From: Tetrahymena thermophila SB210 | Taxonomy: Eukaryota > Ciliophora > Oligohymenophorea > Hymenostomatida > Tetrahymenidae | Assembly: GCF_000189635.1 (NCBI RefSeq) | Contig: NW_002476377.1 | Coordinates: 186,001 to 250,000, forward strand | Direction: 5' to 3' | DNA length: 64,000 nucleotides | Shown: positions 1-64,000 of the stretch, piece after piece | Numbering within the stretch: position 1 is the first letter of the stretch | How the letters are laid out: the number at the start of each line of letters is the position of its first letter | Position numbers and translations under genes: made by a program | The notes under the pieces: model-generated | Told to the model about the DNA's origin: nothing | Seen by the model: the letters and a program-made list of their open reading frames with translations, nothing else | The model's database searches: none

Positions 1-249
1 ATAAAAAATATATTTTTATACGTTCTAAAATTTCAAGTATAAAAATAATAGGAAATCTTTAGATTATAAATATTGTTTTCAATTTTAATTTGAAAAAACA
101 ATATTAGCTCAAAATTAATAAGAAATAAAAATCTATATAATAAATCCTATAAAAAAAGAATTTAAAACAAAACAAAAATAAAATAGATAAAGTAATCATT
201 CAAAATTTTTATAAATCATTAAATTATGAGATAATAAATCATAATTGTT

Positions 250-890
250 TCATAAGTCATTTTTAGAGGCAAATTTTTTAAAAGAACTTATCTAGTTGTT
301 GAAGTTTTTATATTCTATTTTACAATTATCTTGATTGATAACTTATTTACAGATATAATAAAAAAATCATCAAATAAACATAAATAATTAGAAAAAATAT
401 TTCATTTGTTTCAAATTCTTACTAAAAAAGAAAAAAATTAGGTATTGCAAAAAAAATCTTACTATAAAGATATTAAATAAAAATGAGTTTTTTATTCCAA
501 GTTAAATTCAAAATATTAAAAATGATAAATTATCTTAAATTATGAAAATAAATTTTTTTATAAGTTTTCAAATAGTTAAATAATATTTTACAAATATCAA
601 AAGAATAATAAATCAATTTTTATAAATCAACCATTTAAATGAATTTATTTTGTAGTTGAAGGTTTTATTCTTTTTTTAATTATCTTTTATTTAAAAACAT
701 ATTTATTTGAATAATAAAAAATTAAAAAAGAAATTATTAGAAAAATTAATGCTTATAATATAAAATTCAATAACTAAATATAAAAAACATTTTTAATAAC
801 AATATAATACTTATTATAAAGATATTTAAATAAAACTAACTTTTCTACTGATATTTGAATAATAAAAATGATAAATAAACTTTAATTTTA
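250..890. repeat. Degenerate two-copy intergenic duplication, period about 355 bp
   Basis: Two blocks resemble each other. One begins near 298 (TTGAAGTTTTTATATTC, then ACAATTATCTTG) and its partner begins near 655 (TTGAAGGTTTTATTC, then TTAATTATCTTT). Further along, CTTACTATAAAGATATTAAA near 459 matches CTTATTATAAAGATATTTAA near 811 at the same offset. The similarity is interrupted by many substitutions and small indels. The rest of 1-1638 is A+T-rich sequence in which I see no gene. Confidence 0.45.
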
Positions 891-1638
891 AAAAAATTAA
901 TAACTTTGTAATTTATTTTCAAATTAAAATAAAAAGAATTTCATATTATTAAAAACCTAGATTATCATCCAATTATATTAATATTAAAAATATTTAAATT
1001 TAATTTAGTTGATAGATAATTAGAAAAGCTAATATTTAAATTAGAGATAGGAGTTGAAAGAAATCTATTTAAGAAATTTCATTTTTATCCATTTTGTCAA
1101 ACTGATACTTTAGATTTTTACTTCTAATCAATATAATTTAAAAATAATATTATATTGGCTTTTAATAAATAGAAATAAATTTAAATATCTTCTTCCTTTT
1201 ATATGAAATTTCTAGTAAAAATTAATTTAGAAGTTTAAAATTTAAATATTTTTTAATTAAATTTTTCTCTTTTTAAAAATTTATGATCATAAACATTAAA
1301 AAAAATGTTTTTTGGCATTCAATAAATAGAAATAATAATTTATAAATTCATTTTAAATTAAAAACTTTTGTTAATATTCAGATTTTGAAAATAAACAGTT
1401 TAAAATCATATATTAAAATATATCAAAGAGTAGTATGTATGTTAGAATGGGATATTATTTATTTTATATGATAATAAATATGATTTTATTTAATTAATTT
1501 TTAATAAAAAATGATTTATTTTATATAATATTTAATATGTTATTATAAATAATATGTAAAGAGAGTGAGTGATACTTACTTAAAATACTATGAAATTAGT
1601 TCTTTATTCTATTTTTGATTTTTTGATTTTATAATTCA

Positions 1639-3051
1639 TCAAAAACGTTTGTTTTCTCTTTTTTTTTATTAATTTTATTCTTCTACTTAATTTTATAATG
1701 GTTATTAATCAGGTCCTTATGCTTCAGTCCTTTTTAATTGCACAGTTAGAGGGAATAAAAGTAGAAAAGCAACTCCAAGACAAATAATTTAAATTATGTA
1801 AATTACTATTGCACGTTCTTCTGTTTCATTTATCATAATAGCAGAATAGACTTCACCAGAAATAAAACTCATTAATTATGCACTGCCTTATAATAAACCC
1901 CCTGATATGCTTGGGTCTGCTGGATAAGCTACTTCTGATGACAGATTAATGAAAAGAGGCATTGGGTGAAATGATAAAATTCCTATTAGAGCATATGGTA
2001 AAATAAGAAGAGTTTGGTTATTTACTGGCAAAACAGGAATTGCAACTCCAAATCCGATCATGCAAACAATACAACTAACCATTAAGTGCTTTTTATAATT
2101 AGGATTATTTCTAAACATCCTGCCTCCTCTCATCATACCAATAACACCTGCAATTATCACTATGTTATTACAATAAGTTGTAACTTCGGAGCCATAACCA
2201 TAAGGAGTTAAAATATAAGATAAAACTACATTAGCTCCTTAATTACATCCTTAAAACAAACCAAAAGACATAAATAGCAACAAGTAGTCCTTATTACTTA
2301 AAACTGATTTTACTTAAGGTAGAAAAGGTTATTTTTCCTTGGCTGCTTCTTTGCTAGGAGGAGTTGGAGGTTTATTTTAGAAAAGAATGCATCCAATTAA
2401 AGCTAAAGGAGTCCCAATATATGCTTCAATAGACATTATTTAATACAATTTATTTCTACCTTCTCTATAGCTATTTAATGCATCTTTATCTATGTCATAT
2501 CCATTCAACCATAATCCAGGGAGAATATTGGAGAGAATTAAACCCAAGAAGGAACCAAGCAGGCATAATAAAAATATTTTTTATCTTACTTCAACTCTAA
2601 ACCAAATAGAGGGAATACTGTTTATCATATTTTAGTTCATAGGTAGACCTATACCTAAAAGGATATGAGCTGCTAGGACACTGTAATAATTATTGTTAAT
2701 TAATAATCTTATCCATAAAGCTGCTATCATAATAGCGCATGATACCCAAATAGTAATGCGCATACCAATTTTTTGCATCATAAAGCTTGCAATGAAAGCC
2801 ATAGGTAAGTATAGTAAATTTGAAGCTAGAGTATTCATAGAAACTACTACGGGATTTATATCATATATCTTTGATACTTATGAATTAATAGGATTAAATG
2901 CACCTATAACTGTATTATATACTATGTTAATAATAAGAAAACCTCCAACCGTTGCCCATCTTGAGCCATATTCTTTATACTGCTAATCTTCGTTTTAATT
3001 CAAGTCAGCGCTCTAAGTTGAGCTATCATTTTTAACTTAATTATTTTTCAT
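1639..3051 (-). CDS. Major facilitator superfamily transporter, SLC49/FLVCR-like
   Basis: Single-exon gene of 470 residues under the ciliate code, from ATG at 3051 to TGA at 1639, with TAA/TAG read as Gln and no in-frame TGA. A hydrophilic, Gln/Asn-rich N-terminus is followed by about twelve hydrophobic stretches split by a charged central loop (KPPTPPSKEAAKEKQP). In the first half, the segment SNLLYLPMAFIASFMMQKIG followed by MR and an Ala-Leu-Trp motif closely matches the second and third helices of the FLVCR (SLC49) family, which move heme, choline or related small molecules across membranes; the substrate here cannot be told from sequence. The C-terminal tail is short, Gln-rich and basic. 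It stands alone, with no gene for 14 kb upstream, and a decayed relative lies at 4764-5030. Confidence 0.85.
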
Positions 3052-3661
3052 GTTTGTATTTTTAACAATTTTTGTCTCTTTTTTAATTACGATTAATTGT
3101 AATAAACTAAATAACACAAATTTAAGCAACAAATTTTGAAATAGATTGATATCAATTCATCTTATAATTCAGAAATAAATAGAAAATTTTTTATTTACAA
3201 ATTTTTTTCTGTTTGTGTAAAGCCATTATTGAATGTATTTTCCAATAAATTTAGATCATTAACCATGAATGATGTAAATATTATTTTTATTTTTAAAATT
3301 AAATCAAAATATAAAAATAGAAACAAAATATTTTATCTAAAATTTTTTAAAAAAATTTCAGTAAAGTAAATGCGAAAAATAAAATTATATCATCCCTAAT
3401 ATTATTTTCTTATTTATCAATTTTATAAATTTGTTATTTTACTTTACGTTTATGTAAATTTGATAATTTGAAATAGAAAGTGATTTATAATTAAAGCAGA
3501 AATAATCAGAAAAATAAGTGATTTACAAATTTTCATAAGAAGGTGTAAAGTCAAAAAATATATGAAAGCAAGCAATAATCTCCTAGAAATTAATGTGAAT
3601 AGAAATATCTTAATTAATTTAATTTTAAAATAAGCATTAAATTAAGTAAACTACATGTTCA

Positions 3662-4316
3662 GAAGATTTAGAAATAGTAGATCAGATGTAATCATTTTAA
3701 AATAGATATAATTTAATTATTTGTCTTTAAATTAAATATATGTAAGTAGTATTTCTACTTTATAAATATTAAATAGCTGAGTAAAAAAAAAAATAAGGGC
3801 ACTAATCATTTCTTTGTATAATATCAATCTAATTTAAAAAATTTTTAAATTAAATTAAATAAATTGTTGTTGTTGTTTTTAATTAATTTTTTTCCATTTT
3901 TATAGGAAGGCAACCAATGTTGCATTCAAGGATCAAAATATTTCTTAATTTATAAAGATTAAAAGAAAATTTAAGATAAAGTAAATTTAATTTTTAAAAT
4001 TTAGAAATAGTGGATAGTTAATATTTCAAATAAGTTTTACTTAACTATCCGTCTCTGCATATAATAAATTTAAATGATGCTTGTATTTAAAAAATATTAA
4101 TGAATTAATTAAAACAACTATTGCTAAATAATTTTTTTTATAGAAAAGTTATATAACTATTATAATTAGATCTTAATTAATAGTTTTAACTAAATATTAA
4201 TTCAAGTGTAAATATTTCAAAATAGGTTTTATCTAACAAAATCGTCTTAAAAAAAATAAAAGTAAGTAATGTTTATATTTTAAAAATATTAAATAGTTGA
4301 CTAAAAAAACAAAATC
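3662..4316. repeat. Three diverged copies of a roughly 100-bp intergenic unit
   Basis: Copies lie near 3692-3790, 4021-4110 and 4211-4315. The second and third share TATTTCAAATAAGTTTTA / TATTTCAAAATAGGTTTTA followed by a GTCT block, and the first and third share GTAAGTA(G/A)T...TAAATATTAAATAG(C/T)TGA(G/C)TAAAAAA. Sequence just before the first two copies also matches (ATTTAGAAATAGT). They are not precise repeats and carry no ORF; they look like old tandem duplications. The surrounding 3052-4763 holds no gene that I can see. Confidence 0.4.
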
Positions 4317-4763
4317 CTTTTAAAAGTAAATTAAATAGTAGGAGATAATGAAGAACAAATAATTAGATTAATATATATAAATATTATGTTCCAATTTTAT
4401 TCAATAGTTTAATTTTCTACTTGTAATTTCAACCTAATTTTTTAGCTATTTTAATTAAATTAATTATCGTTAACTAATTTTTTTTACTAGGTAATCATAT
4501 ATTTAACTATGTTATTTCTATATTATTCTTTCTTAAAGTTAAAAATTATGAAGTAAAAAAATAATTTTAAGCTCAAAAATATATTTTGAAAAGATCTTCA
4601 AAATGGATGATACAATAAATAAAATATCAAATTATTTAAAACATATTTAATAAAATATACCATCACATATAAATAACACTTTCTTATTTTTTTTTATCAT
4701 TACTATTTAAATCAACTTATTTTTTACAGAGTTTCCTTAAAATATTCTTATTTTCTTATTATT

Positions 4764-5030
4764 AATGTATCCAATGGTTTTCGTTCTTTTTAATAGGAAA
4801 TAAAGAATAAATAGCAATATTAACAAAAATTATCTAAATTATCCATACTATTTTTGCATACATGCTCCTTTGTTTAATTTTCAGAAAACATAAATAAATA
4901 ACACCAGATACAAAAATAACCAGTTTGAGATGTAATTGGAATCAAAGCTCCTCTTATACTAAATTATAAGCTAAATTTATAATAAGGAAAAATATTAATA
5001 ATTCCATCTAAAGCTAGCTATATTATTTTA
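4764..5030 (-). pseudogene. Decayed C-terminal fragment of an SLC49/FLVCR-like transporter
   Basis: Read on the minus strand, this stretch translates to a degraded version of the C-terminal third of the transporter at 1639-3051. The clearest block, VSGVIY...IVWIIQII...YSLFPIKK, lines up with ISGEVY...IVIYIIQII...LLLFPLTV of the intact gene; upstream pieces ALDGII and SIRGAL match ALIGIL and SISGGL. The two parts are in different frames, so there is at least one frameshift, and no start codon or N-terminal half was recognised nearby. It appears to be the remnant of a tandem paralogue. The match was seen by eye. Confidence 0.6.
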
Positions 5031-8000
5031 ATTATGAATCAATTTATTACTTATAATCAGGAATTTATTAACAAAATTGATTTTTTAATTTTAAATAAAT
5101 TAATATTATCATTGAACTTTATATTTGAATTATCGTTACTTCAAATAGAGTTATGTAAATAAAAAATATTCATTTATTTCTTCATTAAATTCTATATAAA
5201 ATAAATTTTTGGCATAAATAATTTACAAATTTTTGTTTTATTTAAGAAAAAGAAGTTAATTTATAAATAATATTGTTTTATGCAATAATTTTTAAATATT
5301 TTTTAGTGAAAAAACTAAATATGCAAAAATAATAATAAAAAGACTCTTAGGCTATTGAAAAAATTTATTTTTATCTTATTTAAAACTCATTAATCAAATT
5401 TAATAAATAATTTGAAAATAAAATTAATTTCCTTTTATTATTTTCATGATAACTTGTATAACATACCTTATCGATAATACTTATGCCAAAGTAATAATGA
5501 AAGAGATAAAATGAAAATTGATTAGAACTGAAGAATTTATAATATATTAAATTTATTGACTAGTATAAACACACACTTTTGTATTTTATAAATTATAATA
5601 TAGGTGGAAATAAATATAGTAATTTATAAATAAAATAGTTCTATAAAATTAATAATACTTACCTAATAATTATTAATGGATTACTATTTTTTTACATTAA
5701 ACATAAAAAAAAAAATAATAATAATATTAAAAACTAAATAAGAGTGGCAATCATATTTGAAAAATACACTTAGAAGGTTTGAAAATGTTTATTTAAATAA
5801 GGTTAAGTATCTACTTAATTAATTTGTTTTTATTTTGAGCTAAAAAATATAATATCAAAAAAAAAAATAATGGAATAATGGTGATAATTTAAATTCCTGT
5901 TATCTTTTATTAATTTGGAATTTTATAAGAAAAATGAATTAATATTTTCTATTATTATTTTTCTTAAAATTTTAATGAATTAGAACATAAATTATGTTTA
6001 AAAAATATTTAGCGTCTCCATTTATATTTAGTATGAATTTTGAGCATTTAGTAATATAAGAATATTTATTTATTATAATTAATTAATTATTTAATTTAAT
6101 GATATTTTTGTAATAGTTAATTAATTATTTTAATCTTGATATGTAAGAATTTTATTTAATATTAAATATTTAAATTAATTTTATTTTTAATCATTTTTAC
6201 ACTAATTTAATTCCTAAATATCATTTTTTTTAAATGATTTTTATATAAATTCACTATTGTTGTTTGGGTTGATATATCAGTCCTTTTAATTTAAAGTCGA
6301 ATGTAAATTAAATTAATATAATTAAAGTATACAAGTTTGCAAATAGAATATTATTAGATAAAATTTTTAATGAAATATTATTTATTTCTATCTGTAAATT
6401 GATTTCATTGATTAATTTTTATATGAATTAAAATATCTAAATTTTGTTAAATTTAAAATAATTTCATTTTTCATCATTTTTGCTTTATGTTATTTAAAAA
6501 ATTTTTTGGCTTTAAAAAATCTTAAAATTGTTTTTTTTTCTAATTTGATGAAGGATATTACTCAAAGTTAAAATTTTTATTCAGTAGAAAGAAAGGTAAG
6601 CTTTATTTTAGTAGAACTATAAAATATTACTAGATTTAGATTGTAGAAATAATAAGCTAAGAATTTGATCAAGACTAAAATTAGATTTAATTATCATTCT
6701 ATTAATAAACCAATTTAAATATTAATTTTAATATCAAATACTAGCTAAAATAATTAAAATTAAATTGATGCAGCTTAATAAAAATTAAAAAAATTTTATG
6801 CAATTTTATCTTTTAATTTAAAATTTTTTTAAAAAACTAAAAATATAAAAACATTTCATTTTTTATGTAGAGATTTTAAAAATTTCATTCAATTTTGATT
6901 ACAGAAATTATATTTAGTTATTAAATCATTATAAATTGTATTTTATGAAGAAATACTATTTTTTTGAATTTTCAAAATCATTAATTACTTATTACAGAGT
7001 AAAGCTTATAGCTCTTAAATTGAATTAAGTAGATTAATTTTATTTTATAATAAATTAGTAATCTAATAAAATTTATTGAATCACTATTATTACCTTATAA
7101 AATTAGATTCTTAATTAAATAAATCAATTTTTGATAATAGGAAATGTTGTAAATAAAATCTCTATTTATATCTTTATATAAAAATAGTATTTAAGTAACC
7201 TTTGTAATTAAAATATATTTTAAAATTATACCATTTTAAAATATTGCTAAAGAAATAAATAAACAAATCTCAATTCATTAAAATTCATTCTAACTCTATT
7301 ATTAAATAAAAATATTTTGTAATTAATTGTTGGGATTAAGGCAAATTTAAAAAAGTAATGCATTGATGATATTGATGTTTAATAGCACCAAAGTATAAAC
7401 GGATACTATTTGTTCATTATGAAAAAATCTTGATTAACCACATTCGTTTGAAGTCTATTAGACTTCATTTTTATATATAAAAATAATCTTTTAATTTACA
7501 TAAGTTGAAAATGTTAATGCTTGTTAAATACATTTATATGTTGATTTGATTTACCTTAGTTACTTATGGTTATCAATTAATTGCATATATTATTATTATT
7601 CTTGACAATAATTAATTGGTATATTTCTAACTTTAGCTATTGCCTTATTAAAAACTTGCTCAGTAATAATAAAATTCCTCTTAAATTTATGAATTAAATT
7701 CAAGCTGTTGTTAAAATTAAATAGCTAGGCGATCAAGAAATTCTACTGCCAAAACGCGATTAAATAATTGCTTCTGTTAGGAGCCAGCGGTGTTAGTAAA
7801 TTCCTTGAATAAAATAAAATGAATATTTCGCAATAAAATACTCATCCAATCTTTGGAAATATGAAAAAATAGGAGAAACAAATATGAAGGCGTTTTAATA
7901 AAGTGACCTGAAATGATAGTTATTAAAGTTATTAATATTTTTGCCTAACGATGAAGGCTTTTAAATATGAATAATTAAGTACAATTAATAAAACATCAAA

Positions 8001-9999
8001 TCGTTTTAAAGAGAGAATTCAAAAAGATAGTTAAAGTGATGGTAAAACGATATAAAGATAAAAGCTATAATCGTTGACTGAATTATATTATAATTAAAAA
8101 ATTGATTATAATAAATAGATGATTCTTATAAACACCGAATTAATTTTTATTAAATTTTCTTTTTTTTTTGTTATTTGTAAACCAATGTATTTTTTTTTTC
8201 TTGTTATTTAGCTGTCACTAAATATTTAAAGGTTTTTATTGATTTTTATTTTAATGCTTATAATAATTTCATCTCTTGTGACTTTTCCATTTATTTTCAT
8301 TCTTTTATTATATATTGAATGATTTATTTATTTATTGATTAATTGCAGTTTAAAGTAAAACACACTTTGATTTCTTTTAATGTTTGTTTGTGATTTCGAA
8401 AGGAAAACAATCAGTTTTATGTTCAAAGTTTTATAAAAAAAATGCATTAAAAATAGCATTTACTAAGAGGAAAATTTTATTTATTAAACTGGTCTATGTA
8501 TGATACTGAATTAAAAGTTTGCATTAACAGTTTATATATTTCCTTCTTGTTAATATAAATTTTTCTATCTGATTAGTAAGTAAAAATTTCAAATAAAGGT
8601 ATTGCTGATACTATAACCAACAAAATAGAAATAGAAAAAATATATTTAATATGTTAGAGGTATGAAATAATAAGAACTTTAAGAATAAACAATTATTAAA
8701 GGGTGTTAAATTCTACCTTTCATATGTTAAAAAAATATGTTTTTTCCATTTTTATCATGTTGCTCCAACAAAATAATTCTCATTTTTAAGAAATGTCTTT
8801 AAGCCAAAAAATAAGGCTGAACCTCAATTCAATTCAAATATTATTAAATAACTATTTTAGTGAATAATGATGATGAGGTGATAAGATTAATCTTTTAAGT
8901 GAAATTACAAAGAATTATAGAATGCTTGCTTTTTGTTAAATAAGATAACAAAAATATTAAAAAAAAGCTTGTCATTTTACGCAGGCAAGCCATTTCAAAT
9001 AACTAAATAAAACTAATTTTTTAAAATATAAATTTAAAATTCTTGATGGAGAGGGATGATTTTTTTCAATATCAAAGTGATTTTTTTTTTGAATAGTACA
9101 ATCAAAAATATTTCGCAAGTTAAGTTAATTTTAATTTTGACAATGAATGTTACCATTAGCAAGCAGCTAATTCCTAAGCATTTGATAATAGAAGTTAGGA
9201 AAATAACAGGAATAATAATATTAAAAGTTATTAATTGCAAAAACTTTTTAGAGGCTTGTTTTTTTTTTGTTTGTTTTTATTTGATTTTTCAAAGAGGGAG
9301 GACTCATCTATCATAAAGCAAATAAATAAATTAATTAATTTTTGATTACTTAGTAAAGAGGAAAAAATCAACCTTGCGAGTTTTTGAGTGGGGAGAAAAA
9401 ATAAATTAAAAAATATCAATGTTATGTTATTTATATACATGAAAAAGAAACAAAAACTATTGGGAACAAAAAATTGTATAGCAAGAAATTAAAATACCTC
9501 AAGCTAAGCTAAGCGAAGGAAAGAAGAAAAATTGAATGAAATGAATGTATTTTTTTTACTTCAAATATTACTATTTATATTTTTATTAATAATACAAAGG
9601 GCAAATCATTTAAGTAATAAATAAAATTGAATATAATCCCATTTAATTAAATTCCAACTGGGCAATCAAAAAGTTAGCCTATAATATAAAAGTTTAATAA
9701 TCCTATCAAGCTAAATAAATGTTATAAAGGCTGATTGAAAATATTCTATAAGTAATTTTTAGGATCTAAACTGTCTATAATGGTATTTAAGTGCAGGGTT
9801 AAGACTGTTCTGAAATTATCTATTCCATTTACGCAAATATATTTTTCACTATATGTATCAATAATAGTTATGATCAGAAAAAAATAAAAGAAATTATTAT
9901 AATTATTTAGGATAGAGATCGATTATTTATTAATTAATTTGTTTCTTTCTTTGTTTGTCAAGTGATATAGTGCAAAGAAACTAACATATAATTAATTAA
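5031..9999. other. Gene-free A+T-rich DNA
   Basis: No open frame here has the composition of a ciliate protein; the open stretches near 9.0-9.4 kb exist on both strands at once and encode only Ile/Leu/Lys/Phe-rich low-complexity sequence. A perfect small hairpin (9-bp arms, 1-nt centre) sits at 7449-7467. Around 7.7-8.1 kb the base composition is slightly more mixed and an inverted repeat (ATCGTTTTA at 8000, TAAAACGAT at 8043) is present, but I cannot assign an RNA or protein to it. Confidence 0.5.
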
Positions 10000-12900
10000 A
10001 AAGAGATTCTATTTAGAATCTCCCTGAACATGTGTGTTGCTGCAATTTTTACAAATTCTTCTTGTCTATTGCTTTTGATTAAAATCTTGCATTTTAATTC
10101 CTTTTTTGATTTTAATTACAATATCTGATAAAAGCTGGGGTAGGTGGTGGGGGCGATTTGCTTTGTCGCAAGTAATTAATTATTGTTTTTATTGTTGCTT
10201 TTATTTAAATTATAATAATTTAAAATTAACATTGAAAAAGCAAAGGCAGAGTCAAAAAATAGATTAGCTTAGCCTAATCCCCACCCCTAACATCCTATCT
10301 AATTAAGGGCAATTTAAAAATGTGGGAAGATAAAAAATCAAAAAAATATAATTAATTAAAAAAAAAAAGAAAAGTAAAGCAATAAAGAAAGAGCTTCATC
10401 TAAAATTAACTTGAAGAATTTCTATTACTTTATAAACTAAGTAAGTTTTTGTTTTGTGACAATTCTCTTTGCAATATATAAAGCATCTTTCGATTCAATC
10501 TTGATGAGAAACTATCTTGAACCTCCTTGATTCAATTCGAAGAAAGTTCACACACACAAAACGATCAATGAAGAAAAATTTTAAAAATACTTATTTAAGA
10601 AAGAAAGAAATAAGAAAAAATGCTAAGAAAAAAAGACAAAGTAGCAAAATCATATCTAAAATTTGAAAAAATGTCAATAAATTAATAATAATTAAAAGTT
10701 CGCTCTTTTGAAGATGAAGAATAAAGATTTTCTCATACTTTTACCTTTGAACTATTTTCGTCCGTATCAGTTTCTACTTATATGAAGAAAAAAGTTTAAT
10801 TAGAATATCAATCAATCAATCAATCTATCTATCTCTGGACGTCATTCAATTTTTGAGACTCTATACTTTTGATTCGGCTGAATGAAATAGATGACTTAAC
10901 TCTAACAAATTAAATAAGATGAAAGTAAAATTATAAATTTGTCTGCCCCTTGTTCTGTTTAAGATTAAAAGCGGCTTCTCATATTATCGTGCATGAAGTA
11001 ACTGACTGCTAAATGACGACTCACTCGCTAACTGACAAGATTTCTTTGACCTAACGAATGACAGTGACGTGAATCTAAGAGCATGAATCAATCTTACTCA
11101 GGTTGCTTGGCTTACTTAGATGAATGGCATTTGATCACTTTAGGAAGAAATTTTCAGGAGAACTCAAAAAGAAAATAAAGAAAAGAGAACAAATAACAAG
11201 AACGAAACAGCAAGTGAAGATAAAATATGACAATGAGTAAAATTTTTTGCTTCTTTAGCTCACCTATAAAAAAGAAAAAAAAACCGAAATCAATCATGCG
11301 CCGCCATCACACTTTTGAAAGACAAAGGTTCAGCTTAAAATAGAGATAAGTCAAAGGAAATTCTAGTTCTATTCAAGCCAGAAGATGAAGAAAAGAAGAG
11401 TCATTCATTGTAGTCCAATTTCTCGCAAATACACTTCAAAAAATGAAGATACAACAACAACAAGACAATCAGTGTAAGATTTATTCTTCGGATTGATCTG
11501 TAAATAAATAAAAAGGAAAAAAAATTCACACACTCAAGAGACCGAGAGAAGAAGTTGAAGATTTTTATTTTTTTTAATTTTTTTCATCTCATTTCTTTCC
11601 GGCTCATTATTGGTTCTGTAGCACAATTTTCCATTCACAATTTGCCCATCATCCACCGCATTCATAGGAAAATGCGCGTTTGTTGCTCCGAAATATTGTA
11701 AATTTCTCTCTCTCTTGCATATTTGTTGCGTAAAAGAGATAGAAGAAGAATGAAACAAAGAGTCCATCATCATCGGTCACATCACATGATAAAAGAAGGA
11801 TCTCTAAAGCTTTGCATGTTTGTCCATGATTTTATGTAACACTTAGAGAGTAGAAAGAGTAGTGGTTGCTAGCGAAGAAAGAAGGCATGAGAAAATTCGA
11901 TGAGAGATGACGTATATGTTTTACTTTGTAATAAAATAGAATTCCTTTGTTAGTTAAGTAAACAGGTCAGTTTCTGGGATATTTTAAGTCCTCTGTTGTC
12001 TGTGTCTATCTGTCTATGTGTCTTTATGAAGTATATGCTTTTTCTGAAGGGAGGGATATGTCTTTATTCCTTTACTTTGTTTTTGAGGTCGTAATATTGT
12101 AAGATGAACACAAGCAAGCAAGCAAACAATGAAACAAATTTAACATAGAACTTTAAATAAATGAATCACTAACTAAATTTAAATAACAATGTAAGTTTGA
12201 TAAAAAATAATTATTGCCTCTATTATTTCATAGGCTCATTAAATTTTGAAGAAAAATGATTCGAAACAATAAGCAAACATACAAATTAAAAAACTACACG
12301 CCTACACTTTTGAAGATTTTTAGATAGCTTTTCGATTGTATTTTAGTCCCTCATAAACAATTTGTAAAAGAATCTAAATAAATAAATAAGTAAATTTTGC
12401 CTAATTTAAAAACAATAATTTTGTTACTTTAAAAGCTGCCTTGATTATTTTGAGACTTTTCTATGTTGACATTAATTAATTAATTAATTCTTTCTTTGCA
12501 TGTCTCGATATGTCTGGGTTCTATTTATTAAAAAAAACTATAGATTTTTTGCAGCAATTTTACAAAACATGAATGACGATTTTTGGCATTGAAGATTTCT
12601 ATGAATTTATTAAGATAATTAAGAAGAATTTTATACCTAAACGCTATGATTTTTAGAAGTAAATTTGTAAATTTCATAAATGAGGGTTTAATTTAACAAT
12701 AGGCGCTTGAAAATACATACAAAAAACACAATCAATTAAACAAATAAACAAATTATATGACTTTCACACTTTTTAAATACGACACTCTGCACTAGAATCA
12801 ATAGATAGCTTTTTCTTGTACAAATAAACAAATAAACATACCATGCCAATCAACCATTTTAGTAGTTAAGTTTTGATTTTTCTTTACATGATTACTTTAT

Positions 12901-14756
12901 ATCTCTTTATCTATCTTTACAATTACTTGCTTGATCTTTTTGAATCAAATATTGGATCTCTCTCTTTCGCAATTTTCTCATCCTTGCTTTACTTGCCTTA
13001 GCTCACCTCTTCTTCGGCAGCACAAGTTCTGATTAAAAGAATTCCTCAATAAGCATGCTAACTTGGAAGGTGAATATATATAAAATATAATTTATATATA
13101 TAAAAATATCTTTCTTTTCCCACTCTTTTTCCTATTCTCTCATAATAAATCAGAAGCTCTTTCTGATCATTGTGCAAAATGTTTCTGTTCTTTAACAAAA
13201 ACGAAGCACAATCAATAAAAATATTTTCTACTGCTGCAGAAATATAATAGTAGCCCTGAATCATATATCTTATCTTGATATTATCAGAGTGAAAAAAATA
13301 TTGAGCAGATTCTTCTTCCCTAATATTAAGAGCAAAATGGCTCAATAATTAATTAATGAATTTTACCCAAAATTTCCTTTTACAATAAAAAGCGCATGGA
13401 AGTCCATAATAATTTTATGAGTCTTTGCATCATGCGTGTAATAAGGAGAGAAAATGAGGGTAATAATAACATTATTAATTAATTTATTAAAAATTGCAGC
13501 CTGATTTTTGAGAGAAATCGATGAATTTACATTACGTTGAAGACTTGAATGATCTCAACCATATTATAAAGGGCTATATTAAAATATATTAATTATATAA
13601 TATATATAATATATAAAGAAATAGATTTTTCAAATTAATCCTAATAATACTTAATAAATAAAATAGCTCACCACCAACTACGCACATCATCATCATCATG
13701 TCTTGCCCACGCAAGCTCATAAGCCCTGTATTCAAATTTAGTTGAATAAGCGACTCTTCAATCAAAATGCATCGATTCTTCAAACAAACACAAAACAATC
13801 ACAGTTAAGATTTTTCCTTAATTTAACTATAAATTTAAAAGAGTATATAATATTATAATATAATATATATATATTTATATAAAAAACAATCCCCACCACC
13901 TGAGAAAAGAAAGCATATATTTTCTTTCTTTTTCTCAATTCTTCTTCCTCAATGGCCCCCGGAAGTTCATTCCAAGCCTTCTACTCCTCCTCTCTCCATG
14001 TGGATAGAGAGAGTTTAAGTGGTTTCTCCATTCTTTTCTTTTCCTTTATGTAGAACCACTTTAGTTAGTTAGTTAATATAAAAAACCCCCCTCAAAATAA
14101 GCAAAAATATGATGGATTTAATATTGGTGTAGCTGTATATAAAAGCTTATTGAACCAACACCATCATTTATTTATTCATTTATATATTAATTAATTAATT
14201 CTCTCTCTTTTTATATTCTTCTCTTTCCTCTTTCTTTTTCCCTTTTCTTAATAAACTTTGATGCTCGCTTATGCATCTTAATAGTAACCATTTATTACTT
14301 GATTCATTCATTTATGAGCCTTTCATTAAAAAATCCCCCGTAATCTTTGCAAGGAGATGTGTTCCACTTCTCTCTCTCATCCACATTGCACAAATAATTC
14401 TTAATTCTTACTTAAATACTTTCATTTTAGTTTCATCACAATCTTTGACTTTCCGTCTAAATTTGTTGATGTGTTTTATCAAAAAAAATCTTATACATAA
14501 ACAGAACGAACACGTAAACATAAACGAACTTTTCAATGTGTAGTCGTATTGCATACTGTTTTCATGTGTTTCATGTGGATTCTTAATAGTATCTCTTAGT
14601 GTGGTAGAAAATCTATTATTCGATTATGTATCGTAATGAAGTAGTAATAATAAGTGAAGTATTGTGTTTATTCTACTAAAACATTAATAATATATAAATG
14701 GATCACATGGGTGCGAAGATATCAGACAGATAAGATCAGATCAGATGCAGCAGAAA

Positions 14757-14788
<32 letters not shown>

Positions 14789-16100
14789 CAGGAGAAAGAC
14801 CAAGGAGGTTCACTCTTAGATTTTTTTTTAAGTAGCAAACTGAGACTGATGAAGAAGAAGATGAAGTAGAAGAAGAAGACGACAGAAGTATGGACTCAAT
14901 CTGTAGCATTTTTCTCTGGATTCAAGTTTAACTTAGAAGAGATTGCCTGTTCTAAGAAGAAGTTGAAGAGATGAAGAAGAATAGCATAGATCAAGAGGAC
15001 CACTCAGTTAGTCAGTCATTCATTCATTCGTTCAGATTCATTGCTGCCCCATTGTGATCCTTATAATATTTATTGACTCAGCCAGTTAGAAGACGAGAAG
15101 ATTCAAGATAATTTTTTCAGATACTCATTGATTGGTACGAACAACGACACACATATGATGGCAAGACAATGACAGAAGAAGTTGACAGTTATTTGATCAG
15201 TGAGACAAAATGAATGCTAACAGCAAATTAAGAACAAAACAAATAAGAAATATTAATTATTAATAAAATAATTAATCTAATAATTTAGTATGATTTAATT
15301 GATTTTGATTAATATTAATTGGCTAAATTTTCTTGGCTAGAGCCCCCTTTACCTTTTCTGAGCAGATCTCTGAAAAAAAAAAAACAACTCATCATTAGAA
15401 TTAATTAACTAATAAACCCAACACTTTCAATTATTAAAAATTTAAGAGATTTCCTAATTTACTTTTAAGCTCAAAATTATTGCAAACAAACAAACAAATA
15501 ACTAAATAAACAGACATTAAAGCAAAGCAAATCAAAATTTAAAGAAGAAGTTTTACCTACAAAATTTCCAATTTATTAATTTAAATTAATTAATTAATGC
15601 CCCATCCATATTTGAAAGACCTTTGACCCTGATAAGAATTTTAGACTGATTTTAAATGGTTAATTTGTCCAACATAAAACGCAAATTTTCATTCATTTGA
15701 ATATCTATTCAATTAAAACTTAAAAAGACCCCACGCAACAAAACAATTCATTACCAAAAAAATTGCTAGTAAAGTTTACATGACCCTTTTCAATTTTCTT
15801 TATTTTGATTTAAATGGACTTTTTGAAAAATTCATTGGTACTTTTGAAGAGATTTGCTGCTTCTTTTAGTTTAGTTTAGATTGATTTCTTTTAGTTACCA
15901 TTTACCAAAAACATACCTACTTACAAACCTACTTGTATGCTGTGCTATACTCGTTGTTGTTGTAAATGTATGTTTGTAGATTGCTCGCTTTTTCTAGTAG
16001 GAAGGCAAGCGTATATGTTTCGGTGTCCTGTATGAAAATACGCTCCCTCTTTTCCCTCTTTTTTCCACCCCACAAGTAATAGCAAGTCTATCTTACGGCT
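10000..16100. other. Long gene-free block with raised G+C and many short tandem repeats
   Basis: This 6 kb stands out from both flanks: it is less A+T rich, full of purine-only or pyrimidine-only runs, and studded with tetranucleotide and trinucleotide repeats, including ATCA then TATC at 10807-10834, GAAGAA and ATGAAG runs near 14.85-15.0 kb, GTTA at 14054-14073, GAAA at 14761-14788 and TTCA near 15.0 kb. In-frame TGA triplets occur in all frames tried, so I find no protein-coding gene under the ciliate code, and no tRNA, snRNA or rRNA was recognised. A long transcribed leader, a non-coding RNA gene or a regulatory region are all possible; nothing in the sequence decides between them. Confidence 0.5.
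14752..14789. repeat. GAAA tetranucleotide microsatellite
   Basis: Seven perfect GAAA units from 14761 to 14788, preceded by a slightly imperfect AGAAAGGAA. It is part of the purine-rich strand bias of the surrounding gene-free block. Confidence 0.95.
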
Positions 16101-17365
16101 TTGCTACTTTATTTTAATTTAATTTAATTTTAATTTATTAATTATTTAATATATGTCTATTATATAATTAATATAATTAATAATAATATTAATAATAATA
16201 ATAATAATATTTATTCTGTATTTTTATGTTTATATTTTTTTTTTCTTATGTGTTGCAAAACACATTTCTTTTTTTTTTGAAAAAAAATCAATCAACTCAT
16301 TCATTCATTTTTATTTAATATTATTTCTTTTTATTATTATAATTTCTTCTTCTTATATAATTCTTAAAATTATTCATAGTTTTTTATTTAATTTTTCTTA
16401 GTTTTATTTACTAATTTCTTTTTAGTAATCTAAACTGACAAAAACTACTTAATAATTATACACAAAATCATTATGAAAAATTTTTACTTTTTTTAATTTG
16501 AGTATTTTTTATAAAAATTTATTTATAATAATGGGATACATTCAATCATAACATTAAAAATTTTGCAGAATCGCTAAAATTTTTTTTTTAATATGCATAA
16601 AAAATTGGGTAATATCTGCTTGATCTAACCCTATTATAAACTACATGATGAAATATATTGTAGAATAAATATAAAAATAGATAAAGTTATTAATTCATAT
16701 TTATATTATTTAGATTAAATTTTCAAAATCAAAATAATTAATTTATTTATAAAAATAAATTTGGCTCAAAATAAATAAATGAAATTTATAAAAGTATTTA
16801 AAACTCAACTTGAATGAATGATTTTTAAAAATAATTATAAAATGAGTTTTTAGTAAAATACTTAATTAAATAAATCCTACATGTCAATATTGCGTATTAT
16901 GTATTATCATACGTGACAGTAAATAAATTTATACTTTTAGTATAAAAATTAACACCGTATATTTATTTCTAAAATAGATGAATTTAAAATCAAAATTTTC
17001 TGCTATCTACTATATCTTCCAGAAAGAGAGATATTTAATATGTCTATTTTATATTTAAAACTTATCTGATTCATGCTTACTTTTAAAACCAAGTTGATGT
17101 TTCATTTTAAAACTTGAAACAAAAAAATATTTTTTTGCTATGTGTGTGTACACACTTTTATTTATTCATGCTTAAAACTGCTGTCTGTATGAATCTATCT
17201 GAAATAATTTATTCATTTTTGCTTATTTCATAACTTTATATTTTAATGGATTTATAGAATCAAAAGTTAAAAATAAATATATTTAATTTTTGCAAATATG
17301 GAACATAAAACAAACAAACAAATAAAATATTTCATTTAATATATTTTTGAGAATTTCTAATACTT
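16101..17365. other. Gene-free A+T-rich spacer with ATA/AAT repeat
   Basis: An (AAT)n/(ATA)n-like run lies at about 16171-16210, and the composition returns to extreme A+T. No coding or RNA gene seen; the space leads to the 3' end of the giant minus-strand gene. Confidence 0.5.
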
Positions 17366-20300
17366 TCATTTATTTTTTGTTAGATTTGTGGTGACTTAGG
17401 CATATTAGAATACAATTTAGGTTATCTTACTAAAATTTTTAATAGAATATGCTTAATATAAAATTTAAATAAAATTGAATTGTACTTGTTGTAGGCACGA
17501 AGAATCCTTTAGCATCTTCTTATTGAATTCCTGTTATTGCGTCTGATTTGAGCTTACATATTAGAGCTAAATCTTTATTCCCTAACCTTTAATAAATTTA
17601 TGACTATATTAATAAGGCTCTCTTTTTGAGGGATTAGCTTAATGTAAATCTGGTTGGTTAATCTATTTTAGAAATTTTTGTTATTCAAATAATATCTCAT
17701 TTTTAAAATTTTACCTTTATCTTATGTGAATATACTTAACTCTTTAGAATCAAGCTTATCTCCCTTGTAAAAGGAGCAATTTTTATCTTCACGTCTCCTA
17801 AATTAATATCTAACTATATACCTTGAAAGTCTTCTCCAAAGTCTATTTATTTTATCATGGTCAGCATAACTAACCTATTTTTATAAAATATTATTTCTTA
17901 ATGGAGATCTTTAAAAAAGTCTTTAATTACTTTGATGATGGATTTTAAGTATGGGAAATTTTCTTTTAAGTAAAAGAGGAATTTTTTGATATAATGATTC
18001 AAGGTAATAAAAATATTTGATAGTAAATATAAAACGATGAAAGAATTCACTAAGGCTAACACTATATAGGATAAAATTCTTATTGCTCTGTATTCATCAT
18101 TATTTAGTAGCACACCTAAAATGAGACTAAAGCCTATTACATTATTGACCTTTATTTCAGCCTATAATTAAAATATAATATTATAAAACGCTAAACATAA
18201 AAAATTCTTATTATAGAATAAATAGTAACTCAGATGATTGATTAATATTTTGAAAATTGCGTGCAAAAGTAGTTTAAAATATACTTTAAAAAACAAACAA
18301 ATTCAAGCAATTAATTATTTTTTCTCTAAAAGGAAATAAGAAATTATCTAAAGACTAAATAAATTAAATGATGAAGGGGTGAGTTAAAATGACAAAATAA
18401 CAATACTTAAAAATAAATATATTTCTTTGTTTGAAAGAATTATTATAAAATTTCCAAATTCAACAGAATTTAAGATTCTATTATAATTTTCAAGGTGTGA
18501 ACTTAAAATAGCATTTGTGATAGATAAGTTGATAATGATGTAGAAGAAATAAAAAAGAAATTTCTTCGGTAGCATTAGAAGTAGAAAAAATCTTAGAATT
18601 CCATTTTTAAAAGTTTTAATTTTACAACTTGTAATCGAGTCACGTAGAAGAGAAAGAGTAAGTAAAAAAAAATATTAAATAAAAGTAGAAAAATTAAATT
18701 TTAGCAGTAGAGATAAATTTTTTTTTTACTGTTAAATTTTTAATTAATTTATTTTAGGTGAAAAAAAATTTACTTAATTCAATTGACCTCTTATATAAGG
18801 ATTTATCTTGCTAACAACATAACTATATATGATGTTTATGAGTAAGACCAATATTCCTTTAATAGCTATATTAGAGTAGAAAATATTCATAATTAGAATC
18901 ATTATAACCCTTGTTTCTAATTTTAAAAGTTCCCAGTAGTAGAACTTTTCAGTGTAACCCAAGCTAAACAAACTATAATCAAATCTTACAGATATTTTTT
19001 TCAGTCTTTTCTGTTTATTTTTCCAAATTAATATTTTTAAAAATGGCTTCAAAAAAATTACCCTGTTTTTATTCATTAGAGCAAATACTCCTAATGGAAT
19101 AATTACAGACACTATTACTAGAGTTGGAACGATAAGATTACTGATATAGTATAAATGCTCACTTGTGTAGCATTCCATAGATAAGTTGCTTAGAATATAT
19201 TTATTCTATCCAAATTTCCTACAGAAAGTCTTGTATTTTAAAAATGTAAATTGTAACTAAAGTGAAAGATTAATTAATCAACTAAGTTACTAATCCGCTT
19301 GCAGAACTGACAACAGGAGAATGGAAGAAAATAAAACTAAAGGCTAATCCCTAAAAAATATTTTTTTTAAAAAATGTAAAAATAATTTTTATAATCAATA
19401 ATTTACTATTGATGTCAAGAATTTCATGGGTATTCTATGCAACCTTAATACTTTCAAGATAAAGCAAAAGGAAATATAAAGAATGAATAAAATAAAAGGT
19501 ATTATAATCATCCAACTAAATTTATAATAAACTAAAGGCATGTTTTAGTTTCTCTTTGAGAGTTAGCAATCTAAGCTAAATATTATTCCTTATAAAGGAT
19601 TAGCAACATAGTTCGATGCAGTTTACAAATCACCTTGCACATCCAAATTAAATTACAGTAAAAATACAATTAAGGAAAAGTAATGAATGAACAGTTTAAC
19701 ATAAATAGCTGCGAAATCTAAAGAATAACTTTAATTAATTGAAAATTAATTTTAAATATTTCAAATAAATATATAAATAATTTTTACCTTCCTTTACTAC
19801 TAACAATAGCGTTACATTCCACTAGCATATCAAAGTAAACAGATGTTGTTATAAGTTTAAGCGTTCTGAATTTTTATACATAAATGTTAAATAAATAAAC
19901 AAGTAAGTAATTCAAATAATTTTTACTTTGAAACAGTGAATGCGATTATTATGATTATAAGGAATGACAATAAAATGGAAGACGATGTACTTGACTTAGT
20001 GTCTGAACAAAGAGTGCAAATGAAATTTGATTTTTAGCCATATCTTTATCCCCACTATATTACACGAAATAAACTTTAATTTTTAGATAAAAAATGTTTA
20101 ATTTACCACTGAACCATCTGTATCGCATACTTCACATAATGCTCCTATGTATCCTTAATCGCAATAAAAATCTAATTTGTTTTGATCGAAATCTCCGAGT
20201 CTGTTTCCAACACAGTTTTCTGGTTTACTCTCACAATAGAATATATCATAGCTACTTTAATCTGATCTCCAATATCCTGGTGGAAGTCTCACTTAAGAGC

Positions 20301-23300
20301 CACCTTTTGAATATATTTGAAAGAAAATATTAAAATATTTTAAAGGAGTTAAATAATTTTATATTTAAAGTAATAAAATAATCTCAAATATGAAAGAATG
20401 AATACTATTTATATAAATTAAATAAAGCTAAAAATAATTATTACCATCACAAACAGCTGCTGAACCGTCACTAAAGTAAGGGCATTCTCTGCATGATTCT
20501 CCTGCAACCAAAGAGAAACTACCTGATCGACAAGTTTAGCAGGTTTAAAAACCATCTTAGTCTGGTTTTTATTCTTCTCCTAAAATACAAGGGCGGAATT
20601 CGACATTTAAATTATATTCATAATTTGTTATGTTTTTAACTTGTTACATTAGGCTTGAATAAATAGTTAGACTGACATTTTTATTTAATTATTTCACTGT
20701 TAATTTCGATTCTGAAAAATTAATCAAACCTCCATATCCATTTTACATTTATGCTGTTATTTTGTCTATTTTTATCTCTTTACTTGTTGAATTAGCTTTT
20801 TTGAATTGAAATTATAATTAAAATATTTAAGTTGATTGTCATATTCATAAATTTAAAATTCTTTATTGCCAATTCAAGTTTAAAAAATAAGTGAATTTTT
20901 ATGTAATTTTCATTTAATATATTGAATATTTATTTAAAAAATTGTTTTATTGTCTTACTGATATTTATTGAAACTAAGTAAGGATCTGTTATTTAAGGAC
21001 TAACTGTGTATATTTGCTTTATAACAACATTATCTTAATCTAGAAAAGCCAAATAAAAGCTTTCTGCCATATTTCCACTTGATACTGTTATTGAATCTGT
21101 GTCATTAATTTAGTAAGTGCCTATATTCAATTGATAATAACTGATTAAGAGTATTATTGAAAATTATGATTTTACTTGGATTTATGAGTTTTAATTTTTA
21201 GGGAAATGCATAATAATCTTTTCCATATTATTAAGCTTAATTATTTGATATTATATTTTAATATTTTATTGATTGAAATCTTGGTAGGATATTGTTGCCA
21301 TATATACCACCTCCTACTTAAGCATAATTGTTGTATAGTTAAGAATATTATAAAGTAAATGCATAGTTGTCCACATATATTCCTCCTCCTAAAAAGGCTT
21401 AATTAGATGAAATTAAAGTGTTGTTAATAACTAAATTCTGCACACTATTTAAATACATAGAGCCTCCGCTCTTAAGTGCCTTTAATATAATATTTAATAT
21501 AAATATTGAAAATTATAATAGTGAAAAATATTACTTTATTTGAAAAAAATTAGCAGTTTTAAATTACTGGCATTGACTGCATACCTATTTACTGTAAATA
21601 TAATGAACCTCCATTCTGAGATGTGTTGTTTTAAAACAAGGAATTATTGATTGTTAAAGAATCTGAAAATATATAAACGTTCCCACTTACACAATTTACA
21701 CATTAAATATTGCTAAATTAACTTGATATTATTTGTAAATTAGAAATCTAGAACAAGCAGATAGAGCTATTTATTTTAAGTTAAAATTAAAACAAAATAA
21801 AAGAAAAAAAATTTACCAATAAATTTATTAGCTAAGCTAAGCCCTTTGCACATTCATGTTTTCATATTATATTGATTATAATTTTGTGTAGTTAAACAAA
21901 GAGTTAGAACTTAAATCTTGGTTCATAGATATTGTGGTATTTTAAATGAAATGACTGATGGCATTATTTATAAAAATAATTTAGCTATTCTAAATCTAAA
22001 AGGTACACTAAGTTATATTAAAAACCGAGAGATATATCAAATAGAATAAATTATACTGCTAATTTATTTATGAGTTTGCCTATATATATATATATTTTCA
22101 TACTTTACTATTAAAAAAACTTAAATTTTAAAAATAATTTTACTCTTTTGCTTAATTGATTCATTACATTTTAGTCTTCAGTAAATTAAGACTAACTCAG
22201 TAAAATTTTAGTCTACTAGTTACCTTGGATATTAGTTATCTGATAGAGAATTATTTTCCCGTTGTGTGCATAATTATTGCTGAAAGTGCAGGAAAGTATC
22301 TGCATTTAAAGATTATTTACGGGCCTTTAGAATAAAATTATTAATTATTATTTAATTTAGTTATAAAATATTACAAAATGAAAAAGATGGCAGAGTCTTG
22401 ATAAGCGTAGTTTTAGATAAATTAGGTGTTAATTGCCTAAATCGTAATACTTTGTTGAATGATTGAATTTACATACATAAAACCACCAGAGCTTTACTCT
22501 GAGTAACAACCTTAGATAACTGAGTTTTAAATTTACATGGTAGCTAAGTTGTTTGGAAATACGCTAAAACAACCTCCTTAAAAGGCCTATGTGTTTTGTA
22601 TATAAGAGTTGTTGATGAGTAGAGAATTCACCACGATTAAATAACCAATTCCACCATAGGTTTAAAATGCATTCACTTTTGAACTAGGGTTGAAGTTATT
22701 ATTTGTAAAGTTAGAATTTTAAATAATTAATGAATACACTTCAGAATAAATTAAACCAATTTAAGAAGTAGGGTATTGGTTATTTATAAATGAACTATTA
22801 TTAATTGTAACTGTAGAAAACAAGGATTGAATCATCAAACCTAAGTTACTGCTTAAGCTTTATTGATTGTTCGGATTGACATATATGTTATTCTATAAAA
22901 TTATCTGTGAAAAAGTAAGTTATAGCTAAGAAGACTAAGCATTGACACAAATTAAAGAAATTTATGAAAATTATCTTGATAAATTTAACTAACTAAGACT
23001 GATATTTAAATTACTCACTAATACAGTTATTTGTTAAAGAGAAATTTAATTAGCTGAATTATAAAAGTAATTCTCATTATTAGTAATCAATTAAATAGCA
23101 CTTTAGACATAATTGCAATTTATAGAAGTTATATTATTTATCTATAAATACTACCTAGGATTGATAATCTACATTATTGAAAAGCTCATTTAACTCAAGA
23201 TGTCATTTTGAATAGCTATATTGTTTATTAGAGTGGTCATAGTATTTTTTATTTAAATAATTGGTATGTTGTCATTATTAATTACTTAGACACCAGATAA

Positions 23301-26300
23301 GTTGACATTATAGAAGGATTAGATCTATTTTGTAAATATTATTTGTTAATTAAAATCCTCAATAATAAATTAAAAATAGAATTATCAAATGTATTTTAAC
23401 ATCTATTTAAAAAAATTTTTCTCATAATTATTTGCTTTAATTATAAATTAGTATATTCTGAATATTGGAAACTATAAAAAGTGCATAAGTTTTAATTAAA
23501 TATTCTAAAAAATATAGCCAAAAATCTTAAATATAATAATTTATTTTTGAGCAATAATCAAGTTTAAAAACAAAAAATATTTATTTTTTATTGAGTAACC
23601 TTAAAGATTTTAATTGTATTCCAAAAAGATTAATTAAAGTAATTGTTAAAAAAAATATTACCAAAATGTATGAACCTTCTTACAAATAAGGATTTAAAAA
23701 CAGATTTTTGGAAATAAGCACTCCAGAAACTGCTACCTGAGTTTATGAATATATCATAGTGAATAGCCCAATATTAATAAGGATACCATAACTATTTGTA
23801 TTGGTTGTTACTGGCATAGTAATGTTATTACTTTGAAAATTTATATTTTAAATGTTGAAGGCTAATGAGTTTGAGCTCAATGTTTAAATTTGTGCTACAT
23901 TAATTGTTATAGTGTTGATAAAATAAGTCATATTAAGAAGATTTTAAAAGATATTCAAGTTGGTTAAGGACATTTTGCTTGACTAGAAAACAGAAGTATT
24001 ATTAAGGGTACAATTTTAAATAACAACTCCTTAAATATTTAGTTATTAAATTAAAAAGAAACCAATCAAACCTTAAACATCAGACAAAATAGAATTTTAT
24101 AATAAAATCTAAGAAAAAGATGCTTGAGTCAAGCTTGGTAATTAAAAAATCTATGATTCTAATGAAATTGAAGAAGATTGGCTCATAAATGTTGCGCCCG
24201 AAAGAAATTAGCTTTGTGAAATAGTGATATTTTGTACTGCTATGCTAAATTAAGTTGCTAATGGTATTGAGATCAATGAAGCTTGCTATGAAAGCATGCA
24301 GTTGCTAATGACTAAATTTTAGATATTAATGTTGAAGAAAGAATCAATATACCCATTATAGATTTGTCCTATTTGTATAAAATCATTTAATTGCTAGATT
24401 TTGTTTTAAAATATCACATTTATCAAATTTAAATTTTATGGAATCTAAGCTAAATATATCAATGAGTTAGTATTATTGATGTTGTTGGATTAAATAAACT
24501 AAACATTTTGCAATTCAAGAGAAAGATCTTGTTGAGTATTATCTAACTTTGTGTTTAGCATAACTTTAATACCATTATTCTAAAATTAAATGTTTAATAT
24601 ATTCACTTAATTGAACCCTTATATGACCATATTTTACCCTAAGTTAAAAATAGCATTGCCATTTTGTAATTTCAACTTTCCATTTTAAATGATGTAGGAA
24701 TTTAATTATAAATTGTAGTTTTTTAAGCTGTTAACATTTTAGTATAAATTGCTAATCAAATTCATACTATTCATCTTGCAAACTCCATTTTAATTGAAAT
24801 AAATATTAATTGAAATATTTATAACACCTTTTTTTTTAAGATTAAAATTTTTCAGTGTGAAATAATTATTTCAATAATTTAAGGTAAATAAATATAATAA
24901 GTTAAATAATTTCAATGAATAATTTAATACCTATTTCATTTAAGATGTATTAGTGCATAAGAATATCACTTTAATTAGTATTGAATGGGAGAAATAAATC
25001 TTAAGACTATGCTATTAAGTTTTCAAAAATGAATGGATCTTATGGAGTACCACTTCCTACATAATTAAGGTCGAATTAAGTACCACAAATTACGAAATAA
25101 TCTTTTGTAATTTGGCTTGCAAAGCCCATTTAAGAATCAGCAATTACACATTTTTAAATAGCTTAATTATACATGATAATTGGTTTTTTTATTAAATATT
25201 CAGATAAAATAGAACTAGATTGCACTATTACATTTTATCTGCAATTTAAGCATTAGCTTTAATAAATGTTAAAATCTATTTACTGACTCATACTTGAACT
25301 TTGATTTCCAGTGTATATGCATGTTTAACAAGTAAGGGGACATAATTAGCAATCCTATTGGTTGGAACTTGGGTTTATTAAGAAATTAACATCAACTGTG
25401 ATTTAATTTGTTGATGTTAGATAGAATTGAGAGTTTAAGAAATTCAAATAATCTTATGTAAGAATGTAACCATTAGAATTGGTGCAACTCAAACACTTGG
25501 CGTATGTAACTGTAGGGGAAATTTATTAAGAAACACATTAATTGCAAGAGTTACCACAAATAGGCTCACAAATTTATAGAGACTAATTTAAAATATAACC
25601 TTGCATGCATTAAGTACATATAACAGATGCTGAGAACATTTTTAGATAATCTATTCTCTAACTATCGGTCAAAACCGTACTAAACTAAGTTAAATAACTA
25701 AAAATAAAATAAATAAATGATTTAATTAATTAGATTTTTAATATCAATAAGAATTACTTATAAAAATAAATTTTTACCTTGTAAAGCTGAAATATTTATT
25801 TCCTTCGTAGCAGCTTTGACAGAATTATGGGCAGCTTTTACAGCCAGAAATGCTTGGTATATTTACTGTTAAAAGAGTAGGCTAAACTTTGTTAAGGTAA
25901 TCTATATTTCCACTTTAACTATTGACACATATATTGCTATCATTTAAATAATATCCTTGCTTGCACATCAGGCATTTCTTTGTGTAAACATTACATAAAG
26001 CACACTCATTCATACAATTTTAAGAGTTTTAGTAATCATAAAATCCTTATGAACACTACAGGCACTAGTTGTAAGATGTTGTTGTTGCAGAGTTTCCTGT
26101 TTTTTTATTACAAAGTTAACAGTTAAATAAGTTATTTAAGCAGCTCCCTGTACATAAATTCTATGTATTATCATAATACATTCCATTTTGACATATTTAG
26201 CAGTAGACTTTACCTTATTAGTTTTAAGCACAACTTTAGCAATTAGTAATTGAACAACCCTAAACACAAGATTTTTAATCACTAGAAAGAGTATATCCTT

Positions 26301-29300
26301 AAACACATTAATAGCAAAGGTGAGAAGTAGTAGCTTGACTAACTAAAGTTAAATTGAAGTATTGTTAATAAGTCATAGGCATCGCTTAGGTTCCAAATGC
26401 ATCGAATTAACAATTTTAAATTTTGCTCACACAGTTTTACCCATCTGCAGATACTATGCTGTTTATGTCTATGCAACTCAAACATCTTTGTATAAATGAG
26501 CTTTTATCAAATAAGATGTTAAAAAATTAATTAAATTAGTTCATCGTGTATTCTATTAAGTTAATTCCTAGTAAATCAGAATATGTATCACAACTTGCAC
26601 ATGTTAATGAGCATTTCAAACATTAGGAAGAATTCTAAATGTCGATCGAGCTACCTTACATGCACTAAGTACATATCAAAACTTATTGATTTCCAGAATA
26701 TAACTGTTAACATTATAAGCAATTGTTTCCACACTTTACACATGTTCCATTACTTTATAGTGAATATCCAGACTAGCATTAGATGCACTATTTAGTTTTT
26801 TAATAGTAAAAAATAATAATTTTTAATATTAAAGTAAAATTACTGTTCCATCTTTGTTGCAAGCTGCACAACCTTAAGAGCAGGGACTTTAAGGGTTAAT
26901 TTAAAGAGAGTTTCCAACAATTTAGAAATACTAAACACCTAACTGATTTAAGTTATTTGACTAATCCACAAATTAAGTACATTACATATTGCCAACCCTA
27001 AATTATCAAATAAATGTTAAATAAAGCTAAATTTTTGTTTAAAAAGTATGTACCAAAGTTAATCCTAAAGAAGACAATTCAAACAAGTATACTTGCAATT
27101 ATTAGAACATATCTAAGAATTTTAGTCAAACATCGGGCAAGCAACACAATTTAACATGTTTGGAAGTAAGTAGAATCCATATCTACATACCGTGCAGATA
27201 AACTAGCTGGGGTTCTAGAAAGAGGGGATGCAAGAAGTGCAATTTATATCACATTCTAAAAAATTTTTATTCTAAAAATTAATCTATGTGTAATCTTTAT
27301 AACTATAGCCTAAAGCAGTGCTTTGTACTATTAAAAATAAAAATTTAGAAGCTATTCAATTTAATTATATTACCTTATTAACAGTTTCCTGAACTTAGCA
27401 TTATGTAATTTAAAGGGCAAATTTAGCACTTACCACTTGTTACGGATTAGCATAATCCATAAATATCACTACAATATACTTAATTTTACTAATTATTTTA
27501 GAGATCTTATCCTTTACAAGTACTTAAGTCTAAAGTACACTATTTTAGTAATTAATTAATTTTAATATAAATTCAATTATCAAAAATATGGAAGTAAAAC
27601 TTAAGTTAAGGATGGAATATATACTTGCTTCATTTAATTTAAGTAAACAAATCAATAGAAAAATATTTTAATCTAAAATAAAAATATTTACTTAGTTAAT
27701 TGGCATATTACATTAGACACATTTATAGGGATCATCTGGCTAACATATTTGGCAGTAATTAGGGCATAATATAGAATTAAAAATGGCTGAAGCTACTAAC
27801 CCTTGTTAATTGACTGAGGTTTAAGAATTTATTTATATGTTTTAAGATAAAATCTACATTACAGGATTATATTACTCAGATAGCCCGAATGAAATAACTC
27901 CATTATACACAAAGCTGTTGATTCCACCGAACCAATTCAAATTATTAGGAATATATTTAACAGCACCCAAATTTAATTACTGCTATAGATTTTTTTGACC
28001 TGTCATATTGTCAAAATAAATGTTTGAATTACTGTTTATTTATGTGCTATAAATTGTTGATGGCATTTACAAATTATTCCCTATTCCTATCCATCCAATA
28101 GCCAATTAAGAATAGTAATCATTTGTAATTTAGCATTCTATATCTAATTATTATAAAAGTAAAAGTTCATTCAATGAAATAAATAAATTAATTAATTAAT
28201 TATTTTACTATTTGTAGATGAGTTGAACTGGCAAGAAATCAAATTGAATGGTTATTGTTAAGAATTCATAGATTTAGTATAACCCTAAATGAATAGTATA
28301 ATGCTCTATGTACTTAACTAAGGGGTTATGCTGAAAACATACTTATTCTTAATTTAATAAAAATAAATTTATTTTTATTAAATAACCTATTAAAACTCTA
28401 AAACAATTTTTAGAATATTTAAATCTATCAAATAAATTAATTTATTTATTAAAAATTTTTATTAATTTATATTATTAGATGAAAGTCTTACTTAGTTTAA
28501 ATATTCTTAAATTGTGTAAGTTTAATAAATTAATTTTACAATTTATGAAATAACGTTTTAAAAATAATTAAATATTTACTCTAGAAACAGGAATACTTGT
28601 AGATGAATTCCAAATAACTTATCCGCCATCTTGAATATTGGGATCACAGCTAGCAATATACCTGTTAAATTATTGACATCATTAATTTGCAAATTGTTCA
28701 AACAAAAACTAAAAAATATTCTTACTTAATAGCTAGACTTTAAAGTTTGCCTTAAAATAAAACATTTAATAAAAATGAATTTGATGTAGGCTCATCTGCA
28801 TACATCATTACAGATTGGGTCTAAGAGGAGGCATGATAGTTTTCTTAGACGTTAACAATGCTTAGTTATATCATTGGGGTACAATTCAAAGGATATCTAA
28901 ATATCACTCTCTAGCTATAGGTTAAAGAACTGCTTTAAGTAACTTAAATCTCTCCAATATTTAATCTCTTATTGGCTACAAATGCTTTTTTTACAATTTT
29001 TAATTAGTATCTTTACAGTAAAAAATTATTTCTTACATGGACAATATGAAGTTTCTGGTAAATCAAAAGTGTGAGAAGGGCATTAACATCTTGGAGGGTT
29101 GTTTATTCTATCCGTTGAACAAGTATAGCATTGTGATGGTTATAAAGGATTACAGGTTTGGCACTTCTTATCGCATAGTTTAACGAACTATAAATAAAAC
29201 AACTTTGTTTATAAGAATAAATAGTATTTTTTAAAGTAAGTTACACTTAAGATTATTGAATTTTATTAAAGTTAGTTATTATTTAAATCTGTAGTTGAAG

Positions 29301-30859
29301 ATGAAGGTAAACAATTTCCTTCATACCTATAATAAGCACCCTAACATGTAAAGCAAATTGGTTACTCAGACCCTATTACTATTGCGCAATTGCTAACTAG
29401 TTGATTGACTTTATTAACATAAACTCCACTTGATACAGAGAAAAATCCTAAATCAAAACTTCCTTAAGTTGTACTGAAAATAATTTAATCTGAACTATCT
29501 TCTTAATATACAGTAGAAGTGAATGATAGATTCTCAAAAGAATTATCATCTAAATAGAAATCAATTTACTGTGAGCTTGTTACTAAGTTAGGGTTTTACT
29601 TGAACACCATAATCTATTAAAAAATTGATTTAGAGAAAAATAAAAGAGAAATTTTTTATTTACTAATCTATGGAATTAACCTAAATTTAGTAGAGTTAAG
29701 GAGGTTTTTACACAATCAGAGTTATTAGATAAACAAACTTAAATTTAAAATTAATTGTTGCTTCCTGTTGTTAACAGCTGAACTGTTAATAGCTGTTATT
29801 GATTAAATTTGCTTAATCTTTGAAAGAACGCCATATTATTTAAATATGTATTAACTCTTAATTGCATAGATATTGTGAAGCTACTTGGGTATTAACTGTT
29901 TGCAAACTTGAAAGGCGATACTTAAAGTTAGCTATAACCTTAAAAAGAGAGTATTCCTCTAGAGCTTAATTGCACCTAAGGAGTTGAAAACTCACTCAGC
30001 ATTCCATTATTCCTGTAGCCGCTTAGATCAGTAACAATATTCCCTTAATATTAAATTTGTTTATTTTTTTAGTTATTAAAAATGAAAATTCAAAAAAAAA
30101 ATGGAGCATTTTTTTTGAATATTAAAAAATAAATATACCTGAATACAACTAAAAATCATAGTGGAGAAGGAGCCTAGCTTAGCCTTAATACTTTACTAAA
30201 TCTTTTAGGTCATAAGAGTCATTTGAATTCTATGTTCCAGCTACAAAAACTACATTTTGTATTGATCCACACATATTATATATAGAATTTCCATCAGAAA
30301 TATTAAGTAGAATTAAGTTAATAATTGTTATATCGTACGTTGGAGGATTATTAACATTTAAAGTGAGAGCATTAGAAAAAGAAGAGTCATAAATATTCAA
30401 GACTATCGCGCTTTGCTAAAAAGATAAATCAAACATACTATTTTTACCATTTAGATTTAGATTAGAAACATCAAGGCTGTTTGAATCTACTTAATTTAGT
30501 CTCATTTTGACATTACTTAGATCATTTTGTATCAATAATTCATATATCATATTTCCATTACCATCTTTCAATGCTAATATTCTCTACCAGCTGCTAGTTG
30601 CTGAATTACTTTGTAAGTTAGCCAGGAATTTTATTGAAAAGTTTTAATCTCCAGCTACTTAGGATTTTGGAATTTAATTTCCTGCTTAGTTAAATAATAA
30701 AACATCTGAATTAGTCAAAACATCAGTGCTACATAGGCCTGCTATAGGTTAATCAATTAATTACCTAATATTTTAAGAATTGGCTCTTTTTAGATACACA
30801 GTTAAGCAGATTGCAGCTATTATATTACAAAAAAGGCTATTTTTGAATTTTAAGCCCAT
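17366..30859 (-). CDS. Giant multi-exon surface protein: LamG-like, Cys-rich and beta-helix repeats, C-terminal membrane domain
   Basis: Minus-strand gene of about 13.5 kb with many introns. The ATG at 30859 opens a hydrophobic leader (SLFCNIIAAICLTVYL). Near 29.6-30.2 kb the exons encode a LamG/jelly-roll-like domain (HYDFQLYS joined across an intron to GNIVTDLSGYRNNGML). From about 29.2 to 25.8 kb come growth-factor-receptor-like Cys repeats (CIQCQSG, CVKCGNNC, CSLTCASC). About 25.7-21 kb is rich in Asn/Gly parallel beta-helix motifs of the Pmp type (GGIGYLIV, SSGGFMYVN). Near 20.0-20.6 kb follow Cys motifs (GYWRSDQSSYD, CDQGYIGALC) and then transmembrane helices (SSILLSFLIIIIIAFTV; 18774-19178). 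This is the layout of a large Tetrahymena family annotated only as transmembrane proteins. The exact exons were not all resolved. The end is uncertain: an in-frame TGA at 17697 is avoided if a 52-nt intron just before it is removed, giving the TGA at 17366. Confidence 0.8.
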
Positions 30860-32221
30860 AATTAATTTAATTGTATACTAAAACCTAAATAAAAGTAAAA
30901 TGTTTTCTCTAAATTTAAAAAAATCTGAAGACTATTCTTAATTTTGCAATTTTTAAAGCTAATTTGTTTGTTTGATTGTTTTATTGTTTTTTTTAATATA
31001 TTACTTATTATTAGCAAAGAGAAATTAAGTTAAGTAAATAAATAAATTTTTACTGTATATAAATAATATAAAATGAAATTTGACTTAAATAACTCTTTTT
31101 ATAATTGTTGTTTCACTGATTCAAGTAAAAGTTAATAAACCTTAAAAATTTAAAAATAGTAACAGACATTTAAATCAAATATCAAATAACAATTTTCCAA
31201 ATACCAAAAACAAAAAAACATTTAAAGTAAAAATTTCTCATTGAAATATTAAAAATAAAATCATTTGTAAAACTTTTATTTTAAAAATCCTTTTCATATA
31301 ATTGAATATTTTAAATCAGTTTGTCATTTTATCAAAAAAATATTTCCGTTATAAACAAGCAAGAAAAATTAATTCTAAAATTTAATTAAATTCCACAAAA
31401 TTAATTACAATTAAAAGCATTTAACTTAATTATATTTTACACTTAAGACACAAAATTTAATTACTCATTAAGTTAATCATTTAAATACTCTTTTTATTTT
31501 TTCAAAATTATTTCGCTTAAAAAACAATTTCTTCTAGTTTAAAAAACCTATTTCAAATTTAAAAAGTTATTTTCAAAGAAATTTTTTTAATTTAGTAAAA
31601 TTATTAATAAAAACATCATCACAATGAAAATATATTTTTGTTATTTATTTATACCTTTAAAATTAGATGACTCACATTTTAGGTAAAACTTTTGACATTA
31701 ACGTAGATTAATTTAATTGAAAAATGCAAACTTAAATAATCATACAAATCTTTTATTATTAAAAGCAAGTTAGTTATTTAATTAATTTATTAAATAAAGT
31801 TTTAATGCATTTCTTTCTATTTGTAATTTATTATTTTTAATGGAATGAAATTTACAAATTTATAAAATATAAATAATTTAAAATATTTTTAAGAATATTT
31901 TTGAAATAAAATCTTTTTATTTAAATTTATGAAGTAGTTTATGTTAATGTTATTATTATCGATATTTGATTCAGTGAAATACTTAATCAATAGGAGATAT
32001 TTTATAATCTGGCTAATTTTTTTATTTAAACTGCCAAGGAAAATAAAATAATATTAAAAATAATTTTGAGTTACTTTTACAAATAATTCAAAAATTCAGT
32101 TTGATTTTAATGAAAAAGAGTTAGTTAGATTGAGTTTTATTTAAAAATAACTTTATTATTTTTTAAGATAATTTAGTTTTTTAAGTTAATTTAAAACATT
32201 ATTTAAGTAAATGAATATTTG
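30860..32221. other. Intergenic A+T-rich spacer
   Basis: Lies between the 5' end of the giant surface-protein gene and the 3' end of the next minus-strand gene, so it should hold the former's promoter. No gene or recognisable element seen. Confidence 0.5.
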
Positions 32222-35200
32222 TCACTGTTAAATGAATTCATTTTGTTGTTCTTAATTATTAATACAGTTGTTGAAATTTAAATTTTATTTGTTCTAACTA
32301 TTAAGCCTTTTTGCTTTTTATACATTTGGAGTGAATATTTCTCTAGGAAACCTGTTGTTGCTTGATCTTGCTCTTTGCTATTTATCTAATATATCATTTC
32401 CAGTTCCATCAAATTAGCTGTAGAAATCTTCATTTCTCTTACATGAAATAGCAGAAGAGACTTTCTTTTAAGCATAGTTAATGTAATTATTTTAAATATC
32501 AGATATTTATTTTTATTAGTGTTTTTAATATTTAGATCTATACTGCATAACCTCAGCTAAAGGAAAGTTATAATGAATTAACAATGTTCCTTAGTTCAAA
32601 GTATCTGCATTAGGTTTAGTTATTCCTTAAGAATTATTCAATCCGAAGTTCGTAGTTATAACTGGTATGTTAATTATAGAATTAGGGTTTTAACTTGATA
32701 ACATATCAGGCCCATCAGTTGATAGTAATCCTGAGTTGTTGTATAATTGTATATTATTTATTTATTTTTATTAATTTTAGTCAATTTAAACGCCTTCCAA
32801 AGAATTTCTTAATGGACGTTGATTATTATTTTTATTTGGAAATTGTGACATTAAGTCGTTCTTTTAATATTTTAATTAGGTACATACATTAATATTGTTA
32901 ATATTGTCATTTAAACTTATCATCAATTGCTTTTAATTATTTTTCTTTTAATTTTCAGTTATTTGTTCTTAACCAAATCTACCTGTCTCTTCAAGAATTT
33001 AGTTATTTGCTTAATCAGCTTAATCTGATTCATTGTTTGAAGGCTTTTCTTGAGCGTTTGTTTCATTGTTTTTGCTTAAAAGACTCTTTTTAAGAATTTG
33101 TGAGGATGGCTCATTTTGTTAGATGTTATTTTCTAAGATTGTTTGTCTTATTTAATTTGCATTTAAAGTGTATCCAAACTAACCAGCTTTGTTTTCAGTA
33201 AAGTTGAGATTTTAGTTTTAATAATTTTTATTGCTTGGTTTTATGACATTCTTTTAGGTATTAAAAGTGAATTTATCGATACATAGTTAAATAGGTTGTG
33301 AATTCTGATTTAATTAGCTGTTGGGTTGTATTTTTAATGAACTTAATGTTATTTTTTTAGATTAATTATTATTCAAGCTTTCGTTTCTTGATTTATTTTG
33401 TTAATCAAGAGAAGGAAGACAAATGTCACTAAGTTTTTTTACTTAGTTTATACTAGAAAGCTAGTTATTATTCTAAGTTAAACTAGCTGCGAATGTTTAT
33501 TATATCTAATTAATCTATTAATTTAACATTTATTTATCACTTTTAAGAGCAGTTGTGCATTGAATTGATGCAATATTTTTAGAGTTTTAGTTATTTTTAA
33601 TTTAAGTAAAGCGAAACCTATCTGCATTATTAACACCATTATTTTATGTACTAGTCTCTAAAATATCAAGAGATTCATTTCTCTTGCCTTTTTACTTTAA
33701 TACTAATAAGTCATTCTAATTTGTGCTTAAATTTCTCTGTTTATTATCAGAGTAATATTAATTAGAGATAAAATCATCATTTCTCTAATCAAAGCTTAAA
33801 TTGCATCTATCATTATTTCCTTTGATGCTCTTTAATTCCTTTTACAAGCAATCTTTAAATTAACCTTCAAATTAATTTGTCATCAAAAAAGAATTAGGTT
33901 TAGCAATTCTAGTATCTAAGTGATGGCTATTACTTCTATGATGACCTTAAGGTATAGGATAAGGAACATCGATTTGTTACTAACACTGCTAGTTTAGCTA
34001 TCTTTTAATTTAGCCTACATAGTTCGAAGCTCTTTATTATGATAATTATGAGTTTTTAAGTTGATTTTGGCGATTATAATTCTTTTAACTTTATTAATTA
34101 TTACTTGATTACTCTAGAAAGTGTATTCCTGTACCTAAATTATTAACTCCAGTATTGGGTAAACCTTAAGATAAGGAGTTATTCTTAGAGTGAGATATAT
34201 TCTTTTGGTATAAGTTATGAAATTTCATTTAGTTTTTAGGAATTTGTTCAATTTATTCAAATTACTATCCTTCACTTAGAATATACTACTTGCTATTATT
34301 GTATTGATTGCTAAAAGAAAAATCAGGTTAAGTTTGAATAGCATTTGGTTCTGTTTGCTATTGGTAAACTTCTACTTAATTAGTATAAATCATTTGATTT
34401 TTTTATTAATATTAGGATTGTGGATTTTTTAGATTTATTTACTGATTTTAGCAGCTAGCTCTTCTAGATATATCCTCTACCTTTTAGGAGGTTATTGTAT
34501 TTTTTTGATTAGATTAGCTAATATTGTATTAACCTACACAGTCGTTTAATCTAATCTTAGCATCATTCTAACTTTCATTATTATTGTCAGAAGAGCTCTT
34601 TTTCTTTATTAATTGTTGCTGCATTTAATATTGTGCTTCTTATTAGATTTCGTTTTGGTCATTTGTGGATATTTTATTAACATTTTTTTTAGAGGATTAT
34701 TTTGGATAAAATGTGATATTTGCTCCATCATAATCTTTATTCTAATTCTAGTTGTGTTGCAAGGGCTTCTCAGTTTGATTAGAATTTTAATTTTATTTTT
34801 TTAAATGGTTAAGGATTAATTTTTAATCCTGTATTAATCCAACATTTATATTTGGTGCAGTTTCTAGACCTAATTTTCCAAAATAAAAAGAGATTTATAA
34901 ATTGAATTGTTGGATGATTGAATTAAAAATATATGAATCAAACTAAATTAAATAATTTCACACTTTCTACATCAATAGTTTAGGAGTCTCTTTTTATTCC
35001 CTTATCAGTAAATTAATTTTCCTATGCTGTTTGTGCTCTACTGTAAATATTTTTTGTTTTCTATTTTAAATTCAAATTTAATTATTGTTTATATTCTCAA
35101 TTAAAAACTATTGCTATTACCTACTACTAAGTAAGTGTGTTTAGAGAAACATCAATATTAACGAACTTATCTTCATTAATTAAGTCTTTTTTTATATTAA

Positions 35201-37481
35201 AAGAATTTGGCTAGCTCAACTTTTCTTTTAATAAAATAATATTTTAAATTGACTTAATTTTAAAAATAATTATTTAAAAATTTAGTAAAATTTCTTCATC
35301 AAAATATTAACGGATTTGTTGTAATTATTTTTAAATAATGTCTTTAAAAAAATAGTACTGTTAGATTGGTTGAAAATTTGAGTCTAATTTCTTCCTTCTT
35401 CAATATTATCCTAATAATTTTATGTAAATAATTATGTTTTTGTAAAAATAAAAATGATATGATTAACAAAAATTAAAAAAAGCCCTTCTAAAAAATTATT
35501 GGAAATTCATAAATTTTTATTGATTTTAAATTGAGAAACTATTCAGATAGATATGTTATTAAAAGAATTAGAAGTAGTTAGTTATTAGAGAGCTAAATTA
35601 GTTACTGATAAAAAAAATTTAATGATTAGTTAGTTTATTAGTTACTAGGATAATTTTATTATTTTCCAAATAAAATTAAAGTAGCATATTATTAAAGATA
35701 ATAACTGACCCTTTTAATTAATTTGCAGTAATTAATATCTTTAGAGATAGTATGTATATTATATTCTTTGTTCTAATATTAAAGAGCTTTAATATCAAAT
35801 GAAAATGGTTTGTTTTAAATTGCTTAAAATACTTTGAAATCGTTTAGGCTCTGGAATTGACTATTTAACTGATTTACTGCTTTATCAGAAGGACTAGTTT
35901 GTATTTTTTAAAGTTTTTTTTAACTTGATAGGTAGTTGACAAGACTATCCTTTGTGGTAGCACTGTTCTCTTCTCTACTTCTAGGTGTTTACAAATTGTT
36001 GTTGTTAAATTATTGGCCACTCTCCATATGCTTTGCTTGCATTTGTTAAATAGATGATTATCTTCTTTATTCATTTTAAAACTAATTTAAGTCTTTGTTT
36101 ATCATGATATTTCTAACTTGGTGCTATTTTAACTAACTTTCTTTTTCCTAACTAGCAGATTTTCTTTCTTTTTAACTTATTGCTCTATCTTTAAGTTAAG
36201 GTAAAACTTAGCTATTCTTTAAGTCAATGCTTTATCTATAAATATTTTCCCTTGCTTAGGTGTTTGATTTATACTAATTCCTATTTTTTTAATTATTTAT
36301 AATTACTCAAATTTTCTACCAAATTGAACTAATAATAAATGATAGTTTAGAAACTCATGCAACCAATGTTCACAAATCTATATAGGATAATATTTTACTG
36401 AGATTGTTAATTTGGCTATAAAATATTGGGAGCATTCACAGATGATTAAGAAAGGATAGATCTGGGATTATCCTACTGACTCATGAAACCGCTTCGATTT
36501 CCAAATTTATAATTAGAATTAATATTTTCCTTCTTAGTTTTAAAAATATTTAAATGTAAATAAGTAAACTTTGACTGCATTTTTTTTTCAGTTGGTAGTA
36601 AATAATGCTAACATAAAGTATTAAGCAAAAGTAAATAAGAGATATGATTTTCACTTTTACTAATAATAGAATTAGCATAAATAGCATAAATATATTAAAT
36701 AAATTTGTAAACTCAGACATCTCAATTAAACAAATTTACTTGATGTTCGTCCTACAGCAATCCCAATGTGTCCTTGGGTTTGTCCATACCTTCTGAAAGT
36801 AAGTAAGTAAAATTCTCTAACTATTTAAATTAATTAATTAATTCTATCAGTATCTCTTAGTTTTTGTTTTTATAATTGTTTCTAATATTTTTAATGATTA
36901 CTTATTATTTTTTTTGTTCTTCTCTGCTTTGTTTAATTGATTTCTTAATGATCACTTTCACTAATTTTTAATTATCTGATACATTTTCTAATTTTATCAA
37001 TAATTTATTTTATGATGAAAGCTACCAAAGCCACAGACCAAAAAGTATAATTACAATAATAAATAAACTCGATTAACAAGGCTAACTAATCACCTTGACT
37101 AACTTATTGCTTTTTCCTATTTTTAATTAAAATACAGCTATATTGATTGATTGTGTTTTTAGTATTTTAACTACTCTCACATAGCAAATCATAAAAAATT
37201 ACTGCATCATAATGAAAAGCTAACTATAAACTAATTTTGTGGTTGCTAATTAATAAAGTCGAATCTCATTGAAATAGTAAATACTTTATTATTGGGATGC
37301 TAAAACTCAAAAAAATAAAAAATAAAAATAATAAATTTCTTGTAATAATGGCCAATTATGAATTAATAGAAATATATATATTAACAGAATATAAATAGTA
37401 CTTAACTGAATTATTATTTTTTTACTGATTCCCCTCGACGAATGCCTCAAATGTTTTTATTAATTTTAAATTATTCTACAT
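32222..37481 (-). CDS. Gln/Asn-rich hypothetical protein, nine-exon model
   Basis: I do not recognise this protein. My model has exons at 37426-37481, 37094-37116, 36740-36987, 36364-36607, 36118-36328, 35878-36081, 35121-35394, 34964-35060 and 32222-34869 (1,334 residues); reading phase is kept at every junction. Supporting pieces in frame include the N-terminus MQNNLKLIKTFEAFVEGNQ, LLSEGMDKPKDTLGLLQDEH in exon 3, and IWRVANNLTTTICKHLEVEK in exon 6. The last 880 residues form one open exon dominated by Gln, Asn and Ser, probably disordered, ending at TGA 32222. Some introns are very short (35 and 36 nt). The splice from 35878 to 35394 (483-nt intron ending in AAG) is the least certain; it removes an otherwise in-frame TGA. 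The gene ends 1.4 kb upstream of the giant surface gene and begins 165 bp from the stop of the gene above it. Confidence 0.65.
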
Positions 37482-37645
37482 AAATAAATATAAAAACAAA
37501 TGTTATTTTTAAATTATTTTTTCATATAAACAAAAAAATTAAATCTTTAGTTTAACCTTATTTTATTGCTATTTTAACAAAAAATTATAACAAAAAATAC
37601 AGTGTTATTTAATAAATCTATAGAGTATTAAGTAATATAAATATT

Positions 37646-40540
37646 TCATTTTTTAGCACTTTCTGGTCTTAGCATCCTTTTTGGATTCTATGAATTATTT
37701 ACTTAAAGTGTATTTTTATTTTATGTTCCTCCGACAAAAAGTTATTATTATTATTGTTATTATTAGTTTTAAGTATTGTTTCGAACTATTTTGTTTGTAA
37801 ATATTTTTAAAAAAGTAAAATTAATTTTTTTAAACGTTTAAAAACATATTTTTAAAATTATTTAAAAAACAAACACTGAAAATAAATATTGAAATTCATT
37901 AATTTTTATTGCTAAATTAAAATTTTAAAAAATCTAAATTTATTAATTTGATTGTTTACCTGAAGCAGTTTATGGTCTTTAAAGTTTTGTTGACTGAGGC
38001 ATATTTGGCGTAGATGTATAATGAGCTATATTCCTAGTTTCAACAAACGATGTATTATCATTTGTTATAGTTAAATCTACTTTATAATTTTTTCCATCTG
38101 TTCCTCTTCCCTATTTATCAATTTTAAGAAAGAAATTGAGAATATAAACAAAAGCATTTAAACGAATTAAGTGTTTTGTCTATTCCAAAGAATTAAAATA
38201 CTTAAAATATAACTTATTTCAATTAAATATATTCAAAATAAATATTTATGAATGTTACAGGGTATGTAGCTTGAAGATTTTTGGGTACTCCGCATGAGAG
38301 ACATGCATTTAATTGATTGAAAGGAGTAAGTTTTTTAGTTGTGATAATGGAATTGATATCCCCGTGAGAGTTATTTTATTATAGAGCTTAAAGGAGCTTT
38401 TTGTATAAAATAATTAGATTGTCTATATCTTTTCTGCAATATCCAATTTGTTCACTATTTGTATTAACTTTTGTATCAACTATGGCAAAATCTTTAAGAA
38501 CATCGTCTTAATCAGCCTTTTACTTCAGTTATTTAGCCATAGTTCCTATATCGAATTCTTTAAATATTCTCTATAACCTTTTTTCCAAATCTTTAATTGA
38601 TTCCATTTTCTTATTGATATCTTTAACATCGGAAATTAATTTTCTAATTTTATCTTCATCATCACCTCCATTTCTATCTCTCATATTTTACATTTCATTC
38701 ATTTATTATCTGAACTGATCCAAAAGCTCTTACATTCCATGGACTATTTATTTTAATTTTTTGATATTTTAACATTATTTTAGCATCTAAATGTATTGTA
38801 TAACATACCTGAACCAGCATTTTAAATAGCAGAAGGTCTGTTGCCATTATTCATACCTGCTTCATAGACGCTTAAGTCGATATTTTGTAATTTTATTAAT
38901 ACATTCTTTTGTATAAAAAGTTAATTCATTTTTAACATTAAATTTGATTAAATACATTTTTGATATCATCTATGTCTATTTACTACTTTTTTAAGTCTTC
39001 TAATGCTCTATTTAGATCACCTTCTATTTGGCAAAGTTTATGTGGATCAACATTGTTTGTTAAAACTTAAATCTCTCCACCTTTCTTATTAGAACCTTAA
39101 TTGTTTAGCAGCTGATTAGTCATATCTTAAATTCTTTAAGACTTAAATATATTTATTATATATTATAAATTTAATAGAGAATAATAAATAAATTACGAGA
39201 TTTTCCTATAAATCATTTAACCTATCATCTATTGCTTTTATTCTTATATTCTATCTTTCGACTAATGGCATTAAATCTTAGGATTTTTCTAATTCTTTTT
39301 GTTTCTTTTAAAGCTCTTAGAGAGCAGCATTAACAACCTTTTTATAATCTTCAAATACAGGCTACTTAGTGCATGTGCTATTAACTCTAATTTGTATAAT
39401 AAAAATAAAGCAACTATTTATGTCAAGAATCTAAATTACAAATCTTCTAAATCTTTTATTTGCTTTTTAACTTATTTTAATTTATCTGCTTGGCTATCTT
39501 CCATAATTTTCATTTTAGAAATAATTTCAGCTGAAAGTCTCTCAATCTTTTCAGTATCGCTTTGAGCTAATGTAATAACCTAATTTTTAATAATTCAAAA
39601 ATAAATTAAGTTACATAACACACCAAATCAAATATAAGATTTAAATCTCCTTGTAACAATTTTTTTAAAACAATTAATAGAATTCTTAAATAAATGCTCA
39701 TATAGTATTAATCAACACTCATAAATAATCTCTCTCACCTCTCTTCTGATTTTATCTTCGAGTGCTTTTATTGAATCATCAACATAATCTTCAGTTATTC
39801 TTTTCTTCATCATTTCTTCGCAATCCTATATTTTCCAAAGAGTCTTTTTTTCAATGGCTTAAACTTTGTCTTCAAATTAATTGATTTTAGACGCATATTT
39901 AGTGTCTAAATCAACAACTTTTTTTTCGAAATACTTTTTTATTTCTTCTATTTCAGTTGTTACCTTTACTTTCAGCTTTTTGTGCTTCTCCTTTACTTCT
40001 TCCTTGACAGCTTTTTTTTATATTTCTTTTTCAATCTACAAAAACCTAGCTGGAAATTCTAAGTTTGAATTATAGTTGTAAGCTACTGCGTATCCGAGTC
40101 CAGTTAATTTATTAAATATTTTATTTGTTTAGTTTGCTAAATTATCTCCAGTGTTTTCTGGTCTTACACTTTTAGCTATTTAATTCTTAACGATATTCGC
40201 TAAATTATTATCCATTATTTTTCCTCCCTCACTTATAATACTCAACTATTCTGGTAACACCTTCCTAGTCTCTCTAGTCTATATTTCAAGTTACAAAGCA
40301 TTAATTAATTCTGCATGCTAATTTATTGTATTGCTAATCTTATCTAGAAACGACTTTAAGCTATCAAAGTTCAAATCGAAAGAAAAAAGTGGGTTTGTAT
40401 TCACCTATAAATTTGCAGGCAATCTTGCTTTAAGATATAAATGATAAAATTAACTAAATTTAATTCTGACCAATAGCTTATCTTTATTAAAAGATAGAGT
40501 AAATGAAAAATATTTTACAGATTCCATCTTTATCTGACAT
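37646..40540 (-). CDS. Coiled-coil protein, probably ciliary (possible DUF4795/QRICH2-like)
   Basis: Exon 1 is only 22 nt (40519-40540, MSDKDGI); a 91-nt intron leads to exon 2 (39739-40427) and a 159-nt intron to the next exon ending at 39579; at least four more introns follow. The N-terminus reads SRLPANLQVNTNPLFSFDLN followed by FDSLKSFLDKISN, then long Lys/Glu-rich heptad stretches (EVKEKHKKLKVKVTTEIEEI) predict extended coiled coil. Near 38.3-38.7 kb are a second helical block (KDINKKMESIKDLEKRLQ) and a Cys pair, NACLSCGVP. The short C-terminus is basic with RPQTA and RPESAKK motifs, common in axonemal proteins of ciliates. The layout of coiled coil followed by a CLSC motif recalls the DUF4795 region of the sperm-flagellar protein QRICH2, but that link is by memory of pattern and weak. 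Stop TGA at 37646. Confidence 0.7.
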
Positions 40541-41459
40541 AGTTTTTGGCTTTTTTTGACTTATTATATGATTTTTTTATGCAAATTATTATTTTATAGG
40601 ATGGCTATATTAGCTAGCTAGCTTCAGCTAAATTAAATATAGATTTTAATTAGGATAATATTTATGTATACAAAATATATATTTGATTAATAGATAAATA
40701 ACTCAATCAAAAAACCTTATTTTTACTTAATATTCTTATCTTTATTAATCTCTGCTATTCACTCATGAAATTTGCATAACTTTTTTTATCATTTAAAAAA
40801 TACTCAGTAAAAAGAAATATCTTCATTTATTCCGTTTAAAATTTTATTCATCACTACCTTAAAATATATAAAATTTAACATGCACTATTTGCATTCAAAA
40901 TTACATTTAATCTACAAATTTTCTGGTTTTTAAAATCTTCAAAAAAGTTCAGTAAAAATATAAATTATCATTGAATTTGCCTTTGTAAATCATAAAAATT
41001 CTTAAAAACGTAGCATGAATTTATTAAATTAATGGTTTCAAATATGCTTCTTGATTCAATTTAAATAAATACAACAATCATTTTTATTTATTAAAAATTA
41101 TAATTTTCATTTTTAATATTTTTTTTAAAGAACTCTTATAAAATCATTTCTTAATTTCTACTTTTAAAGGATTTTAAAGAATATAAAGAAAGAAAACTTC
41201 AAATTATATATTTAAAAATAAAAAAGTTGCTAAGATTAATAGTAAATGATACTTTGATATACTATAATATGGAATAAATGACTAAAAAAAATAATTTTTA
41301 CATTTTGCTTAATGGATATTTATTGTAAAACTATGAATTATTTTTTTTAAATTTAAGTAATTATTTTCAATTATATTTTTGTTAATTATTTTTTAAGGAA
41401 TTAATATTTCATATTATTTCTTTCAAAATAAAAAGAACATTTGGACAAGAAAAGGAAGA

Positions 41460-42245
41460 CTTTTGTTATTTAAAGAGTATTTCATTGAATATTTTTTTGT
41501 TAGATAAGTTTTATACAATTAGTAATAATATTTGAATTAATTTTTTTAAATCAATTTAAAATTTATAATAATTAAAATTTGCTTCTAAAAGAAAAATTGG
41601 CTTTGAAAATAATTAATATTTTAAACATACCTTTAAGACGAACATTTTTAATTTAATAAAAAAAAAAGTTAAAAAAAGAAATTTTTTTAGCTGTAGGTTA
41701 TTTTGTTCAATTTTTATTTTATTGATAAGTTTTTTATTATTGGAAATAATATTCTAATTACTTTTTTAGTCAATATTTTTAATAATGCATATTCGCTTCT
41801 TAATATTATATTTTTATTTGTTTTAAAGTGTTATAAAATACTGAAAAAATAAATAAAATGGAAATCTTGATTTAATATAAAAAATATAATTAAAAAATTA
41901 GAAAAAATTTTTTTATTTAAAGACTGTTTTCTTGGATTTGCTTTTGTTAGAAAAGTTTTTTATTACTGTGGATAATATTTTATTTACTTTTTTATTCTAT
42001 AATACAAATCTCTATTGAGAAAATAATTTATTTTGAAAAATATAAATGTGTATGAAAATATAAAAATAAAGAAAAAAATTAATTTATTTAAAAAAGAAGC
42101 AATTAAAAAGAGTTTTTTATTTATTTGAAGATTATTTTATTCAGAATTTTTTGGTTAGGTAAATTTTTATTACTGGAAATAATATTTGTATTAATTTTTT
42201 AAATCTATATTTTTAAATAATTAAAAGAAGATGCTTTATCTAATA
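41460..42245. repeat. Four degenerate tandem copies, period about 210 bp
   Basis: Near 41466, 41690, 41910 and 42115 the same order of blocks recurs: a T-rich start, TTTTGTTAGATAAGTTTT / TTTATTGATAAGTTTTTTATT / TTTTGTTAGAAAAGTTTTTT / TTTTGGTTAGGTAAATTTTT, then an (A/G)(G/A)ATAATATT block, then TTAATTTTTTTAAATC-like sequence. Copies differ by many substitutions. The remaining part of 40541-42482 shows no gene. Confidence 0.6.
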
Positions 42246-42482
42246 ATTAAATTGAAAAATTATAAATTTATCTGAACATATCATATTAATAAAAATTATT
42301 AGTTTAATAAAAAACTTTAAAAATAAATGATGTGTTGGGAAGGGTTTATTTAGTAAAAATTATAGTAAAATTATTATACAATAATGTATGTATAACATAA
42401 AACAATGAGAAGTAGTATTTTATTAAAGTAGTTTATATAAAGAATATTATTTATTTTTATCATTAATTTTTATTTAAGTCAA

Positions 42483-42734
42483 TCATTTTGGGAAGTTTCC
42501 AAATATATTTTAGTATTGCATATAGCCAGCAGGAATGGTAGAAGGCATTCCAGAACTAAATCTTCTTTGAATTGAAGGTTACTAAGTATTCATTCCATAT
42601 GGTATAGTATTCATAGAATTAGCTGCACTTCCAATAGAAGATGTGGAATTATTTGACATTGCTTTAGGACGAGGAGAGGGAGTTCTGTCTCTAGTGAATC
42701 TGTATTAGAAGCCAATATCGTCAAAGTCAGACAT
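42483..42734 (-). CDS. Small Ser/Pro/Arg-rich protein, 83 residues
   Basis: Intronless ORF from ATG at 42734 to TGA at 42483. It opens with MSDFDDIGFQYRFTRDRTPS, continues with PRPK and a Ser/Asn/Met-rich middle, and ends in MQYQNIFGNFPK. No signal peptide, membrane segment or Cys. Its base composition is clearly less A+T rich than the flanks and the codon choice resembles neighbouring genes (TAA/TAG as Gln), which is why I regard it as real despite its size. The TPSPRP stretch could be a proline-directed kinase site, but that is speculation. I know of no family for it. It lies alone in a 5-kb A+T-rich spacer. Confidence 0.75.
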
Positions 42735-45571
42735 TTTTGTTATTTTTGTGATAATATTTTTTTTAAGATGTTTTTTTATTTGTTAATGTTTTTTTTTTAT
42801 AATTATTATTTTTTTTATAAAACTTTGAGCTATTTTAAAACAAAAATATTGACAAAAATATAAGAGTCTGATCTGATTATTATGACGTACTTATAAAAAT
42901 AAAAATTTGATTAATAAAGAAAGAACGAGAATAATAGGTTATTGAGAGAAAAAAATTTATTATAAAATAATTAGAAGCTTTTCTGATAGAATTTTAATAA
43001 TGTTTATACATTATATAAAAATTATACTTAAAGTTGATTTGATTAAATATTAATCACTCGATCAATTAATTACTTATTTATTATATTTTGCTTACTAATT
43101 GTCTATTTAATTTTCCAAAATTATAATTCAAATTTTGAAGATCAACAATAATACTAATGTATCACTTTTTGAAAAAACTGCCTACCTTTAAATTTTTTTT
43201 AATTTTTAGCTAAAGATTTTAAAACACACTTTAAAGAATTGAAATATTTTGTGATGAAATAGTAAAATACATCTAATGAGTACACTCAAATAATGAGAGA
43301 TTTCTCAATAAATTCCTTTCTCTAATTGTTGATTGAACAATTATGAACTATTTATAATCTTTTCCCCATATGTAACAAAAATAATTGAAAAATTGATAAT
43401 TAAATAGTGTAAATTCAAAAAATTATAATAAAAAGTAATTTGATTCTATTAATAGTTGATTTTCTTCTATTTAATCAATATTAGTTTTTTTCTAAAGTAG
43501 TATATTTAATTTACCCAAAAACTTTTAAAAATCCACTAATTTTTTTTTGAATTTTTCGTGTAGTTTCATATCTCTTTTCTGAATTACATCTCACATTAAT
43601 CTAAATAAATTAGAAATAATCATATTAATCTATTTTTTACAGCATACTATAAACAAGGTCTTTTTATATGAACAATTTTTAGTCTAAAAGGGTCCACTAT
43701 TTTAATGTTCTATCATAACACAATTGAGTGAAGTTTTAATTTCATTCATTCTTGTACTATAGAAAAGAATTTTAAATTACATGAAAATAATACTTTTTAT
43801 GTTTAAAAATTGTATCTAAAGTAGTCAATGTTTAAATTTTTTTGTTTACTTTAAAAATATGCAGAAAAATGATTAGCTTAATAAAGTTGTGGTAATAATT
43901 TTTTTGATAAATATGTAAAAAAATTATTACAAAATATCTTAAAAATGTACAAAAATTTATGGATACAATGATTAGAAGAGAATTAGTTAACTTTTTTGTA
44001 ATAATTAAGTAAATGAGTGCTTGTTTTTGTTTTTTTCGTTTTTTTGGTATAATCCCAAAATAGCATTTTGATACCAAAAAAAATTAATTACTTATTAGAA
44101 TAGAAAGAGGTATAGTTTTTACGTCAATTAATTATTATAAAGTTTTATTTATGACGATGCGCACAAATCCTTAATTTAAATTAAATAGCTATTCTAGCTA
44201 GAGCATCTTAATCTTTATCAATTCACCTCCAAAGAAACAAAAATTCTTTGCTGAAATTGTTTTTAAAAGTAAAAACACACTAACAGAATAAAATTTGTAT
44301 TTTTTCTTTAGGAATAGCCATTTTTAGCCAAGTTTTTGATAAGATAATATGTATATTGTTAGTAATGATATCTACAAATATTAATTCATAATTCACTGAA
44401 TTTTTTAAGTAGAATTAATTTAGATTTTGTATTGATTGCTACTAAAAGATGAAAAATTAACTACACTTATTGATTGAAACACACATTAAAAAAATAGAAA
44501 TCTTGCAAAAAGAATTAAGTGTGCTTATTGGTTTATATAGAGTTTTACAATAAAGTTAATCACCAATAAATAGTTCATTAATATCTAATAAATTTTTTGT
44601 TTTTTTCAATTTACATACTTTCTAATAATTTATGTCTCAAATAGGTATGAAAAAGCTAGGCGTAAAATATAAAAATCAATATTAATGGATAAATATGACA
44701 TAGAAAATTAAAGTTGACAAATTTAAAATACAAGATTTTGTAAATTATGCTTAAAAGATTTATTAGATTTGCTAATAATAGCTAAAATATTACAAAATTT
44801 AATTTTACTCGCTGCTTAATTGTTTTTTTTTTCTTGATTTTACATATCAGTTAAAGTGAACTAAATAAATAGAAATTTTTTTAAAAGGAGTACATTCATT
44901 CAAAATTATCTTTGAAAACTTCAGAAATATAATGAAAACAAATCAATCTGTAAATTTGGTATTAATGTAGTGTTGTAATTAAGTTAATTTAAAAGATGAA
45001 TGGATGAAATAATACATTTAATATTAAAAACATAGACAAGATAGTTATCAAGAAAATAAATATGCTTTTAGAATCAAAATTTTTTCTAAAAAGTTTTGTT
45101 TAGAAAAATCCTTGTTATTATAAAAGAATGATTTTGATTTAATAACTGTGTATTTTTCTTTGCTTTTTAATATTGAATTGATTATATATATATATGATAT
45201 AATGGAGCTATTATTTTTTTAAAATTCAATTTTACTAATTGATTTATTGATTGATCAATAATAAATAAGGTTGGATGATTAATATAAAACTATGTAAGTG
45301 TATTATTTATCAATTGTCTATAATAAGAGAGTTATAAATTTAAGATCCATCAATTTTATTAATTAATTAGTTATTAGTTTCTTGAGTCTTTTTATTAAAT
45401 TACTAATTTATATTTTGTATTTTTCCTATCTTTCTTTTGTTCATTATTGGTTTTTGATGATTAAAAACTATCATAAATTAATAGAGGTAATAAGTATTTT
45501 ATGATTGATTAGTCTAATAAGGTAAATAGTTATTGTTATTTTTTGATTAATATATTTAAGCTGCTTTTGTT
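42735..45571. other. Intergenic A+T-rich spacer
   Basis: Nothing convincing: short open frames (for example on the minus strand at 43.8-44.1 kb) encode Ile/Phe/Lys/Tyr-rich low-complexity sequence typical of translated spacer. A short TA-dinucleotide run is present near 45182-45196. Confidence 0.5.
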
Positions 45572-48095
45572 TCATTAGTTTTAAGATATTATCTCTGATA
45601 TAACGTTTTTAAGTTAAATTAATTGCTCTACATATCTATATTAAAAATAAATATATAATTTAAAATGTTTGTCGTATGATAATATAAATTAATAAATAAA
45701 TTGTAATAATTAAAGTTACTTAATGTAAAAGATTATAAATTTAATTATTATTATTTATTATAATAATAGCAGAAATCAAAAGAAAAAAAATTATAATTTA
45801 CTCTATAGGAAGGTTTTTAGTATCACAAATTTTAAAGATATTTGATAAAGTTTTGATTTGTTTAGAGGAAATCTCTTCATTTATTTTAACTTTAGAGAAA
45901 TCTTCATCATTTATTTACTCCTAATTTTAATTATTTTAATCAATATCTTTGTAGCCTTAGTTTATTTATTCAGCTTCTTATTAGTTTTACTCTAAGCTAT
46001 TATTAAACACAACTTATTCTTCGATTGAGTTTTATTAGTTATATTCTATTCTATTTTTTGAATAATCTCTTGGGTCATCTGGTTATAGAGCTTAAATATC
46101 ATTGTAATCTTCTATATAATTATCTGCTTTGAGTTATTTGGGTTCAAAAATCTATCCATCGTTTTAAAAATTAATCTTTTAATAGAGTATATTCCTTATT
46201 GAGTCGTCTAATTCTTCACTAGATACCTTTGTGTCTTATTTTGATCCTTAAAAATTGCATGTTATATTATCTAAATTCGATTAGTTAGCTTATAAATAAG
46301 AACGTCCACTTTTTCCATTTGAGGGGTTATTGGTATTGTCTTTCTCTCTGTTTGAAGTATAAAAAATTGAAAGATCATTATTTGACTTTTTTATAAGATT
46401 GAAATTCGCTATGTAGCTATCATCATTTTCTTTGTTAGAGTAGCTCTTCATAACATTCGAAGAGTTGATGGCAGATGTTTTTAATTTTTATTGAGAATTA
46501 TTAGTCTTTAAGCAAGAATATAAGTTAACATTTTAATTTAGTTATTCATTATAGGGTTATTAATTTTCATTTTGTTGATCTTATTAGTTGATCTGAGACA
46601 TATAAGAGTTGATGTTAATATGTCTTAAATCTGCTGATTATTTTTTAGCATAATTATTATATTAACCTAGCATAGATCTGTTTTAATTTAATAAATTTTA
46701 TTTTTTATTCAATTTTGTTAAATTAATTTTATAAAAATGTTAAAATTTTCTATTACAAATAAAAAAATATTTCAAAACAAATTTTCTAAATATTTAATAA
46801 AATTGCATTTATTCAAAAATGAATGGATTTTATGAGTATTTTTATATAGATTTCTATTTTCATTTTAGCAACAAAATGGGATGATTAGCTTAATTTATAT
46901 ATTTACAATCTAGATAAAGGGACAAATTTTTAGTTAAAATATTTAATTTTTTAAATTACCTTTTTTAAGTGGAGTTGCTGGTTGTTTAGGTTTCTGAAAA
47001 AGATTCTTTGAGTGGCTTTTTTTAGTCTAATTAGAGTTAAAATTTCTTTTACTTTTAAGTACTGTAGATTTATTACTCAAGCTATACTTCATATTATGGC
47101 TTTTATGCTTACATTTATATTTATTATGGCTGTGATACGATTGGTTTCTATTGAAGTGGAGTATTTTAAATTTTATTTTATACTGAAGCAAGAAATGTTT
47201 TGTTTTCAGTAAGAGGAGTATTTTAGATATAGCCTTATTATCCATTGTTGAGTAGTTGAGCACTTTGATTTCTTTTATGCTTTCCAATTATACTATATTG
47301 ATTTTTATCTGAGTATTCGTTTACTTATGATGTTTTGAGTAGGTTTGAAGTGTTATATTAAAATATATCAACCCTATATAATTTTTAAATGTAATTATAA
47401 ATTAAATTAACAACAAAAAGTGAATATCTTTTTAAATTTTTGTTAGAATAAAGAATCAGATTTAAAAATTTTGAACTTCATATCAGTTTTATCCAATTGT
47501 TAAAAATGATTCATTTACAAAATATTTATTTTTTTTACTTTTTTTAAATTGGTGTATGGCTTAAATAGGCATTTTAACTTAAGTAACCTATTGGTGAGTT
47601 TTAAATAAGGTTTGGTGTGTTATTAACGAGACTTGGCGATTATTCCCTTGACATATGAGCTGAAGCTAGTGCTTTTTTTTGCAGCTCTCTTTATCTTTGC
47701 TCTATAAATTCAATATAATTATTAGATGTTGAAGTTTGAGCAGGATTTTGCAAAAGCTAAAGTAGCCCTGATTTTTCTTTTTATAATTTATCTTATTTAG
47801 AAAGATCAAGTTTTTATTAAGTTTAATCATCTTATTTAAGAGTTGAAGCTATGCTTAAATAACTTGGCTTCCTTGACATACTATTATAATTATTTGCTAG
47901 TTCTATTTAATTTTTAGTTTGATTCTCCATAAATTTTATTTCACTATTTCTTCTCGAGTTATATTTTGAATGTTCACTTTAGTACTACTAATCTCTATTA
48001 ACTCTTAAATTGCTATCTAGGTAATTTTCAAACTTCAATAATAAATTGCTCGTAGAACCTTTTCCTTTATCTGTTTCAGTAGGAATACGCTGCAT
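45572..48095 (-). CDS. Gln/Asn/Ser-rich hypothetical protein, four exons
   Basis: Four exons at 47539-48095, 46960-47373, 45802-46677 and 45572-45635 join in phase to give 636 residues; introns are 165, 282 and 166 nt with GT...AG ends. The start MQRIPTETDKGKGSTSNLLL is followed by polar, Gln-rich sequence with Ser-Pro motifs (SREQSPSLVNNTP). Exon 2 is very Gln rich (QKPIVSQPQQIQMQAQKPQY). Exon 3 is acidic and Asn rich and ends in KQIKTLSNIFKICDTKNLPI; the tiny last exon adds a short amphipathic helix, EYVEQLIQLKNVISEIISQN. The conserved-looking helix at the extreme C-terminus is the only part likely to fold; it may be a docking or dimerisation segment. No membrane helix or known domain was recognised. 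Reading frames of the antisense strand over exon 2 are shadows. Confidence 0.8.
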
Positions 48096-48889
48096 TTTGT
48101 TGACTTACAAAATCTATTCTTGTAAATCCTATAAAGTTTACTGTTTATTAAAAATAATAAATATAGAAATCAATTTTTATTATTCTTTTTGGAGTATAGC
48201 AATCATTATTTAATATTAAGAAGGAAGATTATTTTATTACACACTTAAATGGAGATGGATTAGTCTATAAATTAGCCTGAAATTTATAATTAAAAATTAT
48301 TATTCAAACTAACACAGTAAAAAAATAAATAATTTTACTTTAGAGCGCATTACAATATTTACAACTTTCTTAAAAGTGAGCTTTTTGTACTTTAAAAAAC
48401 TATAATAATGATAATCTATCTATCTATATTTAAACGACAAATTGTTTTTAACTGAATAAATTAACTTTTTAATTATTTTAAGCCCACTAATATTTTTTTG
48501 CAAAATCTTTCGAAGTCGTCATAGTGCTATTTTAATCAAAATTAGATTTTCCCATTCATTTTATTTAATATTTAATAGAATGCGACAATAATGTGTTCAA
48601 AAATGAAAAATGGAATGGTAACCCTTTTATTCAAACCACAATTTATTGTATTCAACTTATTTATTTTTTTAGAATGTTTGAAAAAGTTTAAAACACAATA
48701 AATAAAGTATTTTGTTTGTTTAAATAATGAACTTTTTAATAAACATTAATTAATAATAAAATGGTATCTGTAAAAATGAATGTTTATTAAATTATATATA
48801 TAAATTAACCATTTATTTTTTATTTGAAATATAAAATTATAAACATTTTATTTTATTCATTTTAATTAATTCATTATCAAAAAATAAAA

Positions 48890-49560
48890 AATTACTTTTT
48901 ATTTCGGAAGAAAATTCGAATTTCTTTTTCAATAAAGCAGTAAATATATTATTTTTCAAATAGGTTAATGCAATTAGTAACTATAAAAATTATTTTGTAA
49001 ATAATTTAAATTTATGATTTTATTTTTGGTTAAATTTTTAAAAAAATGAAACTCAATGGTATTTGATTTTATTTTGTAAGAAAATTTTAATTGTTAAAAC
49101 AATAATACATTAAATAAATTAATTTTTTAATATTTTAAGGCAATCATTATCTAAAAAAATTTTTAGGAAATAATTTAAATTTATTATTTTATTTTTGATT
49201 GAAATAATAAATAAAATTAAACTCAAATAATTTTACTTTTTATTTTTAAAGAAAATTTCAGTTGCTTTAAACAATAATGCAGTAAATAATTATTTTTTAA
49301 ATACATTAAGGTAATTCTTATCTAATAAAATTATTTTGGAAATAATATAAATATATTTTTTATTTTTGATTGAAGAAATAAAAAAATACATCTCTATAAT
49401 ATTTGCTTTTTATTTTGAAAACAAAAATTGTTCAAGAAAGATGCAGTTTAAATATTATTTTTGAAGTATTTTAAGGCAATTATTATCTAAAAAAAAATTA
49501 TTTTAGAAAAAATTTCATATTTTTATTTAATTTTTGATTGAAACAATAAAAAAAGATACT
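48890..49560. repeat. Degenerate tandem array, about four copies of a 165-175 bp unit
   Basis: The most recognisable block, AAGGCAATCATTATCTAAAAAAA, recurs near 49137, 49309 (AAGGTAATTCTTATCTAATAAAA) and 49473 (AAGGCAATTATTATCTAAAAAAA), each followed by (T/A)TTTT(A/G)GGAAATAAT and a TTTTATTTTTGATTGAA(A/G) block; a weaker first copy starts near 48963. Between the blocks, ACTTTTTATTT...AAACAATAATGCAGTAAATA-like sequence also repeats. No open frame runs through the array. The rest of 48096-49745 shows no gene. Confidence 0.7.
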
Positions 49561-49745
49561 AAATAAGATTAAATATAATATTAAAATCAAAACGTTATCA
49601 AATTATCATAACAATATATAAAAACATAATAAAAAATAATTAAAATAAGAAATCATTTTACAAAAATTATGATTTTATGTATTACTTTTAAAATAAAATA
49701 AAAAATATATTGATTTATACTATATATTATATATAATTTTAAATA

Positions 49746-50390
49746 TCAAAAGTCAATAGCATTAATTACTCTGAAAGCATTATGAGAGAATACATCAAAA
49801 CAGCGAACTTAAAGGAAATTAGTTAAAAAGTAACCCATAATTACTCCTAAGATAGTATCAAAAGTAAAGTGGCACATAAAATAAACTCTAGCTGTCATAA
49901 CAAGAATAACAAATGCAATTAATATCATTTCTAATCTATCATAATCAATTGAAATTCCCATGAAGAATTTCATTATGAAATTCACTTAATTATAAGAAAA
50001 GATAATGTTACAAGCAAAGTTGACTGCTTAAATAGAATCTCCACTAGGAAGAGAGCAATTTTATTCTTTTTATCTAAAAATGCTTGATTTATTTTTTAGC
50101 CATGGAATAAAAATTGGTCTTTTTCTTTTTAAAAGCTTTTTAGTCACTAAAGTCATAATCAGATTGCAAATTATACAAAACAAATAGAAGAGAGCCTAGA
50201 TGATTGAACTTTCTTAGCTTCGTTTTAAAATACTAAAATTGAAGGCATAAACCAGGCAAATAGGAACTATAATAAACGAAGGATTAAACATCAAAGCAAA
50301 TGGATACAATATCATAGAAACTAATTTGCTGTCGAGTTTGTGCAATAACTCGCTTATCGCTTTATCAATTCTATCTAAAAATCCTAGCAT
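49746..50390 (-). CDS. PAP2-superfamily membrane phosphatase with PSGD in place of PSGH
   Basis: Intronless, 214 residues. It has the three PAP2 (lipid phosphate phosphatase/haloperoxidase-fold) motifs in order: K84-x6-R91-P92 (KKLLKRKRP), PSGD at 115-118, and R168-x5-H174-x3-D178 (ARVYFMCHFTFD). H174 is the expected nucleophile and D178 its partner. Several hydrophobic helices flank the motifs (about 26-52, 62-82, 153-173, 181-195), as in membrane PAP2 enzymes that remove phosphate from lipid phosphates, dolichyl diphosphate or similar substrates. The second motif carries Asp118 where PSGH has the acid histidine. Whether this is an active subfamily variant or a loss cannot be decided here. 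The length fits small single-domain members. Confidence 0.85.
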
Positions 50391-51189
50391 AATCTAAAAG
50401 TAAAATATTAATTTTTTTAATAAAAATAATAATTAAAATCAAAGATCTGTCTTTCTGTGAGATAAAAAAATGCTAATTAATTTCATTAAATAATATCTAA
50501 AACAATTTTGAATAAATTTTAAAAAGTGTTTACTTTATCAAAAACTAAACAATTTATTTATGAAGCTTAAAATTATTTTATTGATAAAAACAAATCAAAT
50601 AAAAACTTCTTTATTTGAGTAAAATAATAACCCAATTAAATGAAGAAAGATAATTCAAATAATTTTTTTTATCATAGTCATTTAAAATTGAATAAGAATT
50701 TGTATTATTGATTTTAATATGTATATTTCAAGAGATATAAATTTGTAATTTATTTTATTTTATTTCTAATAAATTCAGGTAAAATGTTACATTTGTAAAA
50801 ATCTAATAAATATTTATTTATTTTGTTCCTTTCAATTCAATGATGGATATTTGTTTTCATGAATAAAAAATAGTAAAAAAATTAGAAAAGATTTTTTAAT
50901 TATTTTAAAATGATTGGTTATTTATTTGCGCATTTAGCATTCAAAACAAAAAAATCTTAGCATGCTTATCAATGGATTTAGTTAATATCAAAAAATCAAA
51001 ATAAATACCATGAATTTATTATTATTATTATTATATTTAAAGGCTTCATTTAAATAAAGGTTATTAAATATATCTAATTTTTTTTAATTAAGTGCTGATA
51101 GTGTATAGTCATTTATAATAAAAAGGATTAGCAACAAAAAAGTGAAGCATAAGTACTAAATATTTTGTAGTCAGTAGATAGTTTTTAAA
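50391..51189. promoter_or_regulatory. Divergent intergenic region between phosphatase and glutamate receptor-like gene
   Basis: About 0.8 kb of A+T-rich DNA between two genes transcribed away from each other, so both promoters must lie here. I see no recognisable promoter element. Confidence 0.4.
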
Positions 51190-54100
51190 ATGAAGTTTTT
51201 TAGTTCTCTTTTAGCTGTCCAAATACTTATTTTAACAAGCTTAGTTGAGCTTTCATACCAAACTAAAATATAGTTTATAGTCTAGCCATATTATCCAGCA
51301 GTAATTTGGTAGAAAATCAAATAATTTACTCCAAAACTATTCAAACTCACAAATAAAAAATTAATATATTTTTAATTATGCAAATATAGCTAACCAGATA
51401 CTCAATCATTGCAGATAACAGGGATCGAAATCGAAATAGTTAGAGAAGCTTTAAGTTATTTAAATTATTAAGGTATTTAAAAATATTTAAAGTAATCTAT
51501 ATTTATAAATATATTTCAAAAATGAAATTAGAAAATAAGGACTACTCTTTTACCTGCGAAAGGAATTTTTAAGAACTGACTAGCTCTATTTAAAATCTAA
51601 GCTTTCTTAAAAATACAACATTTTAAATAGGTATTGATTAATCAGGAATTTCGTCTAAAAATTTAGCTTAAGGCTTTAAATACTCCTAGCCAATATTTTC
51701 AGGTTATTATGTAGTCCTTTAGCATACAAGATATACAGCTAATTATTTTACATTTACTTTCAAGTAAATATTTAAAATTGACATTTCATTTAACAGTTTA
51801 GATATAAAATGTTTTTTAATAATTTCTAATTTTGAAATAATTAGAGCTTATATTATGTTCCTAATAGGAGTTAGTTTTATAGCTACTTATTATGCTCTCA
51901 AACATGCAGACTCATAACGATTAGGGTGGCTAGAGTATGCATTTATTGTTTCTTCCTCATTTTTCTTAAATAGAGAACCTCTTATTTCACACGCGAAGGC
52001 AAAATCGATTCAATATGGTTTTTATTTTTTGAGTGGATTGGTATTCTTGTTTGGAATAGCTGTATTTATTTACTATTTACTTGAAAACCAAGCAAGTGAA
52101 ATATTTGAATATTCGTAACTGAATGGGAAAGATATTTATACAATTTATGGGGATTCTAAAGCTTCTTTAATAGTAGATAAAATTAATGCAAAAGAATTTG
52201 ATTATAAAATCTTCAACAATACTTCTTCTGAGTTTTTAAATTATTATGACACATAAAGAACCTAGTTCACTATTCACAAAGAGTACTAAGGATTAACTCT
52301 ACTATCTTATTTGTAATAATATATTTTTATTCAAAGTTAATCTTTTACTCTTGTTTAAATTAAATTTTCAAATTATAGATTTTTTATTTTAAGCTTTTGA
52401 ATTCTTTTAATAAAATCTAAATAAAAGATATAAAATTATTTACTATTAACCTATTTTAGATGTAATGGAGATATGCACATGATTGGTCTTCCTTATAATT
52501 AATTTGATGGATTGGTTTATAATTTAAGTGTTCCTGATACCTTAATATAGCAAATAGATTCAGCTTTACTCTAAGTTCTAAATAAAAAAAGTGTTTAAGA
52601 AAGAGCTAGAAGCTACTAAACTAAATCTGGGTAGATGTGTTAGGCTACACCAGCTGATTATATTAGGTTCTTTCATGGTATAACTTATTATGATCTTTGG
52701 GGCCTTTTCTTAATTATTTGGCTTCTGCCTCTAATATGGATTCTGAGGAAGCTTCTTCTTTCTTATTATAAAAAATATCATCCAGTCTATTATAAAGAAG
52801 CAAAATAAGAAGGGATTATAGAGTATGTCTCATATAAAAGAGCTCATGATTGTGGAGTATTAGTTGATGATGAGCTATGTAAAGCTCAAAAAAATCTAGG
52901 TATTCAAATTACTTTTGCAATTGATTAATTAAAATTAATTAATTATATTTAGAGTAGGATGTTGCTAAAAGAGACGAACACGGTATAGATCCATTAGTAG
53001 AACATTTATTAGATGATAGATAAATAAATATGGATTAAATTAAATAAGCCTATGAAAAATCTAAAAAAGTAGATTTTACCAATTTTAAGAAACTGAATTC
53101 TTCAATAAATGATAGTTTTAACAGCAGTAGAAGTATGGCATTGAGAAACCCTAATAGATTTAAAGGCTACATTAAAAATCCAGATGATGCTTGTAATTAA
53201 GGTAGTGCTTTTGATTCTTTAATGCCAACAAATTAAGATGGAATTGAACTGACTCCTTTACATGATTATTTTAGACTTAAATTTGGATAAAGTTAGAAAG
53301 ATAATAACTCAATATTCTTTTAAACATTAAATAGAAAACATTAAAATAATTAAGAGGGTGTTGGATTAATAAGAATGCTTTCTTCTATTCAACCTCCTAA
53401 TGCAGATTTGAGTTCTATCCATGGATAAATACTTGCAAACAATTCTCATGATGGATCTTTGCCACTTGGGATGCTTTATTAAACTGAACAAGAAAAGAAA
53501 AATAGATTTAGGTAAAATTTAATTTTATTTGTGTTAAATATTTATTAGTTACTATGAAAAAGATTCAACATCGTTAAGCAGTCTAAAAATTAACAAGGAG
53601 AAGGGCAATTATTTAGTTCTTAGATTAAAAAATCCAACTTGGGAAATTAAAATAGTTTACCTTTAATAAATTTAGAAGAAGATGATGATTATGAAGATGA
53701 TATTTTACATAATGGAACGAATAAATAATATTACGATTAATTTCATCACTTAAAAAAATAGAAATCTAAAGTGTAAGGTGAAAATCAAAATGAGAGTAGG
53801 CTAAAGCTAAAGCACAATAATTTCATGGGATTAGATGAGTTACCATCTCCATAAAAATAAAAATCAGAAACTGTTATTGATATCACTAATCAAAATATAG
53901 GTAACAATTAAAACGGAATAATATCAAAAGATGGTTTGAATTCATCAGTATAATATGAACACAAAGGTAAAGAACACATGTTTATAAGAAATATCAAGAG
54001 GTCATAAACAGGCTTAAATAAGCTTAACTCGTTTATTTTAGAAAATCAAGAAGATATCGAAAAAGACTTTAATTATGAAAATCCTTCATACCGAGTGCAA

Positions 54101-54367
54101 CCATCTGCAAAAAAGCTTTTAGAAGATTTAGAAAGATAAAACTCATCTCAATTAAAGTAAGAAAATAAATAGAAAAGGAAAGTTATCGAACATTAAAAGT
54201 AATTAGTTGATTAGTTCTTTAATCAACATTAGACTTTGGTAATAAAAGATAATGATCTAACTGTTGAAGTGCTCACTTTTAGGGATGATGAAAAAAAGGA
54301 GTAACCACAAATATATGATTTAGATTCTCATAAGCAATATTCCTCAAATAAATCAACAAAAAGATGA
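51190..54367 (+). CDS. Ionotropic glutamate receptor-like ligand-gated channel subunit
   Basis: Six exons (51190-51472, 51532-51763, 51845-52312, 52460-52899, 52953-53511, 53563-54367) join in phase to 928 residues. After a signal peptide (MKFFSSLLAVQILILTSLVE), residues about 25-165 form the first lobe of a periplasmic-binding-type ligand domain (GIEIEIVREALSYLNYQ; FKYSQPIFSGYYVVLQH). Then come helix M1 (175-190), a short re-entrant pore-like segment (199-214, GWLEYAFIVSSSFFLN), helix M3 (229-251), the second lobe (about 255-400, LNGKDIYTIYGDSKASLIV; GLPYNQFDGLVYNLSVPDTL) and helix M4 (406-424). This is the S1-M1-P-M3-S2-M4 order of ionotropic glutamate receptors; the large amino-terminal domain of animal receptors is missing. 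M3 lacks the SYTANLAAF gating motif. The last 500 residues are a Gln/Asn-rich, acidic, probably cytoplasmic tail. Confidence 0.85.
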
Positions 54368-55904
54368 AACTTAAAAACTAAAATTTTATTGAATAAAATA
54401 CCATTATTTATTTATTTAAATTTTAAAGTAAAAATATAGATTATTTATTAATTATAATAAATAAAACTTTAAATAAAAAAATTTTCAAGATTTCATACAT
54501 ATAATATAAATATAATTTCTGTATATTAAATGTATTTATTATATCTACAGTTTTAAAATATTTTTAAAATGTAACTGGCTAACTAACTTAATATCTTATC
54601 TCAAATATTAGAACTAAATTAATGAAGAAAAAGTAATTTTTGATTAAATCAATAGATTTAACTAAAAAATTAATCAATGTCTACTTAAGATAAATAAATA
54701 CTTAAAAATTACATCAAACGATTTATCATTTTGTTTCAATTAATTTTTATTTTGAAGTAAAATTAATTTAAAAAAGATAAAAATTTTTGAGTGGTGTTTA
54801 TGAAAAATTAGAAAAATTTCTTTTGAAAAATGATATAAAATTATGTAATAAAATATTTTTGATATTGAAAAATGTTGAAAATAAAATTTAAATGCCAACC
54901 ATTTACCATGTCTGTGATGGGCAATTTGTAAAAAATAAATGAAAATTTATTTAGTTAATCTCAAATTTTGTGCCATTAATTTTTTAGAGAGAAATTAAAT
55001 TAAGTAGCAGATAGATTTTGGTTTCTTGGATTATATTTCTCACATATTTTGTAATTTCAAATTGCAAATAAACTATGAAATTAATATTGATCATTAAGAA
55101 GGTATATTTAGTTATTTTTATTTCTAGAACTAATTAAAAAAAAATTGTTTGCGTATTTTGCTGATTAATTAAAATGAACCAATTTTTTTTATTTGATAAA
55201 AAAATTTAATGAATTCTGATAATTAGATAAAATGAAAAAGTAAGTGGGCAAATTGATAATTTTAAATGATATTAAACAAATTAAAATATTTATATGTTAT
55301 AAAAATATATATTTAATCTTTTACAATTTTACATTTTCTATGAAAATATTTTATTTATAGTAATTAAAATGTGTTAAATTTATATTTGGATAAATATCTT
55401 GAAAGGAAACTTTTAAATTCTGATGCATATTGCATTGATTAAAATAATGTTATTTTTCTAAAAGATCAAATAATTCAGTATGTAATTTCATTAATTTATT
55501 TCATTTCATCAAATTATCTTTAGACAAATTACACATCAAAATTTTTTAAGGTTAATTATATATTTAAATTTTACTTTCTTCTTGAATGATCTTAAAAATT
55601 TAGTTAAATTATAAGCAATTATCTCTACTTAAGTTAAAAATTAAAAATAAATTGGGAAATATTTATTTTAGAATCCTAAAAATATTTAATGGGTTAAAAA
55701 ATAATTTTTTGGAGAAAATAAGAGATTGGCAATATAAATTAATGACAAAGAATATTTTATTGGATTAAAAGAGGGAATTATAACTAAAATGATATTGAAT
55801 TAAATTAAGAGATCATATTTATACAATTTAATATATATTATAAAATAGATAGTTTTTTACATATCATTATATGATCTAATTAATTTTTTTTATATTCTTT
55901 TTAA
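54368..55904. other. Convergent intergenic spacer
   Basis: A+T-rich DNA between the 3' ends of the receptor-like gene (plus) and the hemoglobin gene (minus). No gene, repeat or RNA noted. Confidence 0.5.
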
Positions 55905-56472
55905 TCATTATATTGTAACTACTACAGAACGATATTTTTCATTGCATTATTCAACTTCTCTTATAAGATCTTCAGAAACACCTAATTCTCTTAAACTTTC
56001 AGAAAAATACTCACCTACTTTATCGAAATTAGCATTAGATACTCCCATGTACTTATGAACTTCAGTTAATTTTCTGCCATACCACCTATTTATTTATTTA
56101 GTAATTTAGTTAATTTGGTAAATTTAAATATTTTAATTTGAATTACTTTTCAGAGCCACCAAAAGCAAAGATATTGAAGTCAGTCTATTTCTTTGTTTGT
56201 TTGGCCATATCAACATTTTTGAAGAAAGGCTTCAAAGTCTCATCCTTCAAGACCTTAGCATAAAAACTTTTAGTAGCTTTAGCAACTACTTCATCACCTC
56301 CAAGTCTAGCATTTAAAGACTTCTTCATTGGGCAAATCTAAGCTCCAGCACTCTTTTTTGTGTACTTGGTATAAAAGTAATAGGTGAAAAGTCCAGCAGT
56401 AATAGCACCAACAGCTATTTTTACAGCATTACCAAGCTCTACAGGGTTAATTACTTCAGCAGTATTTGACAT
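55905..56472 (-). CDS. Truncated (2-on-2) hemoglobin, group I, with N-terminal membrane anchor
   Basis: Two exons (56147-56472 and 55905-56085; 61-nt intron) encode 168 residues. Residues 16-36 are a hydrophobic helix (AVKIAVGAITAGLFTYYFYT), after which a group I truncated globin begins at about residue 50. The family signature is clear: LNARLGGDEVV, SFYAKVLKDETLKPFF (Tyr71 at the expected B10 position), MAKQTKKQTDF (Gln92 and Gln96 in the distal E helix), a FAFGG turn at 102-106, and His119 (TEVHKYMGV) as the proximal F8 heme ligand. Tyr B10 and distal Gln suggest hydrogen-bonded oxygen or NO binding, as in other ciliate truncated hemoglobins. The anchor is unusual, since ciliate hemoglobins of this group are generally soluble. 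Base composition is notably richer in G+C than its surroundings, suggesting good expression. Confidence 0.92.
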
Positions 56473-56822
56473 TTTATAGGAAAAATTGAATTCTTTGATT
56501 TTATTTTCTTTAAGATAACTTTAATTGGATTATTTATTTATTATTTAATATTTTAGATTTAAAAATCATATATTTAAATAATATTATATAATATTAATAC
56601 GAAAGAATTTGTAATTTTTTACTTCTTATGTGTGTCATACACCCAATTTAAAAAACTAGAATTAATCCAGAAAAAACTAAATTTGCTATCAACGAAAGTT
56701 TAGAGAAAATTATATTCTTTAACTTTCTGATATAAACTTTAACTGAGATAATAAAAAACTTTTGGATTAATTAAAATTAGTTAAGAATATTTGATTACAA
56801 TGAATTAAAAGATAATTTAATT

Positions 56823-57121
56823 ATGAGTTCATCAAAAAGATTGAATAACAACTAATACTTAAAGGCTTAATTAAATTATAATAAGCTTAATCAGAATTAA
56901 TTAAAATTAAATATCTCTTAGAAATATTAAAAATAAATAACGCAAGTAAGTGATTAAGTATTCTTAAATTCAAAAATTAATTATTATTTGATCTCTTTAT
57001 GATACAAATTTTAATGACTCATTCATAACTTTATTAAATAATCTTTGTATTTATTTTCTTCTTTTTTTCTGTTTAAGACTCCATGTTTAAAGTTATGAAG
57101 ACAGCTTATAAAAAAGTTTGA
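56823..57121 (+). CDS. Possible tiny two-exon gene
   Basis: An ATG at 56823 opens a polar frame, MSSSKRLNNNQYLKAQLNYN continuing to about 40 residues, that runs into a good donor (CAA|GTAAGT at 56946). A poly-pyrimidine tract and TTTAAG acceptor at 57077 precede a short open end. Splicing the best donor to this acceptor gives a stop at 57098 (TPCLKL); using the GTGATT four bases downstream instead gives SMFKVMKTAYKKV ending at 57121. Both are plausible and neither is proven. The protein would be about 50-60 residues, basic and Gln/Asn rich, with no known relative. It lies between divergent hemoglobin and stanniocalcin-like genes; translated spacer could look similar. Confidence 0.35.
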
Positions 57122-58208
57122 GTAATATTCCTGCATATTTTATTTAAAAATTTATACAATATACCATATATTCCAAAGCCTAAGAATCTTTGATTTTATA
57201 TATTTTTGAAATATTTATATTAATTTAAAATAATTACTATTGAAGAATAGTTTGTAATTATTTATAAAATTACCAAAAAATATTTTACAAATACTCTATA
57301 AAAAAATAATTCTTTGCTTTTGTACTACTCTCTTAAACATTTTCTAAAATTATAAGTAAAAAAAATTATTAACAAATAAAGAATATCATACAATTTTTTT
57401 TATAAATATAAAAATTTTAAAAATAAATATAAATAAATTTATTAATGAAACAATAAATGACAAAAACATTTTTTTTAGAAAATTAATAATTTTTATAATT
57501 CGTTAATTTTAAACAACAAAATAAATTATACAAATTTATATTAAATCATAAAATAAATTAAAAAAATGTATTTCTAATAATGATTCTATTTAATTTAGAA
57601 TAAAGGCTAATATCTCTATACACCTTTTTAATATATGATATCTTATCTATTAGATTAAATATTATACCTACAATTCCTTTATCAATCTAAAACATTTCTA
57701 TTTCTAATCAAAATTAAAACATATTTAAAAAATAGATTTTAATTTTAATAAATATTCAATATTTTCAAAAACAAACAAAAAATTTTAAGATATTGAGGCT
57801 TAAAAATAACAAAAATCTTAATAAATTAATTTCCTTTTCTAACTTATTTATTAATTTTCTATTAAAAAAAAATATATGTTTATAATCATTTACCAATATT
57901 AGTTTAAAATTAAACACAAAGAATAATATATATCTGCCTTAGAGGAGCTAAAGGAAAAAACTAAAAGCTTTGAAAATACTAAATTATTTATTCATTATTT
58001 ATTTGTTAGTTTGGATTTTAAAATAATTTATATAAAATAAACATAATAGTAACTTTAAATTTATACATTAATATAATAAAAGATTTAAAGCATTAATAAT
58101 ACTCTATGAATTAATAACAAAAGGAAAAGACTTTTGAAAAAATTAAATATTTCAAAAAAATTGATTAAAGAAAAGAAAAGAAAACAAAAATTTAGTATTA
58201 AGAGAAAA
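57122..58208. other. A+T-rich spacer upstream of the stanniocalcin-like gene
   Basis: No gene or repeat noted; contains the presumed promoter of the gene starting at 58209. Confidence 0.45.
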
Positions 58209-58727
58209 ATGAGAATTTAAAACACTTTATTGATAATATTTGCTCTTTCAGGATTGGCTCTTTGTTTTGATTCCTAATACTGCTTAAATGAAGGTCTATC
58301 TAATAAGGATTGTGGATGGTACACTAACTGTTTGGAAAATGCTTATAGCTGTGGATCAGATGGCTATCCTGTAGGATATGGCTTTAAATACTGTAGTAGA
58401 TTTGTTGAAAAGTACAACAACTTCTCAGCTCCTGCTAAGAAATGGATCGATGGTACTTTATCTTGCCTTAAAACCTCTTTGAAGGATACTCTTGTCAACA
58501 AAAGCAAGTATACCTGTGACAATGTTAAGAAAATTGCTTTCGATTCTCACCCTAAATGTTATGTTGAAAATGGTTTCTGCGAATTATTCACTAAAGCAGA
58601 TATCTAAGAAATCTATTCTACCATCTTATCCCTAACTTCTGTTTACTAATTCATGGATTTCTTGTCACTCTAATCTATCAAGTAAGTAACCGTCGTAGCA
58701 TATGAATGTCTTCAATCTAAACTTTGA
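58209..58727 (+). CDS. Secreted stanniocalcin-like Cys-rich protein
   Basis: Intronless, 172 residues. A typical signal peptide (MRIQNTLLIIFALSGLALC) is followed by a compact Cys-rich chain with Cys at 25, 35, 41, 48, 62, 86, 103, 117, 124 and near 168. Spacing and residues match the core of stanniocalcin: CLEN..SC, then CSRFVEKYNN..., then AKKWIDGTLSCLK, C-x13-C-x6-C (103, 117, 124), and a final Cys in AYECLQSKL. In animals stanniocalcins are disulfide-linked secreted glycoproteins acting on calcium/phosphate balance and proteases; related sequences are known in protists, with unknown roles. NKS at 97-99 is a possible N-glycosylation site. The start chosen gives the signal peptide; the ATG inside the ORF at 58332 would remove it. 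G+C is markedly above the flanks. Confidence 0.8.
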
Positions 58728-59542
58728 TTATAAAATTTATTTAAAGTACAAATTTATATTTATCTATTTGAAATATAGAAATTTTATTAATACACTTTAG
58801 TGACGTGAATTGAATCTTTTATTAAAATTTATAAATGCATTTTCCTTTAATAATTTTATCCTAAGTAATCCACTACATATTAAACAAGAAGAAAAACTAT
58901 AAAATTTATTTTTATATATAAAAATAGAATGTGTTGTAAATGTTTTTCATTTTAGAAGGAAATGTAAACTTAATTAAGAAATATTTTAAAATATTTATTT
59001 TCCATTCATGAAATCAAAGAATATGTTAACTCAACAAAGTTTTCAACATAGCTAATTCTTACGTTGGTCATTCATTAATTTTCATTTAAACATTATATTT
59101 TTTATGACATTCTAAAAACTTATTCAGACATGTTCTTGTATTTCATAATAAATCATACAAATTTAAACTAATTCAAAGCATAGTTTATTTAATTTGGCTA
59201 TTTGATCAGAATTAAAATCATAATTTTCAATTTTTGATGACGAAATAAAAAAATTATTTTTATTTTTTAAACTAGAATAAATTAGTAATTTAAATTTAAA
59301 AGATTATTAAAAAACTGTAGTAAATTTGATAAATTTATTTATTAGATGGTTATCAGAATTTTTTGATTTTGCTAAAAGCTAACAAAGGTTATCTATCAAT
59401 CTTTAATTTATATATAAACTTTTTAATAAATATTTAACGTTTAGTCTTTGTTAAAGTTACAAAACTTTAAAATTTAATATTAATTACCTGATAAAAGCAA
59501 GGAACACAAAGATCAAATATAATAAATAAGTAGCTAGCTAAT
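58728..59542. other. A+T-rich spacer between two plus-strand genes
   Basis: No gene, RNA or repeat noted. Confidence 0.5.
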
Positions 59543-61945
59543 ATGAAAGAATCTCGTTTAGATAAATTATCTAGACCTAAGACGGCAGTTAATAGCCATA
59601 TGAAGTAAATGCTCAATCAAAATGAAGATGAGAAGAAAAAAGAACTACAAAAAAAAGAAATGATTAGAGTTTAAGATGAGAATGGAGAATTACCTCTCAT
59701 TTTTTAAAAGAATCCAGTCTTTTTGGTATTTGAAAATAAATTATAAGCAGAATTATTCAATGCTAGGTGCCATGATACAGGCGAAGTAATTATTTAATAA
59801 AATTGAGAAAGATAATTTGAAGAAAATGTCATCAATTATTTTATAGTAAATTGTAATTATTTTTTCATAATTTCAAAATTAGCATATTTCACAAGAAAAA
59901 GCTAAAGTTTTTAAAGAAGAATTCAACCGCATTAATCTTAAGAAAAGCAAAAATATCTTAAACTTATATTCTATGCGTTTGGGTGTAAATTGTATGATTA
60001 CCTTAAGCAATTTGCTCTAGGATCCAAAGCTGAAAGAATTTGACTCTTTGAATTTAGCTGATAATGCTATTTCAGATAATGGTATGCACTCAATTAAATC
60101 GATTATTGCAAATACTCGCATTAAACACTTAAATTTATCTTCTAATATGATCAGCGAAGCTGGATTAGAAATGATTGTAGATGATCTCAGTAAAAGTGCT
60201 GTGCTCAAAAGTTTAGATTTAGGAGTATAAGAAGGAAGTATACGCAAAAATTCCTTTGGAGTAGATGGAGCTAAATGCATTGCAGCAGTTATTCTATAAA
60301 ATAAAAATATTGAAAGCATTAGATTATAGGACAATGACGTAGGTATCACTGGAGGTGAGATTATAGGAACAGCATTAAAATAAAATAGAACTCTCAAACA
60401 TTTAACTATAGCTGAAAATGAGCTTAAAACACCTGGCGCTGAGTTCATTTTAAAATCTGCTACAAACATAGAGTCGTTGGATTTAGGTAAAAATTATATA
60501 AAATCTGGTATTGGTCCTACTTTAAAATCATACTTAGAAAGTAATGCTAATCTAAAAAAATTAAATCTTGAATATAATGAGCTACTTGTATCAGGTACAC
60601 GTGATTTGTCTATGGGTTTACTACTTTCTAGAAATTTACTTTCTTTAAATTTAAAAGGAAATGGAATAAGAGATGAGGGATTGTAGCTTATCAGCAGAGT
60701 ATTTTTTTTATTAAAATGAATAAAATAAATCTTAATTAATACTTTTTATTTTAAATTAATGAAGGTTTTATGTGATAATTATGTTTTAGAAGAGCTGGAT
60801 GTCAGTCTCAATGAAATTACTCCTATTGGTATAAATTATTTGGCAGAAGCTCTTCCTATGAGTAATATTAAAGTGCTCAATTTAAGTAAAAACCTTTTAG
60901 GAGATGAAAGCTTAATGATTATTGCAGATAAAGCAGAAGGAGCTGAGAATCTTAAGCTTTAGAGGATAGAAATTAACAGTTCTCGTGTTGCTGATGCAGG
61001 TAAAAATTAAATAAATGTTTCAGTTTTAAAAAATGAAATTAAACTTAAATAGGCATTTTGCATTTCCTCGAAAGAATAGAGTACTTTGAGAATATAAAAT
61101 CTATTAAGGCTATTGATAATTTTATATCTGAGAAGATTGAAAAAATATTATTAGAAATATTAGAAAAAAACAAAACTCTTGTTGAGTTTTAAGTAAATGG
61201 TAACAGATTATCTCTATGTTGTTTAAACAGGATAAAGAAGATTTTATAAAGAAATAACAAAGAGCTCGAAGAACGTGAACCAAATAAAATTAGAACAGAA
61301 ATATATAGATTAAAATATGAGTAGCAAAAGATTGAGGCTGCAAGAAGAAAATTAGATTAGTAAGAAAAGGCGATAAATGAATTAGAAACTCAAAAAAATC
61401 AGCTTGAACATAAGCTCCAAAATTTAAAGAAAACAGAAGAACACAAAAGACAAGAGTTGAATGGAAAAATTTAAGACTAAAGGGCAGCAATACAAAAAAA
61501 GAAAGACTTGATAGGTAAAAAAATATTAAAATAAATAATTAAGTATTATTCTAATAAATAAATAAAAATTAATATAGATTAAAACAATGCTAAATTTGAG
61601 TTGCGAAAGAATGAATTATTAGCCGAATTGAATAATTTACAGTAAGAATATGATGTAGCTTAGGTCGAAAGAAATAAAGTTTTCAATGACTTAGAATAAT
61701 TAAATTCAGATATTAACAAAATTGAAGTAGACTTTAAGGATTAATTAGATAACTTAGAAAATGAGCTTTAAAAGCAAAAATAAAAAAAAGAAGAATATGA
61801 TAAAAAGAATGCTGATCTTAATAGTGAGTACTCATAGCTTCTTAAATAAGAAAAAGAACTATCAGAGTATCTTAATAGTTTAGAAAAATAAAAGGCTGCT
61901 TAAAAAAAAAGCAAGAAATAAAATGCCAGTGTCACAAAATTGTGA
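59543..61945 (+). CDS. Leucine-rich-repeat (RNase-inhibitor type) and coiled-coil protein
   Basis: Five exons (59543-59785, 59883-60698, 60765-60999, 61053-61514, 61578-61945) join in phase to give 707 residues. The N-terminus has a basic RPKTA motif. Residues about 130-400 contain at least eight 28-29-residue leucine-rich repeats of the RNase-inhibitor type (FDSLNLADNAISDNGMHSI; KHLNLSSNMISEAGLEMI; SLDLGKNYIKSGIGPTLKSY; EELDVSLNEITPIGINYL). From about 480 to the end is a Lys/Glu/Gln-rich coiled coil (KIEAARRKLDQQEKAINELE). LRR followed by coiled coil is seen in centriolar and axonemal proteins such as LRRC45, so a basal-body or ciliary role is a reasonable guess, not shown. The third intron boundary (ends AAG rather than TAG) is the least certain, though phase is kept. 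Confidence 0.85.
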
Positions 61946-62552
61946 AAGAACTATCTATATAAAAAAAAATAAAAGTTTAAACTAAAAATTGCAATAGTAT
62001 AATTTTATTTCATATTATTTCTATGTAATAACGAGCATAGCAATATGTAAAAATATGTTAAAGGGTCATATCTTTTAGTTTAACTTTTACATATTAATAA
62101 GCAAAAAAATATTTATTTTTATCAATTAAATTTATTTTTTTAAATATAAATTTGTTTGGCAAAATATAAAATAATCAATTGTTACTTGTTAGTCAAATTT
62201 TATTTTTTAATCATTAGTCAAATTTAAATTTAAGGTGGAATTAGTGAACAAAACTCTATAGATTATTTATTAAATTAGTACTTTATAATTAAATAGATAT
62301 TTGATTGATAGAGTAGTCAAATATATCATTATTGTAAATTCTTACAAATAACACCCATCCCCTTTTACAAACCTTTATTATATTTTGAGTTTAAGACCTT
62401 TATGATGAGCTTTAAATAGATTAAGATGTTCCTTAATAAATGAGTCTTTATGGTATATTTATTGTTTAAATTTAATTCACATAGTAGGAAAATTTAAATA
62501 AAATATTTACATAAAGCTTTGTAAAATTTATGTAGTATTTTTAGCCGTAATC

Positions 62553-62624
62553 TTTACACATTTTCTCAATTTATAGTTTAAATAAATAATTAAAAAAATC
62601 AAAAAATAAAAGAATATTTATTTA
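62553..62624. repeat. 72-bp direct repeat, copy 1
   Basis: TTTACACATTTTCTCAAT at 62553 begins a 72-bp block that recurs at 62733 with a single difference (T for A at 62571/A at 62751). Both are followed by different sequence after 62624/62804. The copies are 180 bp apart start to start. Confidence 0.9.
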
Positions 62625-62732
62625 AGTATATTTGTAAATTTTAATTAGTAATAACAATATAGGCCTAGATGGTAGCTTCCAAAATAGCTAAATGTCCTAC
62701 TCTCCACTTTAACCCTTTACCTATAGTAATTT

Positions 62733-62804
62733 TTTACACATTTTCTCAATATATAGTTTAAATAAATAATTAAAAAAATCAAAAAATAAAAGAATATTTA
62801 TTTA
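62733..62804. repeat. 72-bp direct repeat, copy 2
   Basis: Second copy of the block at 62553-62624, nearly identical, in the same orientation. The 108 bp between the copies is unrelated. Confidence 0.9.
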
Positions 62805-63258
62805 TACGTCAAGCATTAACTTATTAAATACTTGTTAGAAATTTTTTAACTCTTATTTGTTAATAATGTTGATATCCATCCATATAACATTTTATATAAA
62901 ATAAGTTAATTTATAATAAAAATTTTTTGTAAAATTATAATTGAAAATATAATTATAAATAATACAGGCAATACAGAGTTTATTTTTTATTGTTCTTTAC
63001 TTATAAATTTAGATGATCTTAGTTAATGCTCAATAAATATGATATACTTTATTTTTATTTAATTAATTACACCTTTATTGGTTTGTTCTAGTTTTATTGA
63101 TATTATTTGTGGTAAAATTTAACTTCACTTTATTTAAAAATTTGTATTACAAAATTAGCAAATTTTAGATTCAAAATATTAAGATAAAAATTTAATAACT
63201 AACTAACTAACTATTGCACTAAATATTTTAGTGTTTGTTTGTTTGTTCGTTTTTAAAG

Positions 63259-64000
63259 TCAAACTTTTTTCTTGTTAAAAGCTTCTAGGATATTTGTTTA
63301 TTATTTTATTTAAGTTTAGACATTCTTTGTTTGGTTTTTCCATGAGGTTATTTTTTATTAAGGTATTTATTGTAAAGGTAATTATGAATGACTATTTGGT
63401 GATACAAGTTTTTATTAGTTGAAAGGGGAAGTTAATTATTGTGGTTGTTTGGTAGGGGATATTATCTAATTATATTAATACTATGATTGCTTTGTAAAAT
63501 TTTTTAAGAAACTCAAGTTGTTTTATTAATGATCAGGATTCTATGATTAAGGAGGTTGTTAAATTTGAATATTAGAATTATTTTAGTTGTTTGATATCAC
63601 TCTAGGTGTACTCTAACATGATATTATAGAATTATTGGTCACGTCTGATTAATCACCTTCAGTATTCTACCTTTGAGAAAACAGATTACGCTTCATTAAA
63701 GGTAATTATTGTTATTATTACTATTGTTCTGTTGCTTTTTTAACTAAAATATAAAATTTTGTTATTAAAATAAATAAATAGTCTTAAAAAAATTACATTT
63801 ATGAGGAATGAAGTTGGATGTTTGATTTTCTTGTTAAGATTCTGTTATGCTATCCATATTTGGTTTAATATATTTTGAGAAAGTTGATGTGTTTTAGGCT
63901 TAGAAACCATAGTATGATTATCCATTTTTAGCTACATTTTATATTACTGTTGAAAGTTATTGTTGGGCATTACTAGTAAATTAGTATTAGGGGTTTTATT
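63259..64000 (-). CDS. Gln/Asn/Ser/Pro-rich hypothetical protein, C-terminal part
   Basis: The gene enters from beyond the right edge and ends at TGA 63259. Two exons are visible (63797-64000 and 63259-63743) with a 53-nt GT...TTTTAG intron; the phase is kept across it. The visible 229 residues are polar: AKNGQSYYGFQAQNTSTFSK in the upstream exon, then a run of seven Gln written with mixed Gln codons, then Ser/Pro/Gln-rich sequence (IISPTKQPQQLTSPFNQQ) and a basic end (LEAFNKKKV). No domain recognised. Partial at the 5' side only because the window stops. Confidence 0.7.

Follow-up and report, generated by a model that had tools for sequence, protein, structure and literature searches.

A short intronless stanniocalcin-family gene in Tetrahymena thermophila, encoding a putatively secreted ten-cysteine protein

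The stretch of DNA that was analysed here, which we will call the window, comprises 64,000 nucleotides of the Tetrahymena thermophila SB210 genome, and all positions given below without a contig refer to it. The species agrees with the telomerase exons of the genome, which match PDB chain 6d6v_A, from T. thermophila, over 73 and 137 aligned residues; the only three mismatches lie at the edges beside a presumed intron. Its plus strand carries a stanniocalcin-family gene, the features of which are as follows.

58209..58727, plus strand: intronless gene of the stanniocalcin family in the ciliate nuclear code, product of 172 aa, stop codon TGA at 58725-58727
58209..58265, plus strand: signal-peptide-like segment, residues 1-19 (predicted from hydrophobicity only; the start of the paralogue is similar)
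58272..58607, plus strand: stretch matched by Pfam PF03298, residues 22-133, with 9 of the 10 mature Cys (profile match)
58707..58709, plus strand: tenth mature Cys, C167 (sequence position)

The open reading frame (ORF) at 58209-58727 runs from ATG to TGA and yields 172 amino acids when NCBI table 6 is applied; TAA occurs six times in frame and is read as Gln. That it reads through in the ciliate code agrees with the sequence-only reading of this DNA, which had placed the gene in a ciliate and had called it compact and intronless; a single open frame does span the whole domain, in the window gene and its close paralogue alike. The G+C content is 0.306 over the open frame 58110-58724, which is higher than that of the 2-kb block at the gene (0.232) and of its neighbours before (0.196) and after (0.266).

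The protein begins with a hydrophobic segment, the best 15-residue Kyte-Doolittle mean being 2.52, from residue 6. The sequence-only reading had described a clean signal peptide, which is here predicted from hydrophobicity only. There are ten mature Cys (residues 25, 35, 41, 48, 62, 86, 103, 117, 124, and 167), and an additional Cys at residue 19 lies at the likely, predicted cleavage point. Candidate N-glycosylation sites are found at N71 and N97, and none was seen by eye in the paralogue. The protein ends in -SKL (58713-58724, plus strand), an ending that resembles a peroxisomal signal. We rejected it as a targeting signal, given the signal-peptide-like start and a paralogue that ends in -KKI.

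Downstream of the gene, the plus strand at 59889-60698 contains a leucine-rich-repeat coding stretch (LRR_6, E 1e-18), which resembles ribonuclease-inhibitor-type and other repeat proteins. When the flanking frames were considered as a source of functional links, this downstream frame offered none, and the two upstream flanking frames that were tested matched no Pfam family. Elsewhere in the window, several minus-strand frames lie between about 19.9 and 35 kb. One of them, the open frame at 25747-27078 (minus strand), has a Cys content of 9.9%; four of them, this one included, were tested against Pfam, and none had a match to a family at E up to 0.001. The minus strand also carries an MFS transporter frame at 1642-3156 and a PAP2-superfamily frame at 49749-50438.

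Searched against Pfam, the window protein matched PF03298 (Stanniocalcin) at E 2.6e-7 and 30.7 bits, the cut-off being 23, and this was the sole family listed for it at E up to 10. The alignment pairs residues 22-133 with profile positions 36-137 of 200. The sequence-only reading had proposed a stanniocalcin-like secreted protein, with a profile search as the check; the match is significant, and a second genomic copy likewise lies over the cut-off. The motifs on which the proposal had been built could all be located, namely C41-L-E-N-A-Y-S-C48, L84-S-C-L-K88, and C103-x13-C117-x6-C124. All ten Cys occur in order with the spacing of the family, the first nine by comparison with human STC2; the tenth (C167) was placed in the family pattern by STC1 positions, which we assume to apply here. 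The same reading spoke of a vertebrate hormone family. Membership of the stanniocalcins stands, but "vertebrate" is too narrow, to go by the title of a 2011 paper by Roch and Sherwood (doi 10.1093/gbe/evr020) on the deep eukaryotic roots of the family.

Single-sequence and small-profile comparisons gave less. A phmmer search against PDB chains had STC2 as its best match, which is weak alone (E 0.086), and profile comparison with the STC2 piece returned E-values of 0.0012-0.0016, yet a probability of just 16-20%. With a three-row profile against PDB, three unrelated dehydratase chains ranked above STC2, all at E >0.1. Tiny alignments may be the reason for these weaker results, which do not count as support. 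NCBIfam had no match for the window protein or its close paralogue.

Residues 20-172 were shuffled nine times with the first 19 kept, in five cases without moving any Cys and in four cases freely, and no shuffled sequence matched PF03298 at E up to 10. When the mature window protein was locally aligned with a human STC2 piece of 98 residues, the score was 74, and 5000 Cys-keeping shuffles of the STC2 piece reached a maximum of 56; the score of the paralogue, 61, was reached by 3 of 5000 such shuffles. The gaps between successive Cys, for the first nine, are 10, 6, 7, 14, 24, 17, 14, and 7 in the window protein and 9, 5, 6, 9, 24, 16, 14, and 7 in human STC2 when its extra Cys is set aside. Random Cys placements came as near to the STC2 spacing in 2 of 1,000,000 cases, in a test that was picked post hoc and with one Cys set aside, for which reasons more trust belongs to the E-value of the profile match.

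Further members of the family were sought in the genome (101 Mb, 445 contigs). The close paralogue lies on contig C123, is 66% identical to the window protein, and matches PF03298 over the cut-off (25.9 bits, E 7.4e-6). A six-frame genome search with PF03298 reported the window place alone (25.5 bits) and missed the paralogue; since the latter is over the cut-off as a protein yet went unreported, six-frame family searching is not exhaustive here. Searches for further copies with P0001, P0002, and P0003 as queries each returned the same three places. Between the window gene and the paralogue, 49 first, 30 second, and 88 third codon positions differ, each out of 172, and dN is 0.24; dS was returned as -1, which we read as saturation. 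Together, these values argue for purifying selection on the two close copies, both of which have probably been kept by selection.

The third place, on contig C138 (L005:952-2001, minus strand), encodes a relative of 350 residues and 20 Cys, with an extra Cys-rich N-terminal part before a stanniocalcin-like middle. It is 31% identical to the window protein over query residues 30-120 (E 1e-6) and has no match to any stanniocalcin model. Both alignments (A2 and A3) show it to lack the third Cys of the family pattern. Cys 1 is aligned in A2 across a 12-residue insertion, so that 22 residues rather than 10 precede the next Cys, and is unaligned in A3; of the last two, A2 aligns just the ninth Cys and A3 just the tenth. 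Loss of the disulfide between Cys 1 and Cys 3 in this relative would fit, though so loose an alignment of three sequences does not establish it. Outside the genome, a scan of viral contigs gave 73 pattern matches and one of prokaryote contigs gave 50, each with two short peptide patterns; none was confirmed as a relative.

We are highly confident that the window protein is a genuine minimal stanniocalcin, that is, a ten-Cys core after a predicted signal peptide and almost nothing beyond. As an explanation of the locus as a whole, a minimal stanniocalcin, tentatively a secreted binding module, is the one we consider likely. The cell would export the protein via the secretory pathway, and the protein would then work as a binding module, either a ligand or an inhibitor, docking non-covalently on a protein of the cell surface or the extracellular space much as STC1 does on its protease. 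It would probably act as a monomer or weak dimer, and its binding partner would probably be something other than a pappalysin. In this specific form, a secreted module bound non-covalently to an extracellular or surface partner, the proposal is tentative and may well turn out otherwise.

The human proteins suggest a more definite partner. The accessible text of PMC9579167 names no target proteinases for the human stanniocalcins other than PAPP-A and PAPP-A2, which are M43 metalloproteases. PMC11674741 records relatives of the pappalysins from archaea, bacteria, algae, and fungi. The window protein could accordingly be a metalloprotease inhibitor, as STC1 and STC2 are of PAPP-A, with a missed pappalysin or another metzincin as its target. 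A six-frame search of the 101-Mb genome with PF05572 (M43) at E up to 1 found 0 matches, in a type of search that missed one stanniocalcin copy; among the control genomes, PF05572 matched in 2 of 14, over the cut-off in 1. An M11 search matched in no control genome and is hence uninformative. Six-frame searches match genes exon by exon, and introns may hide an M43 gene. Because of this, and because the PF03298 search of the same kind missed the paralogue, non-detection of M43 is a weak argument that leaves room for a metalloprotease target, and the absence of a pappalysin from the genome is weakly supported. On the protein side, the window protein lacks the Cys that makes the link, and a single contact to PAPP-A is altered. 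The former argument is only partial, as STC1 inhibits without that Cys (PMC9579167). Taking the M43 non-detection and the changed contact residues together, we judge pappalysin inhibition less likely here, and the metalloprotease reading as a whole, another metzincin included, to be unlikely.

The other familiar role of the family concerns ions. STC1 is a calcium- and phosphate-regulating hormone in fish gills, and membership of the stanniocalcin family (PF03298) would fit a protein that regulates ciliate calcium or phosphate, for instance via a surface calcium channel. Calcium handling had been one guess of the sequence-only reading, and signalling in mating or secretion the other. A search for Orai had no match in the genome and none in the 14 control genomes either, and is hence uninformative; we regard the ion-regulating role as improbable. 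Far less probable is that a secreted, Cys-rich ciliate protein outside the family came to a stanniocalcin-like spacing by chance or convergence, which would suit the low profile-comparison probability and the position of STC2 below the top of the three-row ranking, but not two copies over the curated PF03298 cut-off, the want of any family match in the nine shuffles, or an agreement in non-Cys residues that lifts the window protein above all 5000 Cys-keeping shuffles.

Secreted ten-Cys stanniocalcin homologues in unicellular organisms were reportedly described by Roch and Sherwood in 2011, and on the strength of that work stanniocalcin in single-celled eukaryotes is already known. Among the matches listed in the stanniocalcin literature on ciliates, protists, and invertebrates, judged by titles and abstract openings, there was no report of this Tetrahymena gene. 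What the literature searched did not yield in print is the combination of a minimal core with a genome in which no pappalysin was detected. It is conceivable, if rather doubtful, that the ciliate copies keep an ancestral monomeric stanniocalcin core that acts without a pappalysin, and that the family originally did something other than block PAPP-A. If this is true, Tetrahymena, in which genes can be deleted, would be an organism in which to find that first function. For the human stanniocalcins, both the receptor and the original role are still uncertain. A model ciliate that has two closely related copies, each short and intronless, and in which no pappalysin was detected would make an ancestral role testable by gene deletion.

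Human STC2 (PDB 8a7d, 8a7e, 7y5q, and 8hgh) is like the window protein in the order and spacing of its core Cys, and all nine core Cys of the aligned 98-residue STC2 piece are matched when the extra STC2 Cys is set aside. Where STC2 has C-F-E-N, the window protein has C-L-E-N, and the two also resemble each other in the residues leading up to the sixth Cys. The numbering of STC2 was set by taking as C120 the additional Cys in the aligned piece, whereupon V63 and K104 fall on Val and Lys as expected. The two proteins differ in length, 172 residues against the 302 of STC2 (longest listed chain), and in the residues by which STC2 forms its links. The window protein has no counterpart of C120, the link to PAPP-A, or of C211, the dimer link, and K104 is replaced by Asp81, with Asp in the paralogue too. 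According to PMC9579167, C120 is the Cys used to bind PAPP-A, and K104 is placed at the PAPP-A C domain. The window protein ends at residue 172, five residues past its tenth mature Cys, which leaves neither an eleventh, dimerisation-type Cys nor a long C-terminal tail. If C167 corresponds to core Cys 10 of STC2, as we take it to do, the protein stops before the end of the STC2 dimer segment E169-C211.

STC1 presumably shares its ten core Cys with the window protein, and its N-glycosylation site presumably lies elsewhere than N71 or N97. Its eleventh, dimerising Cys is absent from the window protein; this Cys of the vertebrate stanniocalcins is not known to be universal in the family. The disulfides of STC1 pair Cys 1-3, 2-5, 4-7, 6-8, and 9-10, and by homology the window protein would have five disulfides in the same order (1-3, 2-5, 4-7, 6-8, and 9-10) holding a small helical bundle. 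The comparison points to a core-only stanniocalcin that is probably a monomer or weak dimer. STC1, like the window protein, has no counterpart of C120 (PMC9579167).
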